From Kiritimatiellia bacterium (GTDB taxonomy: Bacteria; Verrucomicrobiota; Kiritimatiellia; UBA8416; YA12-FULL-48-11), in assembly GCA_028716365.1 (NCBI GenBank), contig JAQUPZ010000008.1, positions 124,001 to 188,000 of the forward strand: a stretch of DNA of 64,000 bases. Direction: 5' to 3'. Both the position numbers and the translations under genes were made by a program. Each line of letters begins with the position of its first letter. Within the stretch, counting starts at the first letter, position 1. Shown one piece after another: positions 1 to 64,000 of the stretch. The notes beneath the pieces are model-generated. The model made no database searches. It was not told where the DNA came from and was given only the letters and a program-made list of their open reading frames with translations.

Positions 1-570
1 ATCGGCGAACTCAACAATGTTCCCTATAAGAGCGATCCACGCACGATCGAATGGGTCAGCGACTGTATTGATGTCATGCAGGCACTTCATGTGAAAGTCA
101 CGCTGTTGGCATTCTTTGGTAAAGGTAATTTGAAAGATGATAAAGGAGGCATGGACGAGGTTGTGCGGCGATTAAAAGTCGTGGCACCCAAAGCAGAAAA
201 AGCCGGGGTTGTACTCGGTATTGAGAGTTATCTCAGCGCCGACGAACACATGGACATCATTCAGCGTGTCGGTTCGCCTGCAGTTCAGGTATACTACGAC
301 GTAAACAACTCTATAAGACAGGGTTACGATATCTACAAGGAAATCCGCCAGCTTGGCCGGCAACACATTTGTGAATTCCACATGAAGGAAAAGGGCGCTC
401 TGCTCGGCCAGGGTCTTGTGGATTACAGTAAGGTACGCAAAGCGATTGACGACATTGGATATACCGGCTGGATACAAATCGAAGAAGCCGTACCAAAAGG
501 TACAACGGTTCAAGAAAGTTACATCACTAATCTGAAATTTCTACGCAACCTGTTTCCCATAAATGTCTGA
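1..570 (+). CDS. Sugar phosphate isomerase/epimerase (TIM barrel), 5' truncated by window edge
   Basis: The reading frame is open from base 1 to the stop at 568-570, so the N-terminal part lies outside the window; about 189 residues are visible. The segment reads as the C-terminal half of a xylose-isomerase-like TIM barrel. Acidic and His residues sit where this superfamily binds its divalent metal: GIESY, then YYDVNN, then EFHMKEKG, and a final IQIEEA. Proteins of this family isomerise or epimerise keto- and aldo-sugars or inositols; the substrate cannot be read from the sequence. The next gene on the same strand is a tagaturonate epimerase homologue 164 bp away, so a shared role in uronate or sugar catabolism is plausible but inferred. 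No signal peptide can be assessed because the start is missing. Confidence 0.85.
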   Translation: MGELNNVPYKSDPRTIEWVSDCIDVMQALHVKVTLLAFFGKGNLKDDKGGMDEVVRRLKVVAPKAEKAGVVLGIESYLSADEHMDIIQRVGSPAVQVYYDVNNSIRQGYDIYKEIRQLGRQHICEFHMKEKGALLGQGLVDYSKVRKAIDDIGYTGWIQIEEAVPKGTTVQESYITNLKFLRNLFPINV

Positions 571-733
571 AACACATAGAATCATTCATGAACAGGTGAT
601 TGGTTTGTATGCTGTAAACTAGCTGATTAAAGCAGTTCTACTTGATTTCGAGTCAGGACTCGTGGCATGGTATATTCAGCATTTCGCCGTTTACATTGGC
701 CGCCAATGCTATTAAAGAAGGGGAATTTCTTAT

Positions 734-1978
734 ATGAAACAAATCGAAAGATTCTCGTTGGGCATGGGCGACCGGTTCGCTCACGAAGGTAAAGCACAAC
801 TGCAGGCAATCGTTCAGGCAGGAAAAGCAGGTATTAATCTCGCGCCTGTCTGGAACAAGTCCAATCGTGAACACACCATTATAAAATCCAAGCCTGATGA
901 CGTGCGGCTGGAAGCAAATACGGCGGTAAAAGCGCTGGGATGGGGTGGGGCATATTATGTCGATGCAGATCATATCGGACTGGCAACAGTCGATAATTTC
1001 ATTTCAGCCTGTGATTTTTTTACCCTTGATGTTGCTGATTTTACCGGTAAAGCCGCCCCAAAAAATGACATTGAACAGTTCGTAAAAGAGCAGGGGAAAT
1101 ATCGTGGTTCGCTTGTAATTCCAGGCATTTCTGCGCCTTTCGAAATTAACGATGATCTGCTTCGCCGGGCCGCTTCGAAGTTCCTTCTATCCATCAAGGA
1201 AGCAGGACGTATTTACCGGCATGTCCGTGAACGCAAAGGTGACGACTTTGTCACCGAGGTTTCTGTGGATGAAACGGACACACCCCAGACCCCGATAGAG
1301 CTGTTTCTTATCCTGGTCATGCTTGCCCGTGAAAAAGTCCCGGCACAGACAATCGCCCCGAAGTTTACCGGGCGTTTCAACAAAGGCGTGGATTATGTTG
1401 GCAATCTTGCGCAATTCGAGAAGGAGTTTGATGAAGATCTGGCCGTCATTTCGTTCGCAGTACGTGAACTTGGACTTCCGCCAATGCTTAAATTGAGCGT
1501 CCATTCCGGCAGTGATAAATTCTCTCTCTATCCGATAATCAACCGGCTGATCAAAAAACATAAGGCCGGTCTGCATGTTAAAACAGCCGGAACAACATGG
1601 CTGGAAGAAGTCATAGGACTTGCCGAAGCAGGAGGTGATGGATTACGTATCGCACAGGAAATATATGCCAAGGCCTATCCTCGTGCCGCCGAATTAATAG
1701 CGCCTTACGCTCCTGTGGTGGATATTGATGTCTCCCGGCTTCCTGCGCCGGACAAAGTTGCAAAATGGACATCGGGCGATTTCGTGATGACTTTAAGACA
1801 TGATCAATCCTGCGCTGGATATAATCCACAGTTCCGGCAATTTATCCACGTATCATTCAAGGTTGCTGCAGAACTTGGGACCCGTTACACCGATGCTCTC
1901 AAGGAATATGCTGATATGACTTCCCGTAACGTCACCACCAACTTATTCAAGCGTCATATTATTCCGCTTTTTAAGTGA
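734..1978 (+). CDS. uxaE: Tagaturonate epimerase family protein
   Basis: A 414-residue protein resembling UxaE, which interconverts D-tagaturonate and D-fructuronate in galacturonate catabolism. Motifs I recall from Thermotoga UxaE are present in order: VDADHIG around residues 76-82, VSVDETDTP around 176-184, KGVDYVGNLAQFE around 217-229, LSVHSGSDKFSLYP around 254-267, GLHVKTAGTTWLEE around 279-292, and RQFIHVSF near 367. These acidic and His residues probably hold the metal and substrate. The ATG is preceded by a purine-rich AAGAAGGGGA stretch about 11 bases upstream. There is no signal peptide, so it is cytoplasmic. It follows the sugar isomerase on the same strand and no gene follows on that strand. 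Function is inferred from similarity; the family may include members acting on other ketouronates or keto-acids. Confidence 0.85.
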   Translation: MKQIERFSLGMGDRFAHEGKAQLQAIVQAGKAGINLAPVWNKSNREHTIIKSKPDDVRLEANTAVKALGWGGAYYVDADHIGLATVDNFISACDFFTLDVADFTGKAAPKNDIEQFVKEQGKYRGSLVIPGISAPFEINDDLLRRAASKFLLSIKEAGRIYRHVRERKGDDFVTEVSVDETDTPQTPIELFLILVMLAREKVPAQTIAPKFTGRFNKGVDYVGNLAQFEKEFDEDLAVISFAVRELGLPPMLKLSVHSGSDKFSLYPIINRLIKKHKAGLHVKTAGTTWLEEVIGLAEAGGDGLRIAQEIYAKAYPRAAELIAPYAPVVDIDVSRLPAPDKVAKWTSGDFVMTLRHDQSCAGYNPQFRQFIHVSFKVAAELGTRYTDALKEYADMTSRNVTTNLFKRHIIPLFK

Positions 1979-2002
1979 AACGTGTGGTAAGCATCCGTAC
2001 TA

Positions 2003-2027
2003 CTATGTCCGCGACATAGCGTCGCGG
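2003..2027. repeat. Two mutually exclusive short hairpins downstream of the epimerase gene
   Basis: CTATGTC/GACATAG (2003-2009 with 2013-2019) and CCGCGAC/GTCGCGG (2009-2015 with 2021-2027) are both perfect 7-bp stems that share bases, so only one can form at a time. They begin 25 bases after the uxaE-like stop. No T-run follows, so a classical intrinsic terminator is not supported. They sit immediately left of the long palindromic element at 2036. Confidence 0.5.
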
Positions 2028-2035
2028 TGGAAACC

Positions 2036-2191
2036 GTGTCACGAATTTCTATTCTTCGATGGAGTATTTAGCGTCAGGCGCCTCGGCAGGCAGGCGTTGC
2101 GTGCGCCGCTATATACGCATATGCGGCGTTCGCAACAACGAACCTGCAGGGGATGTATCACGCTAAAGATTCCATCGGAAATTCGCGACAC
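2036..2191. repeat. Long imperfect palindromic element, copy A
   Basis: The outer arms, 2036-2074 and 2160-2191, are imperfect reverse complements, beginning GTGTCACGAATTTC and ending GGAAATTCGCGACAC. An inner pair of arms folds around a short loop at about 2112-2120, with TTGCGTGCGCCGC opposing GCGGCGTTCGCAA. Nearly the whole 156 bp can fold as a cruciform. The layout and arm motifs (TTTAGCGTCAG on the left, TATCACGCTAAAGATT on the right) match the element at 4149-4323, which makes this a small dispersed MITE-like family. No coding capacity is evident. Confidence 0.6.
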
Positions 2192-2269
2192 TCTTCATTA
2201 CAGCAAAAAAACATGGAGGATATACTTGTTAAGAATAACCTTGTCGGACTGTGGCCACAAGTACCGGAC

Positions 2270-2527
2270 TTATGCGGTAACCTTGAAAACCTTGTCGTGT
2301 TCGCGGGCCTTGCCGCCGGTCTTGATGCCTATGGAATCACCCTTTTTAGCAGTCTGTATCTTGTCCTGTTCGATCTGCATGGATTCCACGGTTACTGTCA
2401 TGTCTGTCGAATGACCCTTGATATGAATGGTATCGCCAACCGATAAAGTACCGTCCGTCATACTGATTGCGGCAACACCGATCTTATCGAAGAAGTGGAC
2501 AATCACGCCGATTTCTGTTTCTGTCAT
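2270..2527 (-). CDS. Small translation elongation factor domain-2-like beta-barrel protein
   Basis: This 85-residue protein looks like a stand-alone copy of the beta-barrel domain 2 of EF-Tu-type GTPases. Visible features are a glycine-rich GVAAISMTDGTLSVGDTIHI stretch and the later KKGDSIGIKTGGKAREHDKVF, equivalent to the 'G.l..GD.i' and 'G..vGi' turns of that fold. There is no GTPase domain and no signal peptide. Short proteins of this kind are usually annotated 'translation elongation factor-like protein'; their role is unknown to me. The start is supported by an AAGGAGA-like ribosome site upstream on the minus strand (about 2535-2541). It stands alone between the palindromic element and a membrane-protein gene. 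Confidence 0.75.
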   Translation of the reverse strand: MTETEIGVIVHFFDKIGVAAISMTDGTLSVGDTIHIKGHSTDMTVTVESMQIEQDKIQTAKKGDSIGIKTGGKAREHDKVFKVTA

Positions 2528-2717
2528 GACACCATCTCCTTTTTGAATGTTATATAGCAGGATATTCTCCGCTGATTGCTGTAGTCAAGCTATCAAAATA
2601 TATTACTTTTTCCGTATTTTTATGGAAGTGAAAATATTGGACTGACGGTAAACTTTCATTCGCCTGGTCGGTACTTTTTTCCACTCATCGCCAGCCTGAT
2701 TACACAGGATCAGAAAC

Positions 2718-3467
2718 TTATAATCTTCCAACAAGGAGCCGTTGTACAAGCAATCCCAGGAATGCCAGAAAGTAGGCCCCCTCGATGGCCAGCGCGATGG
2801 GAAGATATCGCATTGATTTGCCTTTTCTAAGCCATTCCGCTGCAATCAGTACCAGCGCGATTATTATCAGGTCAACCCGGATACAACCTCCCCGTACCAG
2901 GGTGAGAAAAATCCCCACTCCGGCCATGATTGCAATACACGTAAACACCACAGTGTTTTTCCGGCTCATTGCCACGGGCAGAGGATTACGTGCCTGACTC
3001 CATAACAGCGATAATGACCCTCCAATGTACGAAAGGTAAAATATAATATGACTGAAAAACTCATCCCAGAAGTTCAGGGTCGGCACCAATTGCGGATAAG
3101 AATACGGCAGAGTATAAATGGGTTCATGTACACCCATGGAAATGCCCAGCAGACAAACGGATACCATGAATATCGTAATCGGCCGTTTTGCATCATCCCT
3201 GTGCCCCCGTTCCAGTATCCAGATGACATTGAATGTAATTACGACGGTGGCAGGCAGAACCACCAGCATGGCAAAGATTTCCCTCCAGTGGACAAAATCA
3301 AGAGAACCGACTGAATGTGCCGGGAATTTCAATGCAAGATTTAGTCCCGCAAGAACAACAACAACCGCCTGAGCTAACGTGGCCAAAAGCAGTTGCCGGA
3401 CAATTTTTTCCGATTCTTCGTTCTCTGACAGCATCAGGTCTGACCTTTCTGAAAGATTGTGGATCAA
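2718..3467 (-). CDS. Hypothetical multi-pass membrane protein
   Basis: A 249-residue protein I do not recognise. Hydrophobic segments are visible at roughly residues 27-48, 66-88, 98-116, 137-160, 171-191, 195-211 and 220-242, giving about seven membrane spans. The soluble N-terminus (first ~25 residues) is charged and carries two possible starts: MIHNLSERSDLM at residue 1 and an internal Met at residue 12. No catalytic motif is evident. A conserved-looking GVHEPIYTLPYSYPQLVP loop lies between predicted spans 3 and 4. It is followed at its 5' side by another small membrane-anchored protein read in the same direction, 125 bp away. Confidence 0.6.
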   Translation of the reverse strand: MIHNLSERSDLMLSENEESEKIVRQLLLATLAQAVVVVLAGLNLALKFPAHSVGSLDFVHWREIFAMLVVLPATVVITFNVIWILERGHRDDAKRPITIFMVSVCLLGISMGVHEPIYTLPYSYPQLVPTLNFWDEFFSHIIFYLSYIGGSLSLLWSQARNPLPVAMSRKNTVVFTCIAIMAGVGIFLTLVRGGCIRVDLIIIALVLIAAEWLRKGKSMRYLPIALAIEGAYFLAFLGLLVQRLLVGRL

Positions 3468-3592
3468 TCAAAAACAGTATAATAGGTTGGAAAAGATTCG
3501 CTATCTTTTTCCATGCTATTATCTTTCGGAATTTGGAAGACGGTTATTTTAATGAGTTCGAAACCAGCACCGCGTGGATTGAAGAATCGTGT

Positions 3593-3970
3593 TCAAAAAC
3601 TGGTTGGGTGTTTTCCTTTCTGCCCATGCTTCTTCATCGCAGACTCATATACCTCTGATGATGTTGAACAATCCTTTATTCCTGTAACATGCCTTAGAAC
3701 GGATTCATCGACAGGGCCAAAATCAAATGTTGATTCAGGGCATTCGTTGGACTTCAGATAGACGACTGCATTCCAATAGAGCCGTTCTTTTAGATATTCT
3801 TTGGTCTGAGGATTCAAGTTGGTCGCATTAAGTGTTAGGTTGAAATAGCTCATCTTGAATTCTTCCATCGCATGAATACGCACGCCACGAAAGGTGCCAA
3901 ACATGTTACCACAGAGGAAAACGATTCCAAGAATGACAAATCCAGCAATAATTAAGATAATTCTTTTCAT
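3593..3970 (-). CDS. Hypothetical protein with N-terminal membrane anchor
   Basis: A 125-residue protein starting MKRIILIIAGFVILG, with one hydrophobic segment at residues 4-25 that acts as an uncleaved anchor or signal. The remainder is polar with three cysteines after the anchor, two of them in NECPESTF and IKDCSTS, and no recognisable catalytic motif. It could be a small periplasm-facing membrane protein. It precedes the seven-span membrane protein on the same strand, so the two may be cotranscribed. Family unknown to me; the main support is the clean frame, a plausible N-terminus and codon use like the surroundings. Confidence 0.5.
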   Translation of the reverse strand: MKRIILIIAGFVILGIVFLCGNMFGTFRGVRIHAMEEFKMSYFNLTLNATNLNPQTKEYLKERLYWNAVVYLKSNECPESTFDFGPVDESVLRHVTGIKDCSTSSEVYESAMKKHGQKGKHPTSF

Positions 3971-4148
3971 TCTATTACTTGTGCATCTAACTTATGGATG
4001 AGCGGCGACGCGTCCCAAAGAGCAGTCGTCCGTTCCATCCATAATGCCATCCATTTTAGATCAATTCCAAGGTCTGGCAAGAATCAAATAGTAGTCGGCC
4101 TACAAGGAGAAATTGTTCCGGTTGGCGCCTTTAGCGCCATGTAGACTA

Positions 4149-4323
4149 GGTTGCGCATTTCGATCAGCGCAAATATTTCGCGTCAGATAGTATTAAGGAG
4201 TTTTCTGTAAAACTCCGGCCGGCAAGGCGAAGCAATCGCTGGTATACTGATGTATCCGGCGATTGCTTCAACACCGCCGGGAAGGCTATATCGCGCGAAA
4301 GATTTGCGCCGAAATGCGTAACC
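4149..4323. repeat. Long imperfect palindromic element, copy B
   Basis: The arms 4149-4182 and 4293-4323 are imperfect reverse complements (GGTTGCGCATTTCG opposing CGAAATGCGTAACC). A nested stem, 4218-4246 with 4252-4280, pairs GAAGCAATCGC with GCGATTGCTTC. A separate perfect 8-bp hairpin GGAGTTTT-CTGT-AAAACTCC lies at 4197-4216. The stretch TTTCGCGTCAG on the left and TATCGCGCGAAAGATT on the right match equivalent positions in the element at 2036-2191. The element fills most of the 383-bp gap between genes; nothing else is seen there apart from a short GGCGC/GCGCC hairpin near 4125-4139. Confidence 0.6.
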
Positions 4324-4353
4324 ATTTAGTTTCAACTACTGAATACAGTAATA

Positions 4354-5616
4354 TCAGGATAATTGACTGACAAGCCTGCGCGCCTGTTCCGCGAGTAACT
4401 CAAATCCGCCACACTTTGGCCGTAGCTTGTTATAGAAGAACATTGACCATAAGACTTCGTAGGCGCCCTCCTGATAGGCCTGTGCAGTAGCCACATAACC
4501 AATCATTCCGTTCGCGCAACCAATCACATGCAGGGGATATTTGCAGCCTTTGCCGGCAAGTTCGCCGAACTTGGAGAAAATCTCGGCATTGACAGCCAGC
4601 AATACGACCGGGCCCAATCGTATAGCGAATAGTTCCACATTGGCATGGGGAGCCTTACCGGCCATGACCTGCTGGGTCATCGTACGACGCCATGTTTCAA
4701 CGGCAAGTGCGTATTTTTGTCCGAACTCATGATGACCTAGTGGATTGGCAAGAGCATGGTCGGCATACTGGTTAATTTCTTCAGCAGTAGAAGGTTCAAG
4801 AGGCAAGGGCACAATCATTGTAACAACGCTCAGAAGATGTTTTTCGGAACGTTGAAATGACGGTGACGCTGAAAGCAATTCCGCCAGAATACTGTGTGCC
4901 ACGTTTCCTCCCCACTGGCGCATCTGTTCGGGTGAAACGCCCACGGACGGTGGATCCACGTTGCCGCATGCCCCGGAACAAACCAACGCTATTGGATTAC
5001 CCGGCAATGACTGTGATAATACTCTGGCTGTTTCGCCCGGCCAATCCGCGCTGATTTCCGTTCCGCATAAACATACGGCATGCATACCATAATTGATGAG
5101 TACCGCCTTGAATGTTCCATCCGGCCTCCGCCATCCAGCAGCTAATACACCCGTAGCGGTGTGCGCCGAAGAAAAACCACGCCGGTCAACGCCAAGATTG
5201 CAGGTTCCTTGTACGACGACGAGATTACATTGTTCGGGAACAGCCAGAGCTGATTTTGCCGCCTGGAAAAACTGTTCCTTTACCCAGTTTACATAGGCAG
5301 GATTATACTCGCCGCAGCCGGTCAGGTGAACAGTTGGCGGTCCGCTATGCGTATGCGTGGTTGAAATCAAGACGCGCGTTCCAGGGATGTTCAGCTCACG
5401 TTGAATATGGTTTCGAAGTTCGACAACAAAAGGTTCTTCAAGGGCCAGCAGATCGGCGTGTAACCATAAAAGACGCTCTGATTTGTCCTCCAAATACAGC
5501 GCTCGTACAGCCAGCGGATCCAATACACCGGTTGACGGTTGCGGTCGAACGGCGAAGCCAACCAGGTCAATTCCCGGTTGTGGTGTAATATCAACTTGAG
5601 CAGTTCCTACCAGCAT
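4354..5616 (-). CDS. Neutral/alkaline ceramidase N-terminal-domain family protein
   Basis: A 420-residue protein that begins directly with GTAQVDITPQPG, the typical N-terminus of the neutral non-lysosomal ceramidase domain (PF04734). The zinc-site motifs are present: STTHTHSGP around residues 85-93 and NYGMHAVC around 175-182. The central SGACGNVDPP also matches the family. It lacks a signal peptide and is shorter than full ceramidases, because the C-terminal immunoglobulin-like domain is missing. Environmental homologues of this single-domain type occur in sugar-use loci, and their real substrate is unclear. Here it is the last gene of the minus-strand glycan operon, 67 bp after the GH84-like gene. 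Amide hydrolysis of a glycolipid or amino-sugar derivative is a reasonable but unproved guess. Confidence 0.8.
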   Translation of the reverse strand: MLVGTAQVDITPQPGIDLVGFAVRPQPSTGVLDPLAVRALYLEDKSERLLWLHADLLALEEPFVVELRNHIQRELNIPGTRVLISTTHTHSGPPTVHLTGCGEYNPAYVNWVKEQFFQAAKSALAVPEQCNLVVVQGTCNLGVDRRGFSSAHTATGVLAAGWRRPDGTFKAVLINYGMHAVCLCGTEISADWPGETARVLSQSLPGNPIALVCSGACGNVDPPSVGVSPEQMRQWGGNVAHSILAELLSASPSFQRSEKHLLSVVTMIVPLPLEPSTAEEINQYADHALANPLGHHEFGQKYALAVETWRRTMTQQVMAGKAPHANVELFAIRLGPVVLLAVNAEIFSKFGELAGKGCKYPLHVIGCANGMIGYVATAQAYQEGAYEVLWSMFFYNKLRPKCGGFELLAEQARRLVSQLS

Positions 5617-5683
5617 TAGTCCCTCGGTATTACATGATCAGAGACAACCAACAACACAACTGTAATGCCTTTGTCATATTCTG

Positions 5684-7468
5684 TCATTCTTTCCTCTTGC
5701 TAAGAGCTTCTTTCAGCCATGTAATGTCGTCAGCAATCGTTTTCTTCGTCGCCGTAAACCGGTCGGGAAATTCCTTATCCAATTGGGCCGCAAGCTCTTC
5801 CATCCGATGAATATAGCTTTCCAATAGGGAATCAGGATACTTGAGTAACGTCAGCCACTTGAACTCTTCTCGAACCGGGTTTGCTCTGGTACCGCCGCCC
5901 CAGAGGAGAAATCCGGGATATGTTTCAACCAATTTCTTAAGAACATTTCTCTGCATATCCGTCTCGGTAAGATGGAGAATAGACTGACCAATGGACCGTG
6001 CCGGATCGTAGGCTTTCGGGTTATAGGCGTAATCAGCGCAGGTCAACAATGGAATCCTGTTGATCTGATTTTGCGGATAGAGCGCATTACCCATATAACC
6101 ATCAATTACTTCGCATAAGTCGGTATCGCGCCCAATGACAGGACCAAGGTGCAGTGTCGGGTTATTGTCATTAACAGGATAATTGTCCCAGAGAAACAGC
6201 CGGTGTTTGACAATACCTTTGTAGCTTTCGGCCGCTTTACGTGTGATCGGACGCGTGACCACGCCATTACCCGTCCAGAAAACATAAACATCCGGATGCA
6301 TTTCACTTGCGAGGGCCTCAAGGTATGCCCGATGATCAGGCTTTGTACCATCACCCCAATAGGGGACAGGACAGAAAATCATCTGAACTTCGGCGTCTTT
6401 TTTCCGCAGTCGGCTGAAAACTTCATTGACCAGTCTGGCGTGTTCGGTTGCGCCTGCAGCCGGTCCTTTTTTGCCCCAACTCACATCGTCAAGTGAGACA
6501 CTAAACCATTTCACTCCCTGTTCCTGTGCCCACTGGAAGTGCTGATAATACTGGTTAATGTCCGCGGTATTGTTCGGGTCGAGGGGCCGCTTGGAGCCAA
6601 GTTGCGGGTGGACTGCGAAACAGAAGATAATACCGTTATCCCGGCAGGTACGGATGACTTTTGCATAAGCCTCCTTTTTCTCATCTGTCATGGGGTTCCA
6701 CCACTCGTTTCTTCTACTCCTGTAATCGCCGCCGTTTGTTCCTCCAACAAACATCGACAAGTAACAATTCATCAGGAAGTTCATCTTGTATTTGGCCAGC
6801 ACAGGAATCTCTTCCAGGTATTGTTCCGGCGTCCAGTTCCAACCCTTGGTTCCACGGAATTTGAATCCAGGCTCCGATGTTCCTGTTGGCAGGGGTTCCG
6901 GAAACGGCCGAACCTCTTTGGGTAGATCAATGTGTAATCCCCCTGTCGACTTCATCTGTGGTCTTTGAAATTCTTCTCCCACAATTACACACCGCGCCAC
7001 CATAAACCAGGGAGGTTGTCCCATGTCGCCCCGGGGTTCGCGATTGATGATCGCCAAACTGTTATCACCCGTTTTCAAGGATTCAGGAGAAATGGGAAAA
7101 CAGCAACATTGCCAGTCCTTGCTGGAAAATTTATTTCGTCCCTCAAAAAGCGTGCGGTCATTCAGCGTGATCTGAATATCGCATTGCCTTTTGGAATCGC
7201 TGTTTCTCGCTTCAACAAGCAGGAACACAGGCTTCTGCGGTAGCTTCTCTAGTTTAATCTTGGCAGTCATTTGTGCCGCGTCTTTGGTCGGTTGTGCATA
7301 AACACAATTGACCTGCTGGCGACCAAAAAACTCAGAACCGTATTTGGATCGGCCACCGCCTTGAAAATCGGCACCCTTGATTTCCAATAATGGCTCCACC
7401 GCCAGAGTCACACTCGAACATATAAACAGTCCTCCAAGCACACTTATCAACAATGCCCATCGATTCAT
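5684..7468 (-). CDS. Secreted GH84-like beta-N-acetylglucosaminidase
   Basis: A 594-residue protein with a signal peptide (residues 1-23). The N-terminal ~170 residues look like a beta-sandwich accessory domain. The catalytic barrel begins near residue 195 and carries the GH84 signature: paired aspartates D327-D328 in VSLDDVSW, then FWTGNGVVTRPIT and LFLWDNYPVND. In GH84 (substrate-assisted O-GlcNAcase/hyaluronidase-type enzymes) adjacent aspartates polarise the N-acetyl group and act as acid/base. The C-terminal 80 residues are helical. An AAAGGAGAT ribosome site lies six bases before the ATG. The gene lies between the GATase-like gene upstream (with a palindrome in the gap) and the ceramidase-like gene. 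The product probably removes terminal HexNAc from glycans outside the cytoplasm. Confidence 0.82.
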   Translation of the reverse strand: MNRWALLISVLGGLFICSSVTLAVEPLLEIKGADFQGGGRSKYGSEFFGRQQVNCVYAQPTKDAAQMTAKIKLEKLPQKPVFLLVEARNSDSKRQCDIQITLNDRTLFEGRNKFSSKDWQCCCFPISPESLKTGDNSLAIINREPRGDMGQPPWFMVARCVIVGEEFQRPQMKSTGGLHIDLPKEVRPFPEPLPTGTSEPGFKFRGTKGWNWTPEQYLEEIPVLAKYKMNFLMNCYLSMFVGGTNGGDYRSRRNEWWNPMTDEKKEAYAKVIRTCRDNGIIFCFAVHPQLGSKRPLDPNNTADINQYYQHFQWAQEQGVKWFSVSLDDVSWGKKGPAAGATEHARLVNEVFSRLRKKDAEVQMIFCPVPYWGDGTKPDHRAYLEALASEMHPDVYVFWTGNGVVTRPITRKAAESYKGIVKHRLFLWDNYPVNDNNPTLHLGPVIGRDTDLCEVIDGYMGNALYPQNQINRIPLLTCADYAYNPKAYDPARSIGQSILHLTETDMQRNVLKKLVETYPGFLLWGGGTRANPVREEFKWLTLLKYPDSLLESYIHRMEELAAQLDKEFPDRFTATKKTIADDITWLKEALSKRKE

Positions 7469-7499
7469 GTTTTATCTCCTTTCCTTTTTTCTTTGCTAC

Positions 7500-7559
7500 A
7501 TGGTAGGGACGGCGCTCCGTCGCCGTCCGCGGTGGTCAACGGAGTGGCCGCTTTACCAT
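7500..7559. repeat. REP-like intergenic palindrome
   Basis: A 60-bp palindromic unit framed by ATGGTA (7500-7505) and TACCAT (7554-7559). It contains a perfect 8-bp stem GGACGGCG/CGCCGTCC (7507-7514 with 7521-7528) and a second weaker GCGG/CCGC stem. It lies between two operon genes on the minus strand. No T-run follows on that strand, so it looks more like a REP/mRNA-stabilising hairpin than a terminator. Confidence 0.55.
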
Positions 7560-7566
7560 TTAGTGG

Positions 7567-8355
7567 TTATCCGCGAGATAACATCAGCTCTAAACACTTC
7601 AGCCAGAACCGGTTGTAGTGTTCCCAGAATACAAAATTACATCCCCAATGGGGCGCTGGATCAGAAGTATATGCCAGAACTTTTCCGGCCCCGATTCGAC
7701 GAATAGCCAATAACGGATCGCCGGTTTCTTTGACCTTCAGCAGGATTTCACCTTCCGGGATGGTTTGGGTTTGATTGTAACCAAGGATCGGAGGGCAGGA
7801 AGACCAGTCAATGTCGCCAAATAGTTTGGCTCCAGCCGCAGTCGGTATGGGAATAAAACCTTCGGTACTTTCGCACAGATCCTCGTTTTCAAGACACTTC
7901 ACAGGCAAAATCTCCCGTAACCTGGTGCGTCCCCAACCGCCTTTACCCAGCTCGCCGGTATATGAATACCACCCGCCCAATACCATCAGTCCCTTGCCGC
8001 GCTGAACAGCCTCACTGGTCAGGCGCAGGCGGTCGGGAAATGTCAACGGCCTGGTTCCGAACTTCTCCCGGTCGAAAAAGCTTGGCGCCAACTGGAAGAG
8101 TTTGCCTTCGACATCGCTAAAAATAATTACATCATAGGATTCGAGAATCTCTTCATACTGGCCGGGGCCCAGTTTATAAAAATCCCAGCTTGGGACAGAA
8201 GTCACCTGGTGCTGACCGGTCGATTCCAGCGCGGATTTCAGCCATTTTCCGTAGTTGAAAATATCGAGTCCCTTCTGTGCGTTCTGGAATGGAGACTCGG
8301 CAAAACCCGGCCCCATCAATACCGCCCAATCGCCAATATAATATACTTTTGCCAT
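7567..8355 (-). CDS. Glutamine amidotransferase-like protein (DUF1355 type)
   Basis: A 262-residue cytoplasmic protein with a flavodoxin-like class I GATase-type fold. It starts MAKVYYIGDWAVLMGPGF and contains the loop ESYDVIIFSDVEG (about 68-80), where family members read 'yDvVilSDig'. This is followed by GKGLMVLGGWYSYTGELGKGGW and a C-terminal GAGKVLAYTSDPAPHWG. The catalytic Cys-His-Glu triad of true GATases is not evident, which is normal for this PF07090-like family; its biochemical role is unknown. It starts two bases after the symporter stop, indicating translational linkage. Genes of this family commonly sit beside sugar-catabolic genes in PVC bacteria, which matches the neighbourhood. 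Confidence 0.75.
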   Translation of the reverse strand: MAKVYYIGDWAVLMGPGFAESPFQNAQKGLDIFNYGKWLKSALESTGQHQVTSVPSWDFYKLGPGQYEEILESYDVIIFSDVEGKLFQLAPSFFDREKFGTRPLTFPDRLRLTSEAVQRGKGLMVLGGWYSYTGELGKGGWGRTRLREILPVKCLENEDLCESTEGFIPIPTAAGAKLFGDIDWSSCPPILGYNQTQTIPEGEILLKVKETGDPLLAIRRIGAGKVLAYTSDPAPHWGCNFVFWEHYNRFWLKCLELMLSRG

Positions 8356-8357
8356 GA

Positions 8358-10196
8358 CTAATTTTCCTTTCCTTGTTCAATATCTGACCCAACGATGATG
8401 CCGGATGTGGAATTAGAAGCGGCCGTTACGGACTTCCGCACGCGCCACACCAACCACCCACCCAGCAGAAAAGTCGTAGCCAGCCCAATGATGGTTGTTT
8501 CCCAATCGCCGACAAACACCGCATTTGTTGCACGAACCAAACCCAGGCACGCCAGGACCCCGAGGATCGAGTTGAAGATCAGGGATCTGCCGGAAGGTGT
8601 AACAGTCGAAGTAAGGTTGGCATGTGCCCGCACCGGTCCCCAGAATCCCGGAGGCCGGCACCGCTTATAGAATTGTTCCAATGTCTCCATTGACTCGGCA
8701 GGCGTCAATAGAGAGACCACCACCAGGACCAGGAAACTCAATCCGAACAACAGCCCAAGTCCCTGCCACATGGGATGTACAGCCGTATTCTGGAAATCGA
8801 GCACGAACCATACAAAGATCGATAACGGTAACCCAAGTACAATCGCGGCCAGTTCGCCCCACACGTTAAATCGCCACCAGAAGAAACGGAAGAATGATAA
8901 TGGCAAAAGGAAGATTACCATGGCTGAGTTGATAAACATGAACCATCCGACCATTTGTTTAACAAACAGGATTGCCACCACGCTTGCCGCCAGAAACAAC
9001 ACCAACGTTGCAAATCGACTCACCCAAATCTCGCGTTTCACAGAAGCATGGGGATCGAGCGGACGATAGATGTCGTTGATTACAAAACTGCCACCCCAAT
9101 TAATCAGGGCACTTAACGTGGACGTATATGCTGCAACTTCCACCGAGATGAGAAGTCCCACTAAACCGGCTGGTAGAGTGCATCGTTTAATGAGTTCCGC
9201 CCAGGCATACACCGGATCCTGAATCACCGTCATTCCCTCAGGCGTCGGCATTACTTTTGCCAGACTCGCCGGCCAGAAAATTGATAATGCCACCAATCCC
9301 ACGCCAATCAGAGGCAGAATACGAAGCGCCAATGCCAGAAAGCAGTTGAATAACTGCCCTGCAATGGCGTGTCCCTCATTTCGGGCGGCCATGAAACGCT
9401 GTGCCGTGGACCCCTCGCCGGCAGTAGGAGAACCGGCAAAGAAGACACCCTGCAGCAACAGGATTATAATGGTGAACATTTCTATGGAATTGTCAGGCGC
9501 AGCCGCGGACACTGGCGGTATCTGTGCCAATGCCTCGGGGCGAATGGCTGCTATTCGCTCCAGGATATGTGCCCATCCGCCATGCTGTGACACGGCGATG
9601 AACATGAAAATCGTGCAACCGATCATGAGAATGACGAAGTGCAGAATCTCGGTGACAACCACACCCATCAATCCCCCGAACATCGTGTACAAGATGGTTG
9701 TACCACCAAAGATCAAGAGGATTTGCAGCTCAGACATCCTTACTACCGGCGCAATCGTTTTGGCAAAGAATCCGGTGATATAACCAATCAACAAGACCGA
9801 GAATCCGAAACAGCACACCATGGCATACACTTTTCGAGCAATCGCCGCCGGTCGTCCGCCATAGCGCAAAGTAATCAATTCGGCCGTTGTCATGATCCGC
9901 ATCCGTCGCCACATCGGCGCCCATACGATGGCCACCAGCGGCATCCAGATGATCCAGCTCGACCACCACAGCCAGTTGGCAGCCAACCCGTAAACGAGAA
10001 TCAACATGACAAATGGACCATTTCCCGACTGGTAAGTGGCAGTGTTCGAAATTGCAATCGCCCACCACGGCAAGTTGCGGTCACCGGTAAAGTAACTTAC
10101 GGCGCCATGCCGGGAAGAAATACGTACAACTGCCATCCCTGCCAGGATTGACGCCACAATCACCACTGCCACTACCATCCAGTCGATCCAGCCCAT
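8358..10196 (-). CDS. Sodium:solute symporter (SSS family)
   Basis: A 612-residue integral membrane protein of the solute:sodium symporter family. The N-terminus (MGWIDWMVVAVVIVASILAG) is the first span. It is followed by the family-typical YFTGDRNLPWWAIAISNTATYQSGNGPF stretch, in which the spans around residues 30-70 carry the sodium/substrate site, and by FGGLMGVVVTEILHFVILMIG. About 13-14 hydrophobic segments are visible. It should import a sugar, amino sugar or organic acid driven by sodium; the substrate is not identifiable. It lies 48 bp after the secreted six-hairpin protein and overlaps the operon closely. Together with the two glycosidases it would take up the released products. Confidence 0.88.
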   Translation of the reverse strand: MGWIDWMVVAVVIVASILAGMAVVRISSRHGAVSYFTGDRNLPWWAIAISNTATYQSGNGPFVMLILVYGLAANWLWWSSWIIWMPLVAIVWAPMWRRMRIMTTAELITLRYGGRPAAIARKVYAMVCCFGFSVLLIGYITGFFAKTIAPVVRMSELQILLIFGGTTILYTMFGGLMGVVVTEILHFVILMIGCTIFMFIAVSQHGGWAHILERIAAIRPEALAQIPPVSAAAPDNSIEMFTIIILLLQGVFFAGSPTAGEGSTAQRFMAARNEGHAIAGQLFNCFLALALRILPLIGVGLVALSIFWPASLAKVMPTPEGMTVIQDPVYAWAELIKRCTLPAGLVGLLISVEVAAYTSTLSALINWGGSFVINDIYRPLDPHASVKREIWVSRFATLVLFLAASVVAILFVKQMVGWFMFINSAMVIFLLPLSFFRFFWWRFNVWGELAAIVLGLPLSIFVWFVLDFQNTAVHPMWQGLGLLFGLSFLVLVVVSLLTPAESMETLEQFYKRCRPPGFWGPVRAHANLTSTVTPSGRSLIFNSILGVLACLGLVRATNAVFVGDWETTIIGLATTFLLGGWLVWRVRKSVTAASNSTSGIIVGSDIEQGKEN

Positions 10197-10244
10197 GTTA
10201 TTTTCCTGTTATGCTTGTACTTCCATACACCCGCTTTTTCATGG

Positions 10245-12968
10245 TTAGTAATGTACCTCGATCGTCACGGGTGCATCCACCTTGGTCAAAGTTATCATAT
10301 CGTTCGTGAATTCCTTGCTCGCAATGCCATTGATTGTCACACCTTGAATCGCCTTGTTCGCAGGATGTCGTAAACGAATGTTGATTACTTTAGGTAATTT
10401 TTTCTTTGGTGGATCAATACGTACGGTCATCTTCTGCGCGCCGTCGTGACTCTTGATCGAATAACCGACGTTACCAAACAACGTGGGGGCGTCTTCAACA
10501 CAAACTTTCTTGCCATCTTCAAGCCAGGGACGCGGGATTGCCTGGCCCAATATCAGCGTGTCACCAGCCTCCCGTATCAGCATGTTCCGCAGCAACAGGA
10601 GCTGCTGCGTGGCGGAATAGAGGTGCGGCAGAGTTTTCTGGTTCGCTCCCGAACGGAGCCCTGTGACCTCAACGCTGGAATATGTGTCCCTCGACATGCC
10701 GTAGGCGAGTGATGCATAAAGTCCCAGAATCACCCGCTGTACTTCATCACGTTGAAGGCAATTCATCCAGTAGCCGTAACTGTAGGCATGATCGATACCC
10801 TCACCGAAGGCACAAACGCCCAGACACAATCCTTTTCTCTGTTGCAGGAGATCGGTGATCAGCCGGGCGCGATGATCATTAGCCGGAAGAACATCAGTCT
10901 CAAGCACCATGCATGAAATCAGACTGTAGTAGTCGGCGCCGCTGTAACCAACCCGTTCCAGCAGGGCGTGTGTTTCGGGAAACACGGGCAGCATCTTCAT
11001 TCCAAATCGTTCCAGGACAGCCTTGTCCATGGAATTTAGAATATCCCTGCGATATGCTTCCGATTCGGTGGTGATGCGGGCAGCTTCATCAGTCATGCCT
11101 GCGTCACGCAATGCAGCGGCGGTTTCCTCGAGACCAAGCAAAAGGTAAGTGTCGGTGTGGTAACTGTAAGTTGGAGCCGGCTCGTCTGCGTAAGGGCGAT
11201 ACTTGATCAATCCATACCACGACGCATCTTTGGCTTGCTGGGCCATGCTCGATTTTCGTTCAGCAATAATCCAGTTACACATCTTGATCATCGTGGGCGC
11301 GACCTTGCGCAGCCACTCCGTATCGCCGGTCATCCGATAGTGTTTACCCATGGCCCAGAGTTGGGCGCCCGTGTCCGGCAATCCATAGTGCAATACAAGC
11401 AATCCATCCGGTTTCACAAAACTCAGGATCGAATCAAGATACTGCCTGGCCTCGGCATGATGGCCCCAGAGATCCAGCGCGTAACAATACCTTGACGCGG
11501 AATAACCATAAATCTCTTCGTAGAATCCGCCACCCCCGTCGTGTGGTTCATAAACGCCGTTACGCTTGTCGACATCAATGAAATTGTATGCCAGCCAGGC
11601 ACGACAGGCATCATTGATTCTCTGCTCGGGTACGGTGACTTTCATGCCTTTGGCCAATAACTTTTTCCAGAATGCAGTTACTTCGCTAAATCGCTTTTCG
11701 AAGTCCGCCGCGTCGTTCTTGACTGCTTCCGCCGGCTTTGCGAATGGAATGTTCACATACACACTCTGCTCACCTTGTGCAGGTATCTCCAGGTTCCACG
11801 TCATGACCGGATTCTTGACCACAAACTGTACATCAACCTTTCGATTCTGTGTACCCGGATTGGAAATTCTCAATTGTACCAGCGCTGCTAATGGAGTATC
11901 GGAATTCATTTCAGGCGACCAGCCGGCAGCCTTTTGCTGATATTTCAATCCTTCCTTTTCCCATTCAGCCACCACAATTGGCAAATATCCTTCAAGCAGG
12001 TGTTTTGCGCATTCAGCCGATATCAATTGGGTTGAGGAATTACCAACTGCAAACCATGCCTTTACACCGGCAAAATCAAACGAGCCGTCCGGCATCACAA
12101 CAAACTCCTGTGGACCGTCCTTCGCACCGACTGCCTCCCGTGGAGATTTCATGGGAGGAAAATAACTGCTGACCGAAGCAAAGCTTGGGTCTTTCCCGCC
12201 CGCCAGTTCCTGTTCACCCAGGGAATCTTTCCCCTGTTCAACGAATACTTTTTTTTCTGCTTCTGTTATTCGCGTGCGTTCCGGCGCAAGGCGTTTGATT
12301 GAAATCTCACGAACCAGTGACACTGTTGCTGGTCCACGGCTTGTATAGTCGTTATTCAGACTTACTGCCGAGAAATGTTGTTTGCCCTCAGATCGGCTGA
12401 ATCCTTTGCCGATCACTAACAACGCCGGCGGTTTACCCATCCAAGAGCCAGACCGCGGGACAATAGGCAGATCCACCCAGTCCCCGCCATCTTTGCACCC
12501 TTGAAAACGAACGCATTCCTCGCCCAGTTCGATCGCCACACGATGCCAGTCTGCTGAACCGTTAAATGAGAAACGGCGATCCACCAGTTTCCCGTCAATC
12601 AGCCTGGCACTATAATAGCACGAATCCTTGTCCAACACCGTGATCTGGCACCAGTTCTGTGGATCCCAGTACAGGAACAGAGAGGTAGCCCAACTAATAC
12701 CGCCGTTCGGTTTCAATACACACTCGGCGCGAAATAAATCCACTCCAAGCGACCGTTCAATATGTGCATAGGTGTTGGCTCCAGCCGAAATCCGAAGCGC
12801 ATTATCGATCACCTCGATCTTGTTATCCTTGGAAACATCCGTTTTCCAGGAACCGTCCAATGGCTTGTCGAATCTCTGGTTAAACGGCAACGTCAACAAC
12901 TCCGACGCGTTGACAGCCAGACAGAACAGACAAATAATTCCGGCCAATATCATCGCATGTTTTTTCAT
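10245..12968 (-). CDS. Secreted (alpha/alpha)6 six-hairpin glycosidase-like protein
   Basis: A 907-residue protein with a signal peptide (MKKHAMILAGIICLFCLAVNA). The N-terminal ~200 residues resemble a concanavalin-A-like lectin or laminin-type domain (FLYWDPQNWCQITVLDKDS, then KRLAPE). The middle, from about residue 440 to 800, is helical and tryptophan/tyrosine-rich and fits an alpha/alpha toroid: EPHDGGGGFYEEIYGYSASR, then GLPDTGAQLWAMGKHYRMTGD, then SYHTDTYLLLGLEE. The C-terminus is a beta-rich domain. I cannot assign a GH family with confidence; GH78-, GH63- and GH15-like toroids are possible. A strong AAAGGAAAGGAAAAGAAAGG site precedes the ATG. It is the first gene of the operon, transcribed away from the AraC-type regulator. 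Confidence 0.72.
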   Translation of the reverse strand: MKKHAMILAGIICLFCLAVNASELLTLPFNQRFDKPLDGSWKTDVSKDNKIEVIDNALRISAGANTYAHIERSLGVDLFRAECVLKPNGGISWATSLFLYWDPQNWCQITVLDKDSCYYSARLIDGKLVDRRFSFNGSADWHRVAIELGEECVRFQGCKDGGDWVDLPIVPRSGSWMGKPPALLVIGKGFSRSEGKQHFSAVSLNNDYTSRGPATVSLVREISIKRLAPERTRITEAEKKVFVEQGKDSLGEQELAGGKDPSFASVSSYFPPMKSPREAVGAKDGPQEFVVMPDGSFDFAGVKAWFAVGNSSTQLISAECAKHLLEGYLPIVVAEWEKEGLKYQQKAAGWSPEMNSDTPLAALVQLRISNPGTQNRKVDVQFVVKNPVMTWNLEIPAQGEQSVYVNIPFAKPAEAVKNDAADFEKRFSEVTAFWKKLLAKGMKVTVPEQRINDACRAWLAYNFIDVDKRNGVYEPHDGGGGFYEEIYGYSASRYCYALDLWGHHAEARQYLDSILSFVKPDGLLVLHYGLPDTGAQLWAMGKHYRMTGDTEWLRKVAPTMIKMCNWIIAERKSSMAQQAKDASWYGLIKYRPYADEPAPTYSYHTDTYLLLGLEETAAALRDAGMTDEAARITTESEAYRRDILNSMDKAVLERFGMKMLPVFPETHALLERVGYSGADYYSLISCMVLETDVLPANDHRARLITDLLQQRKGLCLGVCAFGEGIDHAYSYGYWMNCLQRDEVQRVILGLYASLAYGMSRDTYSSVEVTGLRSGANQKTLPHLYSATQQLLLLRNMLIREAGDTLILGQAIPRPWLEDGKKVCVEDAPTLFGNVGYSIKSHDGAQKMTVRIDPPKKKLPKVINIRLRHPANKAIQGVTINGIASKEFTNDMITLTKVDAPVTIEVHY

Positions 12969-13093
12969 ACCTTTCTTTTCCTTTCCTTTTGCTCTCGGCT
13001 TAATATGCTTCCTTGAGTTTCTTTTTCGCTATAATAAAGTTGCGAATAAAAATCTTCTACGACAAGTCGGTCAATCTTTGATACGATCCGGTC
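12969..13093. promoter_or_regulatory. Divergent regulatory region between glycan operon and AraC-type regulator
   Basis: This 125-bp intergenic segment separates the divergently transcribed operon (minus) and regulator gene (plus). It contains a consensus TATAAT at 13030-13035 that could serve as the plus-strand -10 box, although no good -35 lies 16-18 bases upstream, as expected for an activator-dependent promoter. The AraC-type protein presumably binds here. No direct-repeat operator could be picked out with confidence. Confidence 0.4.
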
Positions 13094-13984
13094 ATGAAAG
13101 ATCTCCATTTAGCGCCAAAGTTGTGCGGACTCCCGAAGGATGCAAAACAAGCCATCATAATAAACCACTATTCCGGTGAGCCGGATTTCCTCTTTCACTT
13201 TCATCCTGAATATGAACTGGTACTGACGCTCGGCAGCAGGGGCAGGCGGATAATAGGTGACACAATTACAGAGTACGCGTGGTACGATTTTGTCCTGTTG
13301 GGTCCAAACCTGCCTCACACATGGGCTTCAGAGTCGCAGCCAGACAGGAAACATCAAATGGACAATTGCGTGGTTCTTTTTACCCGTGAATCCATTGGTC
13401 CCGATTTCCTGGATAAACGGGAGATGAAGGGAATCAGTTCGTTTCTCGACCGTTCGGCACGTGGAATCAGTTTTCCACGATCGGCAGTGTCCACGGCGGT
13501 GAAACAGATGATTACGATTGATCAAACCAAAGGCGCACAGCGGATGATTTCTTTTCTTTCTATTCTCGAGAATCTTGCCGCTTGTACCAGCGCAACAGCA
13601 ATTGTCTCGGAAAAATATGATCGTTTTGCCGTCGTTCGAAATCATGTATCACTCGGAAAAATGCTGGAATATATTCACCAGAACAGCGATCACATCATCA
13701 CACTTGAAGAAGCCGCAGCCCAATTTCGGATGAGCCAGTCAACTTTCTGCCGTTTTTTCCGCCGGGCGACCGGGAAAAGTTTTATTGATTACGTGAACGA
13801 TTGGCGTGTCAGTCGCGCATGCGGGCTTTTGAAAGAAAGCGATTACTCAATCCTGGAAATCAGCGGTTTGGTTGGTTTCAACAATCTTTCCCATTTCAAT
13901 CGCCAGTTTCTACGCAGGCAGGGTTGGTCCCCGCGGGATTACCGCAGGAAATATGCAAAGATTACCGCTGGTAGATGGGCATGA
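13094..13984 (+). CDS. AraC-family transcriptional regulator with N-terminal cupin
   Basis: A 296-residue regulator. The N-terminal half is a cupin sensor (FHFHPEYELVLTLGSRGRRIIGD, then GPNLPHTWAS), the usual sugar-binding part of this family. The C-terminal ~100 residues hold two helix-turn-helix units. The first includes ITLEEAAAQFRMSQSTFCRFF and the second SILEISGLVGFNNLSHFNRQF, ending in the typical PRDYRRKY. No ribosome site is obvious before the ATG. It is transcribed divergently from the glycan operon at 4354-12968 and probably senses a product of that pathway and controls it. Its last 23 bases overlap, tail to tail, the 3' end of the next minus-strand gene. Confidence 0.9.
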   Translation: MKDLHLAPKLCGLPKDAKQAIIINHYSGEPDFLFHFHPEYELVLTLGSRGRRIIGDTITEYAWYDFVLLGPNLPHTWASESQPDRKHQMDNCVVLFTRESIGPDFLDKREMKGISSFLDRSARGISFPRSAVSTAVKQMITIDQTKGAQRMISFLSILENLAACTSATAIVSEKYDRFAVVRNHVSLGKMLEYIHQNSDHIITLEEAAAQFRMSQSTFCRFFRRATGKSFIDYVNDWRVSRACGLLKESDYSILEISGLVGFNNLSHFNRQFLRRQGWSPRDYRRKYAKITAGRWA

Positions 13985-15041
13985 AATGACAATTTACGGA
14001 GAGACTAAGGATGGCCAGCGCCGTGCTGTAAGTCTTTGACATGCCTTCCCCGCTATGACCCTGCCATGAACCGTCTTCCTTCTGTTCGGCGAGAAAAACA
14101 TTCTCTACTTCTTTAAGCGCTTCCTTGCCCAATTCACCTCCGCGCTGATACATCCCCTGAGTGTAGTAATAAGTTCCATAGTAGAAAAACCGGTGCGACG
14201 TTTTAACCTTCTGTTCACGTAACCAGGCGACCGTTCCCTTTAATTCGGGTGCATCATATTCACCGCAGATTTGCAGGGCCAGCAATCCCATGGAAGCCGT
14301 CGAGTACGAAGGACCGCCACCCGGTTGATATGCAAACGCACTGTTGAGGTTCAAAGGCCGCCCATCCTGGTCACGATTTGAGTGATAACTTGCCTTGATA
14401 TACCTGATGGCGGAATCGATCGTTTCTTTTGGCACAACCAGTCCTGCATTCTTGGCCGCGCGCAGGGCCATGACCTGCCAGACCGTGACAGACAGATCGG
14501 CATCATGCGCATCAGGCTGATATCTCCATCCGCCTTTGAATCTTTGATCGTGTTTGTCTATGTTCTGCGCCCGCACAATCAGGTCCACTGCCTTCTGGCA
14601 CCGTTCCCTGATGAGAGAATCCTGCCTGGCATCGACACCCATACCCACCATCTCGGACAGCATCAGGGTCACAATACCATGGCCGTACATACGGGACCCG
14701 TCGGCTTTACCATAATACCCCGTCTCGTCCATACGGTCGTTCTTAAGAATGAAATCCAATGCCTTCGCAAGTGCCCGCCCTTCCGGTGTTTCATCCTTCG
14801 GCTGATGCCCCACGGCAATCATGGCCATGAGAGACAGACCCGTGAAAGCATTCGCATTGGACCGTTTGTCTTCTTTCGCACCGATTGCACCCTCGTCATT
14901 CTGCTGTGACAACAGGTAGGCAATCCCGCGCGCAATGGATTTCTCCACCGGTGTTAATTCACGTTTCGCTTTTTCCTCTGCACCCGGCAATGGCATCACA
15001 AGAAATCCGGTCAGCAGAATTATAATAAGAAAATTTTTCAT
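13962..15041 (-). CDS. Secreted prenyltransferase/squalene-cyclase-fold repeat protein
   Basis: A 359-residue protein with a signal peptide ending near PLPGA (about residue 21). The rest is an alpha/alpha toroid built of repeats such as GIAYLLSQQNDEGAIG, GGWRYQPDAHDADLSVTVWQ and VFLAEQKEDGSWQGHSGEGM, which resemble squalene-cyclase QW repeats. The catalytic DXDD of cyclases is absent, so enzyme activity as a terpene cyclase is unlikely. It overlaps the stop of the 1691-residue gene by four bases (ATGA type) and is the last gene of the MoxR operon. Proteins of this type are common in Planctomycetes and other PVC bacteria as partners of large envelope proteins; the role is unknown. Confidence 0.78.
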   Translation of the reverse strand: MKNFLIIILLTGFLVMPLPGAEEKAKRELTPVEKSIARGIAYLLSQQNDEGAIGAKEDKRSNANAFTGLSLMAMIAVGHQPKDETPEGRALAKALDFILKNDRMDETGYYGKADGSRMYGHGIVTLMLSEMVGMGVDARQDSLIRERCQKAVDLIVRAQNIDKHDQRFKGGWRYQPDAHDADLSVTVWQVMALRAAKNAGLVVPKETIDSAIRYIKASYHSNRDQDGRPLNLNSAFAYQPGGGPSYSTASMGLLALQICGEYDAPELKGTVAWLREQKVKTSHRFFYYGTYYYTQGMYQRGGELGKEALKEVENVFLAEQKEDGSWQGHSGEGMSKTYSTALAILSLSVNCHFMPIYQR

Positions 15042-18000
15042 TTCTGCTTCCCTTCTTTACCGCGGGCCTTGTTTGCAATGGCGCGGAAATACAGGTTCAC
15101 CATCTCGCGATATTCGCCCGACACACCTTCCCTCTGCGAATCCAGCAGATCACGTGCAATTTTAGGCGGCAGTTTTCCCCAGTCCGCTCCGCGTGTCGAA
15201 CCTTCAGGGATTTTTCCATACATCATACCCATCGTTTTAAATGCTGTCCCGCTGCCCTGGCTGATGCCCTGGCTCAATGGTTTTTCCCCGGGTAACAGAT
15301 TATTCCCGCGCGCATCCATCATTGCAGAAGCCTGTGCCTCGGCGGCTGACTGTACGGTACGGGAAAGCTGCCGGTTCAAAGCTGAATTCTGTTCATTTTG
15401 TCCGGACTGGGATTGCCTGCCGCTCTGATCCGGCTTCTGCTGTTGTGCAGGTTGGGAAGGCGAAGCTTGTTGTCTGCTTGGTTGACCTGCCTGGCTATCA
15501 GTGACTGGCTTGGGAGGATTCATTGTTGAATCGAGACTGTCGAGTGCACGTGCCATCCACTTGGCTGTCTCTTCCGATGCCGAAGCAAACTGACTTGCGG
15601 TATCCTGTTGTGTTGTATTCGGTACCTGCGGTGGAATCTGTTTCAGGGTCGAAGCCAGTTGTTCCAGCGGTTTTTGAATTGCATCCTTTGCACCCTGGAC
15701 TACGGGCTGGGCCTGGGCCGGAACATTTGAATGGTCGAGTGTCTGCGCGGCCTGCCTGACCTGACCTCCAGACTGTTCTTCCACCTGCTTGCCAAGCTGC
15801 TGTAAGCGTTGACCCATGTTTTCACGCCCAAGCCTTTCTTCATGCCGGCCAACACGTTCTATGTCATTACCCGCTTCACGTACAACCTGTTCTATTGCAG
15901 GCTGTTGCTCAGCCGCAGAATGCATTTGTGACAACGCACTGGCCAGTTGTCTCGCCTGTTTTGCCAGTTCTTCAGCTTGCTTACCGGCCTGTTGAACACG
16001 CCCCTTTGCAGATTTCTGGGCCTCTGAAGCTTCCTGTCCAACCTTACCCGCCGCATTGTTAAGCTCGCCGGCTGCCTGCTGTAATCTACCGGCTTGTGCA
16101 GCAATAGCCGGTGCAACCTCAGATGCTGACTTTGTAAAATCACGAGGCATGTCTCTGGCCGCTGAAGCAAGTGCTTCCCCTGCACGATCCAGTTCCGGTT
16201 TATTATTGATACCTGCCTTTTTTGACTGTTTGGCGATGGCGGGTACTTGTTCCCCGGCAAGTTTCTGTGCTCCATCGGCAATACGTTTTGCCTGTTCGAC
16301 GGCAGAACCCTGTTGTTGCGGTTCTGCCTGCATCGTATTGCCGAGGTCCGATGCAATCTTCTGTTCCTTCTCCGCAGATTTCTGCATGTCTGCCGCGGCA
16401 TCACCGAGTGCATCTCGTGCAATATCACCCAGTTCACGACGCATCGGTTCGTTGACCTGCAGTGCCTTTTCCAATTCCGCCAACTGGGCTTCCGGAGACT
16501 TTCCAGCCAGGTTTTCCAGTGCCTGCGCCTTCATGTATTCAGACTCAAGAGCTGACTTCAATCCGGTTTCTTTCTCGGCATCACGCAGTGCAGTACGTGT
16601 CGTTTCGGGGCGATCTGCATCGAGATTTTTATAATGTTCGGCGAGTTTTTTAAGATTGTCCGCAAGTTTTGCCTGTTGTTCAGCCGCGGCTTTGAGAGCA
16701 TTCTTCTGTTTATCAGGTTGTGCAATATTGGCCGCCTGCTGCAGTAATTCTGTCGCATCCGGTGTTTGCTGGCGGAGCATGGCGGCTGCATCATCCGCAT
16801 CACGTGCCCGTTCGCGACCTTTCTCCGTAGCGAGGTCCTGGACATTTGCATCGCGCCGCAAGGCCTCTTTCACATCGCCAATCTGATTATCCAGTTTCTG
16901 CTGTGCTTCACTTAGTTTGTCTGCCTCCCTGGTAACCTTCTCGGTATTTTCAGTCTTGCCAGCCTGTTCTGCCTGCGAACCAGTTGCCTGTTCCAGTTTT
17001 TTGGCAGTTTTGGCCAACCCGTCAAGTCGCTCGCTGAGTTTCGGCGCGACTTTTTCAATCTCGGCGCGTGCCTGTTCCATCAAAGGCTGTAACTGCTGTT
17101 TGACCTGCGCAACATCGCCAGCCATTTTGTACAAGGGCTCTTCAATATTATTTTTCTGTTCCGTATTTGACACTCGATCTTTCATTTCTTTACCGATCTG
17201 CCTGGCCTGAGGACTGGATGCTATCTCCCTGACTGCCTTTGTGACTTCCGATGGCAATCTGGCCTGGTCTATTTTCCGGGGAAGGTTCTTCATCTGGTCC
17301 TGTGACCATTCCCAGTCCCTGGCACGATTGGAAATTTCCGCGGTATCCGGTTTTTCCCATCGCTCCTGACCTGCAAGCCGGCGTAATGCCGGCGAAATTT
17401 CGGCCAGATTGTGTTCTGTCTCGAGCTTGCGATAGTTCTGTTCAATGGCTTTGACTGCCGCAAGTGTATTTGTCACTGGCTGGTTTGCCGCTTCTTCCAA
17501 TGCCCTGAGCGCATCTGCGGCCCTGGCGGTATCGGCTGCAAACCGCGCATCGGAGTCAGGTTTTTTTTCTTCCAGTCCGGCCCGGTCCTTTAGTTGTTTT
17601 GCCACGGACTCCAAATGATCCTGTTTTGCAGGCGCCTGTTTATCTTTCTCCCGTTCAAGACGTCTTGCCAGATTTGCCAGGACATCGGCAGAACTGCCGA
17701 CTTCATTCTGGAGCCATTCCCGCGCCTTGTCGGCCTGTTGCGCAAGATGCTGTTTAACGCCCTGCATGCTGTTTGCAGCATTTTCAACGCTTCTCTGCAG
17801 TTGTTCGGAAGGAGGCTTTAAAGCATCCATCGAGGGTATTGTTTCCGGGGCGCCCAGCGCCTTCTCAAGATTCTCGCGGTTTCTGGCAAGATCCTTTTCC
17901 ATATTCCGTACTACATTTTCATGTCCACCGGAAGCATGTTGAGAAAGAGTATTCATCTGTTCTTCGATGGATTTTGTTTCATCAGCTGCAACGCTCTGGC

Positions 18001-20113
18001 GGCGTGCAATGCGTTCAGTCATATTGGTATCATTACCGGCAGCCTTGATCTGCTCACCCAATACGCGCTGTTCCTCCTTCAACTGCCGGAGATCGCGTGC
18101 CAGCAGATTGGCTTCTTCTGCTGCCAGCATCTGGCGGTTCGCATCATCGGCAACACGGGACAGGCTCAGTCCTCTCCAGAACTGTTCATTGACCTGATTA
18201 AGTTTTTCCTGCGCAGCCCTGTTGTCGTTTGTGCTGGTATGCTCGGTGGCCTGCTTGATTGCCTCCTTGATTTCGGGAAGGGATTCGCGACTGATCCGGC
18301 TTACAGCGTTTCCTACCAGGGCCATATCAGCCGATTCCCGCGGCGCTCTTGTCTGAGGCAGTGTCTCCTGTATCTTCTTAAGTGCCTCTGCGGCTTGCTT
18401 TTCCATGTTTTCAAGGGATACCGCCGCGCTGAGCAGTGCCTGTTTTTTCTGCACCTGGTCCGCGGAATTGTTACCGGTAATATTTTTTGCTTCATTCATC
18501 CTGTGCTCAAGTTCCTCTGCATTCTTGCGCAATTCATGAAGCGCTTTATTGACTTCCTGCTTTGCCTGGACCTCCTTCAACCGCTTGGGATCGAAACCCG
18601 GCGTCGCTATCCGGACACGCAAAGGTACGGATTCACCGCGCTGACCTTTCAAATCGGTGGCGACCAGTTTTGTAAGCACCTGATCACCGGGATGTACACC
18701 GAGCGAAAACAGGTCCCATGTCAGTGCCACCTTGACTTCATTACTGTTGCTTTGTGACAGCGGAGTGGTTTTCCACTGACCCCTGTTAACCTGGACTTCC
18801 TGTTCCACATTGGTGACCGAGAGATCATCTTTCGCGGTACCGCCGAGATTGACAACCGCATCCGATGTCAGAACTATTTGTTCCTGTTCAGGTGTATCGA
18901 TTTTGACGGACGGCAGCAGATCATGCCGTACGCGGATTTCATATTTTGGACTGTACTTGTTCTCAAAAAAGGTCACCGAGGCAACCAGATTTACCTTGTA
19001 AACGCCCGAAACTGAAAGCGGTAATTTAGTCGTGATTCGATTGGAATTTGTGCATTTTATAATGACTTTGTTGGTCGTATTGTCGGTTTCTACCAACAGT
19101 GCGGCTTCCCTGACAGGCTGATTAACCTCTATATCCATTTCCACTTCCGTCCCTTCCAGGGCATCGAGATCACCGCTTACTTCGGTGACTGCCCGCGGCG
19201 ATATTTTCGAGTAAGCGGGATAACGGTAGATCTTGTGGAATTTGACAACCTGCGGACTTGGCCGGGGTTCCAGTAAATACTTGCGTGTAATCGCGTCCCG
19301 TGCACGGATCCTGTACTCCACCGGTTCACGACCAAGCTGGATCGTGGAATTAAAACGGTTTTGGGCGCTGAGTGTCATTACCGCCCGTTCGCGCAGTGCG
19401 TTTTTTGGGAAAATCTCAAGGACCACCCGTTGCACTTCGCCGCCATCGATACTCACGGTGACCGGCACGTTTTCTCCTTCAGGCATAATACTGTCCGGCG
19501 GGGCAGGGGATACAACCTTAATCCTGATATCGGACGGTCGCTCCATGTTGGCTGCAGCCAGAACAGCCCGCAAAAAGAATTGAGGGAACCTCAGGCCCGG
19601 CAGACACATCAGCACCAGGAATACAAGAACAACGGCCAGCGCCGAATAAAGCCAGGAAGAAATCAGTTTCCTTGTCAGCAGTGTCTCAATACATATATCG
19701 CCTACGCGTAATGCCATAGTCTTCTGTATTGCGGTACGGAATTCCCTGGAATCCCATTGCTTTTCTGAATTGTCGCCGGCAAGTTCAACTGCGGAAAGAA
19801 GTTCCTCGCGTAACTGGGGAGCCGCAAGTTCTATGAGCCTGGCCAATTCTCTCGGACTGGGCCATTTTAAAAGGTATCCCCCGCAGGTAATCCAGAAAAC
19901 AATCGCCGTCGCAAGATAACCTGTGATACTCAATCCAAGCCTCAGACTGTCCGCCATAACCATAAACCGGTCCACCATCGCCACAATCATCATTATGGCA
20001 AACCAGACTGCCATGGCGCCGCATATGCCGCGCCACAGGATCAGGCTTTTTCGCCTGTGGCTGAATCGCTCCAGCTTTTCCATTATGACAGGATCTATCG
20101 AGTATTCATTCAT
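15038..20113 (-). CDS. Giant membrane-anchored coiled-coil protein (DUF4175-like)
   Basis: A 1691-residue protein. The N-terminus holds three membrane spans: about residues 27-47, 57-77 and 153-175. Residues ~190-520 are beta-rich with Ig-like segments (SVKIDTPEQEQIVLTSDAVV), presumably in the periplasm. From about 535 to 1480 it is almost pure Ala/Gln/Glu/Lys/Leu heptad-like helix and would form very long coiled coils. A Gln/Ser/Pro-rich linker (about 1540-1590) precedes the short C-terminal domain containing SREGVSGEYREMVNLYFRAI. I recall similar 'DUF4175' proteins in the same MoxR-BatA neighbourhoods in PVC and Bacteroidetes genomes; the function is unknown, with an envelope scaffold the likeliest guess. 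A GGAG lies seven bases before the ATG. Gene order and the ATGA overlap downstream show operon membership. Confidence 0.75.
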   Translation of the reverse strand: MNEYSIDPVIMEKLERFSHRRKSLILWRGICGAMAVWFAIMMIVAMVDRFMVMADSLRLGLSITGYLATAIVFWITCGGYLLKWPSPRELARLIELAAPQLREELLSAVELAGDNSEKQWDSREFRTAIQKTMALRVGDICIETLLTRKLISSWLYSALAVVLVFLVLMCLPGLRFPQFFLRAVLAAANMERPSDIRIKVVSPAPPDSIMPEGENVPVTVSIDGGEVQRVVLEIFPKNALRERAVMTLSAQNRFNSTIQLGREPVEYRIRARDAITRKYLLEPRPSPQVVKFHKIYRYPAYSKISPRAVTEVSGDLDALEGTEVEMDIEVNQPVREAALLVETDNTTNKVIIKCTNSNRITTKLPLSVSGVYKVNLVASVTFFENKYSPKYEIRVRHDLLPSVKIDTPEQEQIVLTSDAVVNLGGTAKDDLSVTNVEQEVQVNRGQWKTTPLSQSNSNEVKVALTWDLFSLGVHPGDQVLTKLVATDLKGQRGESVPLRVRIATPGFDPKRLKEVQAKQEVNKALHELRKNAEELEHRMNEAKNITGNNSADQVQKKQALLSAAVSLENMEKQAAEALKKIQETLPQTRAPRESADMALVGNAVSRISRESLPEIKEAIKQATEHTSTNDNRAAQEKLNQVNEQFWRGLSLSRVADDANRQMLAAEEANLLARDLRQLKEEQRVLGEQIKAAGNDTNMTERIARRQSVAADETKSIEEQMNTLSQHASGGHENVVRNMEKDLARNRENLEKALGAPETIPSMDALKPPSEQLQRSVENAANSMQGVKQHLAQQADKAREWLQNEVGSSADVLANLARRLEREKDKQAPAKQDHLESVAKQLKDRAGLEEKKPDSDARFAADTARAADALRALEEAANQPVTNTLAAVKAIEQNYRKLETEHNLAEISPALRRLAGQERWEKPDTAEISNRARDWEWSQDQMKNLPRKIDQARLPSEVTKAVREIASSPQARQIGKEMKDRVSNTEQKNNIEEPLYKMAGDVAQVKQQLQPLMEQARAEIEKVAPKLSERLDGLAKTAKKLEQATGSQAEQAGKTENTEKVTREADKLSEAQQKLDNQIGDVKEALRRDANVQDLATEKGRERARDADDAAAMLRQQTPDATELLQQAANIAQPDKQKNALKAAAEQQAKLADNLKKLAEHYKNLDADRPETTRTALRDAEKETGLKSALESEYMKAQALENLAGKSPEAQLAELEKALQVNEPMRRELGDIARDALGDAAADMQKSAEKEQKIASDLGNTMQAEPQQQGSAVEQAKRIADGAQKLAGEQVPAIAKQSKKAGINNKPELDRAGEALASAARDMPRDFTKSASEVAPAIAAQAGRLQQAAGELNNAAGKVGQEASEAQKSAKGRVQQAGKQAEELAKQARQLASALSQMHSAAEQQPAIEQVVREAGNDIERVGRHEERLGRENMGQRLQQLGKQVEEQSGGQVRQAAQTLDHSNVPAQAQPVVQGAKDAIQKPLEQLASTLKQIPPQVPNTTQQDTASQFASASEETAKWMARALDSLDSTMNPPKPVTDSQAGQPSRQQASPSQPAQQQKPDQSGRQSQSGQNEQNSALNRQLSRTVQSAAEAQASAMMDARGNNLLPGEKPLSQGISQGSGTAFKTMGMMYGKIPEGSTRGADWGKLPPKIARDLLDSQREGVSGEYREMVNLYFRAIANKARGKEGKQK

Positions 20114-20147
20114 ATTCGACTCCGGTTATATCCTGACCTTCATCGTA

Positions 20148-20228
20148 TTCCTAATCCTAATCGTAATCCTGATCCCCACTCATGTTTTCTCTTCGTGTAC
20201 GATTACGAACACGATTATGATTACGATT
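20148..20228. repeat. Hexanucleotide AATCNT/GATTACG low-complexity inverted tract
   Basis: The gap between two operon genes (20114-20230) is filled with degenerate six-base units: CCTAATCCTAATCGTAATCC at about 20150-20169, and GATTACGAACACGATTATG then ATTACGATT at about 20201-20228. The two halves are roughly reverse complements, so the tract can also fold. It breaks an otherwise tightly overlapping operon. Confidence 0.6.
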
Positions 20229-20230
20229 TC

Positions 20231-22663
20231 TTATATCAATCCTGAACGCTTACGCAGGATCCACTCCGCTGTCAGCAGGCAGATCAATGGTATAAACCAC
20301 CACCAGCTTTGCCACAATATAGTTTCAGATTCTTCGACGCGTCCCTTGCTGAATGGCTCCAGCCGCCTGGCCAGCTTTGATGCATCTTCTTCGCGGCAAT
20401 ATTCACCGCCCGAAGCCTTGGCCATCTGCAGTAACAGGTCTTCATTACAATTCAATTCGCCAAGTTCGAAAGCCGCATCTGCAGCTTTTCCCTGAACATA
20501 AAATTCAGCGCGTACATCAGATTTCTCCGGTACTAGGTCCTTCGCATTTATTCTGACTTGGTAACGGCCCGGCGCGAGGGGGCCCGTCCTGCCGCGGAAT
20601 GCGCCGCCGCTGTTTTCGTCCGCAAAAAGGGCAATCGTCGCTATCTTCTGGTCTTCACAGTAAAGCAGAGCCTGCGGATTCCCGTGCGATATTGCGCGGC
20701 CTTTTTCGTCGCGAAGACGAACACGTATCTCGACCGATTCACCGGCACGGTAATTGATCGACCCGGCGTCGAGTGCAACATACTTGTCACGGACCGCGTA
20801 AGGTTGTTCCATGATTGCATTCGCCAGCTGGTGCCAGTACGGCTCCTGATACTGGTCGGCAACATTATAGCGCCAACGCCATGTTTCATCCATACCCATG
20901 TACAACACTTTACCTGCGCCGAACTGCCTCAATACAACAACCGGAATTTTCCGGTTCCCGGCCACCGCTTCGACAAGAGTTTCAGTACCGGGAAATGCCT
21001 TGACGGATGCAACCCAGTGCGGAGGCGGCAGGTTCTGCCAGACTTTGGCATTTTCAGCAGTGTCTGCAGTAAGCCGCAGGGCCACATAGGAACTGCCACG
21101 GTCTGTCAGCCGTAACATCGAAGGAGGTTCCTTGACTCCTGCGGACTCTCTCTCAACAGGGAAGAGCGTGGCGATTGATCCCCACCCGTACTCGCGGTAA
21201 ACTTCCCTGCGGCCGTCCACCAGGAAAAGACCGCCGCCGCGGATATCGACAAACTCTTTGATCCATTCGAATTCATTTTCGTTCAGCAGTTTCCTCGGTA
21301 CTTCGCCAAAACAGATTAAATCATAAGCAAAGAGCAGTTCCTTCTTCGACGGGAACTGGCCCGGTCCTTCTCCGCGCCGCCAGGTATCTGTTGATTCTAT
21401 TCCCGCCACCAGGGAATTGACTTCCCATTGCGGATCCCGTTCAAAAATGTTCCTGATGTAGCGGAATTCCCAGCGCGGACGTCCATCCAGCAGCAGTAAT
21501 TTCCGGCGCTGGGTGACCGCACGAAAACGTAACAGGCTCTCGTTGTTTGTCCTGTCCTTTTCCCCATCAAGCGCCGGGATGCTGATCTTCATTGTCATTG
21601 GAAAGCTTGTATATTCCACATCTTCCGCTGTTTTCTTCCTGGCCTCGACCATTTCACGGATCGGAAAATCAAATTCTATTCTCCGGCGGTTGCTTCGTTC
21701 CGTCACGAGCGATTTCTCCCATAAAGTCCTGCCGCTTTCCTCTATTTTCACCATGAACTGCTGGCCTGCCTGCATATCATCTTTGACGACAATTTCACCC
21801 CTGACACGGTCCTCAAAAAATACGGCTTCCGGACCTTTGACCCCGATAACGGCGAGGTCACCGGGCCGTTCCATTGCACCCACTGCAACCGTGAATACAG
21901 GAATATTTCTTCCCCCTGCGACCTTTGCAATCTCTATCGGAGAATTACCCTGATTGTGCTGACCGTCGGACAGCATCAGGACAACGGCACGTTCGTCTTT
22001 CTTCTGGCCAATCCGTTTGCCAAGCGTATTACCAAGATCAGTTCCGTCGTCTTCCGGTTTCGCTGCAAAAGATTTCGGCATGGGACTGCCCTGTTCGGTG
22101 CTCCAGAGTCTTTGCGGTTCGGCGCCGGCAACTGCCCAGAGTTCAACATTGTGTTTCTCAGCCAGTTTCTGGACCAGGCCGTTTTTCTCGTTCAGCAGAA
22201 AATGTTCCATCCTCTGCCAGCGCGGCATTGCATCAAGTTTCTCTACGGCTGCTGCAACAGTGTCATTACTCAGTATCGCGCTGGTGATTGTGAAACCGGG
22301 TTGATTAGTCTTTACCGCACCCGGCGACAAAAGGTCATATGCCTGGGCAACCTGCAGTTTACGACCAAGATCCATAAACTCATCGGTAACACTCATGCTC
22401 CTTGATGAATCCACAAAAATCATCACGCGTGCCAGTTCGCCTATAACCCGCCGGTGATGAAGAACCGGCCCTGCCAGCATCATTACAATAAGAAATACCG
22501 CCGAAGACCGCAGGGCCGGCAGCAGCCACGGCAGGTTGCCGGACCGGTCACGTACCTCGCGGCGATAAAGTTTCCAGGCAATGGCCGCCAGGACCAGGGC
22601 AAGCGCTACGGCAACCCAAACGTTCCAATCGCCAAGGAATCGTAAATCGGTAACTGTCTTCAC
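20231..22663 (-). CDS. VWA-domain and GATase-like membrane protein (Bat-type)
   Basis: An 810-residue protein with two N-terminal spans (about residues 13-29 and 46-63). A von Willebrand A domain follows: IFVDSSRSMS is the DXSXS metal-ion site and MLSDGQHNQGN a later loop. Around residues 410-620 is a class I GATase-like segment (YDLICFGEVPRKLL, then FVDIRGGGLFLVDGRREV). A beta-sandwich follows before a final span (about 782-802, WWWFIPLICLLTAEWIL). This architecture is widespread in PVC genomes beside MoxR/DUF58. Such proteins are thought to face the periplasm and to be remodelled by the MoxR ATPase, but no activity is proved. Its start overlaps the stop of the BatA-like gene by four bases. 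Confidence 0.82.
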   Translation of the reverse strand: MKTVTDLRFLGDWNVWVAVALALVLAAIAWKLYRREVRDRSGNLPWLLPALRSSAVFLIVMMLAGPVLHHRRVIGELARVMIFVDSSRSMSVTDEFMDLGRKLQVAQAYDLLSPGAVKTNQPGFTITSAILSNDTVAAAVEKLDAMPRWQRMEHFLLNEKNGLVQKLAEKHNVELWAVAGAEPQRLWSTEQGSPMPKSFAAKPEDDGTDLGNTLGKRIGQKKDERAVVLMLSDGQHNQGNSPIEIAKVAGGRNIPVFTVAVGAMERPGDLAVIGVKGPEAVFFEDRVRGEIVVKDDMQAGQQFMVKIEESGRTLWEKSLVTERSNRRRIEFDFPIREMVEARKKTAEDVEYTSFPMTMKISIPALDGEKDRTNNESLLRFRAVTQRRKLLLLDGRPRWEFRYIRNIFERDPQWEVNSLVAGIESTDTWRRGEGPGQFPSKKELLFAYDLICFGEVPRKLLNENEFEWIKEFVDIRGGGLFLVDGRREVYREYGWGSIATLFPVERESAGVKEPPSMLRLTDRGSSYVALRLTADTAENAKVWQNLPPPHWVASVKAFPGTETLVEAVAGNRKIPVVVLRQFGAGKVLYMGMDETWRWRYNVADQYQEPYWHQLANAIMEQPYAVRDKYVALDAGSINYRAGESVEIRVRLRDEKGRAISHGNPQALLYCEDQKIATIALFADENSGGAFRGRTGPLAPGRYQVRINAKDLVPEKSDVRAEFYVQGKAADAAFELGELNCNEDLLLQMAKASGGEYCREEDASKLARRLEPFSKGRVEESETILWQSWWWFIPLICLLTAEWILRKRSGLI

Positions 22664-24831
22664 CGTTTGATCCCTCCAACACGTTGTTCAAGAAGGAGTT
22701 CCACAAAAATCAAACCAAGCAAAGCCCAAAGCAGGGGACGCCAGATTTCCCGTCCGTACCGCCGCCGTTGTTCCATCTGGCGATATTCGTCCATCGATTT
22801 GACAACTGTAGCTTCAAACGGTTTGGCCGCGGTCTTAATTTCATCAGCCGTCAACTGTGCCAGGTTGGACTCACTACGCGAGGTGTTGACTACAAAATGG
22901 ATCAATGATTTGTCCGGCAGTTCCAGCAGGTAAAGGCCGGGGATCCTGGTATCGTCAAAATTCAAGAGTGCGCGGCCACCCTGGTTTTTTGCCGTAAGCT
23001 TGTGTTTTTTTCCTCCGGGATCTGTCAGCTCCATTGTCTTGCCGTCCAATGCCGCCGGTAATGCTGCAATCAACGGAAGCCCCACCTGAATATTGCGAGG
23101 AGGATCGAACTTGGCGGCAAGATAGGTCACCAACTGCTGCATCAAAGGAAGATAAAACGGCCTTAACGGAAGATTGGACCAGTCGGCAGAGCAGGGGGTA
23201 CTGCAGATAATCACGCTTCCTTCGCCATATTTTTTTTCGATCATGAACGGATCACCGGTATTCAGGCGGGCCATCACAAACTCACCCGAATTGGTTTTTG
23301 CAGTTCCCTGTTTTTCCACAAGCTTGTACCACAACCTGATCGTGGCGGTGGATAGATCACCATTGCGCGGATCATTGAAAAGCTGGAAAGCCGGATGCTC
23401 CTGGTGCTGGCCAAGGATGGCGGCGTGCGGGTCATTGTCCTCCGGCCCGCCTTCAATTGTAGAGAACTTCCGCGGGAGCAGTCCTTTGCCGTCAGCGGAA
23501 AGTCTGGAATTATACCATGAGATATCGATGCGGTTGCCCGGGAATATCATCAGGCCGCCGCCGCCACGCACAAAATCTTCCAGTGCTTTTATCTGGTGGT
23601 CCTGAAGCTGTTGTACGTTGGCCAGTATAACTACCCGCACATCCTTGACTGTATGTGCGTCTACATGATGTTGATCAACAACACGGGTGGTGATGAGGTC
23701 GGCGAGACTGCCCTTTGTCGCATTGTAGGGCTGGAGCGCAATTTCCAGGAAATCGGTTTCGCCTTCAAGCGGCCCGCGGCCGGGATTGCCGTTGACCAGC
23801 AGAACCGGCAGTTTGTCCCACACCGGAACAGCCGCAAGCAGGACGTTGTCCGACTTCAATGCATCGGGAACATCGGTATCCACGGAAATGACATGCGAAC
23901 CTGCCTTGTCAAACGTGTGGGTAAACAGGACTTGTCCGGATTCATTCGGACCAAGTTCAATCTGCGCAACGGATTTTTCCGTACCGTCCACCCGGAAGAA
24001 AACACGCATGCTGGAATAACGGGAACTGCCATGGTTCTTGAGATGGGCGCGGACCTGGAATGGCTGGTTCACACCGAGCAGGAACCGTGAGAAATCCAGC
24101 GATTGAACGCTTACGTTGTTTTTGTCCTCTTGTCCGGTGTGAATAAACATGACGAGCGGTTTAACGGGCATATTTTTTATCAGGTTCGCCACGCGGGCAC
24201 GTTCGACATCTTCACTTTCCGCCCAGCTGATTTTCTGAAAGTCGCTGAGTACAATCATTTCACGGTGTGCCTCGTGCATTTTACCAAGTGTGCTGACGGC
24301 CATTTCCAGAGATGCAGGAACATCAGCGGCACCATAGCCGGTCTGCAGTTTACCCAGTTCGCGGGTTGCGCGCTCGGTGTTAAAGGTGGGTTCATCTAGC
24401 AGCGGACGCGGCAGTCCGCCCATTAAAATAACAGACAATTCCGAACCGCGTGCAAGATCATGGATGATTCTACCGGCAGAATCACGGGCCTGTACAAAAG
24501 TAGTGCGTTCCGCGGCACCGACTTCCATTGAATAACTGTTGTCCAGAACGACGACCACCGACGTTTTCGCGGCGCCAAGCAAGGTACGCATTCCCGTCAG
24601 AACGGGACGGGCCATGCAGAGTGCAAGGATGGCGGGTATCAAACAGCGGACAAGCAGGAGAAGCAGCTGTTCGAGTCTGAGCCTCCGTTTCTGGGTGCGT
24701 TGAAGTGATTCCAGAAGGTGCATTGCCCCCCACCTGATGATCTGGAAATGACTTTTGTGAAACAGGTGAATGATCAGGGGGATACTGGCTGCAACGATTC
24801 CACCAAGAAGAATGATATTAAGAAAGTTCAT
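22660..24831 (-). CDS. BatA/VWA domain membrane protein
   Basis: A 723-residue protein. The first ~80 residues match the aerotolerance-regulator N-terminal (BatA) domain: a span at residues 5-23, the signature [20 protein letters not shown], then [20 protein letters not shown], the second span. A VWA domain follows with the metal-site motif [12 protein letters not shown] (DXSXS). Residues ~360-560 are GATase-like ([20 protein letters not shown], then [17 protein letters not shown]). A C-terminal span lies near 698-716. It overlaps its upstream neighbour (DUF58) and downstream neighbour by four bases each, giving strict translational coupling. The neighbour at 20231 has the same VWA-GATase-like plan, so the two are probably paralogous partners. 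Confidence 0.85.
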
Positions 24832-25724
24832 ATCTGTTTCTTCCGTCTTGCCAGGTAGTAGGCAAGAGCCTCTGCGTAAGGTATGTCGGTTGTCATTGGC
24901 ACCAGGTCAATCCGGTGCCGGTGACAGCCGGCTTTAAGGTCCGCACGGAATTTCTCCAGGCTCTCCATGTAAACCGACTTCAGATGCACGGGATCAATGA
25001 GCCTTTTATCTTCCTCCATTTCGAGCGAGTCAAATCGCGTCCATTGCCTGAAAGGAAAGTCCAGTTCATCCCTGTCCCAAATCTGGAAAATGATTATTTC
25101 GTGATGGGCGTGGCGGAAATGCGCAAGGGCCGACAGCAATTCAGGAACATTACCGAAACAGTCTGAGAGAATAATCAACAGTCCCCGGCGGTGAATTTTC
25201 GGAACAAGCTGGTGAAAGACTTTTGCCAGTTCCGTTTCGCCGCCTGTCTTTGTCTGCTGTAAAGCATCAAGCAGGACGCGAAGATGGCTTGGCCTGGAAC
25301 GGGGCGGGATATACTGGCGTACCTTCTGGTCAAATGTCACCAACCCGACACTGTCCTGCTGGCGAAGCATTAGATAAGAAAGGCATGCCGCAAGATGAAC
25401 GGCATAAGAATACTTGCTGATGTTCTTTCCGGCATAAGCCATGGAGCCGCTGACATCCACAAGCAGGGTTGCGCGCAGATTGGTTTCTTCTTCATACTCG
25501 CGGATATAAAGGCGGTCGGTTTTCCCGTAAACTTTCCAGTCAAGCCGGCGGATTTCATCACCAGTAACGTACTGGCGGTGCTCGCGAAATTCCACGCTGA
25601 AACCCTTGTGGGGCGAGGTATGCAGGCCTGAGCAGAACCCTTCGACAACAAGACGGGCAAGGACCTGCAGGTTTGAAATTTTCTGCAGATCGGCAGGAGT
25701 CAGGAAATCAGCTGCAATTGCCAT
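24828..25724 (-). CDS. DUF58 domain-containing protein
   Basis: A 298-residue soluble protein of the DUF58 family. Diagnostic segments are [20 protein letters not shown], then [19 protein letters not shown], the DUF58 core (about residues 37-75). This leads into a VWA-like domain with the metal motif [11 protein letters not shown] (about 90-100) and [10 protein letters not shown]. The family is the regular partner of MoxR ATPases. It probably bridges the ATPase and the membrane VWA proteins. It starts eight bases after the MoxR stop and overlaps the BatA-like gene by four bases. Confidence 0.9.
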
Positions 25725-25732
25725 TTCTGTTC

Positions 25733-26752
25733 CTACAGAATTTTCTCAGGCGTGCCCCTGGGTACTGCTTTGAGAATGCGGTCGATTATGTCATCCACGT
25801 TGATACCTTCGGCTTCGGCATTAAACGTGGGCACGATTCGATGCCGGAGCACAGGGTGCGTCAGGGCCTCAATATCGTCAATTGTCACATGGAAACGACC
25901 CTGTAGAACTGCGCGGACTTTTCCGGCCAGAATCAGGTACTGACTCGCACGCGGCCCGGCGCCCCACTCGATCAGTTCTTTGACAAATGCTGCTGCTTCC
26001 GGTTCGTCAGGACGGGTACAGCGCACCAGGTCAAGAACGAAATCCATGACATGGTCCGGCACCGGCACCTTGCGTACAAGTTCCTGGCAGGCGATAATTT
26101 CCGGGCCGCTAATTACCGGTCCCATGTTGGCCTCGAACGCGCTCGTTGTGCGCAGCACAATCTCGCGCTCCTGGTCACGCTCCGGATAAACAACTTTCAC
26201 GTGAAACAGGAACCTGTCCCTCTGCGCTTCGGGCAGGGGATACGTGCCTTCCTGTTCTATCGGGTTCTGCGTGGCAAGGACAAAGAAAGGTTCTGTCAGC
26301 GGATAGGTGTTTCCCCCGACAGTTACGGAATGTTCCTGCATTGCCTCAAGCAGGGCAGACTGGGTTTTCGGCGGTGTCCGGTTGATTTCATCCGCAAGTA
26401 TCATCTGTGCAAAGATCGGCCCCTGCAGAAAAGCCAGTGCGCGTTGCCCGGTGGTTGAGTCCTCCTGGATAACTTCCGTACCGGTGATGTCCGCCGGCAT
26501 CAGGTCGGGCGTAAACTGGATGCGGCGGAAAGACAGGTTCATGACCTGTGACAGTCCGCGTACCATCATGGTTTTGGCCAGGCCGGGTACACCTTCCAGC
26601 AGGCAATGGCCGCGCGCAAGGATGGCAATCATCAACTGTTCAATGACTGCATTCTGCCCGACGATAAGTTTGCTTAATTCGGTTGTGACTTTCTGGTAGG
26701 CATTTACGAGGCTCTTTGCGCGTGATAAATCCTGCTGCCCGGAAGATTGCAT
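25733..26752 (-). CDS. MoxR-family AAA+ ATPase
   Basis: A 339-residue cytoplasmic ATPase. The Walker A motif is [10 protein letters not shown] (around residues 59-68) and Walker B is MILADEINR (around 115-123), followed by sensor 1 in [23 protein letters not shown]-terminal helical lid includes [18 protein letters not shown]. MoxR proteins act as chaperones for the assembly or metal loading of VWA-containing complexes. Here it heads a six-gene operon, with the order MoxR, DUF58, BatA/VWA, VWA/GATase-like, giant coiled coil and prenyltransferase-fold protein. An AGGAGTC ribosome site precedes the ATG. The 230-bp gap upstream is shared with the divergent oxidoreductase gene; no convincing promoter was found there. 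Confidence 0.92.
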
Positions 26753-26985
26753 GATATGACTCCTTTGCTGGCTGTACTTACTTGCGACTCAAGACGTGAA
26801 GTCGAGCAGTTTCCTTTGCTCAACTGGAAGGAAATTACCAGAAATACCAATGTTCAGGCAATGTCCAATTCTGCTGAATCGGTCCCGCAAACCTGATGAG
26901 ACGAAAATACCGGCTTGATACCGCCTGATGAAAAGATTATGAATCAGTCAGTCAATTCAAAATTCCAATCATGAGGTACAATCAT

Positions 26986-28467
26986 ATGAACAGACGAAAC
27001 TTTCTGAAATGTGCAGGCGCCTCCGCCACTGCCCTGAGTATTGTTCCCAGCCATGTGATGGGTGGACCCGGCAAAATTGCCCCCAGCGAAAAACTCACTG
27101 TTGCGTTGATTGGCTGTGGTACCCAGGGATTGAGGGAAATGGTGAATATGCTCCCCATGCCCGATGTACAAGTTGTGGCGGTGTGTGACCCGAACAAAGA
27201 CAGTGACGATTACGTTGACTGGTCAAAAAATGGATTACGGAAAAGTATTGCTGCCGCCATAGGAAAACCGGAGTGGAGGGCGGACACGCAGGGTATTCCG
27301 GGCGGACGCGATGTTGGCGGCGAAATGGTGGATTTATATTATGCCAATAAGGCGGGTTCGGACAAATACAAGGGTTGTACCCGCTATGCGGATTTCCGGG
27401 AATTGCTGGAAAAGGAAAAGAGCCTGGATGCGGTCAAAATCATGACCCCGGACCATCTTCATGCGACAATAGCAATAGCGGCAATGAAAGCCGGAAAACA
27501 TGTACTTATGCACAAGCCCCTGGCCAACCGGGTAAAGGAAGCCAGGCTGGTAATCGAAACCGCCCGGAAGACAAGGGTAGCCACTCATTTTATTCCTGCG
27601 GCCTCAGGTGAGCAGGTTTCGATAGCGGCACAGTTGATCAGGGAGGGCGCCATCGGTAATCTCACTGAAATCCATAACTGGTCAAACCGGCCGGTGTGGC
27701 CCCAGTATGCAACACTGCCCACAGACACGCCGCCCATAACCAAAGGATTTGACTGGGACCTGTGGCTGGGACCGTCGTTGGACCGTCCTTATCATCCGAA
27801 TTATACGCATGCCGTATTTCGCGGCTGGTATGAGTTTGGCGGTGGAGCAATTGCGGACATGGGACACTACAGCCTCTGGCGGGTTTTCTCGGAATTCGAC
27901 CTGGATGCTCCAGTCCTGGTGGAATCCACGCCAAGTCATGTTTGTACCCTCAAGGACAAGGTCAGTACCAAAATAAAAAACGATTATTCATTCCCAATGG
28001 CGTGTACAATCCGGTTAAAATTTGCGGCCAAGGGCAACCGGCCTGCAATTAACCTGTTCTGGTACGACGGAGGAATACGTCCTCCAACACCGGAAGAACT
28101 GGAAAAAGAAAATGCCGAATTGCCGATTGAAGGAATGATGTTTGTCGGCGACAAGGGAAAAATACTTGCCGGCTTCCTCTGTCAGAATCCGCGTGTTCTT
28201 TCTTCGCAAAAGAAAGATGTACTGCCTGAGGCCAAACAAAAGAACGTTGACTGGGTCAAGGCATTCAAGGGCGGTGAACCGACAAGCGGCAACTTCCTGC
28301 TTGCCGGCCCGATTTCCGAGGCATTTAATCTTGGCGCAGTTTCCCTGCGCATGGGGGGAAAACGTCTGCTTTGGGATTCCAGTAATATGAAAATCACAAA
28401 CAATTCCGATGCCGAGAAATATCTGACACGTGAATACCGGAAGGGCTGGGAACTGACATCCGTTTAA
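26986..28467 (+). CDS. Tat-exported Gfo/Idh/MocA family oxidoreductase
   Basis: I place the start at the second ATG, 15 bases inside the longest frame, because a TGAGG site lies about nine bases before it and the protein then begins MNRRNFLKCAGAS, a twin-arginine signal. The mature part has the Rossmann NAD(P) motif VALIGCGTQG and the family loop VLMHKPLANRVKEA, where most members have EKP and this one has HKP, an unusual lysine-site context. The C-terminal domain includes WDLWLGPSLDRPYHPNY and a GGGAIADMGHY stretch. Such enzymes oxidise or epimerise sugars or sugar derivatives outside the cytoplasm with tightly bound NADP. It is followed 26 bp later by a Tat-exported isomerase. Confidence 0.88.
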   Translation: MNRRNFLKCAGASATALSIVPSHVMGGPGKIAPSEKLTVALIGCGTQGLREMVNMLPMPDVQVVAVCDPNKDSDDYVDWSKNGLRKSIAAAIGKPEWRADTQGIPGGRDVGGEMVDLYYANKAGSDKYKGCTRYADFRELLEKEKSLDAVKIMTPDHLHATIAIAAMKAGKHVLMHKPLANRVKEARLVIETARKTRVATHFIPAASGEQVSIAAQLIREGAIGNLTEIHNWSNRPVWPQYATLPTDTPPITKGFDWDLWLGPSLDRPYHPNYTHAVFRGWYEFGGGAIADMGHYSLWRVFSEFDLDAPVLVESTPSHVCTLKDKVSTKIKNDYSFPMACTIRLKFAAKGNRPAINLFWYDGGIRPPTPEELEKENAELPIEGMMFVGDKGKILAGFLCQNPRVLSSQKKDVLPEAKQKNVDWVKAFKGGEPTSGNFLLAGPISEAFNLGAVSLRMGGKRLLWDSSNMKITNNSDAEKYLTREYRKGWELTSV

Positions 28468-28493
28468 CTTAGTTTTATTAGGAAAATATCAAT

Positions 28494-29357
28494 ATGAAGA
28501 CAATCACACGAAGAGATTTCATTCGCAAGAGTACGGTGACTGTTGGAGCGGCCTTATTGGCGTGCCAGAAAGCGATTCAAGCCCATGCTGGTCCACTGAA
28601 AATACCTGTTGGCGTGCAAACTTATGTTGTACGCGATATGATTGGAAAGGATTTTGAAGGGACTCTCCGCAAACTGGCCGCCATGGGATACAAGTCGATC
28701 GAGATGTGTTCACCGCCCGGTTATGTAAGCAGTGGGTTCGGTCCTCTGACCAAACTCAAAGCCTCAGAAATGCGCGAAATCATCCATTCCGCGGGACTGC
28801 GTTGCGAAAGTTCTCATTATTCTTTTGGCGAACTGCGGGAAAAACTGGATGAGCGGATAGCATACGCCAGGGAACTGGGTTTGACACAGATGATTGCCTC
28901 CGGGTTCTGGCTAAAGAAGGACGCATCTTTGACTGACTGGTTAAAAGCCGCAGAAGAACTGAACAAGATGGGGGAACGGACGAAAAAAGAAGGGATCCAG
29001 CTTGGTTTTCATAATCATCATTTTGAATTCACGAAGATCGACGGAACACTCGTCTATGATGCGTTGATGGACAAACTTGATCCTGAACTGATAAAAATGC
29101 AGTTCCAGGTGGCGGTGATCAGTATCGGTTATAAAGCCGTTACATATTTAAAGAAATATCCCGGTCGTTTTATTTCATTGCATCTGGCCGACTGGTCGGA
29201 GACGGAGAAAAAATCCGTCCCCATAGGGCAGGGAATAGTGGATTGGAAAGAGCTCTTCGCGGCGGCAAAAGCGGCAGGAGTAAAAAATTATTTTGTTGAG
29301 ATGGGGCTGGACTTGCTTGAATCCAGCAGTGTGTATCTGAACAATCTAAAAGTTTAG
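28494..29357 (+). CDS. Tat-exported sugar phosphate isomerase/epimerase family protein
   Basis: A 287-residue protein with a twin-arginine signal (MKTITRRDFIRKSTVTVGAA) followed by a TIM barrel. Motifs include LAAMGYKSIEM (strand 1 region), LGFHNHHFEF (metal-side His and Glu), FISLHLADWS and the final YFVEMGLDLLES, corresponding to the metal ligands of xylose-isomerase-like enzymes. The stretch GQGIVDWKELFAAAKAAG is typical of the family. It is probably cotranscribed with the upstream Gfo/Idh/MocA protein, and the pair is a common exported duo in PVC bacteria. The substrate is unknown, and a role in modifying a sugar in the periplasm is inferred from the pairing. Confidence 0.88.
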   Translation: MKTITRRDFIRKSTVTVGAALLACQKAIQAHAGPLKIPVGVQTYVVRDMIGKDFEGTLRKLAAMGYKSIEMCSPPGYVSSGFGPLTKLKASEMREIIHSAGLRCESSHYSFGELREKLDERIAYARELGLTQMIASGFWLKKDASLTDWLKAAEELNKMGERTKKEGIQLGFHNHHFEFTKIDGTLVYDALMDKLDPELIKMQFQVAVISIGYKAVTYLKKYPGRFISLHLADWSETEKKSVPIGQGIVDWKELFAAAKAAGVKNYFVEMGLDLLESSSVYLNNLKV

Positions 29358-29452
29358 GTGTTTTACAGGTACTTACTATAAAGCAATTTCTTATAACCAT
29401 AACTGAACCGGCGATGTTGGTGTCGCCCGTTCCCATCAAGGAGGCAGGCTAA

Positions 29453-31825
29453 ATGAACCCTGGGAAGATATTCACAATGGTGGTCGCGCTGGCGGGTGTT
29501 GCAGTTTCGTGTGTACCGTTGAGGCTGTCCACCGATGATTCGCTGGTCATTGCCCGTGACGGGAAAACTCAGTACACGATCGTGTATGCGGACCAGGCCA
29601 CGGAGCCGGAAAAAAAAGCTCTTGATGAGTTGACCAACTTTCTCGGCCGGGTTACCGGTGCTTCATTCACGGTCACCGCGGAATCCGCGCTTTCGGGGAA
29701 AGTTCAGGGAATCTATGTAGGCTGGACCAGGTTTGCAGCTAAGAACGGAATCGAAACGGCGAAACTGGGCGATGAGGAATGGCTCATCCGCAGCGTGGGC
29801 AAGAATCTTATCATCAGCGGCGGGCGGCCGCGGGGTACGCTCTATGCCGTCTATGAGTTTCTGGAGCAGCAGGTCGGCTGTCATTGGCTGGCCCGCGACA
29901 CGGAGGTCATCCCGTCCAGGCTCACGCTGGAAGTCCCCAAACTCAGTATTCAGGCAAAGCCGTTCATCTGGATGCGCGACATCTACACGACCTATAACAC
30001 CATGATGCCAACAGGCGACATGGCCAAACGCCACACCGAATTCCTGACGCGGAACAAGCACAGTATCGGCAATTATCAGGTATATGGTTCACCGGGGGGC
30101 TGCCACACCTTTTTCCAGTATCTGAACGCCCGCGACTGGTTCGAAACGCACCCGGAATACTTCTCTCTGGTCGGCGGTAAGCGGCTTCCGGCCAAGGACG
30201 GCGGCGGCCCTGGACAACTGTGTTTGACGAATCCTGATGTACGCAGGATCGTGGTGGAAAAGCTGCGAGGATTCGTACATAAGGATCGCGAGAAGGCCGC
30301 AAAGGCGGGAGTTCCGCCACCGCGGATTTACGACATCAGCCAGAATGATGCGGGGGCGGCCGAATGCCAGTGCGAGAACTGCCAGACAATCGCGAAACGC
30401 GAAGGGTCGGAAAGCGGACCCATGATCGATTTCATCAACGCCATTGCCGACAGCATCAAGAATGAATACCCCGATATTCTGCTCCAGACTTTCGCGTATA
30501 ACCGGACCGAGCCGCCGCCCAAGGCCCTGAAGCCGCGTGACAACGTGATTGTCAGGTGGTGCGACGTATACAGCGTGGTGGACCTGGTACGTCCCCTTAA
30601 CCATCCTAAAAATTTCAAGAATTACGGGGAAATCCTGGCGTGGGGCAAGATCGCCCCGCACCTGGCCATTTGGGACTACTGGATCAGCTATGGGTATTAC
30701 CATTTTCCCACGCCGTATTGCATGATCCAGTGTATCGGTCCGGACATGAAGCTGTTTGTCGACATGCACGCGGAAACCATGTTCTGCGAATCCGAGGAGG
30801 ATCACGAACATGGCGAGAATTTCACGGCGCTCAAGTACTGGCTGGGCTACAAAATGATGGTGAATCCTTACCAGCCGGTTGAGCCGCTGATTCAGACTTT
30901 TATGAAAGGGTATTTCGGTGCCGCCGCGCCCCGAGTAGACGAATACATAAAATACCTCCAGGGACGCATAGACAAGGAAGCAGACTTCTGCATGGTGCGT
31001 AACTCCCCGCATAAGCTCAAATACCTGGATCTGGATTTTTTCCGCACCGCGGAGATGTTCTTTGAGTCAGCCGAGGCGCTGGTCAAGCCGGGTAGTCTGG
31101 AGAGCCTGCATGTTCAGAGGGAACGTCTCGTCGTGGACGGGGCCCTGCTTTACCTCTGGCCGTGGCTGGACCGTAAGCTGTCACCGGAAGAAAAAATGCC
31201 GTTTGACCATGAGGCCGTGATCAGCCGGTATGAGACAAACTGGCATGCGCAGTTCAAAGCATTCTTTTCCGAAAAAGCGCAAGCCCTGCGCGAAGTCAAA
31301 ACTGCCAGGTTGGCCGCACTGTTCCGGGACCCCAAGTTACCCGAAGAATTCCGTAAACTGCCATCCCGCGAGGTGGCGGATTTCAACTGGCTCACGTTCT
31401 CGCCTTACTCACCGGGACGTCAGAATTTTGTTGAGGATACGGAGGCTGCCGGCGGAATGACTGCCGCGTTTGTGGAGAATAAGGAAAAAACAGATGATCA
31501 TAAGAAGCCGCTGATGTTTGGGGTGGCGGGCGGAAAAACTGTCACTCTCAAACCAGAAGAAGTGCCGCAGGATGGAAAGTATCATGTCTTTAAGATTGGG
31601 CGGACCAATGTGAAGAAGGGAACGACCATCTGGGCCCATGCAAACAGGAGTATGGGCGTGAACGTTGACCGGTTAGTGGTGGCGGATGCCAAAGACCCGA
31701 AGGTCAATGTTTGGGACGCGTATATCTCCCTGAAGGTCAAAGGCCCGGACTACGTCAAGGCTTCGACGGCAAGCAATGGCTTATGGATGGACCGTGTCCT
31801 GCTGGTGAAGCCGCCGAAAGATTAG
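29453..31825 (+). CDS. Exported DUF4838 family protein
   Basis: A 790-residue protein preceded by AAGGAGGC, nine bases before the ATG. The N-terminus is a short hydrophobic signal, possibly lipoprotein-like (LAGVAVSC). Residues ~25-160 resemble the alpha-glucuronidase/GH67-type N-terminal domain (DELTNFLGRVTGASF, then GTLYAVYEFLEQQVGCHWLA). The DUF4838 core follows (YFSLVGGKRLPAKDGG, ISQNDAGAAECQCENCQ, LLQTFAYNRTEPPPKALKPRDN), with a CQCENC cysteine pair. The C-terminal part is beta-rich. Proteins of this family are assumed to be glycoside hydrolases or binding proteins in polysaccharide use, but no activity is established to my knowledge. It follows two Tat-exported sugar enzymes by 95 bp. 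Confidence 0.85.
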   Translation: MNPGKIFTMVVALAGVAVSCVPLRLSTDDSLVIARDGKTQYTIVYADQATEPEKKALDELTNFLGRVTGASFTVTAESALSGKVQGIYVGWTRFAAKNGIETAKLGDEEWLIRSVGKNLIISGGRPRGTLYAVYEFLEQQVGCHWLARDTEVIPSRLTLEVPKLSIQAKPFIWMRDIYTTYNTMMPTGDMAKRHTEFLTRNKHSIGNYQVYGSPGGCHTFFQYLNARDWFETHPEYFSLVGGKRLPAKDGGGPGQLCLTNPDVRRIVVEKLRGFVHKDREKAAKAGVPPPRIYDISQNDAGAAECQCENCQTIAKREGSESGPMIDFINAIADSIKNEYPDILLQTFAYNRTEPPPKALKPRDNVIVRWCDVYSVVDLVRPLNHPKNFKNYGEILAWGKIAPHLAIWDYWISYGYYHFPTPYCMIQCIGPDMKLFVDMHAETMFCESEEDHEHGENFTALKYWLGYKMMVNPYQPVEPLIQTFMKGYFGAAAPRVDEYIKYLQGRIDKEADFCMVRNSPHKLKYLDLDFFRTAEMFFESAEALVKPGSLESLHVQRERLVVDGALLYLWPWLDRKLSPEEKMPFDHEAVISRYETNWHAQFKAFFSEKAQALREVKTARLAALFRDPKLPEEFRKLPSREVADFNWLTFSPYSPGRQNFVEDTEAAGGMTAAFVENKEKTDDHKKPLMFGVAGGKTVTLKPEEVPQDGKYHVFKIGRTNVKKGTTIWAHANRSMGVNVDRLVVADAKDPKVNVWDAYISLKVKGPDYVKASTASNGLWMDRVLLVKPPKD

Positions 31826-31917
31826 AGGACGGATGCCGCCGTAGATACGCGTTTTGTAAGTTCAGCCACGATGGTTTTGTACCAGAGAAATTCAGAACAA
31901 ACACATCAGTAAAATGT

Positions 31918-32337
31918 CTATTTGGTTTTCTGGATTATATCGGCGAGATCCTTGAGGAGCTTCTCGTTGATGTATTCCGGAAATGTCTTTTTAAAGTCCT
32001 CCAGTTGTGAGCGGAGGGATTCGGTTTTCACGCCGCGTTCGGCTGCGCATCGCATGTTTTCTGCCAGGGCTGTCAGGGGGGATATGCCGGGATCCGGCCA
32101 TATCACTGCAAACTTGTCGGCCTGCCGTGTTTCCGCGCCACGCGCGCCGGCGGTTGCCACGGGAAGCGTAACTTCGTATTTCGCGGGCTTTATACTTTTA
32201 GACTTCTCCATGATGTCTTTCAACATGGTGTTGAGCTTGGTTTTCTGGCTGCCGCCGGATCCTTCGCTGGCGGCGGGCAGTGTTGCGGTGTACAGGCATA
32301 TGGCAGGAATCAAGGCTAACAAGATTACTGTTCTCAT
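31918..32337 (-). CDS. Small exported hypothetical protein
   Basis: A 139-residue protein with a clear signal peptide (MRTVILLALIPAICLYTATLPAA). The mature part is mostly helical and charged, with a segment KYEVTLPVATAGARGAETRQ and no motif I recognise. It starts ten bases after the stop of the 1208-residue NHL/transglutaminase gene on the same strand, so it is almost certainly cotranscribed with it and may be its partner. An AAGGAGACGATC site precedes the ATG. Family unknown to me. Confidence 0.65.
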   Translation of the reverse strand: MRTVILLALIPAICLYTATLPAASEGSGGSQKTKLNTMLKDIMEKSKSIKPAKYEVTLPVATAGARGAETRQADKFAVIWPDPGISPLTALAENMRCAAERGVKTESLRSQLEDFKKTFPEYINEKLLKDLADIIQKTK

Positions 32338-32347
32338 GATCGTCTCC

Positions 32348-35300
32348 TTATTCTAGCAGTTGTCCAAGTTCCGGATAATCACCCACAATTTTTGCGTCCA
32401 GTTTCTTTGCTTCCTGAAAAGCTTTGCGTGCCGGGATAAGTTGGCCTGCCTTGAGATGGGCAAGGGCAATGTTAATCTGTATGGTGGCGGTATGTTTTTC
32501 TGAGTCGGCTTTCTTGTAGAACTGAAGCGCCTTTGGATAATCATTCTGCATGAAGGCAATGTTGCCAAGCGCCTGGCTGACTGCCGGATCGTTCTGCCGT
32601 TCCTTCTGGGCCCGTAACGCATATTCCTCCGCCTGGTCAAAAACACCGACCTCGGCGTATGAACGGGCAAGCATCATCAGAAGGGACATGTTTTTTGGTT
32701 CACGGTCCAGCCACTGCCTGAATATTGCCAGGCGTTTTTCTACCTGTCGCAGGTTCAATGCATCAAGTTCCCTCTTGAGCAGTACGCCCAACACGCTTGT
32801 CTTTGGCATGGGCATCTCGCGCTCCATGGGTGGTAAGGATACCGTTTGATATGTCTTCCACGAATCCGCGATGTCAATAATACCTATTTGTTTCTCCTTG
32901 CTGTAACGCGCAAACAGGCCGGCCGCCACCCTCCATGCTGATATAAACGGACTGCCCAGCAGTGTTGTCTCGACTGGAACATAATAATCGCCCTTGTGCT
33001 GGAGCAGGAGATCCTCCGAGAGGCCGAGCGCATCTATGGCCTGTTTGCCTTTCTCCAGTTTGAATGCAGTAAAGATATGACCCGGCGATGTCACCATGAT
33101 CGTATCAATGCCCGCACCTTCAAGCAGCGATGCGTAGAGAACGGAAAGATCATCACAATCACCGCTCATTCGCAAAAGGGTTTCACGCGGGAATTGGACG
33201 TAGTCGATTGTTTTATCCTTTGACATTTTGGAGAAATTGAATGGTTGAATGGGATCGGGCATATAATACATGCCCAGGCTCTGCATTGCATCAAACAGGG
33301 CGAGGGCCTTGAACAGGTTTGAATCCAGGTCGGACTGGATGGTCTGGTCGCTGGCTGTTTTAACTGCCTGTCTCGTGAACATTTGAACATCCTGATCCTT
33401 GGGTGTTACAAAGCATGCTATCATCTGTTCCTTTGCCCAGTTGATGCTGTTTCGCCCGAGCAGTTCAACGTTGAGGTTTTTCTCGATTGGCGGCTGTCCG
33501 TCGCCAAGCAGGATCTGAACTTGGGCGCCAAGCCGGGTGTTTTCTACAAAGGTGAGCACATTGCGGTTCAGTGTGGCTTTCAGTTTGTATTCGGCCGTGG
33601 AGAAAGGCTTCAACGGCGGAATATCGGTTTCCGTCGGGTTGTCCATGATGGCTTTTGCATAGAACAGCGCCTTGCAGGCAGGAGTTGCCTTTCCTCCATC
33701 ATTCGAAAGTGTCAACTTGATCTCAGGATTGTCGTGGTAAGTCTGGTAGATGGCTCCCATGATCGGCGGAGCTTCACAGGAAATTATGGAGACCACGTAT
33801 TTTACCATGCCGCTCTGGTCGAGGTGCCTGGCATAATCGGCCAATAATTCTCCGTAGCGCGGGTCAGGGTTATTCCTCTGGCCTGTCCTGAGGACGGCGA
33901 TGGCATCTTCGATTTGTTTGTCCTGTTTGTAGCATGCCGCAAGTGTCAGGCATTCTTCTACTGAATCCTTCTTGTTCTGTATTATGCCACGGATGGCAGT
34001 TTTGGCCCTGTCCACCTGGACTTTTGACGGGAACTTGCCATCCGATTTCAAATACGCCATAAGCGCTAACCTCGTTGCCCTGATATCATCAGGTGTCCCG
34101 CTGAAATCCCGGGAAAGGAAAGGCTGTAGAACACGCATGGCCTCACCCCAATCGCTGTTTCCGACGGCCAGTTCAGCCTGGCTCAATACCCCTGCGGTAC
34201 GTAAATGGTATGACATCAGTCTGGATGGCTTTCCCGCATCGACTATACGCAGTGTTCCGTCCGGATAGACCATGAAATCGACTGGAGATTTCCAATCCGG
34301 TTCCCTCATCCCGCGGCTTCCGAACTGAAAGGTGACTTTTCCTTCGTCATCAACTACCAATACCTTGGCATTTCTGCTGTCAAGCACCATGAGAAAACCG
34401 TTCGGGTCCGATTGGACAGCTGTAAGATTGACGCGGGAAGAGGGCGGTTTTATCTCTATGTTCCGTACAAAACTGCCATTTGTAGAAAAGAAATGAATTA
34501 TGTTGCGACCACTGTCCAGCACGGCCAATTGTCCCTTGTGCCAGGTAATATCCCGCAGGTATCCTATTTCCTCCGGCAGGACGGTCCCTTTCTTGCCGAA
34601 CTTTGTGCTCATTATGCCATCCTCGCTGAAAACCTTTATTTCGGTGTCGCCGCAGTCGGACATGACCAGCGCATTTCCCGGGGCTGCAAGAATTCTTGTG
34701 ACATCATCGAGCTTGCCTTCGCCGCACACGAAATCGAACGAGCCATCCGAGAGCTTAAAGGCGAAAACCTCTGATTTCGAACGGTCAAAAACGTACAGCC
34801 TGGCGGCGTTGACATGGGCTGCGGATATATTTTTAATCTCCGGATGTTTGAATTCCTGTTTCTTGTCGCCTTGTGTAAGGATTACAGTCTTGGTGATCGT
34901 GTCAAAAAGAACCATGCCATTCGACAGCAGGCTGATCACTTTACTGTCTGCTGTTTCCGTTGTTGTCCTGCTTAACTGGTATTCCGGCGCCCGTGTCTGG
35001 GCAGGCAGGATGCGGGAAGGAGTGTCGAAAGAAAATATCTGAATATCCTTGTCGATTCTATCCAGGGCAATAATGTTTCCGTCAGAATCACAAGTGAGGT
35101 CAGACAGGTTTGTGAACTGTCCCCGCCCGTTTCCTTTTGATCCTAGACCTGCCATTTGTTTTCCCCGTGCAGTCCACTTGTAAATCTTCTGTGCGCTGTC
35201 GATGCCAAGTAGTTCCCCCGAATCAAGGGCCATAAGTTTCTTGACTATCTTGTAATCGCCTTCAAGAGGGCGTTCGATAATGAACCGGCCTTCACGCGAG

Positions 35301-35974
35301 AAAAAGACGATGTTGCGGGATTTTGAATCCACTGCGGCAAGAGTGCCATCGGCAAGGACAGTCATGGATGAAACGGAAAATCGCGGTTTTTTGCCGTTTA
35401 CATCCAAAGGGAGGTGTATGGAAAACAGGTGCGTCCCATCCATTATAAAAGCCTTGATATCATTCTCTCCTTTGTCACCGATATACAGGATTCCCGTTGT
35501 GTCTATGGCCAGACATGTCGGGGAAGAGAGACGATCCGGTGCCTTCAACATAAGATTCATGGTCTTTTCAAGTTTCCCGTCTGGACTGAAGGAGAGAAGG
35601 ATGCTTTTCGCTGCACTAAAAAAGCTCCTTCCTGCATCAAATACCAGAATACTGTTACGAGTCTGGTCGAACTGCAGGCCGATGATATCTTTGGGAATAT
35701 AACCGGGAACCTGGGTGAGATTTATCCGGTTTGTTTCGGCTAATTCACTGTTCAAGAATACCAGGTTATTACTTTGGCAATCGTACATAACAAAACCCGG
35801 CTGTTTGCCCAGGGATGTCAGATAGGTCGGAACCTGGCAGGGAGTTGAACGCTGTGCAACGAACTTGAAGCCTTCCAGTGCTTTTGCCGCCCGGGTTGTG
35901 TAAATTAATGCCAAGCATATTAAACAAACAGATATTATCCTGGACCGGATAATCATACGTATTATTACAGACAT
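32348..35974 (-). CDS. Exported giant: NHL-type propeller, transglutaminase-like and TPR domains
   Basis: A 1208-residue protein with a basic N-terminus and one hydrophobic signal (about residues 9-32). Residues ~35-600 carry NHL/beta-propeller repeats (PTCLAIDTTGILYIGDKGEN, LAVLDSGRNIIHFFSTNG, FLMVLDSRNAKVLVVDDEG). Two propellers are likely. Residues ~650-740 look TPR-like. A transglutaminase-like core follows: MSGDCDDLSVLYASLLEGAG with its Cys, then SPGHIFTAFK with a His, placing a Cys-His pair about 25-30 residues apart. The C-terminal 150 residues are TPRs (LMMLARSYAEVGVFDQAEEY, then NIAFMQNDYPKALQFY). It may process or sense an envelope polypeptide. It is divergent from the adenylate cyclase gene and has a good promoter upstream. 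Confidence 0.75.
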   Translation of the reverse strand: MSVIIRMIIRSRIISVCLICLALIYTTRAAKALEGFKFVAQRSTPCQVPTYLTSLGKQPGFVMYDCQSNNLVFLNSELAETNRINLTQVPGYIPKDIIGLQFDQTRNSILVFDAGRSFFSAAKSILLSFSPDGKLEKTMNLMLKAPDRLSSPTCLAIDTTGILYIGDKGENDIKAFIMDGTHLFSIHLPLDVNGKKPRFSVSSMTVLADGTLAAVDSKSRNIVFFSREGRFIIERPLEGDYKIVKKLMALDSGELLGIDSAQKIYKWTARGKQMAGLGSKGNGRGQFTNLSDLTCDSDGNIIALDRIDKDIQIFSFDTPSRILPAQTRAPEYQLSRTTTETADSKVISLLSNGMVLFDTITKTVILTQGDKKQEFKHPEIKNISAAHVNAARLYVFDRSKSEVFAFKLSDGSFDFVCGEGKLDDVTRILAAPGNALVMSDCGDTEIKVFSEDGIMSTKFGKKGTVLPEEIGYLRDITWHKGQLAVLDSGRNIIHFFSTNGSFVRNIEIKPPSSRVNLTAVQSDPNGFLMVLDSRNAKVLVVDDEGKVTFQFGSRGMREPDWKSPVDFMVYPDGTLRIVDAGKPSRLMSYHLRTAGVLSQAELAVGNSDWGEAMRVLQPFLSRDFSGTPDDIRATRLALMAYLKSDGKFPSKVQVDRAKTAIRGIIQNKKDSVEECLTLAACYKQDKQIEDAIAVLRTGQRNNPDPRYGELLADYARHLDQSGMVKYVVSIISCEAPPIMGAIYQTYHDNPEIKLTLSNDGGKATPACKALFYAKAIMDNPTETDIPPLKPFSTAEYKLKATLNRNVLTFVENTRLGAQVQILLGDGQPPIEKNLNVELLGRNSINWAKEQMIACFVTPKDQDVQMFTRQAVKTASDQTIQSDLDSNLFKALALFDAMQSLGMYYMPDPIQPFNFSKMSKDKTIDYVQFPRETLLRMSGDCDDLSVLYASLLEGAGIDTIMVTSPGHIFTAFKLEKGKQAIDALGLSEDLLLQHKGDYYVPVETTLLGSPFISAWRVAAGLFARYSKEKQIGIIDIADSWKTYQTVSLPPMEREMPMPKTSVLGVLLKRELDALNLRQVEKRLAIFRQWLDREPKNMSLLMMLARSYAEVGVFDQAEEYALRAQKERQNDPAVSQALGNIAFMQNDYPKALQFYKKADSEKHTATIQINIALAHLKAGQLIPARKAFQEAKKLDAKIVGDYPELGQLLE

Positions 35975-36017
35975 AACCCCTCCCGTTGGTCGTTAATCTC
36001 TCATCCGAAAGAAATAG

Positions 36018-36045
36018 TTAGCACACACGACATCAAGTTTATAAT
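36018..36045 (+). promoter_or_regulatory. Candidate promoter of the CHASE2 cyclase gene
   Basis: A consensus TATAAT lies at 36040-36045 with a weak TTAGCA at 36018-36023, 16 bases upstream. An 8-bp inverted repeat (GACATCAA at 36029-36036, TTGATGTC at 36062-36069) straddles it. Its -10 overlaps that of the opposing promoter, so the two should interfere. Confidence 0.4.
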
Positions 36046-36071
36046 ATACGTCCAGCCGGATTTGATGTCAA
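36043..36071 (-). promoter_or_regulatory. Sigma70-type promoter of the NHL/transglutaminase operon
   Basis: Reading the minus strand, TTGACA (36071-36066) is followed after exactly 17 bases by TATATT (36048-36043), a near-consensus promoter. Transcription would start near 36036 and leave a leader of about 60 bases before the ATG at 35974, which has GGGAGGGG just ahead of it. Confidence 0.6.
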
Positions 36072-36101
36072 GAAACGCCGGAATACCAATAGGAGTAACT
36101 T

Positions 36102-38972
36102 GTGGAATCAAGGATAACTTCGCTGTTTAAAGCGGTCATGACTACAGGTTTTGACTCCGGCCAGCCTCGACAGCCGGGATTCCGCGTATTTATTGTTTTT
36201 CTGGTAATATGCGTCAGCGTGGTGGTTGCGATCCTGTTTTCGCATATTGCGTTTTTAAAACAGCTTGAACTCAATATTCTTGACTTGCGATTTAAGCATA
36301 GACCTCCTCTTGTAATATCCGACAGGCTGGGGACTGTTGACATTGATTCTGCCGCAATAGACCGCGCCGGCGGATGGCCGCTCTCCCGGAAGGTGTACGC
36401 CGATATCATCCGCTGTCTGCGCAGGTATGATGTATCACTTGTGACTTTCGATATTTTTTTCCCGGATCCCGGTTCATTGACCATTTCGCCAACCCAGATG
36501 AAGAAAGCCGTCGATCTTGCCGGGGAGGGTGTGAAGGTTGATGAACTCAAGCGTGTTCTTACGAGTTTGCAGGAAAATCCTGATGAAGATTTTGCAGCGG
36601 CCCTGCGCGCGACCGGTTTTTCTGTTCTTGCCCAGACATTTAGATTTGTAAAACCGGACATTTTCCCTGATCTCGGAAAAATAGAACGTCTTACCAAAGC
36701 CGCCGTTGAGAATATAAACGAAAGGACAAAAGCGGCCATGGCAATGTCTGACAAATATTCCGTACCGTATGTTGTACGTGGCAGAAGGGAAATGGGATTG
36801 GCCCGGGCATTTTCTGTGGAACCTCCGGACCCGGCCCTGTTGAAGTGCGCCAACGGCCTTGGATTTGCACAGATTGTCCAGGATATTGATGGCTCGGCGC
36901 GCAAATATCCTCTTTTCATACTGTATAATGGAAGAATCTATCCTTCTATTGGTCTCATGGGGATATCTATTCTCACGAAGGTTCCTCTTTCTGAGATGAC
37001 TGTTGTTCAAGGCAGTCATATTTTTCTGCCCGGCGCCAGAATAATTGACGGGCAGGGTCATGAGGAGCGCACTGATATCAGAATCCCGGTCGATTTTTAT
37101 CTGAGGATGATGGTGAACTGGACGGGGGATTACCTTGATACATTTGACCATATTCCGGCCTCTGCAGTCATGAGTTTTCAGGCGGAAGCCCTGATCAGGG
37201 AATGTTTACACGCCTATGGCAATCGCAAATCCGATATTATTGAGAAAGGCCATAGTGAGGCTGTTCAGAAAGTCGTGAACCGCGGATTGCTGGGTGAGAC
37301 AGAAGCAGGTGTGGTGGCGATGAAATTAATGATGGCCCAACTTGCGGAATCAGCCCAGTCTGAACATTCGGTGTCGAGAGATTCTTTTCTGCAGGATTTT
37401 GGTTCGGATGCCTCTGAAATGCGGAGCATGATTGCCGGAATCTGGGACCAGGTTTCCGATAATGCGAAAATACTGGAACTGCTCCGCAAGAACCAGGAGA
37501 TCTCTGACCTGGACATCGCAAAGGCGTTGAATATAGCAGATGGAAGACGCGAAGAAATGCGTTATGCAGCAGATTACCTTCGTTTTATTGTCAAGCGCCG
37601 GAAAGATGTCGAACAATGGCGACCGTTATATTTCTTCAAGCCTGTTGAAGTTTCATACGAGGGATCCAGCCGCAAGACTGTCCTGTCGCCGCTTAATTTT
37701 GCGGACAAGGTTTTGTACCTTGGCCTGACGGCTTCCGGAACACATGACTATGGGCCGATGCCTTTCAATACCGGGTATCCCATGGTTGGGTTGCACGTGA
37801 ATGCTGTTAACACCATTCTTACGCAACAGTTTATCCGTGAACTGCCCTTGTGGGGGATTATTCTGTTTGTCATGGCATGCGCTTTTCCCGTGGCCTATTT
37901 AACGCATCGCCTGCATCCTGTGGTTGGCGCCGGTTTCCTGGTAGTTGTATGCGCAGGATATTTCTGGCTGGGCGCACAGGTCTTCAACAAGGTTGGCGTC
38001 TGGTTGCCGACAATGGAGCCAGTTGTGTCTGTGACCGGGATTTTTCTTGCCATTGTGGTTCGTAATGTCCTGATTGAGCGCCGTGAGAAAAGAAAACTGC
38101 GTAATGCGTTTTCCACCTATGTTACTCCATCGATAGTGAAGAGGGTAATGGAAGATCCCAATATGCTCAGGCTGGGAGGTCAGCGCCGTACAATGACTGC
38201 TTTCTTCAGTGATATTGCGGATTTCACGGCCATCAGCGAACAATTAACGCCGGAAGCTCTCGTTACAATGCTTAATGACTATCTTGATGCCATGACCGGT
38301 ATTATTTTCAAACACGAGGGAACTTTGGACAAGTACCAGGGCGATGGTATCATGGCTTTCTGGAATGCGCCTGTAGACCAGCCCGATCATGCTTACCGTG
38401 CCTGTTGTGCCGCCATTGATTCCATAAACTGCATTAGGAATGACCTGCATCCGAGGTGGAAGACAGAAGGAAAACCGCTTCTTTCGATAAGGATAGGGGT
38501 GAATACCGGTGCAATGATTGTCGGCAACATGGGATCAAGGACCAGAATGGATTACACGGTGACGGGAGATCCCGTCAATCTGGCCTCCAGGCTGGAAGCG
38601 GCAAATAAAGAATATGGAACACGGGTTATGATCAGCGAATTTGTGTTGGAGAATGTTCGTGACCGTATTGCTGTAAGGGAGCTGGATATTCTCAGGGTGA
38701 AAGGGAAGTTGAAGCCGGTCCGTGTTTACGAAGTTCTCGCAAGGGCCGGGGAAGTTGACAAAGGAATGCTGAGTCTTCTTGATACTTACAATGAAGGGTT
38801 GAAACTCTATCGTGCCGGTTACTGGAAGGATGCTGAAAGTGCTTTTGAGTCAGCTATTAAGTTCTGTAAGGATGATGGCCCCAGCAATATGTATATTCGG
38901 AGGTGCAGAGAGTTCATAAATTCTCCTCCGAAGCCGGGTTGGGATGGCGTTTGGATGTTGACCAGCAAGTAG
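36102..38972 (+). CDS. CHASE2 adenylate/guanylate cyclase (class III)
   Basis: A 956-residue membrane protein. The GTG start is chosen because AGGAG ends seven bases ahead of it. After a span at about residues 26-48 comes a long periplasmic CHASE2 domain (to about 580), with RLGTVDIDSAAIDRAGGWPL, the typical CHASE2 opening. Three spans lie at about 583-660. The cyclase domain starts near 690: TMTAFFSDIADFTAISEQL carries the first metal Asp, DKYQGDGIMAFW the second Asp plus the purine-facing Lys, and YTVTGDPVNLASRLEA the adenine-contacting Asp. These residues favour ATP, so cyclic AMP is the expected product. A small C-terminal TPR-like tail follows. The CHASE2 insert of about 500 residues is longer than usual and should sense an extracellular cue. 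It shares a regulatory region with the NHL operon. Confidence 0.9.
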   Translation: MESRITSLFKAVMTTGFDSGQPRQPGFRVFIVFLVICVSVVVAILFSHIAFLKQLELNILDLRFKHRPPLVISDRLGTVDIDSAAIDRAGGWPLSRKVYADIIRCLRRYDVSLVTFDIFFPDPGSLTISPTQMKKAVDLAGEGVKVDELKRVLTSLQENPDEDFAAALRATGFSVLAQTFRFVKPDIFPDLGKIERLTKAAVENINERTKAAMAMSDKYSVPYVVRGRREMGLARAFSVEPPDPALLKCANGLGFAQIVQDIDGSARKYPLFILYNGRIYPSIGLMGISILTKVPLSEMTVVQGSHIFLPGARIIDGQGHEERTDIRIPVDFYLRMMVNWTGDYLDTFDHIPASAVMSFQAEALIRECLHAYGNRKSDIIEKGHSEAVQKVVNRGLLGETEAGVVAMKLMMAQLAESAQSEHSVSRDSFLQDFGSDASEMRSMIAGIWDQVSDNAKILELLRKNQEISDLDIAKALNIADGRREEMRYAADYLRFIVKRRKDVEQWRPLYFFKPVEVSYEGSSRKTVLSPLNFADKVLYLGLTASGTHDYGPMPFNTGYPMVGLHVNAVNTILTQQFIRELPLWGIILFVMACAFPVAYLTHRLHPVVGAGFLVVVCAGYFWLGAQVFNKVGVWLPTMEPVVSVTGIFLAIVVRNVLIERREKRKLRNAFSTYVTPSIVKRVMEDPNMLRLGGQRRTMTAFFSDIADFTAISEQLTPEALVTMLNDYLDAMTGIIFKHEGTLDKYQGDGIMAFWNAPVDQPDHAYRACCAAIDSINCIRNDLHPRWKTEGKPLLSIRIGVNTGAMIVGNMGSRTRMDYTVTGDPVNLASRLEAANKEYGTRVMISEFVLENVRDRIAVRELDILRVKGKLKPVRVYEVLARAGEVDKGMLSLLDTYNEGLKLYRAGYWKDAESAFESAIKFCKDDGPSNMYIRRCREFINSPPKPGWDGVWMLTSK

Positions 38973-39068
38973 TTATGACTGCAGCCGCTTACAAGGTACT
39001 CTTTGCTTGTTTACAATTTCGAGTTGTAGCAAAATCATGTCAGTTTAAATAATAACGGGAGGTCAATC

Positions 39069-39641
39069 TTGAAAACTTGGAATAGATCGCTATTCGGGTT
39101 CAGTGTAATAGTCGTGGTATCCGTGTTTTGCGGTTGCGCAACTCCACCGGAATGGAAACTTCCATGGAATAAGAAGCTCGACAACAGGTTGCCTGTAATG
39201 GGTAAGGACAACTGGATTATTGTTGCCGATTCCTCGTATCCATGTCGACGTGCCGCAGGTATCGAAACGATTGCAACTAAAAAAAATCTTCCGGCGGTTC
39301 TTAATCGTGTGCTTTCAGGTCTCGATGATTTAGGTCATGCCAGTGCTACTGCCTGGATATGCTCGGAGTTGGAAAAGATACCTGATCGTGATGCAATCGG
39401 CATTACCAAGGTTCATCATGAAATCAGGCGCCTGCTCAACGATGCCAAGATAACAATTAAGGTCGCAACGGAGCAGGAAATACTGAAAAAGATTGCAGCT
39501 GAAACCACTGATTATAATGTACTGGTCCTGAAATCGGGAACACCATTACCGTATACCAGCGTTTACCTGCACCTCGACTGCCGTTATTGGGATGAGGACA
39601 GGGAAAAACGTTTGCGAGACGCGCTCCGCAGTTCGGAATGA
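39069..39641 (+). CDS. RbsD/FucU-like lipoprotein
   Basis: A 190-residue protein. Translation starts at TTG, six bases after GGGAGG. A lipobox is visible in VSVFCGCATP, so the mature protein is membrane-anchored. The rest resembles the RbsD/FucU sugar mutarotase fold: RLPVMGKDNWIIVADSSYP matches the 'lGHgD.ivvaDa..P' N-terminal motif and LPYTSVYLHLDC the C-terminal 'pYanvil'. The conserved catalytic His (GH in RbsD) is Lys here (MGKDNW), so mutarotase activity is doubtful. Homologues I recall in Planctomycetes read GHRNWIVVADSAYP and keep the His. The gene stands alone after the cyclase. The family is undescribed as far as I know, and ligand binding rather than catalysis is possible. Confidence 0.65.
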   Translation: MKTWNRSLFGFSVIVVVSVFCGCATPPEWKLPWNKKLDNRLPVMGKDNWIIVADSSYPCRRAAGIETIATKKNLPAVLNRVLSGLDDLGHASATAWICSELEKIPDRDAIGITKVHHEIRRLLNDAKITIKVATEQEILKKIAAETTDYNVLVLKSGTPLPYTSVYLHLDCRYWDEDREKRLRDALRSSE

Positions 39642-39659
39642 ACTGTAAAGGATGTGCCC

Positions 39660-39755
39660 GGAATATACCTTAACCGTTTCTGAACATCTGTTGTATAACC
39701 AACATATGTTTGATCCGAATGACTGATGCTGCGGAGAATATATACAAAAAAACAT
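39660..39755 (-). pseudogene. Remnant of a GIY-YIG endonuclease gene
   Basis: On the minus strand a frame encodes FVYILRSISHSDQTYVGYTTDVQKRL, matching the N-terminal GIY-YIG motif of small UvrC-like nucleases (VYIL...YVGYT.d...R). The only Met lies at 39755 but in a different frame. A run of seven T after it shifts the phase, and with six T the peptide would begin MFFVYILRS. The usual downstream part is missing, since the sequence runs into the 3' end of the opposite-strand lipoprotein gene. It is a decayed fragment, not a gene. Confidence 0.6.
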
Positions 39756-39786
39756 TTTATTACTGTAAAATCTTTGCCTGTCTCTA

Positions 39787-39972
39787 TCACCTCAGTCCGG
39801 CCTTCTTCAGTAACATTTCTGCCGGGCAGAAATGTGTAAATGCTGACTGGAACAGGTTCAACCCGACAAACGCTGTAAAAAAGAACCAGTAATGGTGTAC
39901 CCATACACCAAGCCCGAGACTGATCAAAATAAATAATCCCGCAACTGCTCGTACGCCGTTATCAACGGTCAT
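39787..39972 (-). CDS. YgaP-like transmembrane protein (DUF2892)
   Basis: A 61-residue protein: MTVDNGVRAVAGLFILISLG, then two hydrophobic segments (about residues 7-24 and 28-47), with NLFQSAFTHFCPAEMLLKKAG at the end. This is the DUF2892 domain, the membrane part of E. coli YgaP, which in that organism is fused to a rhodanese. The conserved 'n..qs.fTg.CP...ll...G' ending with its Cys-Pro is present. It is the last gene of the ArsR-RND operon, 26 bp after the PII-like gene. The combination ArsR plus DUF2892 recalls ygaV-ygaP and suggests a thiol or sulfide link, as an inference. Confidence 0.8.
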   Translation of the reverse strand: MTVDNGVRAVAGLFILISLGLGVWVHHYWFFFTAFVGLNLFQSAFTHFCPAEMLLKKAGLR

Positions 39973-39998
39973 GACACACCTCGTGTTCTGTTATTATT

Positions 39999-40289
39999 TT
40001 AAATCACTGACTCTACTGGCAGGACGAATGCTTTCATTCCCTCGTCGGGATAAAGTTTAGTTGCGCAGTGTTTAAGCGCGGCAACAAGCGCCTGCTCCTT
40101 GTCTTCGGAAATAACCGTGAAAATCAATGACGATTTCTCCGGAAAGACATGTGTTCCCATTTTCTTTCCTGTTTTTCCTTCTCCAAGGATTTCCGGGATC
40201 TCTGAAAAAGCATGTACTCCCTGGCTCTCTATCAGCTTTGTAATCTCACCCTGCCGTGCCTTGGGGCATATGATCATAAGCATTTTCAT
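39999..40289 (-). CDS. PII-like regulatory protein of an RND efflux operon
   Basis: A 96-residue ferredoxin-like protein with PII-type outline: MKMLMIICPKARQGEITKLI as the first strand-helix, a GEGKTGKKMGTHVFPEKSSL loop where PII proteins have their T-loop, and VISEDKEQALVAALKHC as the second half. The uridylylation Tyr of GlnB is absent. Small PII-like proteins next to heavy-metal RND pumps (DUF3240/CutA-like group) are thought to monitor metals or small ligands. It follows the pump gene by 19 bp on the same strand, which supports a regulatory role in efflux. Confidence 0.72.
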   Translation of the reverse strand: MKMLMIICPKARQGEITKLIESQGVHAFSEIPEILGEGKTGKKMGTHVFPEKSSLIFTVISEDKEQALVAALKHCATKLYPDEGMKAFVLPVESVI

Positions 40290-40308
40290 GAATACTCCTT
40301 TCGCTCGT

Positions 40309-43300
40309 TTAAATTGCTTCAGATTTCTTTTTCTCGTAGATCATGTTGTACACGACAGGTATCACAAGCAATGTGAACGCCGTTGAAACAAACAATCCGA
40401 ATATCAGCGACCAGGCCAGCCCGCTGAAAATCGGGTCCAGCGTAATCGGCCATGCACCGAGCATCGCAGCGCCTGCCGTCAGGAAGATGGGACGGAACCT
40501 GACTACTCCGGATTCTATTATTGCCTGCCTGAGTGGAACGCCACGATCAACGGAGTTCTGGATGAAATCGATGAGAATAATCCCGTTTCTAACAACAACA
40601 CCGGCAAGGGCAATCATTCCGATCATGGCAGTGGCGGTAAAGAATACCGGATTATCAAAGCCGCCGACCTGCCTGTTCACCAGCATGTTCAATATCCAGA
40701 AACCGGGCATGATGCCGATCATCGTCAATGGAATAGAGAGCATGATTATTACCGGCAGCATGTAGGAAACCGTCTGGTAGACCAGCAGCACGTAGATGCC
40801 AACCAGCGCCGCGGCAAACGCGATGCCAAGATCACGGAATACGTCCACAGTGATTTTCCACTCGCCCTCGCCACGCCAGTCAATGCGGATTCCACCAGGC
40901 AAAGGATGCTTCTTGAACCATTTCTGGAGACCAAGAACGGCATACGCCGGTCCACGTCCTGCCGTATCAGCCGTTACATAGACAACCCGTTCCTGGTTCT
41001 TGTGGAAGATGGTTTTATCTGTAACCCGTTCTTCAAACGTCCCAAGTTCGCCGATTTGCACCGGGTTTCCCATTCCGCCCTTTACGGCAATCGTCTTTAA
41101 CAATGCCGCGTCTGATCGTTTCTCCCGCGGTAGACGTAACATTATCGGCAATTCATTCTGTTCCGTCGAGACATGAACAATCCCCGCCGCCATGCCTCCG
41201 AGGGCCACACGCATTGTCTGAACTATATCCTCGTTTGATATCCCGTTGAGCGCGGCCTTTTCCCTGTCCACTTTGAAAAACAGCCGCACCTGATTCTCTT
41301 CCACCATGTCATCAATATCGACGACCCCTTTTTCCTTTGCCATCCCATCCTTGACCAACTTCGAAGCAGCTATCAACTCGTCATACTTGTGGTAAGGCTG
41401 GCCGTATATTTCGGCAACCAGGGTTGAAAGCACCGGCGGACCTGGCGGCACTTCGACTATCTTGACTTTCGCGCCCGACTTTCCGGCAATCGCCTCAATA
41501 TCTCTCCTGATCCGCAGAGCGATAGCATGACTGGCCATCTTGCGTTGCTTTCTCGGAAGCAGGTTCACCCTGATGTCCGCCACATTAGGGCCCTGTCTCA
41601 TATAGTAGTGGCGAACCAGGCCGTTGAAATCCATTGGAGAGGCTGATCCGACGGTCGAAATGAATTCAGTCACTTCCGGCTGTATTTTGAGATAACGTTC
41701 AAACTCATGCACCACGGCATCAGTGGCCTCCAGCGTGCTGGATTCGGGCATATCGATAACAAGCTGGAATTCGTTCTTATTGTCAAACGGAAGCATTTTC
41801 AAGGGAACCAGTCCCGTGCCGGCAAGGCCCAGCGACATGAGAAATAAAGCCGCCATAACGCCAAGGAGTTTCCATGCCTTCTTCCGTGACTCAATGAACG
41901 GTATGACAAGCCGTTTGTAAATCCTGTACGTCTTTGTTTCTTCGATATTTGCCGGCTCACTATGACCATGACCGTCCTTGAGCAGCTTGCTCGAAAGCCA
42001 TGGCGTAATCGTCAGCGAGACGATCATCGAGCTCAACATTGCCAGCGGCACATTCACGGCCATGGGCCTCATGTATGGTCCCATCATCCCCGTTATGAAG
42101 AACATCGGTATGAACGCCACAACAATCGCCAGGGTTGCTACCACTATCGGAGGGAGAACTTCATTCATGGCAAAGGCTATTGCCTGCAGCCGCGGCAGTT
42201 TCTTCATCGATAGATGCCGGAAAATATTCTCCACACCGACAATCGGGTCATCAACAAGAAGACCCAGCGTTAGAATGAGCGCAAACAGGGTGACCCGGTT
42301 GATCGTGTAACCCAGCAGCATGTTGACAAGAAGGGTCAGCGCATAAGTTATCGGTACCGCGGCGGTAACAATCAAACCAACCCGCCAGTTCATGGCAATT
42401 GTGATCAGGACAATCACGGTAATAATGGCTTCAAACAATCCTTCTATAAGATTATTGACCTTCTCATCAGCCGTTTTCCCGTAGTTTCGGGTCACACGGA
42501 AGCTGACTTCATCCGGAATGATTTTACCCTTCAGGCTTTCAAACATTTTCTCAGCATCTTCAGCAAGATTGACGGCATTGCTTCCCTTTTTCTTTGCGAG
42601 AGAAATCGTTACAGCCTGGAATGAGTCGCCTTCTAAATGCCCGGATCCAGCTACGGCAGCAGCGGGTCCGAAGCCAATCCTCGTGTAAGTTGCGGGTTCT
42701 TCAGGGCCGTCACGGACCTCCGCCACATCCCTTAGATAAACAGGCCTTCCGGCATGAACACCCACCATCAGACTCTTTATTTCTTTTACATCACGAAGGA
42801 ATGGGCCGGTTTCCACTGCTATCTCGGTGTTACCCTTGGAAAAAGAACCGCTCTCAGCCTGAACGTTTGACATTTTCAAGGCACCGGCAATTTCCAATGG
42901 TGACATGCGATATGCAGCCAGTCGTTCAGGATCAATATAAACATGCACGACTCTTTTTTCACCACCCGCGATTGTTATCTTGGCGCTGTTGTCGATATGC
43001 TGAATCTTGGAAACAACTTCCTCGGCAATCCTGTACAAGCCATGAGTATCGTACTTGTCGCTGTAAAGAGTGGCATTGAAGATTGGAACGTCATCAATCT
43101 CTATCGGTTTCACAACCCAACCGGTAATTCCAGGCGTCGTCTTGTCTATGTTCTGAAATATCTGGTTGTAGAGTTTAATAAGGCTCTGTGTTCGATCCTG
43201 GCCGACGTAGAACCTGACAGTCACAATAGCCATTCCCGGCCGTGACATGGAATAGACATATTCCACACCATCGATCTGGGACAGCATCCGCTCAAGGCGT

Positions 43301-43515
43301 GATGACACCAGCTTTTCCACTTCTTCCGCACTCCCGCCCGGATACATTACAATAACGTCTGCAAGCGGAACAACGATCTGCGGTTCTTCCTCACGGGGCG
43401 TAAGCACCAGCGATACAACGCCGGCCAGCAGGCTGATTATTATCAAAAGCACCGCCAGATTACCCTTAAGGAAACTTTCAACTACCCTGGTGAATATGGA
43501 ATTTCTCTCGTCCAT
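40309..43515 (-). CDS. RND efflux transporter, inner-membrane pump subunit
   Basis: A 1068-residue AcrB/CzcA-type pump. The N-terminal span (FLKGNLAVLLIIISLLAGVV) is followed by the porter region, starting EEPQIVVPLADVIVMYPGGSAEEVEKLV. The transmembrane proton-relay motif LGLLVDDPIVGVENIFRHL has the pair of Asp residues seen at AcrB 407-408. A second half repeats the plan, with LIDFIQNSVDRGVPLRQAI and the final FGLFVSTAFTLLVIPVVYN. It lacks the metal-site residues I could confirm as copper- or cadmium-specific, so the substrate is not assigned. It follows the adaptor gene by five bases and forms a tripartite pump with it and the TolC-like protein. Confidence 0.93.
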   Translation of the reverse strand: MDERNSIFTRVVESFLKGNLAVLLIIISLLAGVVSLVLTPREEEPQIVVPLADVIVMYPGGSAEEVEKLVSSRLERMLSQIDGVEYVYSMSRPGMAIVTVRFYVGQDRTQSLIKLYNQIFQNIDKTTPGITGWVVKPIEIDDVPIFNATLYSDKYDTHGLYRIAEEVVSKIQHIDNSAKITIAGGEKRVVHVYIDPERLAAYRMSPLEIAGALKMSNVQAESGSFSKGNTEIAVETGPFLRDVKEIKSLMVGVHAGRPVYLRDVAEVRDGPEEPATYTRIGFGPAAAVAGSGHLEGDSFQAVTISLAKKKGSNAVNLAEDAEKMFESLKGKIIPDEVSFRVTRNYGKTADEKVNNLIEGLFEAIITVIVLITIAMNWRVGLIVTAAVPITYALTLLVNMLLGYTINRVTLFALILTLGLLVDDPIVGVENIFRHLSMKKLPRLQAIAFAMNEVLPPIVVATLAIVVAFIPMFFITGMMGPYMRPMAVNVPLAMLSSMIVSLTITPWLSSKLLKDGHGHSEPANIEETKTYRIYKRLVIPFIESRKKAWKLLGVMAALFLMSLGLAGTGLVPLKMLPFDNKNEFQLVIDMPESSTLEATDAVVHEFERYLKIQPEVTEFISTVGSASPMDFNGLVRHYYMRQGPNVADIRVNLLPRKQRKMASHAIALRIRRDIEAIAGKSGAKVKIVEVPPGPPVLSTLVAEIYGQPYHKYDELIAASKLVKDGMAKEKGVVDIDDMVEENQVRLFFKVDREKAALNGISNEDIVQTMRVALGGMAAGIVHVSTEQNELPIMLRLPREKRSDAALLKTIAVKGGMGNPVQIGELGTFEERVTDKTIFHKNQERVVYVTADTAGRGPAYAVLGLQKWFKKHPLPGGIRIDWRGEGEWKITVDVFRDLGIAFAAALVGIYVLLVYQTVSYMLPVIIMLSIPLTMIGIMPGFWILNMLVNRQVGGFDNPVFFTATAMIGMIALAGVVVRNGIILIDFIQNSVDRGVPLRQAIIESGVVRFRPIFLTAGAAMLGAWPITLDPIFSGLAWSLIFGLFVSTAFTLLVIPVVYNMIYEKKKSEAI

Positions 43516-43520
43516 GGCGT

Positions 43521-44561
43521 TCAGTCTCCTTTCACGGGGTTGACAAGAATCTTCTCGCCGTTCTTGAGCCCGGCAAGAATCTCTACCTGGCCATCAAGAA
43601 CAACACCTGTTTTCACCATCCGTTTGATAACTGAATTACCATCTACTGCCTGGACAATCTCCAGCTGTCCGGTCCTGTAAACAGCCGTGACCGGAATGAA
43701 AATACTCTCGACCGGATCATCCTCTATGTAAAGACGGCCAAAGCTGCCCGGAAGAACATCGCTTCCTGTCCCCTCAAGGCTTATCTTGATTTTCTGCGTT
43801 CTCGTTATCGCATCTACCTCGCCGACAATTTCCGAAACCTTTCCTTTGAATGTTTTTGCAGGACGATCAAGAACCACTTCCATTAACTTGCCGGGGGAAA
43901 GCTTGTCAACCAGCCGTACCGGTACGGGGCATTCCAGGCGCATGTGCGAAGGATCATAAATCGAGGCAAGCATCTGTCCGGGAGACGCAAGATCGCCTGC
44001 TTCAACCTTGCGTTCAGTCACTATACCGTCCATCGGAGAGGTTATGACCGTATAGCTCATCATTACCTTTGCGCGATCAAGCTGGGCTTTTGCAGCATTT
44101 ACCATGGATTCAGCCATTTCCATCGCCTGCTGGGTCGTCGCCCTGGCATCCATGAGTTTCTTCGCGCGCTGGTATTCCGAATCAGCCTGTTTGAACTGTG
44201 CCTCTGCCGCAGAAACCTGTTCCCGGATCTCCCTGTCGTCTAATATCACGAGCGTTTCACCCCTGCTGACCTTTTTACCAGTCACAGCCAGTACCTTGCT
44301 GACAGTAGCTGGAATACGGGCGCTCAGGTTGACCGTCTCCTCGGACATCACGGTGCCAACAACAGGAACAATGGATGCCGCCGGCTTGCTCTGTACCTGG
44401 TGAATAACTGCATTTACCGGCAAAGTCATTTGCTCGATATGTGCTGCAGGTTGTTCCTGTTCAGGAGGTCCTTTCTTAAGAAACACAATGGCAATGACAA
44501 CCATCACTGTTACCGTAATTAACACTTTCCAGTAATTTCTGATTATTTCAAAAAGTTTCAT
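43521..44561 (-). CDS. RND periplasmic adaptor (membrane fusion protein)
   Basis: A 346-residue protein with an N-terminal span (about residues 12-30, VLITVTVMVVIAIVFLKKG). The biotinyl-lipoyl-like hairpin is seen in IPATVSKVLAVTGKKVSRGETLVILDD and, after a coiled-coil arm (about 110-170), in VITSPMDGIVTERKVEAGDLASPGQML. A beta-barrel and membrane-proximal domain complete it (ILVNPVKGD at the end). The adaptor links the inner-membrane pump to the TolC-like channel. It lies 14 bp after the outer-membrane gene and five bp before the pump. Confidence 0.92.
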   Translation of the reverse strand: MKLFEIIRNYWKVLITVTVMVVIAIVFLKKGPPEQEQPAAHIEQMTLPVNAVIHQVQSKPAASIVPVVGTVMSEETVNLSARIPATVSKVLAVTGKKVSRGETLVILDDREIREQVSAAEAQFKQADSEYQRAKKLMDARATTQQAMEMAESMVNAAKAQLDRAKVMMSYTVITSPMDGIVTERKVEAGDLASPGQMLASIYDPSHMRLECPVPVRLVDKLSPGKLMEVVLDRPAKTFKGKVSEIVGEVDAITRTQKIKISLEGTGSDVLPGSFGRLYIEDDPVESIFIPVTAVYRTGQLEIVQAVDGNSVIKRMVKTGVVLDGQVEILAGLKNGEKILVNPVKGD

Positions 44562-44575
44562 TTATTTTTTCCTTT

Positions 44576-45928
44576 CTACTTGTTGAACTTTGAAGAGAGT
44601 TTGCCCTCTGCCCTTTCAAGATTGGAAATTGCAGTAAGGTAATCAAATCTCGCCGCGGTATCCCTGGCTTTCATTGCGGTCAAAGCGGTCTGGGCGGTAA
44701 TCAACTCTGCAACACCTGTCGCGCCATGCTGGTAACGATCACGCGTCACCTTGAGTGCCTGTTCCGCACTTACTGCTCCTTTGCCGGTAACCTCCACACG
44801 TTCCCGGGCTTCTTTCATCTCAATACAGGCTTGGATTGCATCAAGCTTCAAGTTGTTCAACACCTTTTCCTGGTCTGCCACAGCCGCCTGCGCCCGGGCT
44901 TTCGCCTCGCCGACCGCATTGCGGCTTCGAAATCCATCAAATATATTCAGGTCCACCATCACCCCGGCCATGTAACTCTGTTCAAATTCACTGGAGACAT
45001 CACTGTCCCAGTCCGATGAAGCAAATATATTAACTGTCGGGAAATATTCCTTTTTTGCCTTTGCAAGCGCCTTCCCGCGTATTTCCGCGGCAATCTTCAT
45101 GGCCTTGAATTCGGCACGATTTTCCGCGGCTGATGCCGGAATCAACGCACAAGCAGCTTCGGGGAGCGCCGCATGATATGTAAGAATATTCTCCGCAGTT
45201 GCAACATCCTTGCCAACGGCAGCATTCAAAGCCGCGATTGCCATTAGAAATCCGTTTCTGGCCCTGACAAGATCTTCTTTGGCCTGGGAAAGTTGGACTT
45301 CCAGGTTTAATACATCGGTTTCAAGCGCGGCTCCCGCCTTTTGACGCTCACGTGCAACCCGCAGGCTTTCCTCCACGCTTTTTACGGACTCTTCCTGGAC
45401 ATTTATAAATGTCCTGGCCTTTACTGATCCGTAATAAGTCTTTGTAATCATGTGGAGCAGTTCATTCCTGACAGCTTCCAGCCCTTCTCCGGCTGCTGAT
45501 GCGCCCAGGTTGGCCATGCCACGGTCAAGACTGCGTCGTCCTCCATCAAGAAGCCGGTACTGCAGACCTAAACTTACGCGAAGGTTATCAGTATCGTCCG
45601 GGTTGTTTGGATCAAAGGCAGGATCTGCCATGTTCAAAATCTTCTGGTTGAGCGACATCATGAACGCCTGGGGCGGATTATCAGTCCGGGCCAGCATACT
45701 CGAAACCGTGACCCAGGGATAATACGCTGACTCAGCGGATTTTACTCCCGCCTTTGCCGCGACAAGTCTGCTGGAGGCAGCCTTGATGTCCGGACTACTG
45801 GCTAGTCCCGTTGTCAAGCAATCACCAAGAGTCAGTTCGGCCGCTTTTAACAAACCTCCATGCAATTGGAGGAACAGAGAAATAATGACAACTGCAGTAC
45901 TATATCGACATATTCTGATACTTTTCAT
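44576..45928 (-). CDS. TolC-family outer-membrane efflux protein
   Basis: The start at 45928 is preferred over a longer frame. Its ATG overlaps the ArsR stop in ATGA, GGAGG lies six bases ahead, and the product then begins with a signal peptide (MKSIRICRYSTAVVIISLFL, ending near LKAAE). The 450-residue protein shows the two-fold helical repeats of the TolC family: LGDCLTTGLASSPDIKAASSR at the start, RERQKAGAALETDVLNLEVQL in the first half, and the equivalent RYQHGATGVAELITAQTALT near the end. It forms the outer-membrane tunnel for the pump. Translational coupling to the regulator gene is evident from the overlap. Confidence 0.92.
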   Translation of the reverse strand: MKSIRICRYSTAVVIISLFLQLHGGLLKAAELTLGDCLTTGLASSPDIKAASSRLVAAKAGVKSAESAYYPWVTVSSMLARTDNPPQAFMMSLNQKILNMADPAFDPNNPDDTDNLRVSLGLQYRLLDGGRRSLDRGMANLGASAAGEGLEAVRNELLHMITKTYYGSVKARTFINVQEESVKSVEESLRVARERQKAGAALETDVLNLEVQLSQAKEDLVRARNGFLMAIAALNAAVGKDVATAENILTYHAALPEAACALIPASAAENRAEFKAMKIAAEIRGKALAKAKKEYFPTVNIFASSDWDSDVSSEFEQSYMAGVMVDLNIFDGFRSRNAVGEAKARAQAAVADQEKVLNNLKLDAIQACIEMKEARERVEVTGKGAVSAEQALKVTRDRYQHGATGVAELITAQTALTAMKARDTAARFDYLTAISNLERAEGKLSSKFNK

Positions 45929-46245
45929 GAACAACCTCCGCTTTTTCTTATGCATCCGAGAATGGTAAGTGCCCTGGGATCTCCCACGGAATACCATACT
46001 TCCTTGCCTTTCCTCTCCGCATTGATCAATCCGACACGTTTCATCTGGTTCAGATGCTGTGATGTTGCCGCCTGCGGCAGATCCAGCTGTTCAGCTATTA
46101 TATGTACCGGCGATGAGCCGTTCACGTCCAGGATCTCTACGATCTTCAGCCTCTGGGGGTGGGCCAGCAGTTTCAGTGTTTCCGCCGTCCGCGCCAGAAG
46201 CTCAACAGACAGCCCTGTACATTTCCTGCCTTTTTTTGTTTTCAT
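45925..46245 (-). CDS. ArsR-family transcriptional repressor
   Basis: A 106-residue winged-helix regulator. KLLAHPQRLKIVEIL leads into the recognition unit DLPQAATSQHLNQMKRVGLI, then KGKEVWYSVGDPRAL as the wing. Three cysteines lie outside the DNA-binding part: C9 in GRKCTG and the two in LGCIRKSGGCS at the end. They could sense metals, arsenite or oxidised sulfur. The gene heads the efflux operon and its stop overlaps the TolC-like start. A palindrome placed between -35 and -10 upstream fits autorepression. The promoter lies so near the ATG that the transcript may be leaderless. Confidence 0.9.
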   Translation of the reverse strand: MKTKKGRKCTGLSVELLARTAETLKLLAHPQRLKIVEILDVNGSSPVHIIAEQLDLPQAATSQHLNQMKRVGLINAERKGKEVWYSVGDPRALTILGCIRKSGGCS

Positions 46246-46251
46246 GCTGTC

Positions 46252-46279
46252 AATATATCATAATATCATGATACGTCAA
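46252..46279 (-). promoter_or_regulatory. ArsR operon promoter with operator palindrome in the spacer
   Basis: On the minus strand TTGACG (46279-46274) is followed after 16 bases by TATATT (46257-46252). The 18-bp near-perfect palindrome TATCATGATATTATGATA (46273-46256) fills the spacer and touches the -10. Only six bases separate the -10 from the ArsR ATG at 46245, which predicts a transcript starting at or near the start codon. An upstream TTGCAT near 46309-46314 is a weaker alternative -35. Confidence 0.55.
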
Positions 46280-46387
46280 TATATAATTTTGATTATTTCC
46301 ATCCTTATGCAATCGATTTAAGTTTACCGGACAAAGAAGCTGATGGATTCACCACTGGAAGAAAAATCCGTTGAGGGGAAAAAGCAG

Positions 46388-46614
46388 GCTCTGTTTCGGC
46401 GTGGCCTGCCAGGCGAAGTTCGGAACGAATTACATTCATAAGCCCGGCTTCGTTAGAAAACTACGCCAAACATGCTTCGCCTCTTAATTTTTTGGTGTTA
46501 AGCCAATTTTTTATGGCTGTGCCACGCGGTATATCCTCCCACTGCAAGCTCTGTTTCGGCGTGGCCTGCCAGGCGAAGTTCGGAGCGAATTACATTCATA
46601 AGCCCGGCTTCGTT
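46388..46614 (+). repeat. 67-bp direct repeat pair beside the tRNA gene
   Basis: Two copies, 46388-46454 and 46548-46614, begin GCTCTGTTTCGGCGTGG and end CCCGGCTTCGTT. They differ at one position (CGGAACG against CGGAGCG) and start 160 bp apart. The DNA between them and up to the ArsR promoter shows no gene. The repeats lie on the 3' side of the tRNA and may be remnants of earlier insertions or a local duplication. Confidence 0.75.
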
Positions 46615-46637
46615 CAAGAAACTAAACTACGCCGGGC

Positions 46638-46672
46638 AGTCTTCGTTCATCGCTTCGCTCCGAACGAAGACT
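46638..46672 (-). terminator. Stem-loop at the tRNA 3' end
   Basis: A perfect 11-bp stem, AGTCTTCGTTC (46638-46648) with GAACGAAGACT (46662-46672), around a 13-base loop immediately follows the CCA end of the minus-strand tRNA. It could mark termination or processing. No clear T-run follows on the minus strand, so the terminator call is tentative. Confidence 0.4.
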
Positions 46673-46747
46673 GGTGGAGCAGAGGAGATTCGAACTCCCG
46701 ACCCCCACGTTGCGAACGTGATGCTCTACCAACTGAGCTACTGCCCC
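46672..46747 (-). tRNA. tRNA-Ala (anticodon CGC)
   Basis: The minus strand gives a full cloverleaf. The acceptor GGGGCAG pairs with CTGCTCC with one G-T, the D arm is GCTC-AGTTGGTA-GAGC, the anticodon stem TCACG/CGTGG encloses the loop TTCGCAA (anticodon CGC, reading GCG), and the T arm contains TTCGAAT. The CCA end is encoded. The gene is intact and serves as the attachment site of the island to its right on the plus strand; its 5' half from the anticodon region on is duplicated at 52195-52235. Confidence 0.92.
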
Positions 46748-46777
46748 ATGCTTCGTAAAACGCCGATACAATCGCAG
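46707..46777. repeat. Left attachment repeat (attL), 71 bp
   Basis: This segment is identical, base for base, to 52195-52265. It runs from inside the tRNA anticodon arm (ACGTTGCGAACG) through the tRNA 5' end at 46747 and 30 bases into its upstream flank (ending CGATACAATCGCAG). A lower-similarity match continues for another 100 bases. Confidence 0.85.
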
Positions 46778-46955
46778 ATTTTCTAGGGATTTCAAGCATT
46801 TCCCTCAGCTTATCAAAATCCTCTTATTCCCTTAAAATCCTCTTATGGCGATGCAAAATATGCCACCGAAATGCCACCAAAAGTGTAAGGGATATTTCGG
46901 GTAGGTCTGAAACTTTGTAATCGAATAATACAATTTGTTAGTTTTAAGGGGGTTG

Positions 46956-47450
46956 CTATCCAAATATATCAAATATATTAAGTCCGTCCTGTTTCACCAA
47001 CCCACGTGCAGGTCGATCTGTATGTGAGAACGTAACCTTATAGTAAAGTTTCCCCTGTTCAAGAAGCTCTGAATAGTTATCGTCATTAAAGGGGTGGTTA
47101 TTCTTATCTGAGAAAAAATACTTACCTGTCCAAACTCCGCCGGGAACAAGCAAAAAAGGCAAATTCAAGCTGGGATCTGAAGCAGAAAGATTTCTAGTGC
47201 TACTAACCATTCTGAGTAGTCGAAGAAACGGGTTCTTTTGATACGTAACAAGCATAACCTCACGGATAGTTGTTACTTTTCCTCCCCGATTACAGATCTC
47301 GCAGCAAATACCTTTTCCATCAATACCATCAATACCCGCAACCTTGATCGAAAGACGTATGCCTTCCTTTTTCCACTTATAAATATCCCAAACAGCAACC
47401 AAGGAGGAAAGAATCGCTCCCCATAATGCTAAGAGTGTTGTCGTAGTCAT
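46956..47450 (-). CDS. Island hypothetical protein with N-terminal membrane span
   Basis: A 164-residue protein beginning MTTTTLLALWGAILSSLVAV, a single span at about residues 4-22, followed by a basic WKKEGIRLS stretch, which suggests the C-terminal part faces the cytoplasm. The remainder is beta-rich (IKVAGIDGIDGKGICCEICN, then WTGKYFFSDKN). It contains a CCEIC cysteine cluster. I recognise no family. Similar small proteins with one span and a beta-sandwich are frequent cargo in islands. It is transcribed towards the tRNA, 127 bp beyond the stop of the next minus-strand gene. Confidence 0.6.
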   Translation of the reverse strand: MTTTTLLALWGAILSSLVAVWDIYKWKKEGIRLSIKVAGIDGIDGKGICCEICNRGGKVTTIREVMLVTYQKNPFLRLLRMVSSTRNLSASDPSLNLPFLLVPGGVWTGKYFFSDKNNHPFNDDNYSELLEQGKLYYKVTFSHTDRPARGLVKQDGLNIFDIFG

Positions 47451-47576
47451 TAGGCGTCCTGTGTTCGACCAAATCTAATGTTCAACCAATATCACAATCA
47501 GATTTAACTAATCAATTCATTAACCGAGCGATATAATAGTATCATAGTTGGCGATTTTAGAGGGGCAGAGAATAAT

Positions 47577-48548
47577 TCAATCGATCTTTAAGCGATCAAG
47601 TAATTCCTGACAGTTTTGACAATAATAAGTTCCTCTTTCAGTCCTCATCTTTGCATTGTAAGTATTTTGTGCCATTGCCTTCTTATCAAATATACCTTGG
47701 AAATTCAGAGAGTTGAAGAACTGTGCATCCATATACAATTCTGAAGGGTTGTGAATATTATTTTTTATGGCATTTCTAACAGCCTCATCAATGGACAGGC
47801 AGTCAGCGAAAGGTATGCCAAGGCTATTGATGCAAACGTGATTCTTTGTTTCAGAGAAATGGAGTAGAGGGTCTTCGTAGTATTCGTTGCTCCCTTGGGT
47901 AAAGATTGCATACAAATTAAGTCCGAGAGTTCTTTTGTAAATTGATTGAAGCTCTTTGACCAATTTTATGAATATCTCTGGTTTATATGTGCATTTAACC
48001 CCACGCCTGAAATAACCAACATGCCAGTTACTTTTTAGGAGCAAGCTATCACCAAATGAAAGAAATGATACATTTGGATAGAGCTTGGACAGTTTGTCAA
48101 TTTCGCCTCTCAGTAGAATAAGCTGGTCTCTAGAAAGAGTTCCGTTCCGAATAGAATCTTTTACTCCAATAGCGTCAATAAGCCCGAAAACGGAATATTG
48201 TCGTAGAAAAAGACTCTCCAGCCATTGGTGTTTTACGAATATGTGAGGTTTCTCGCCACCATCATAAGAACCTACGCAAGTGACAAACTTTTCTGCTGGA
48301 AGGACTATGGGAACTTCGTGATACCTATCGATACTATTTGGATACCAAGATAACTCTACCGAATTGGTGAATATTCTTTTTGCAACTATGTAAGAAATAT
48401 ACCCAACAGCCCTATATTCTTCACCGTTGCAGGATTCAATTAATGCCTTCTCGTATTCTTCAAGGTATATCTCATCTATCAAGAAACACTCTCTGCCAAG
48501 CGGGATATCCTCAAAACGGTAGACTTGAATCATCTCGTGTTCAAACAA
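47577..48548 (-). CDS. Island hypothetical protein with C-terminal CxxC
   Basis: A 323-residue cytoplasmic protein. The TTG start is chosen because GGAGG lies six bases before it. No family is certain. The centre (about residues 155-175) reads YPNVSFLSFGDSLLLKSNW, recalling the metal-binding turn of nucleotide-cyclase-like palm domains, and LNLYAIFTQGSNEYYEDPLL follows. This likeness is weak and no second catalytic motif was found. The C-terminus has YYCQNCQELL, a possible zinc knuckle. It is read away from the integrase remnant. It could be stand-alone cargo or a defence component. Confidence 0.6.
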   Translation of the reverse strand: MFEHEMIQVYRFEDIPLGRECFLIDEIYLEEYEKALIESCNGEEYRAVGYISYIVAKRIFTNSVELSWYPNSIDRYHEVPIVLPAEKFVTCVGSYDGGEKPHIFVKHQWLESLFLRQYSVFGLIDAIGVKDSIRNGTLSRDQLILLRGEIDKLSKLYPNVSFLSFGDSLLLKSNWHVGYFRRGVKCTYKPEIFIKLVKELQSIYKRTLGLNLYAIFTQGSNEYYEDPLLHFSETKNHVCINSLGIPFADCLSIDEAVRNAIKNNIHNPSELYMDAQFFNSLNFQGIFDKKAMAQNTYNAKMRTERGTYYCQNCQELLDRLKID

Positions 48549-48725
48549 TAAACACCTCCATTGTCAAAGTGGTATCATAGCAAAAATGAACAAACTGAAC
48601 AGGAGGAACACAACATGAAGAAAATGCACTTTGTCCGTAGACCCTTCTTTTGGTAGACTTATGTTCTATGGTATCAAACAGATTCATCCCGTTATTATCT
48701 CCATTCCTCCAAATCGGGTAAGTAG

Positions 48726-48983
48726 CAATTCTATTCGCTACGACATACCTTTGCCAGTTTACAATCAGATAATGGAACAGAAACAACGGCTTTGGCTTCT
48801 CTCATGGGACACAGCTCTGTAAGAACTTTGCAACGATATGTCACCAATACTTTTGAACACCATAAAAATGCAGTAGATAATCTTGAGAGAAATTTGCAGG
48901 CAGTAATTGGAACGGTTGAGCAAGTAAGAATTAAGAGGGATGAGGAAAAGATAGCAAAGAAGGCGGTTGAGATGATGAAGTAG
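48726..48983 (+). pseudogene. Tyrosine recombinase (phage-type integrase), C-terminal fragment
   Basis: An open frame with no ATG at its head encodes YSLRHTFASLQSDNG, then LMGHSSVRTLQRYVTN, followed by a helical tail to the stop. These contain the box II Arg-His (LRHT), the second His/Arg context (MGHSSV) and the Tyr nucleophile (RYV) of the tyrosine recombinase active site. A TAG at 48723 ends the frame upstream, and the N-terminal and core-binding parts are absent, so this is the relic of the island's integrase. Family usual length is about 350-400 residues; about 85 remain. Confidence 0.8.
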
Positions 48984-49153
48984 GTTTGTCTTGTTTAATA
49001 AACCGGAGACGAGTTGTAATATTACCCTCATGTTGAGCAGTATGCATTTTTCTCTCATAAATATTGCTTTTTATTGCTAAATATTAACATATATTGCTTT
49101 TATATCTTTTCCCTTGAATTCATTGATAAAGAAGCAGATAATTCTGGTTACAA

Positions 49154-49372
49154 ATGATTACGAGTAAGAATAGACTTAAACAAGTGATTGTTGCCGAAGG
49201 TATTACTCAGGCTGAATTATCAAGGAAATGTGGACTTTCTACTGGTACGATTAATAGAGCCTGTAATCAGGTGCTAATCTTATCTCCAACATCGAGAAGT
49301 AAAATACTAAAAGCGATTAATGACCTATCGGGGAAAAAGTATATTCATAAGAAACTTTTCGGTTGCAAATAG
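49154..49372 (+). CDS. Small HTH (XRE-type) DNA-binding protein
   Basis: A 72-residue protein. Residues ~6-60 form a helix-turn-helix of the Cro/C1 type: LKQVIVAEGITQAELSRKCGLSTGTINRA carries the two recognition helices, then SPTSRSKILKAINDLSGK. It has no other domain. It precedes the three-gene cassette by 128 bp on the same strand and is a natural candidate for its regulator, or a phage-type immunity repressor of the island. No strong ribosome site precedes the ATG. Confidence 0.75.
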   Translation: MITSKNRLKQVIVAEGITQAELSRKCGLSTGTINRACNQVLILSPTSRSKILKAINDLSGKKYIHKKLFGCK

Positions 49373-49500
49373 ATAATACCGAGAGCAATGTATATTAGTT
49401 TAAATCTCCCGACAATTGTATTTGAAATAAGTAGGAATATAAAAATTAAACAAATTATGTGTTCCAGCAAGCGAACAAAGTTCAACAAGGAGGAAGTGTT

Positions 49501-49983
49501 ATGATTCCAAATTCGCTAACAAAAACAGGAGCGTATGCTGGATTATGGAGTTATTTGAAATCCGTTGATTGTGCATTAGCTCGATCCCTCGACGAGAAAA
49601 CATCTCCAAAGCTCACGGAATTCGATAAAGAACGAATTAACTCTTTTGCGGATTTTCTGGAAGATGGGATAAGTATTAACAAACAAGAGTCATTTACTCC
49701 TTCCCATCTATTACAGTATATGGAAAAACACGAACCAAATTATAGTTCATCCCTTAATCTGCGTTCTTTGATTTCCGAGGTAGAAGAATTTGATTCTTTT
49801 CAAAAAATGCAAAGAGTGGGTTTTGATAAAAAGCTTCAAAAGCTCATTGAGTCTATTCGGTCTTCTTTAAACCCTTCGGAAAAGGATTTATTTATTTATT
49901 CAACGTATCATGAGGAATTTACGTTGCTTAGGCTTATCGTTCAAAATTTATTGCGGCATGCAGAGGTTAGTTTGACCGAATAG
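49501..49983 (+). CDS. Cassette gene 1: helical protein of unknown family
   Basis: The ATG at 49501 is chosen over a longer frame because AAGGAGGA precedes it by five bases. The 160-residue product is predicted almost entirely helical and polar (TEFDKERINSFADFLEDG, then FDKKLQKLIESIRSSLNPSE) and ends in ILRLIVQNLLRHAEV-like hydrophobic helices (LLRLIVQNLLRHAEV). No signal, membrane span or catalytic motif is seen. It ends ten bases before the zinc-peptidase-like gene, so the three cassette genes form one operon. It may be a partner, an inhibitor or a sensor of the peptidase. Family unknown to me. Confidence 0.65.
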   Translation: MIPNSLTKTGAYAGLWSYLKSVDCALARSLDEKTSPKLTEFDKERINSFADFLEDGISINKQESFTPSHLLQYMEKHEPNYSSSLNLRSLISEVEEFDSFQKMQRVGFDKKLQKLIESIRSSLNPSEKDLFIYSTYHEEFTLLRLIVQNLLRHAEVSLTE

Positions 49984-49993
49984 AGAAGTCCAT

Positions 49994-51403
49994 ATGATTA
50001 CGTCGTTGACCGAGCATTCGGCAATTCGATCAAAAGCACTTGCGATGATTGAAAGAGCCGTGTCACGAGTCAAGGAAATCGATAAATGGCACTTTCCCAC
50101 TTTTTCGACAGAAGATGCAAGAAAACTAATACTTTCATCATTGGAAGCAATCAGAGCACCTACAAACCTAGTGCCGATGGATCCAGCGGTTCTGTATATG
50201 CGTTTCTTTTCCATCGAGCAAATGATACATCTTCTTGAATCTTCGTCAATAGACCATATTTCGTGGCCGATAGTTGGTTATTATGATGAAATATGGGATC
50301 TATTCTTTGGCAAAGATGGCCCCAAAGTTTTCTATTCAGTCACGGTAGACCATAATTACAAAATACGACGTTTCAGCAAAACGATGTCTTTTGCTTTACG
50401 TGATCTTTTACCACATGCAAAAGTTGAATCTTTGTTATCGGGCAAAGAATTATATTGTCTCGAGTTAGCATCGTCGGAAGATAATAACCTTCCAATGTAT
50501 GCAAATATTGGGCATGAGTTTGGTCATGTCGTGCATGATCAGACGCAAAAAGAAATTTCTCCGTTATTCATTAATCATTTTTTACCAGTTTTTGAAAATA
50601 TGTCTAAAGATATTATTGATGCTGGACCATCAAAGTCTACAAGTCACACAGCCTTTAAAATTGTAAATGCTATAGGGAGTCTTGCAGAGGAGTTATTTAG
50701 TGACATGGTTGGAGCGATTCTCTTAGGGCCTGCTTTTTATCTATCGCTTTCAGAAATGGGTTGGGGACTTGATCGTGACTCATGCAAAGTCCATTTATTA
50801 CCAACGGATGATCGTGTTCGAGCACATCCAAGTTTTAATTTTCGACTTAAATGTATAAGACATATTGCTCAGATTGATAATTTCTGTGAACAAATTAAAG
50901 TAAAATCACAGAAAAATAAAGATATGGGCTTTATCAATATATCGGACTATTTTTTGAAAGAAATAAATGCAGAAAAGAGCGAGATAGTAGTATCTCCTTC
51001 TTCCGACAGTGATTCGGCTTTTATTGAACATATATTTAAAGTTCGACTCCCTGAGATGAATATAGCTTTTGAATCTTTTGTTAATGATTGCGAAAAGAAA
51101 ATAAGGGGATTGTTCAAAATACCGCCCTCCTGCGATGTTTCAGATGTGATGGAATTGATTCTAAGATTACGTCAATGGATATTACCAAATATTGTGCCTA
51201 ATGGAACGTTATTGGGAAAGGTCCCTTCGTTCAATTGTATTCTTACAGCCTCAGCACTTTGCCGCATAGAATCGCTTGCAAATGGTAATTTTGATAAACA
51301 GAAAGAGTTATCAAATAAAATTTATAAGATTGATCGCCTCACGGAGAAAGCTCTAGAAGTCTCGCTGATACAACGCATGTATAACGAAAGGCCTAAAAGG
51401 TAA
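49994..51403 (+). CDS. Cassette gene 2: gluzincin-type zinc metallopeptidase-like protein
   Basis: A 469-residue soluble protein. Residues 174-178 are HEFGH, the zinc-binding HEXXH. The second-helix motif EELFSD places an EXXXD (E233, D237) 55 residues later, as in gluzincin peptidases. The surrounding LAEELFSDMVGAILLGPAFYLSL is hydrophobic and helical, typical for the lower lobe. The N-terminal 170 residues and C-terminal 200 residues match nothing I know. There is no signal peptide, so it would act in the cytoplasm, like the ImmA-type or defence-associated peptidases. It sits between the helical protein (10 bp gap) and the deaminase-like gene (5 bp gap). It may cleave a partner protein on a trigger; this is inference. 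Confidence 0.72.
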   Translation: MITSLTEHSAIRSKALAMIERAVSRVKEIDKWHFPTFSTEDARKLILSSLEAIRAPTNLVPMDPAVLYMRFFSIEQMIHLLESSSIDHISWPIVGYYDEIWDLFFGKDGPKVFYSVTVDHNYKIRRFSKTMSFALRDLLPHAKVESLLSGKELYCLELASSEDNNLPMYANIGHEFGHVVHDQTQKEISPLFINHFLPVFENMSKDIIDAGPSKSTSHTAFKIVNAIGSLAEELFSDMVGAILLGPAFYLSLSEMGWGLDRDSCKVHLLPTDDRVRAHPSFNFRLKCIRHIAQIDNFCEQIKVKSQKNKDMGFINISDYFLKEINAEKSEIVVSPSSDSDSAFIEHIFKVRLPEMNIAFESFVNDCEKKIRGLFKIPPSCDVSDVMELILRLRQWILPNIVPNGTLLGKVPSFNCILTASALCRIESLANGNFDKQKELSNKIYKIDRLTEKALEVSLIQRMYNERPKR

Positions 51404-51408
51404 TATCA

Positions 51409-52038
51409 ATGGCAGTTCTTAACAACAGTGATATCAAGAAACGTATTGAAGAAACAAATTATACAAAAAAACTTATTATCACGCCATTACTTTCCGAGGG
51501 ACAAATTGGAACTGCATCTGTAGACATTCGGCTTGGCTCGTCTATTATTATTCCAAAAAAAGTCTATTTGGAAAAACAAGATGTAACAGATGAGGAAATG
51601 GTTTTGCAGGTTGAAAAAAGGCGTTATGATAAAGTAAAGTTACAATATCATTCACAATTCATGTTACACCCAAATCAACTTATTTTGAGCGGGACATTTG
51701 AATACATATGTTTGCCAGACGATTTGTTTTCAACAGTCATGAGTCGTTCTTCTTGGGGACGACTGGGGTTAGTAGTAGCAACGGCATCAGCTATTCAACC
51801 CGGATATAAAGGGTGTTTAACGTTAGAACTTGTTAACGTTAGTGAAAGTCCTATAGCCCTTTATCCGGGGTTATCTATCGGACAATTGGTGTTCCATGAA
51901 GTCATAGGAAAAGGAGCATTATCATCATATGAGGGAAGATATGATTGTCCTACGGAAGCAGAACTTCCGAAGTTCTTCCACAGCCAAGAAGATTATGAGC
52001 TTACCTTTTGGGGATCTAAAAAGCCCAGCCGAATTTAA
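51409..52038 (+). CDS. Cassette gene 3: dCTP deaminase/dUTPase-fold protein
   Basis: A 209-residue protein of the trimeric dUTPase/dCTP-deaminase (Dcd) fold. GTASVDIRLGSS (about residues 34-45) matches the first conserved motif. SRSSWGRLG (112-120) holds the Ser/Arg pair that binds phosphate and the deamination site. ATASAIQPGYKGCLTLELVN includes E140, equivalent to the general-base Glu of E. coli Dcd (E138), and YPGLSIGQLVF closes the core. The C-terminal 40 residues are extended. Enzymes of this group convert dCTP to dUTP, or to dUMP when bifunctional. The gene lies five bases after the peptidase gene on an AT-rich island, so it is accessory rather than the housekeeping copy. Nucleotide depletion during phage infection is a plausible role. 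Confidence 0.85.
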   Translation: MAVLNNSDIKKRIEETNYTKKLIITPLLSEGQIGTASVDIRLGSSIIIPKKVYLEKQDVTDEEMVLQVEKRRYDKVKLQYHSQFMLHPNQLILSGTFEYICLPDDLFSTVMSRSSWGRLGLVVATASAIQPGYKGCLTLELVNVSESPIALYPGLSIGQLVFHEVIGKGALSSYEGRYDCPTEAELPKFFHSQEDYELTFWGSKKPSRI

Positions 52039-52116
52039 GATTGCATACTTATTACCAAGAATAGACAATTTCTTAATCATTCTTTCCTCTTCCTCAATGC
52101 AAAAGCGATGCAAAAG

Positions 52117-52140
52117 ATGCCACCGAACATGCCACCGAAA
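52117..52140. repeat. Tandem ATGCCACCGAA motif, candidate integrase arm site
   Basis: Two copies of ATGCCACCGAA, spaced by one base, lie just after the deaminase-like gene. The same motif recurs at 46860-46881, 52347-52377 and 52911-52932, each beside an attachment-like repeat. Clusters of this kind are typical arm-type binding sites of tyrosine recombinases; the assignment here is by position and repetition only. Confidence 0.45.
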
Positions 52141-52194
52141 AATTTCAAAAGTTGTAAGTAATTGATGATTAGATTGATGTAAAAGATGAATCTA

Positions 52195-52265
52195 ACGTTG
52201 CGAACGTGATGCTCTACCAACTGAGCTACTGCCCCATGCTTCGTAAAACGCCGATACAATCGCAG
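52195..52265. repeat. Right attachment repeat (attR) with tRNA-Ala 5' fragment
   Basis: Identical to 46707-46777 over 71 bases. The first 41 bases are a copy of the tRNA 5' half (anticodon arm to position 1) and the rest is upstream flank. The 3' half of the tRNA is missing, so this copy cannot make a tRNA. Confidence 0.85.
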
Positions 52266-52932
52266 GTTTTCCAGCAATTTCAAGCATTTCCATCAGCTTG
52301 TTGAAATCGTCATTTTAGCTCATAATCGTCATATTGCGATACAAAATGTGCCCAAAATGTGCCACCGAAATGCCACGGATTTGCAAACAAGATGCCAACA
52401 AGAAAGGGGGTGGTATCATTGTTGTTTTGTAGGGTGGGGATGAGGTAGGATGAGACAGAAGCGGGAGGCGTTTAATGGAAAGAATTGTTGCAATGAAATA
52501 TTCCTGTATTGTTCTGCTATGTCACTCCAAAGCAGGAATAAAACCATGGATCACTCAGTTGGAAAAATTTATCGTCGTCCCGGTCGAAAGAAAAGATGAA
52601 GTGGATGAAGACGACTGACCCAAAAAGTCCTGCATTGCCGTTGACGGTGATCCATCATCAGGCGATGAATTTACTGTGATCGTATGCTTGGAATTATCAT
52701 CATCGGAATCCTCACAGCCCGCCATAATGAATAACGACAAAACCAGCCAGACAACCAGAATTTTCCTGATACAACCACGCATGATTTTCATAACATTCCG
52801 ATCTATCAAGTCCAGGCCGATACTTTCACAGGTTCTCCAGGGATTTCAAGCATTTCTATCAGCTTGTTAAAATCATCGTATAAGCCGAATTCAGTTGTTT
52901 CAAAGACAAAATGTGCCACCGAAATGACATGG
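52266..52932. repeat. Degenerate attachment-flank repeats to the right of the island
   Basis: The flank following attR (52266-52377) resembles the flank of attL (46778-46881), and a third copy without tRNA sequence lies at about 52829-52932. All share ATTTCAAGCATTTC, a CAGCTTNTNAAAATC core and the CCACCGAAATG motif. The stretch 52039-52554 holds no gene; it consists of these repeats plus unassigned DNA (52380-52554). The third copy suggests an older insertion now reduced to about 0.56 kb. Confidence 0.6.
52555..52809 (-). CDS. Small lipoprotein
   Basis: An 84-residue protein with a signal (ILVVWLVLSLFIMAGC) ending in a lipobox at the Cys, followed by an acidic DSDDDNSK linker and a Ser/Thr-rich tail. 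A second Met at residue 7 (MKIMRGCIRK) gives a more usual signal length and may be the real start. No family is recognised. It lies between the second and third attachment-like repeats, so it may be the remaining cargo of an older insertion. Confidence 0.5.
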   Translation of the reverse strand: MIDRNVMKIMRGCIRKILVVWLVLSLFIMAGCEDSDDDNSKHTITVNSSPDDGSPSTAMQDFLGQSSSSTSSFLSTGTTINFSN

Positions 52933-52990
52933 AAAGGATATACGTCATTTGATTCTTGCTAAAATCGATGCTTCGATATAAAATTCCTTT

Positions 52991-53374
52991 GTGATGGAAA
53001 AGAATCCAGACTATCAACTTTCGACTTCTGTGAATGAAGGCATCTTGGAAATTGTTATCACAGGCGAAGTGACGAAAAGCAATGTTAGCAAGATCCATGA
53101 TGAAATGATCTCAATCATCAAGGCAAAAAACATCAGTAATATGTTGATTGATATCCGCACCCTGAAGGGTCGTCTCGGGATTGCAGACACCTATTTTAGT
53201 ATCAGAAGTTATCCTTCCGATATACTGAAAGTGAACACTGCCATTGTTGATATTGAAGAGAATGCAGCATACGAAGCATTTCACGAAATAACCGCAACAA
53301 ATGCAGGCAGATCATTGAAATGCTTCACCGATATTGGTGCAGCAAGGGCGTGGTTACGAACATTCGAAAAATGA
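52991..53374 (+). CDS. SpoIIAA-like (STAS-related) protein
   Basis: A 127-residue cytoplasmic protein. The frame opens with GTG followed directly by ATG (52994), and either could start translation; no ribosome site is clear. The sequence has the SpoIIAA-like alpha/beta outline: NEGILEIVITGEVTKSNVSK, then NMLIDIRTLKGRLGIADTYF, and a final GRSLKCFTDIGAARAWLR. In this family the last segment places an 'e.eAl.WL' helix. Function is unknown; such proteins may bind lipids or act as small regulators. It starts just right of the last attachment-like repeat and has the base composition of the chromosome rather than the island. Confidence 0.75.
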   Translation: MMEKNPDYQLSTSVNEGILEIVITGEVTKSNVSKIHDEMISIIKAKNISNMLIDIRTLKGRLGIADTYFSIRSYPSDILKVNTAIVDIEENAAYEAFHEITATNAGRSLKCFTDIGAARAWLRTFEK

Positions 53375-53522
53375 TTATTTAAATCAATCCTACCAGCATT
53401 AGATGGGCATTTATGTTTGACGGGAAATTTCTATCCCTGCATTCTTAACGGCTTATCCATTGGCTAATCTTGCTTACTTAGCCTGCTTATTTCATGAGCG
53501 TGAGAGTGCTCATTTCATAAAC

Positions 53523-53694
53523 ACTTCTGACTGCGATTGTTCGCAGTCAGAAGTTTCGACGCGGTGCTGGAGCACCTTGCTCCCCTCGGCCTGAGCTCGG
53601 GGCGAAGGCAAGGTTAACCCTGAGCGAAAGCGGCGTAAGCTGCTGGAGTTGAAGCCCGAAGGGCGAATATTTCACCACGGAGGTGAAATATTCG
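53523..53694. repeat. Cluster of perfect palindromes
   Basis: The 322-bp gap between genes holds at least three strong hairpins: ACTTCTGACTGCG/CGCAGTCAGAAGT (53523-53535 with 53542-53554, 13 bp perfect), GTGCT/AGCAC (around 53564-53575), and CGAATATTTCACC/GGTGAAATATTCG (53664-53676 with 53682-53694, 13 bp perfect). The last one abuts the 3' end of the minus-strand receiver gene and may end its transcript. The area between is GC-rich with no gene. Confidence 0.65.
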
Positions 53695-53696
53695 GG

Positions 53697-54062
53697 TTAG
53701 AAGGAAGTTTCCAATATCTCTTCGAACTGTGCTTTGTTAAATCTTTTCCTGTCAATTATGGTTGAAACCGTGCCATGCATTCTTTTTAATTCTTCTTCAG
53801 ACAGAGAAAGTCCGGTCATAATTACAATAGAAGCATCTTTATTTACAGGATCGTTCTTAATAGCCGTCAATATGTCCCAGCTGCTTATGTTGGGAAAAAG
53901 AAAATCAAGGAATACGTAATCGAACTTTTTCCCGCTTTGTAATACCTTCCTTACATTTTCACTGCTCTTTACAATTGTTACCAGAACGTCTTTTTGTTGA
54001 GACAGTTTTTCGAACAACCGGCACACCTGTTTATCGTCATCTAATATCAGAATGTTTTTCAT
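53697..54062 (-). CDS. Stand-alone response-regulator receiver protein
   Basis: A 121-residue single receiver domain. Acidic pocket residues occur in LILDDDKQV, the phosphoacceptor Asp in YVFLDFLFP (about residue 52), the switch Thr in VIMTGLS, and the Lys in IIDRKRFN. The usual Lys-Pro after strand 5 is Lys-Arg here. No output domain follows. It is convergent with nothing and ends beside a 13-bp palindrome. No kinase gene is in the window, so its partner is unknown. A second receiver-only gene lies 245 bp away on the opposite strand. Confidence 0.82.
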   Translation of the reverse strand: MKNILILDDDKQVCRLFEKLSQQKDVLVTIVKSSENVRKVLQSGKKFDYVFLDFLFPNISSWDILTAIKNDPVNKDASIVIMTGLSLSEEELKRMHGTVSTIIDRKRFNKAQFEEILETSF

Positions 54063-54307
54063 AATTTATTTGCCGGCAATTATTGCATGGAAGCACAAGA
54101 AGTGTCACCCCAGAGAAATAACTGACATACTACGTATACTGGTATAAGTAGTTATTCTTTGTAAAATGACCTTGAATTACTGATTATAAACTCGCATTAA
54201 TCCATCCTTGTTTACGTCCCGGTTTTGTACTAACATTTATCAAAAAGGGGACAAGTCTGCCTGAAATATGCAGAGCAGGTTTTCATTTTCGTTCCTGACA
54301 GGCATGT

Positions 54308-54682
54308 ATGAAAATACTGATTGCTGATGACGAAACAGTAATAGGATCTGTGTTTAAAATGGTTCTTAGCTGTGCATTCAAGGATAGCAGTATCGATGTG
54401 GTTGTTAACGGAGCAGAGGCTGTAGATGCTTTTCGAAATGGGAATTACGATGTTTTATTGATGGATATTCATATGCCGGTAAAAGACGGTTATCAGGCTT
54501 GTCTGGAAATTCAGGAAATATGCAGGCAGGAGAACCTGAAAATGCCGTTTGTTATATTCTGCACGGGATATGGAACATCAAAAGAGATCCAGGAAATAAC
54601 AGCTGATAAAACTCATTTTGCCCTGTTACTGAAACCTGTGACTTGCGAAAAAATCATCGACGCATTCAAAGCCATAAAGTAG
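54308..54682 (+). CDS. CheY-like response-regulator receiver protein
   Basis: A 124-residue receiver domain with a full active site: ILIADDETV (acidic pair at about 7-8), VLLMDIHMPVKDGYQ (phosphoacceptor Asp about 55), VIFCTGYG (Thr) and LLLKPVTC (Lys-Pro). There is no output domain. The start is the ATG at 54308; no clear ribosome site precedes it. An 8-bp inverted repeat (TGTCCTCA 54688-54695, TGAGGACA 54724-54731) lies beyond the stop, but its loop is long. It is divergent from the other stand-alone receiver gene and may act in a phosphorelay with it. Confidence 0.88.
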   Translation: MKILIADDETVIGSVFKMVLSCAFKDSSIDVVVNGAEAVDAFRNGNYDVLLMDIHMPVKDGYQACLEIQEICRQENLKMPFVIFCTGYGTSKEIQEITADKTHFALLLKPVTCEKIIDAFKAIK

Positions 54683-54757
54683 GCGGTTGTCCTCATTACC
54701 CATTTTCTCCACAATATCTTAATTGAGGACAGGTCTTTCTCGGAAAAAGGTTAGTCG

Positions 54758-54787
54758 TTGACACCCGTCATGTTTCTGTTACAGAAT
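54758..54787 (+). promoter_or_regulatory. Candidate promoter, TTGACA-N18-CAGAAT, copy 1
   Basis: TTGACA at 54758-54763 is followed after 18 bases by CAGAAT at 54782-54787. A closely similar block occurs at 59805-59834 with identical boxes and spacing, and TCAATA follows both. Transcription from here would begin a few bases before the hydrolase ATG at 54802. The similarity might instead reflect decayed common ancestry. Confidence 0.4.
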
Positions 54788-54801
54788 CCTCAATACGATT
54801 T

Positions 54802-56037
54802 ATGAGTTGCCACAAACAAGCATGGCATTGGAACCCAATGACGGTTAACGACTTTGCGCCGAATGGAGTTACTCGCAGACAGTTTTTACAGGGCGCAGGC
54901 GGATTTTGCGTATCCTGTGGAGCTCTCAGTGGCTTTGCATTGGCTGCCGACGAAGGACCAAGACTCCGCAAGGGAAATGCACAGACCCCTGAGGAGGCCA
55001 GGAAAGAACTGGAAGAGTTCAAGGCATCCTACTCCGATTTGGCCGGATGGGAAAAACGAAAGGCGCGAATCCGTCAAGGTATCCTCGAGGGGGCAAGGCT
55101 GTCGCCGTTGCCGGAAAAAACGCCCCTTAAGCCCCAATTCTTCAAGAAGCGAATCTATAAAGGTTACACGGCTGAGAGTGTCGCCATTCAGAGCTGGCCC
55201 GGTTTCTACGTAACGGGAACTCTGTATAGTCCCCTGGACATGAAACCGCCGTATGCGGGCATTGTTTCTGCACACGGTCATGGAGGACGATTCTTACCCG
55301 GAAGACAGACACGGTGCGCGGTCCTGGCCCGCATGGGTGCGCGTGTGTTTCATTATGACATGGTCGGCTATGGAGATTCCCAGGACGCCGGCTGGGTGCA
55401 TGGTAAAACCCCGGAGGTTCTTCGACTCACAACATGGAACAGCATGCGGGCTCTGGATTTTGTTGAATCACTGGAAGGTGTTGATCCTAAGCGGATCGGA
55501 ATGACAGGTAATTCCGGTGGCGCTTCTCAGACATTTACGCTTTCGGCAATTGATGAGCGGATAGCGGTCTCAGTCCCGAGTTGTCAGGTCTCTGCCCACT
55601 TCTTTGGCGGCTGTGTCTGTGAAAGCGGCATGCCGATCCACTGGGGACCTAATCACAAGACCAATAATGCAGAGATCGCAGCATTGACCGCGCCGCGACC
55701 GCAATTGCTCCTTTCGAATGGTGCTGATTACACGAAGTTTACTCCGGAAGTGGAATTCCCCTACATCAAACACGTGTACAGCTTGTACGGTGCCGCCGAC
55801 AAAGTCCAAAACGCTCACTTTCCACGGGAGAAACATGACTATGGCCCGTCCAAACGCATGGCTGCATACGCATTCTTCATAAGATATCTTAATTTAGACG
55901 GCGAACGTCCATGGGGCGGGCAGGACCGGATCGACGAATCATTCGTAACCGTTGAGACTCGGGAGGAAATGCTGGTGTTCGGACCGCAAAACCCATACCC
56001 CACGGATGCCGTGAAACCCAATACGCCATTGCCTTAG
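54802..56037 (+). CDS. Tat-exported alpha/beta hydrolase (acetyl-xylan-esterase-like)
   Basis: A 411-residue protein. A twin-arginine signal ([20 protein letters not shown]) is at residues 21-40; an alternative start at Met13 (54838) gives a more normal signal length. The hydrolase core has [12 protein letters not shown] (oxyanion region), [12 protein letters not shown] with the nucleophile Ser in GNSGG, and a late [10 protein letters not shown] with the catalytic His. Length and motifs resemble acetyl-xylan esterase and related carbohydrate deacetylating hydrolases of PVC bacteria; the acid residue is probably the Asp of GADYTKF. It probably acts in the periplasm on acylated sugars. The neighbours are other exported catabolic enzymes. 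Confidence 0.82.
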
Positions 56038-56090
56038 GTAATGACAGGAATTCATTTAACCATATAACCATTAAGCAAGGAGACTCGACC

Positions 56091-57005
56091 ATGTTCTCTT
56101 CACACAAACTCCCTATGTTCTTACTCGCCCTTCTGACCGCCTGCTGTTTGAGTTCCATGGCCGCGGAGGTCAACCGGACGATCAGCGTTTATATCATGAC
56201 CGATATGGAGGGCGTGGCTGGAGTACTCGACTTTGAGCAGTGGACCAGCCCGGAGTCGCGTTACTACGACCTTGGCAAGGAATTTCTTACCCTTGAGGTA
56301 AATGCGGCCATTGAAGGCTTTGCCCGGGCTGGGGCCACAGAGTTCCTCGTGGCCGATGGGCACGGCCACGGAGCGGTCAATCCTAAACTGCTCGATGCCC
56401 GTGCGCAGTTGGCCCGCAACTGGGCCCCACCGCCTTATCCGTTCAGCATGGAACGCGGTATGACATTCTGCGCTTATGTGGGCCAGCATGCCATGTCGCG
56501 AACGGAGTTTGCGCACCTGGCACATACCGGCAATTGTGGCGTGTTTGAGACCACAATCAACGGCCGCCCGGTCGGCGAATTCGGCGAAGGGACGCTGTGT
56601 GCCGCCCAGTTGGGTATCCGCACGATCTTCGCTTCCGGTGACCTGGCCCTGACCAAGGAGGCCCAGGCCCTGGTACCGGGCATCGAAACCGTGGCCGTCA
56701 AACGCGGTACGACACCGGGACGCGGCGATGAGTGCGACAAAGAGAAATACGCCAAACGTAATCTCGGTGCAATCCACTTCCAGCCCGAGCGAGCGCGGCA
56801 GATGATACTTGCCGGGGCCGAGAAAGCGCTCCGCCGCGCGCTGGCCGACCCGTCAATGGGTGCGGTCCCGCTGAAGCCGCCTTTTGAACGGGTGACAATC
56901 CTGCGCCCGCAGAAGGAACTGCCCAAGCGCATTGGCCGCTCCAGTCATCCGGATAACTTTATTTCGCTGATGAATGCGCCGATGAAGTACGAGACGATGA
57001 AATAG
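56091..57005 (+). CDS. Exported M55-family D-aminopeptidase (DppA-like)
   Basis: A 304-residue protein with a signal peptide (MFSSHKLPMFLLALLTACCLSSMAA). The mature part follows the M55 plan: ISVYIMTDMEGVAGVLDFEQ with the Asp/Glu zinc ligands (DMEG), FLVADGHGHGAVN with the His ligands, ERGMTFCAYVGQHAMSRT, and GNCGVFETTINGRPVGEFGE near the active site. Bacillus DppA hydrolyses D-amino-acid peptides from the cytoplasm; an exported form could act on peptidoglycan-derived D-Ala peptides. AAGGAG lies about eight bases before the ATG. Spacing from the esterase gene is 53 bp, so the two may be cotranscribed. Confidence 0.88.
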   Translation: MFSSHKLPMFLLALLTACCLSSMAAEVNRTISVYIMTDMEGVAGVLDFEQWTSPESRYYDLGKEFLTLEVNAAIEGFARAGATEFLVADGHGHGAVNPKLLDARAQLARNWAPPPYPFSMERGMTFCAYVGQHAMSRTEFAHLAHTGNCGVFETTINGRPVGEFGEGTLCAAQLGIRTIFASGDLALTKEAQALVPGIETVAVKRGTTPGRGDECDKEKYAKRNLGAIHFQPERARQMILAGAEKALRRALADPSMGAVPLKPPFERVTILRPQKELPKRIGRSSHPDNFISLMNAPMKYETMK

Positions 57006-57184
57006 TCCTTAGCGAAGATCTTTGGGTCGTTCGCGCTCATCTGAGCTCAGGGTATTTGAAGAATCTGTAATACTACTTGTCATCGGCCATAACCGTGTTA
57101 GCATTTTATCAATTAACCGGGACGGGAGTGCTGAAACCGGTGTTCCAGAATTGCTCCCCGGGAAGGCAACTTCTTATCAATAAC

Positions 57185-58375
57185 ATGAACATGAAAAACA
57201 AAAAAGAAATAAGCCGTCGTAAATTCATAACCAACTCAACATTGGGAAGTATCGGGACTTTAGGTGCAATAGGATTTTTAACATCCTGCAAGGGACTGCA
57301 TACAAAAACCGGCAAATTAACAGATGGCAAAGGAATTAAAGCCGGTATCACGCTGCGACCCTATAAACTGCTTTGCGCAGTGTGCGCAATCGGGGAGGGG
57401 AATACAGAAGAGGACGATGATAAGATCAAAGCCATCAGGAAAAATCCCGACATTCCGGTCACACTGCGATGTAATGCAGGTGACATATTCGCGTATCAGG
57501 ATCCTGATCATGCTGATGACACTCATGGAAGCGCTGAATTCAACAGGAAAAGAGACCTGGAGATACTGCAGAGGATTGACCTGCCTCCGGGTGTTACATT
57601 GCCGGCGCGAATTATTTTACATCGCATTTGGGACAGGATAACGAGTACATCCGGAATCTGTAACTGCGAAGAGACAGCGAAGGATTCGTGCAAAGGTTGT
57701 CCCAGGGCAAAGGCCGGATTATACGAAAAAGGTCGTGAAATAAGCTTATTGTATGCAGTTCCGGGATGGAACACCCAGCTCACCTTTTCCGAATCCGACC
57801 TGCAAAAAGCAAAAAATGCTATTATCGTGCCTCGCACGAAGGAAGAGAGAGCTGCCGAAAAACGCAAATCACTTGAGGCCATGTATCATGCAGAAGCGAT
57901 ACCTGTCAGGCCGCATATCCTTCTATGTGCCATATGTCAATATGGAGATGGCTCAAGACCTCCATTTGAAACGGACAACCTGCCCGAGATGATACAGTTC
58001 ATCTTAAAGAACCCAAAAGCCAGGATTAAGATGGCTGAAGCAGCTGACTGGATGATGTGCGCGCCCTGTCCCAGCTTGAATAAATACAATGCATGCGTGA
58101 ATGTGAAAGGTCATGCCGGGTTGACGAGTCAACTTCGTGATGTGAGGGTGCTTCATGTACTCGACCTTCGTTATGGAGATGTGATCAATGCGCAGGAGTT
58201 ATACAAAAAGATTCTGCAGCACATCCCGAGTTCGGCTCCAATCTGCGGTTCCATCTCAAAAGGGGTTCAGGAACCATCAGTATGGGATGACGAATGCGGA
58301 CATCACTCTGAAAGTTTAAAATCATTCGTTAAAGGGCGGGAACTGCTGATAAAGGAGTTCGGATTCAACATATAG
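57185..58375 (+). CDS. Cys-rich Tat lipoprotein with duplicated domain, unknown function
   Basis: I place the start at the ATG giving MNMKNKKEISRRKFITN, because the longer frame (TTG at 57077) would bury the twin-arginine signal. The signal ends in a lipobox (IGFLTSC), so it is a Tat-exported lipoprotein of about 396 residues. Two homologous halves are visible. The first begins LRPYKLLCAVCAIGEGN and the second VRPHILLCAICQYGDGS; both then run through an IRKNPD/ILKNPK helix to an IL/VL-R-DL segment. Between them lies a CNCEETAKDSCKGCPRAKAG cluster. In all about twelve Cys suggest metal or iron-sulfur binding. I do not know the family; the function is open. Confidence 0.7.
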   Translation: MNMKNKKEISRRKFITNSTLGSIGTLGAIGFLTSCKGLHTKTGKLTDGKGIKAGITLRPYKLLCAVCAIGEGNTEEDDDKIKAIRKNPDIPVTLRCNAGDIFAYQDPDHADDTHGSAEFNRKRDLEILQRIDLPPGVTLPARIILHRIWDRITSTSGICNCEETAKDSCKGCPRAKAGLYEKGREISLLYAVPGWNTQLTFSESDLQKAKNAIIVPRTKEERAAEKRKSLEAMYHAEAIPVRPHILLCAICQYGDGSRPPFETDNLPEMIQFILKNPKARIKMAEAADWMMCAPCPSLNKYNACVNVKGHAGLTSQLRDVRVLHVLDLRYGDVINAQELYKKILQHIPSSAPICGSISKGVQEPSVWDDECGHHSESLKSFVKGRELLIKEFGFNI

Positions 58376-58450
58376 AATATTTTTAAAAGTAATTTTTTGT
58401 CAACAATCCGGACGTAATTACCGAACGGTCAAAACGAGGAGGAAATGGTT

Positions 58451-59773
58451 ATGATTCCTGACAGCAATATTCATGTTCCAAGGCGGCAGTTCCTCAAACA
58501 AATGGCGACGGTTACCGGAGCCATTACTCTTCCACAAATCATCTCATCGTCGGTTCTGGGAAAGGATGAGAAGACAGCGCCGAGCAATAAAATCACCCTC
58601 GGGGTCATAGGTGTTGGTGGTCGGGGTAATGTGTTGATGAAGAATTATCTCAAATTCGATGATGTAACCGTATTGGCCGTATGCGATCCCCGTGGCGACC
58701 GGCTAAAGAAAGCCAAGGGAGACGTGGATCTTGAGTATAATAATAAAGATTGTACCATGTATGGGGATTACCGCGAACTGCTGGCCCGGAAAGATATTGA
58801 TGCGGTGGTTATCGCCACGCAGGACCACTGGCATGCGCTGATTGCGACGGCGGCGGCGCAGGCGGGCAAGGATATGTACTGCGAAAAACCGCTGGGAGTG
58901 TCCGTCCAGGAATGTCAGATTATCCGTGATACCATTCGCAAACATAAACGAATCTTCCAGACGGGCACGCATTCACGTTCTTTTCAAAACTGCTGGCAGG
59001 CCTGTGAACTGGTCCGAAATGGTTACATCGGCAAAGTCCATACTGTGCAAGTGGCTGCCCAGGGACCGCACTTTAAACCAAGCTACAAGGGTTCCCTGGA
59101 CCCACAACCTGTCCCTGAAGGTTTCGACTGGGATATGTGGCTGGGACCAGCGCCAAAGAAACCCTACAATCCGGGCCGCGTGGCTTACCCGGATTTTTAC
59201 CTGATCTGGGACTACTGTGTCGGTTTCATCTGTAACTGGGGCGTACACTGTCTGGATATTGCTCTGTGGGGCTGCCCGGAACTCGCCGGCGGAACGTTTG
59301 ACCTTGAATGCAAGGCTACCTATCGCAACGAAGGCTTTTCGGACAATGTGCTCGGTTGGAACAGTACGTTCACATATGCGAGCGGCTTGAAGATGATTTT
59401 CACGGATGAAGATCAACAGAAATTTGGCATCCGGTTCATTGGTGACAAGGGGTGGATTCATACTAGTTGGGGTGGGGGTGGTATCTGGGCAGAACCGGAA
59501 TCTCTGCTAAAAATTAAAATCAAACCCGAGGAACAGAAACTACAGCTATCCAGGAACCATGGCGATAATTTCATTCAGAGTGTCCGCAGCCGTCGAGATC
59601 CGGTTGCGAACGTCGAGGCGGGGCACAGGGCTTCCTGCTTTGGCATGATCGCGGACATTTCTGCCCGTCTGCAACGGAAGTTGAAGTGGGATCCGAACAA
59701 GGAACAGTTCATTGGTGACGATGAAGCCAATGCCAGGCTGATCCGGCCCATGCGTGAACCGTGGAAGCTGTAA
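58451..59773 (+). CDS. Tat-exported Gfo/Idh/MocA family oxidoreductase
   Basis: The second ATG is preferred, eight bases after AGGAGG; the first ATG, two bases after it, is too close. The product begins MIPDSNIHVPRRQFLKQMAT with the twin-arginine signal. GVIGVGGRGNVLMKN is the Rossmann dinucleotide motif, DMYCEKPLGVSVQEC carries the family EKP Lys, and WDMWLGPAPKKPYNPGR is the usual C-terminal-domain loop. About 440 residues long, it should use bound NAD(P) to oxidise a sugar or sugar acid in the periplasm. It is the second exported Gfo/Idh/MocA protein in the window and shares about the same domain order with that at 26986. Confidence 0.88.
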   Translation: MIPDSNIHVPRRQFLKQMATVTGAITLPQIISSSVLGKDEKTAPSNKITLGVIGVGGRGNVLMKNYLKFDDVTVLAVCDPRGDRLKKAKGDVDLEYNNKDCTMYGDYRELLARKDIDAVVIATQDHWHALIATAAAQAGKDMYCEKPLGVSVQECQIIRDTIRKHKRIFQTGTHSRSFQNCWQACELVRNGYIGKVHTVQVAAQGPHFKPSYKGSLDPQPVPEGFDWDMWLGPAPKKPYNPGRVAYPDFYLIWDYCVGFICNWGVHCLDIALWGCPELAGGTFDLECKATYRNEGFSDNVLGWNSTFTYASGLKMIFTDEDQQKFGIRFIGDKGWIHTSWGGGGIWAEPESLLKIKIKPEEQKLQLSRNHGDNFIQSVRSRRDPVANVEAGHRASCFGMIADISARLQRKLKWDPNKEQFIGDDEANARLIRPMREPWKL

Positions 59774-59804
59774 ATGGTCGATTAATGGAAGGATTTATTA
59801 GCCG

Positions 59805-59834
59805 TTGACACCTTGTGAGTTTTCGATGCAGAAT
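59805..59834 (+). promoter_or_regulatory. Candidate promoter, TTGACA-N18-CAGAAT, copy 2
   Basis: TTGACA at 59805-59810 and CAGAAT at 59829-59834 with an 18-base spacer match the block at 54758-54787. The leader to the GH106-like ATG would be about 140 bases. On the minus strand the region 59799-59948 also reads as an uninterrupted peptide tail of about 50 residues ending in a stop, so a decayed gene end is an alternative explanation. Confidence 0.35.
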
Positions 59835-59981
59835 TCTTCAATAAAGGAGTAGTACAACACATCGTAGATGGGAATTCCTCCCGCCTGTTTGGCGTCGGGG
59901 CGGACAGGGACGGGCTGGGTCTGATGCTGCCGAGTGATAGCGAAGTAACCATTGCAGATTCATTAACCAATTTTAGTATAT

Positions 59982-62618
59982 ATGAACCGAAGAGATTTTA
60001 TAAGAACATTGGCCATCAGTTCTGCTTCATTGATCTCAGCCGGTTTTACCGGATGTCAAAAGCTTGGAATCACGACTGAATCTAAAAAGTATATCAGCGG
60101 CAAATTCGAGTTTGATTTATTTAATAATCCTGATTCGTTCTATCGACCGGCATATTTCTGGTGCTGGAATTATTCCATAACCAGGGAAATAATTTCGAAA
60201 CAGCTGGCGGATATGAACGTACATGGTGCCCGCAGCGTATGCCTTCATCCGTTGCCAAAAGCATTCCGGCCAAATACCATGTTTACGCTGATGGAGCCGG
60301 ACTACATGACTCCAGCCTATCTTGACATGTATCGTTATGCAGTCGAGCAGTGCCAGAAGTTGAATATGAAGATGTATCTCTATGACGAAGGAGGATGGCC
60401 ATCAGGAGCCTGTCTGGGGCAGGTGGTTGAGCAGAATCCAGAGCTTATCTACAAACAACTTGCCAGGCAACTTTTAACGCCAAAGAAGGGAAGCACCTTC
60501 AGCATTCCTGACAGTTGTCTGTCTGCGTTCCTTTACCAGGGAGATGCAAAAATCAGGCAGTTGGCTCCGGGAACAACAGGTACCATTAATATCGATAATG
60601 CACGCATAATGTTGTTTGATGTGAAGAAGGGAAACACATGGTGGCCATACCAGTACCCGGACCTGCTTAATCCTAAATCTACGCAGGAATTCCTGAGGCT
60701 TACACATGAAAAATATAAAAATACCGTTGGCGCTTACTTTGGAAATACAATCAAGATAACTTTCACTGACGAAGCACAGGCAGCCAATCCCGGATGGACA
60801 GACGATATCGTTACAGATTTCAGGGATAAGTATGGATACGACCTCCGGAATGAATTGCCGTCAATTTTTGAAGGTGACAGCGAACATGACAGGAAAGTAC
60901 GCATTGATTACTTCAACTGGTGGTCGCAGAGAAATGCGGATGCCTACTATGGCCAGATACAGGAATGGTGTCACCGGAATAATCTGCTGTCCAGCGGGCA
61001 TTTGAACGGTGAGGATGCTACGGTCTTTGCACGTAAATATGGTTATGGTCATCCATTACGTTGCCTGAGAAGAATGGACGTTCCCGGAGTGGATGTAATA
61101 TGGCGTCAGCTATGGCCGGGAGGTAATAATCATCATTTCCCCAAGTATGCCTCAACAGTGGCACACCAGGGTGGAAAGCCATGGGTGCTAAGTGAATCAT
61201 GTGCGGTTTATGGCAGTGGTTTGACTCCCGAGCAGATGAAATGGGTATCAGATTATCAATACGTCAGAGGTGTTAATTTGCTGGTGATAAGCAATTATCC
61301 CCAGTCAACAAGGGATTATTTCCTGGGAGGATGCAGGCCCCTGTTTGGTCCAGGTCATCCATTCTGGAGATATCTGGGCCATTACCACGATTACATAGGG
61401 AGGTTGAGTTACCTTCTAAGCCTTGGAAGTCCGTGCATTAAAACAGCTCTATATTATCCGATAAAGGACATTTGGGCGGGAGGTTCGGAATTGGACGCGG
61501 TGTGTTCTTCAAATGATGAACTGGCCAGGGTTCTTCTTGAGAACCAGTGTGATTTCGATTTCATAGACGATGATGTCCTGGAAAACAATTCCACGAAGAT
61601 AGTTGAACAACACCTTGAAGTTGGCCCGATGCGCTATGACTTGGTTTGTGTGTCGCGTAACGCATATATGTCTGATAAATCGATCTCGAAATTGGAACAG
61701 TTTATTAATGCGGGTGGAAAGGTGTTATGGGTTGACAGTGCTGTCGGAGGACAAAAACCCAGGGGAATAACAAAGACTACTGTTTCTCAATTGCCTTCCC
61801 TCTTGACACCAACTGTCGCGCTTAAGTCTCCAAATACAAATATTCGGGTATGCAAAAGGGTTCTTGCCAATGGCGCTGTTTACTTTGTGACAAATGAAGA
61901 TGCTCGTGAAACGTCCTGTACTATGCAGTTCAACGAATCACGCCCGATAGTACAGTTTGATCCAGAGACCGGTAAATGCTGGGTACCTTCACGGGCATTG
62001 AAAACTTCCAAAGGCTGGGAAATATCCATTGACCTTAAGTTTGCAGGATCGTGTGTATTCATCTTCACTGATGATTTTCTGTCACCCACGCCGGAACCGG
62101 CAATCCCCGCCAGGGTGCTTCAGACAATTTCTGATGGCTGGTCCTGCCGTAAAACCACCGGGTTCATGATAGGTGATCATGATATGGAAGTTCATGATCT
62201 TCCACGGGAACAATTGGTCAATATTACACTTGGCGACTGGAGACAGGTCATAGGAAATATTTACTCCGGTGATGTGGAGTATATTGTGAAATTCAACTGT
62301 ACAACAGACGCAGCAAAGAATGCACGGGTACTTAATCTGGGAGATGTACGTTATGTTTGTCAGGCCTGGTTAAATGAAGAACCTTTAGGAAAAAAACTTT
62401 GGCAGCCATTTTTATATGATATAAGGGGGAAGATCAGAAATGGTAATAACATTCTTAAAGTTATTGTGACCAATACCCTTGCAAATCAATATACAAATAC
62501 TAAAGCTCTTGAAAAATGGCCTGCTAAGAAGCTTGGCCCTTATCATAGTCGGACGCTTGGATTTGAAAAAGATACAGTTGCCAGTGGATTATTTGGACCC
62601 GTAACTATTGAATATTAA
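59982..62618 (+). CDS. Exported GH106-like glycoside hydrolase
   Basis: An 878-residue protein. The N-terminus MNRRDFIRTLAISSASLISA is a twin-arginine signal ending in a lipobox (GFTGC). The catalytic region resembles GH106 alpha-L-rhamnosidase-type barrels: RPAYFWCWNYSITREIISKQLADMN (opening), LYDEGGWPSGACLG, the acidic FTDEAQAANPGW, WVLSESCAVYGSG with Glu, and MKWVSDYQYVRGVNLLV. The C-terminal 200 residues form a beta-sandwich (RVLNLGDVRYVCQAWLNEEP). Rhamnosidase activity is a guess from family likeness; many relatives are uncharacterised. No ribosome site is visible. It is 42 bp from the next isomerase gene and likely cotranscribed with it. Confidence 0.78.
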   Translation: MNRRDFIRTLAISSASLISAGFTGCQKLGITTESKKYISGKFEFDLFNNPDSFYRPAYFWCWNYSITREIISKQLADMNVHGARSVCLHPLPKAFRPNTMFTLMEPDYMTPAYLDMYRYAVEQCQKLNMKMYLYDEGGWPSGACLGQVVEQNPELIYKQLARQLLTPKKGSTFSIPDSCLSAFLYQGDAKIRQLAPGTTGTINIDNARIMLFDVKKGNTWWPYQYPDLLNPKSTQEFLRLTHEKYKNTVGAYFGNTIKITFTDEAQAANPGWTDDIVTDFRDKYGYDLRNELPSIFEGDSEHDRKVRIDYFNWWSQRNADAYYGQIQEWCHRNNLLSSGHLNGEDATVFARKYGYGHPLRCLRRMDVPGVDVIWRQLWPGGNNHHFPKYASTVAHQGGKPWVLSESCAVYGSGLTPEQMKWVSDYQYVRGVNLLVISNYPQSTRDYFLGGCRPLFGPGHPFWRYLGHYHDYIGRLSYLLSLGSPCIKTALYYPIKDIWAGGSELDAVCSSNDELARVLLENQCDFDFIDDDVLENNSTKIVEQHLEVGPMRYDLVCVSRNAYMSDKSISKLEQFINAGGKVLWVDSAVGGQKPRGITKTTVSQLPSLLTPTVALKSPNTNIRVCKRVLANGAVYFVTNEDARETSCTMQFNESRPIVQFDPETGKCWVPSRALKTSKGWEISIDLKFAGSCVFIFTDDFLSPTPEPAIPARVLQTISDGWSCRKTTGFMIGDHDMEVHDLPREQLVNITLGDWRQVIGNIYSGDVEYIVKFNCTTDAAKNARVLNLGDVRYVCQAWLNEEPLGKKLWQPFLYDIRGKIRNGNNILKVIVTNTLANQYTNTKALEKWPAKKLGPYHSRTLGFEKDTVASGLFGPVTIEY

Positions 62619-62660
62619 TTTTCAAGTGATTTTAGATATTGCTTACAGAAAGGTCATATT

Positions 62661-63545
62661 ATGCAACGAATACTGTTAACTCTGGTGATTTTGTTCTCCG
62701 CAGCGATTTGCACGGCGGCGGAAAATACTCCCGTGCCCTCACGGCAGGACGCCATTGCGGCGCTTGAGAAACTCAACTGGAAATTATCCGTCTCGGGGTA
62801 CTCGTTCCGGAAATTCACTTTTTTCGAGACAGTGGATAAAGTGGCGGAACTGGGTGTGAAAAACATCGAAGGTTTTAATTTCCAGCAAATCAGCAAGGAC
62901 ATCAAAACCAAGCTCAATCCGGCAACCATGTCGGATGAGGAAATAAACACCGTCAAAGCGAAACTCGACTCGGCCGGGCTGAAACTCATCGCGTTGTACT
63001 ACGGTTCGTTTCCCGCCGACGAAGCCGCCTGCCGCAGGGTTTTCGAACGTAGCAAGATGCTTGGTGTCAAGTATTTCGTCAGCGAACCGGACCCGGCAAT
63101 TCTGCCAATGCTGGACAAATGCGCAAAGGAATACGACATGATTGTCGGACTGCATGGTCACAGCAAGAAAAGCTCTCCCAACACGTGGCATCCCGAACTG
63201 GTCCTCAAACGTATTGAAGCGCTTTCACCCGCCATCGGTGCATTCAGCGATACGGGTCACTGGATTCGCAGCGAACTGTATCCGTCCGAAGGGGCCGCCA
63301 TCCTCAAAGACCGTAATGTCGGCGTCGAACTCCATGACCTGCACGAGTTTAATTCCGAGGGGCACGACGTTCCGCTTGGTACCGGCGTGGGCAAAATTGC
63401 CGATTACCTCAAGACCATGTCACAGGTGAAAAAAAGCCAGTTCCTGATCAGTGTCGATTACACTTCGAATCCGGACAATCCGTTGGATGACATTCGTAAG
63501 TGCATCGAATTCATCGACCGCACGGTCATCAACCTTTGCAAATAA
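62661..63545 (+). CDS. Exported sugar phosphate isomerase/epimerase family protein
   Basis: A 294-residue protein with a signal peptide (MQRILLTLVILFSAAICTAA). The TIM barrel includes KVAELGVKNIEGFNFQQI, then MIVGLHGHSKK, then GAFSDTGHWIRSELYPSEGA with the Asp/His metal side, and VGVELHDLHEFNSEGHDV; the usual final Glu strand reads LISVDYTSN, so one of the four typical metal ligands appears to be Asp rather than Glu. A GAAAGG site lies about seven bases before the ATG. It differs from the Tat-type isomerase at 28494 by its Sec signal. It is probably cotranscribed with the upstream GH106-like gene. Confidence 0.85.
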   Translation: MQRILLTLVILFSAAICTAAENTPVPSRQDAIAALEKLNWKLSVSGYSFRKFTFFETVDKVAELGVKNIEGFNFQQISKDIKTKLNPATMSDEEINTVKAKLDSAGLKLIALYYGSFPADEAACRRVFERSKMLGVKYFVSEPDPAILPMLDKCAKEYDMIVGLHGHSKKSSPNTWHPELVLKRIEALSPAIGAFSDTGHWIRSELYPSEGAAILKDRNVGVELHDLHEFNSEGHDVPLGTGVGKIADYLKTMSQVKKSQFLISVDYTSNPDNPLDDIRKCIEFIDRTVINLCK

Positions 63546-63590
63546 TACGTAACGGGTAATATTTGTTGTAGCCATGCCTGCCGGTCGCAA

Positions 63591-64000
63591 TTACACGAAA
63601 TAGGCAACACCCGTGCTCCCGAAGAATACGCCCAGACCTACCAGCACCAATCCGCAAAAAACAAACAACGCACGATAGACCCATGGCGGACATATTCGAC
63701 GACCCGATGCGACGGCGGCCGAGACGATGCTATACCAGGCCAGATCGGAAAGAATGTGGCCCATATAGAAACTGACGATGCCGGCGGCGCCTAGTTTAAG
63801 CGCCGTTGCTGCAAGACCCAGACCGATCGTCGCCCACCACAACGTCCAGTATGGGTTTGAAATCGACGTGATGATGCCAGTCAGGACGGGCCCGCGAATG
63901 GCCATACGCGAATCCCCGTGATCACTCAGCGCTTTTTCAACAGCTGCCTTCGCTGTCAGGGCCATATGCGTCCCCATTACCAGGAGTAGAAAACCACCAA
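63591..64000 (-). CDS. LysE-family exporter, partial (start outside window)
   Basis: The frame runs from the stop at 63591 to the window end without interruption. The visible ~136 residues hold at least three hydrophobic segments and the LysE/RhtB signature region GIITSISNPYWTLWWATIGLG, the conserved N-P-x-x-x-x-W loop. LysE-type proteins export amino acids or other small metabolites. The N-terminal part is missing. It is convergent with the isomerase gene, whose stop is 45 bp away. Confidence 0.8.
   Translation of the reverse strand, partial: GGFLLLVMGTHMALTAKAAVEKALSDHGDSRMAIRGPVLTGIITSISNPYWTLWWATIGLGLAATALKLGAAGIVSFYMGHILSDLAWYSIVSAAVASGRRICPPWVYRALFVFCGLVLVGLGVFFGSTGVAYFV

Follow-up and report, generated by a model that had tools for sequence, protein, structure and literature searches.

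A mobile three-gene unit encoding a helical protein, an M48-like peptidase and a Dcd-fold deaminase is probably an undescribed defence system

We identified three adjacent genes, coding for a small helical protein, a putative M48-like metallopeptidase and a protein of the dCTP deaminase (Dcd) fold, which are inherited together as a single mobile unit that occurs alongside defence loci. This trio is probably an undescribed defence system acting on the DNA building-block pool, and we regard it as a mobile inter-genomic conflict system, most likely an anti-phage one. The copy described here lies in a window of 64,000 nucleotides (the whole stretch analysed), on contig C8 of a 5.80-Mb Kiritimatiellia genome.

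The three genes are located on the plus strand and, as read in the earlier note, all of them exist, are open and conserved, and are separated by gaps of 10 bp (helical protein to peptidase) and 5 bp (peptidase to Dcd). Gene 1 (49501..49983) encodes 160 amino acid residues, gene 2 (49994..51403) 469 and gene 3 (51409..52038) 209. The most likely start of gene 1 is ATG 49501, behind a GGAGG sequence; a start at GTG 49459, giving 174 residues, was rejected as a mechanical open reading frame. The island around the trio has a GC content of 0.36–0.39, vs about 0.50 in its flanks, and is bounded by two direct repeats of 176 bp each, 85% identical in a repeat search, which are putative attachment sites. 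The left repeat (46707..46882) consists of the 5′ half of a tRNA-Ala gene (46672–46747, minus strand, from a tRNA gene call) plus 135 bp, and the right one (52195..52370) starts 157 bp past the Dcd stop codon, in agreement with the tRNA-linked, AT-rich island proposed before. Upstream of the trio there is a C-terminal remnant of a tyrosine recombinase (63 codons, LMGHSSVRTLQRYV; 48792..48983, plus strand; weak XerC match, E 0.03). Since the island is bounded by repeats, the left of which extends into the tRNA gene, and the recombinase is only a remnant, the island looks like a decayed tRNA-integrated element. The same 5.5-kb island carries, on the minus strand, two orphan genes with no family match (46956–47450, 164 residues, and 47577–48548, 323 residues). 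A partial third copy of the attachment-site repeat is present beyond the island (52250–52319 and 52816–52885) and suggests a second insertion, nested or tandem.

A gene for a helix-turn-helix (HTH) regulator of 72 residues precedes the trio (49154..49372, plus strand). It is real, as judged by its HTH_24 and HTH_3 matches, and its place in the cassette, suggested in the same early reading, did not hold: at that position, other trios have MerR or a divergent Cro/CI gene, or lack an HTH gene altogether. We therefore rejected it as a component; it is at most a local regulator, outside the conserved unit. An ImmA/IrrE-type peptidase with an HTH partner was also considered and rejected, given the peptidase's lack of a family match and the non-conservation of the HTH gene among trios.

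The assignment of gene 3 is the firmest. The window Dcd exceeds the curated cut-offs of TIGR02274 (128.4 vs 92.8 bits) and PF22769 (116.7 vs 27), and phmmer aligns the trio Dcd with Dcds of the PDB at E about 1e-21. Residues Ser114, Arg118 and Glu140 of the window protein align with Ser111, Arg115 and the catalytic Glu138 of E. coli Dcd and are kept in 16/16 trio Dcds, which confirms Glu140, singled out beforehand, as the counterpart of Glu138. The equivalents of E. coli His121 and Asp128 are replaced in trio Dcds (A/S/N/E and Q/H/E, respectively; the window protein has gap/A and Q), and in the E. coli-type trio Dcds the loop is two residues shorter. We do not read this loss as the mark of a dead enzyme, since verrucomicrobial Dcds encoded as single genes likewise have neither residue. 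The remodelled segment coincides in part with that of the conformational switch for dTTP inhibition, so an altered regulation is possible, and the trio Dcd may differ from E. coli Dcd in substrate or in regulation. The general mechanism of this inhibition is given in PMC4827122.

The trio Dcd is not the housekeeping enzyme. It is literally the only dcd in the window genome, a circumstance that had been named as one that would speak against a defence role: of the other two PF22769 matches, one is a dUTPase and the other a membrane protein that is Dcd-like but devoid of the catalytic glutamate. This does not overturn the claim, because the genome has a dCMP-deaminase-type gene (PF00383, zinc fold), no Dcd exceeds the cut-off in 29 of 30 members of the same order, and in E. 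coli the chromosomal dcd (udk-dcd-asmA) is present as well, as a gene distinct from that of the trio. From the first two of these observations, the lineage appears to make its dTMP precursors without Dcd. In the same genome we noticed a 337-residue protein (locus L003, 1492–2502; contig C1, 400413–401423) that begins with a Dcd-like domain in which the catalytic Glu has been lost; a coiled coil comes next, with about two apparent membrane helices. From its sequence it looks like a nucleotide-sensing membrane effector, and searches of 288 related genomes, of plasmids and of viral contigs gave no relative of it.

The peptidase encoded by gene 2 is best called an M48-like gluzincin, in line with the gluzincin type expected. 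In an alignment of 16 homologous peptidases, His174, Glu175, Gly177, His178, Glu233, Asp237, Gly245, Pro279 and Arg284 are invariant, and Ser84 is nearly so; His174 and Glu175 had already been picked out as key residues. The HEFGH zinc-binding motif (His174–His178) is encoded at 50513..50527 and the ELFSD motif, with the predicted third zinc ligand Glu233 and the following Asp237, at 50690..50704, both on the plus strand. This catalytic set is constant although many pairs among the 16 proteins, which are mostly helical and 340–510 residues long, are only 11–20% identical. No Pfam, NCBIfam or PADLOC family matches the window peptidase over any cut-off, and Pfam M48 stays below the gathering score, with weak matches in 4 of 12 members (best E 0.01) and none for the window protein. 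In turn, the trio peptidase profile weakly recovers M48-type proteins (E 5e-6 to 7e-4), with which it has the HExGH/ExxxD/HP..R set in common; the label M48-like thus reflects a shared core and weak profile recovery, yet no Pfam cut-off reached. We saw no lipobox or signal peptide in the peptidase. Profile-profile comparison (E 4.6e-6) supports the homology of its two main clades.

The helical protein is the fastest-diverging member of the trio, with a median identity of 16% vs 18% for the peptidase and 33% for Dcd, the slowest. In every window-type locus, a homologue of 158–164 residues is encoded immediately before the peptidase; between the two main clades, the homology of the helical proteins is putative. 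As to families, no Pfam, NCBIfam or PADLOC model matches it over any cut-off. Its AlphaFold2 model is all-helical (pLDDT 71.7; 73.2 for that of the peptidase), and Foldseek searches with both models, which are moderate and built from six-sequence alignments, gave no PDB match at E ≤ 0.001.

Homologues of the peptidase are rare, being present in 1 of 193 relatives and in 2 of 289 genomes of the phylum. The first relative found is on a conjugative Bradyrhizobium plasmid, in the same helical protein-peptidase-dcd order, and two further genomes, G455 and a Spartobacteria metagenome-assembled genome of the same phylum (G202, PMTM01000006; locus L024), have that order too. A scan of 84,980 genomes with the peptidase only gave five confirmed loci, all five with the three genes in order. 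Plasmid searches with Dcd and with the peptidase added trios from Rhizobium phaseoli, Shinella, Rhizobium CIAT894, E. coli/Salmonella, Emticicia, Bradyrhizobium japonicum and Agrobacterium fabrum, and genome G081 contains an additional complete one. In total, 15 complete trios were read, in four phyla (Verrucomicrobiota, Planctomycetota, Pseudomonadota and Bacteroidota), the frameshift-rich copies of Salmonella Sa1423 plasmids and a broken prophage copy with no Dcd (L020) being set aside; the genes within a trio often overlap. Window-type queries gave no trio match in viral contigs, nor was there one in phage records.

The components have been inherited together. The distance matrices of peptidase and Dcd are strongly correlated (Mantel 0.83, with 0 of 2000 permutations as high), those of peptidase and helical protein less so (0.51), and the peptidase and Dcd trees contain the same groups. 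The trio Dcds may, or may not, be a single clade (2 label changes vs a shuffled mean of 9.8). Peptidase homologues unaccompanied by Dcd are a distant Sinorhizobium terangae protein, a 637-residue relative in genome G237 and decayed copies. The former is on a plasmid, together with a 1595-residue ATP-binding protein, a CHAT protein and a C25 peptidase (L007, 725–10552), possibly as a separate protease-based conflict system with no Dcd. The latter (L070, 553–3353) is M48-like (AHEVGH...REIVAD) and lies beside an astacin-like metalloprotease frame.

As the proposed neighbourhood survey would have it, the trio recurs as a unit on unrelated mobile elements, beside known defence genes, in a census that is qualitative and has no matched control. 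In Emticicia it sits between hsdR and hsdS/hsdM, inside a type I restriction-modification (RM) locus, and in A. fabrum it has multi-ubiquitin/ThiF/DUF6527 genes on one side and, on the other, a ThsA-like SIR2 protein (E 5.9e-26) with VapC after it. The trios of Shinella and CIAT894 have the same ubiquitin-type neighbour; on three rhizobial plasmids (L012, 1939–5995; L013; L029, 2977–7634) the multi-ubiquitin/ThiF/DUF6527 genes stand directly upstream of the trio, as if the two made up a single defence operon. Other neighbours are a protein matching reverse transcriptase-associated nitrilase models and a UvrD-type helicase (near the B. japonicum trio), a subtilase and a DrmC-like phospholipase (B. 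quebecense), and a NACHT-model protein and Fic (R. phaseoli). In E. coli, the trio is carried by P1-like phage-plasmids in 8 of 5,426 genomes (one copy lies at 21078–23070 of CP122828), and the same slot holds other or fewer genes in other P1-like plasmids. This slot follows ash/icd/Rha genes and its cargo varies by isolate (L014, 4500–6600; L060, 2600–4500; L061, 2600–4900).

We lean, by a little, towards a widespread three-gene immunity built on a cytoplasmic M48-like protease and a Dcd-fold deaminase, where either the protease gates the deaminase or the nucleotide product of the deaminase gates the protease. Both activities seem to be needed, since neither enzyme has lost its catalytic residues in any trio examined. 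The form we favour is a Dcd effector that is gated by the peptidase and lowers dCTP, because a slowly diverging Dcd fits an executing enzyme and a fast-diverging peptidase and helical protein fit recognition or control; taken by itself, it comes close to an even chance without reaching it. In this scheme, the M48-like peptidase would be the switch: in uninfected cells it would stay inactive along with the fast-diverging helical protein, and on infection it would cleave either the helical protein, as an inhibitor or tether, or the Dcd complex, and so free the deaminase. Dcd would be the effector, as its catalytic Ser, Arg and Glu are kept in 16/16 proteins and it is the slowest-diverging component; once released, it would convert dCTP to dUTP, which the host dUTPase would turn into dUMP, so that dCTP would fall and phage DNA synthesis would stall. 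Defence through a deaminase toxin that depletes dCTP is already established (PMC10511110).

The main rival to the peptidase-gated Dcd effector reverses this logic: a Dcd-fold trimer would sense the nucleotide change brought by infection, or make a dU nucleotide signal, and the metallopeptidase would be the effector, cleaving a host or phage protein. Such an arrangement would account for a peptidase catalytic set that is kept in all 16 proteins at such low identities, and the distant S. terangae homologue, beside CHAT and ATPase proteins with no Dcd, hints that the peptidase may be a self-contained module. The remodelling around positions 121–128, the Dcd-like domain that precedes apparent membrane helices and has lost its catalytic Glu in the same genome, and the non-canonical nucleotide signal used by Kongming (PMC12948488) point the same way. 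A pure sensor, however, would need no catalytic Glu, yet this residue is retained throughout the trio Dcds, and sensors are usually the fastest to diverge, whereas Dcd has changed least among the three proteins. On balance, we consider the reversed arrangement rather unlikely.

Readings other than defence have less in their favour. Accessory nucleotide metabolism or DNA replication of the mobile elements, with Dcd giving dUTP for dTTP synthesis, would agree with the frequent occurrence of Dcds on plasmids, where ordinary ones with no peptidase exist. It is nonetheless improbable: a metabolic role leaves unexplained why the peptidase and helical partner are always there, why the trio is so sparsely distributed and why it is placed within RM and next to SIR2 loci. 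Moreover, hosts such as E. coli have their own dcd, and both dut and a dCMP-deaminase-type gene are present in the window genome. An addiction module of the toxin-antitoxin kind, with a toxic Dcd that is neutralised by the helical protein and/or the peptidase so as to stabilise the element, seems to us a shade more doubtful still: the small first gene, the overlapping genes and the carriage by plasmids and phage-plasmids would suit it, but there are three genes and not two, the peptidase active site is invariant and the window copy resides in a decayed chromosomal island. Addiction would, in any case, be compatible with defence.

In its proposed outcome, the loss of dCTP on infection, the trio resembles AvcID and the defensive dC deaminases (PADLOC "dCTPase"; AvcD: PMC10511110). 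AvcD, however, is under an RNA antitoxin, and the trio includes a peptidase and a helical protein as well; moreover, the PADLOC dCTPase model matches the zinc-fold PF00383 deaminase of the window genome (2.5e-31) but not the trio Dcd, which matches none of the PADLOC families, and the earlier distinction between the Dcd fold and the zinc fold of known defence deaminases therefore stands. The housekeeping Dcd (TIGR02274; E. coli 1XS1 and 4XJC) has the same fold, length and catalytic Ser/Arg/Glu, whereas the trio Dcd is encoded with a peptidase on mobile DNA and has its His121/Asp128 equivalents replaced. M48 peptidases of the BepA/LoiP type have the same HExGH...ExxxD...HP..R core; the trio peptidase differs from them in its sub-threshold Pfam score, its length and mostly helical make-up, its near-invariant Ser84, the lipobox and signal peptide that we did not see in it, and its pairing with Dcd. 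Kongming (KomA deaminase, KomB sensor and KomC effector) is likewise made of three genes, with a deaminase that alters the nucleotide pool on infection (PMC12948488), but its folds are others, its signal is dITP and its effector depletes NAD. We found no description of the trio in the open-licence literature or in the PADLOC 2023 release; it may be described elsewhere.

The E. coli version, on P1-like phage-plasmids, makes the proposal directly testable. If it is true, a second, unrelated deaminase fold would take part in nucleotide-pool immunity, coupled to a protease, and this protease would provide a level of control that the dNTP-depletion systems described so far do not show. Dcd paralogues and "hypothetical proteins" encoded on plasmids and P1-like phages would also receive an assignment.

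What the first reader, a model, noticed from the sequence alone, without database searches (positions are those of the whole stretch)
57185..58375. Tat lipoprotein with duplicated CAxC domain and a central Cys cluster
Two halves open with LLCAVCAIGEG and LLCAICQYGDG and follow the same pattern; about twelve Cys in total, including CNCEETAKDSCKGCP. Tat export suggests a cofactor loaded in the cytoplasm, such as an iron-sulfur centre. I know no described family.
Basis: partly seen in the sequence, partly recalled or inferred. Interest (0 to 1): 0.55.

Follow-up and report, generated by a model that had tools for sequence, protein, structure and literature searches.

The report
Exported tandem DUF1284 cysteine protein
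This gene makes a cysteine-rich protein built from two copies of a little-studied domain (DUF1284); its cysteines are kept almost unchanged in distant relatives, which points to bound metal, perhaps iron-sulfur, but its function is not known.

Summary
In detail: an intact 396-aa ORF (57185-58375, +) has a Tat/lipobox leader and two homologous halves. It is not without a family. The C-half is Pfam DUF1284 (34.3 bits, cut-off 25), and profile comparison shows the N-half is a second, diverged DUF1284 (E 2e-18). Thirty-five further tandem proteins were collected from the own genome and class, Bacteroidota and another unnamed phylum. Across the 36, seven Cys are invariant and five more are kept in 32-35. 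The conserved Cys fall into a four-Cys set in each half (64/67/159/172 and 248/251/354/371), plus CxxC...C with His244 in the C-half alone. Joint loss of C64 and C172, and a similar pattern in single-domain DUF1284 proteins, suggest real ligand sets. The Tat leader is a changeable trait: 28 of 36 lack it by pattern, and it is common in this window, so it is weak evidence for a cofactor. Best reading: a metal-binding, possibly iron-sulfur, redox accessory. Metal, partner and reaction are unshown. Neighbouring URO-D methyltransferase-type genes are a statistical lead only.

The parts
57185..58375 (+). tandem DUF1284 protein, 396 aa
   Evidence: ORF and translation; Pfam PF06935 on the C-half
57212..57229 (+). 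Tat motif SRRKFI (residues 10-15)
   Evidence: sequence; the motif itself is recalled knowledge
57278..57289 (+). lipobox-like LTSC, Cys35 the predicted lipidated residue
   Evidence: sequence; LTSC and ATSC at the same place in the Bacteroidota relatives L038 and L039; lipobox rule recalled
57344..57754 (+). N-half, diverged DUF1284 (residues 54-190), with conserved Cys 64, 67, 96, 159, 172
   Evidence: hhalign against single-domain DUF1284 profile E 2.3e-18 and against C-half E 2e-37; conservation
57374..57385 (+). CAVC, Cys64 and Cys67 (N-half four-Cys set)
   Evidence: C64 34 of 36, C67 36 of 36
57470..57472 (+). Cys96, N-half only
   Evidence: 33 of 36
57659..57700 (+). central cluster: Cys159 and Cys172 conserved, Cys161 and Cys169 clade-specific
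   Evidence: 36, 34, 3 and 3 of 36; C172 lost together with C64 in L026b and L033
57896..58360 (+). C-half, recognisable DUF1284 (residues 238-392)
   Evidence: Pfam 34.3 bits against cut-off 25; hhalign E 1.4e-25
57914..57937 (+). HILLCAIC: His244, Cys248, Cys251
   Evidence: 34, 36 and 32 of 36
58058..58096 (+). CAPC...C core: Cys292, Cys295, Cys304
   Evidence: 36 of 36 each; a CxxC..C pattern in 30 of 30 single-domain DUF1284 proteins
58244..58297 (+). Cys354 ... Trp367 ... Cys371 (C-half four-Cys set)
   Evidence: 35, 36 and 36 of 36
58445..59773 (+). next gene downstream, RRxF-leader Gfo/Idh/MocA oxidoreductase; possible co-transcription, 69-base gap
   Evidence: Pfam; other, non-orthologous Gfo genes also adjoin the tandem gene in L039, L042 and L029

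Best explanation
A tandem DUF1284 metalloprotein. Each half holds a four-Cys set (CxxC in the first helix, then IC and a later Cys) suited to one iron-sulfur cluster or similar metal. The C-half also keeps the ancestral DUF1284 site (His plus CxxC...C). It most likely works as a redox or metal accessory to other enzymes rather than as a stand-alone catalyst. In this genome it carries a Tat leader and lipobox, so it would be folded with its metal in the cytoplasm, exported and lipid-anchored, to serve exported catabolic enzymes such as the Gfo/Idh/MocA gene downstream. Shown: the tandem domain, the Cys conservation, the joint loss, the leader sequence. Inferred: metal binding, cluster type, redox role, partners, actual export.
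For: C-half is DUF1284; N-half is a second one. Of 36 tandem proteins, C67, C159, C248, C292, C295, C304 and C371 are invariant, C354 is kept in 35, C64 and C172 in 34, C96 in 33, C251 in 32. C64 and C172 are lost together in one sister pair. In 30 single-domain proteins the first-helix Cys and a C-terminal CxxCxW..C motif go together: 20 have both by the pattern, 7 have neither, 3 have the first only; of those 3, two (L129, L135) show the motif with wider spacing and one (L157) runs off its contig. Single-domain proteins have no Cys at the C67 position (0 of 26 with a readable motif), whereas all 36 tandem proteins do, and these lack the middle Cys of CxxCxW at the +3 place in 34 of 36 N-halves and in 35 of 35 C-halves with C354 (a Cys at +2 occurs in 3 N-halves and 2 C-halves). 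I read this as a swapped ligand in a kept set. The same Cys are kept in relatives without a leader, presumably cytoplasmic, which argues against disulfides as their purpose.
Against: No metal, spectrum or structure. C251 is lost in 4 of 36 while C248 and C371 stay, so the C-half set is not strict; the joint loss of C64 and C172 is one event. L127, a single-domain protein, lacks the first-helix Cys yet keeps CxxC and a further Cys in its tail. Zinc fits the sequence equally well. AlphaFold models are middling (full length without leader pLDDT 64, pTM 0.47; C-half 75.6, 0.75), the core Cys loop is below 50, and I had no coordinates to measure Cys distances. Gene neighbours differ from locus to locus. 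The four adjoining Gfo proteins are about 23-29% identical over the parts that align, so not one conserved pair.
Confidence: 0.5

Rival explanations
1. Zinc-stabilised structural or scaffold protein: the Cys sets bind Zn, there is no redox role, and the two halves form a rigid platform for partner enzymes.
For: CxxC...C plus His and four-Cys sets suit Zn (recalled knowledge); the ligand residues outlast the variation in the rest of the protein; neighbours are varied.
Against: Export by Tat would be an unusual route for a plain Zn protein, but Tat-type leaders are common here, so this is weak.
Confidence: 0.25
2. Accessory of the URO-D family (corrinoid or methyl-transfer) enzymes that are expanded in many of these genomes, for example a reductive activator or methyl-acceptor partner.
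For: A URO-D gene is the next called gene at 5 of 31 merged loci (L026, L108, L113, L115, L121; a sixth, L109, adjoins only a fragment copy); expected 0.56, P 2.0e-4 for 5, not corrected for having looked at all neighbour families. URO-D copies: median 40 in 11 tandem-bearing class genomes against 6.5 in 50 genomes without it, P 1.2e-5, or 0.003 with one value per positive family (counts). One search scored only 33 candidates in four of the 50, so those counts are lower bounds; with candidate totals instead, P is 3.7e-5 and 0.006. A B12-binding protein adjoins the tandem gene in L122.
Against: 4 of those 5 pairs are convergent (L026, L108, L113, L121), so not co-transcribed. The adjoining URO-D proteins are about 22-32% identical where they align, so not orthologous. 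G389 has the tandem gene and 1 URO-D; G287 has 5, G288 10, G291 1, and 5 of the 50 genomes without it have 22 or more. RACo-type activators are present in all 29 genomes tested, with or without the tandem gene, so there is no vacancy to fill. No URO-D was found within 5 called genes of the window copy.
Confidence: 0.15
3. Exported disulfide-bonded protein with no metal; the Cys are structural.
For: The window protein carries a lipoprotein-type leader; the joint loss of C64 and C172 also fits a disulfide pair.
Against: 28 of 36 tandem proteins lack the leader by the pattern used (L024 has a damaged version of it) and yet keep most of the same Cys; single-domain relatives keep CxxC..C in 30 of 30.
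Confidence: 0.1

Closest known systems
Pfam PF06935 DUF1284, single-domain form
   Same: C-half over the curated cut-off; N-half related by profile; shared start (R-x-H..C in the C-half) and CxxC...C core
   Different: Two domains in one chain; N-half has lost the core CxxC...C and the His; a CxxC in the first helix of both halves; middle Cys of CxxCxW mostly absent; Tat leader in some
Bacterial ferredoxins and other Fer4 proteins (recalled as comparison)
   Same: Four-Cys sets twice over, possible electron-carrier role
   Different: No Fer4 match in Pfam; spacing is not the ferredoxin CxxCxxCxxxC (motif recalled)
RACo-type corrinoid activators (PF14574)
   Same: Would share the setting of corrinoid methyl transfer, if the URO-D link is real
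   Different: No match in this protein; RACo genes are present separately in all 29 genomes searched

Membership tests
Pfam PF06935 DUF1284 | whole-protein score at or above curated cut-off (25 bits) | tested here: met
   34.3 bits, residues 262-353 of the 395-aa query; C-half alone 30 bits
Pfam PF06935 DUF1284 | the N-half also belongs | tested here: met
   N-half alone gives no Pfam hit at E up to 10, but profile-profile with 14 single-domain DUF1284 proteins gives E 2.3e-18, probability 99
Pfam PF06935 DUF1284 | CxxC...C core seen in all single-domain members sampled | tested here: met
   C292, C295, C304 in the C-half, 36 of 36; 30 of 30 singles; absent from the N-half
Pfam PF06935 DUF1284 | biochemical function | not testable with these tools
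   family of unknown function; no paper with DUF1284, COG3543 or PF06935 in the held library
Ferredoxin (Fer4) | Pfam Fer4 match | tested here: not met
   only DUF1284 matched at E up to 1
RACo-type activator | RACo C-terminal domain PF14574 | tested here: not met
   only DUF1284 matched at E up to 1
Tat-exported lipoprotein | twin-arginine motif, hydrophobic stretch, lipobox Cys | tested here: met
   SRRKFI, then a hydrophobic stretch, then LTSC, read by eye from the sequence; no signal-peptide predictor was run
Tat-exported lipoprotein | actual export and lipidation | not testable with these tools
   needs an experiment
Known fold in the PDB | structural match | tested here: inconclusive
   no Foldseek match at E 0.001 or better for either model; best VIA Z 2.1 and 2.6

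The most novel reading that the evidence does not exclude
Tandem DUF1284 proteins are an undescribed class of iron-sulfur redox partner, with two Cys4 clusters and one His-Cys3 site, that serves URO-D/corrinoid methyl transfer or Gfo-type oxidation; in some lineages the module was moved outside the cell by repeated gain of a Tat leader.
Probability: 0.15. Interest if true: 0.7.

Novelty: new variant of a known kind. Interest (0 to 1): 0.45.

Why it matters
DUF1284 has no known function, and no clear solved relative was found by sequence. The Cys sets defined here turn an orphan domain into a testable metal-site hypothesis, and the tandem form separates the ligand sets by natural loss. If it is an iron-sulfur partner of URO-D or Gfo enzymes in uncultured bacteria, it would help explain how those enzymes get electrons. 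If it only binds zinc, it is a modest annotation gain.

Tried and rejected
Central cluster as a conserved unit: rejected, C161 and C169 are Cys in 3 of 36. Tat as proof of a cofactor: rejected. Stand-in for RACo activators: not supported, all 29 genomes searched have RACo. A conserved operon with the downstream Gfo gene: not supported, adjoining Gfo proteins are non-orthologous; whether Gfo adjacency exceeds chance was not tested. Mobile-element cargo: no match to the window protein in plasmids or phages; viral contigs gave no relative for the profile A1 or for one single-domain protein, L131. Solved relatives by sequence: none for P0001; only marginal hits to ETV6-fusion chains (E 0.015-0.023) and a designed barrel (E 0.19). 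Known fold: none listed for either model; this does not show that the fold is new. BioY as a general partner of DUF1284: it adjoins 7 of the 14 single-domain loci taken (two checked by Pfam), but a BioY profile hit none of the 17 loci (16 single-domain and the tandem-type L156; at most about 1.5 kb seen on each side).

Paper searches: DUF1284, COG3543 and PF06935 gave 0 papers; one search gave 0; one search gave 1 and one search gave 4 that looked irrelevant from the listing. No paper was opened. The library holds open-licence PMC only.

Counting notes: the 22-row set was widened to 36. Left out of the 36: frame-broken, cut or partial copies (L041/L126, L042, L110, L114, L125, the second piece in L109) and L119 as a near-copy of L117. 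For the adjacency test, orthologous neighbourhoods were merged to 31 loci: L031 with L028; L032 and L037 with L030; L040, L041/L126, L117/L119 and L120 with L118; L124 with L123. None of the merged copies has a URO-D as next gene. The merging, the mechanical gene calls (100 aa or more) and the density of 950 genes per Mb are my choices. The 50 genomes were picked by me from the list, not at random. One search scored at most 5 candidates per genome, so copy numbers there are lower bounds (5 of the 6 own-genome copies were listed).

Full report
The ORF is real. The window encodes a 396-aa protein at 57185-58375 on the + strand. It has a Tat-type leader (SRRKFI), a lipobox-like LTSC and 15 Cys. 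The two halves align with each other far above shuffled controls (Smith-Waterman 97 against a maximum of 56 in 1000 shuffles).

It has a family. Pfam places the C-half in DUF1284 above the curated cut-off. The N-half alone finds nothing in Pfam, but its profile matches single-domain DUF1284 proteins (E 2.3e-18) and the C-half (E 2e-37). NCBIfam has no match.

Distribution. The own genome holds six tandem copies and two single-domain ones. A profile search finds matches in 13 of 345 class genomes; in 11 of these there is at least one tandem copy, counting one cut and frame-broken copy in G323 (G031 and G089 gave only single-domain or partial matches). In the phylum of G290, 17 of 35 genomes match, some only by single-domain proteins. 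In the order of Mariniphaga (G288) 2 of 247 match: G288 itself and one genome with a single-domain protein. The nearest relatives found are Bacteroidota: a Bacteroidales MAG (72%) and Mariniphaga sediminis (70-71%). The tree groups the window with these two at 100/99 support, so transfer between phyla is likely, direction unknown.

Cysteines. In 36 tandem proteins, C67, C159, C248, C292, C295, C304, C371 and W367 are invariant; C354 is kept in 35, C64, C172 and H244 in 34, C96 in 33, C251 in 32. C161 and C169 are Cys only in the window and the two Bacteroidota proteins. Homology of the halves pairs 64 with 248, 67 with 251, 159 with 354 and 172 with 371. This leaves four Cys per half, plus C292, C295, C304 and H244 in the C-half, plus C96 in the N-half.

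Joint loss. L026b and L033, sister proteins, have lost both C64 and C172; this is one event, not two. In 30 single-domain proteins the first-helix Cys goes with the C-terminal CxxCxW..C motif: 20 have both and 7 neither; 3 scored as exceptions are two with wider spacing and one cut by its contig end, and among the 7 one (L127) keeps CxxC and a further Cys without the Trp. Single-domain proteins lack a Cys at the C67 position (0 of 26 readable), while all 36 tandem proteins have it and mostly lack the middle Cys of the C-terminal motif. I read this as a swapped ligand in a kept four-ligand set. C251 is lost in 4 of 36 with no matching loss, which goes against a strict four-ligand set in the C-half.

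Tat. By a simple RRxF pattern 8 of 36 tandem proteins have the leader, and the label needs at least 5 changes on the tree. The pattern occurs near the start of 7 of 36 window ORFs of 150 aa or more and nowhere later in those 36 proteins. Export is therefore a lineage habit and says little about a cofactor.

Neighbours. In the window, an M55-type peptidase gene lies upstream and a Gfo/Idh/MocA gene downstream, followed by a GH106-like gene and a sugar-isomerase-like TIM barrel. Gfo genes adjoin the tandem gene in four loci (window, L039, L042, L029) but are not orthologous, and I did not test this against their density. URO-D genes are the next called gene at 5 of 31 merged loci against 0.56 expected, mostly convergent and not orthologous. 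URO-D copy number is higher in tandem-bearing genomes (median 40 in 11 genomes against 6.5 in 50). Four of the 50 counts are lower bounds because of a scoring cap; using candidate totals the difference stays (P 3.7e-5; 0.006 with one value per positive family). Kinship confounds this, G389 (1 copy) is a clear exception, and 5 of the 50 have 22 copies or more without the tandem gene.

Structure. AlphaFold from 7 rows gave pLDDT 64 and pTM 0.47; the C-half from 11 rows gave 75.6 and 0.75. The core Cys loop is among the least confident parts. No solved fold stands out, and no coordinates were available for Cys distances.

Verdict. The protein is a tandem architecture of a known but unexplained domain. 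Metal binding is likely, iron-sulfur plausible, role and partner open. No paper on the domain was found in the held library. I recall that the Pfam entry itself suggests possible iron-sulfur binding; this comes from no call.

Noticed in passing
L129, L130, L131, L132, L133, L135, L138 (single-domain DUF1284 loci): A BioY biotin-transporter gene lies directly beside DUF1284 in 7 of the 14 single-domain loci taken (Pfam check of two), but in none of the 17 loci, where only about 1.5 kb of flank was seen. A possible biotin link for canonical DUF1284.
   Followed up: partly
L028 7999-9000 and L031 2657-3883: The tandem DUF1284 gene sits between an RseP-like and an IspG-like gene in an isoprenoid/lipid cluster in two related genomes (gene names from recall).
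   Followed up: no
L123 7725-14001: Several QueG-like genes (name from recall) lie beside the tandem DUF1284 gene.
   Followed up: no
L127 7504-8100: A single-domain DUF1284 of the own genome also has a Tat-type leader, with Asp in place of the first-helix Cys.
   Followed up: partly
L021 6130-7746 and L025 9143-10585: Two of the six own-genome tandem copies abut genes that are both related to window 4354-5616 (24-25% identity); they look like neutral ceramidases (recalled).
   Followed up: no
L041 7971-9043 (same locus as L126): The tandem gene is split over two reading frames in this assembly.
   Followed up: no
genomes G003, G050, G060, G061, G072, G325, G771: URO-D family genes are expanded to 40-50 copies per genome.
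   Followed up: partly
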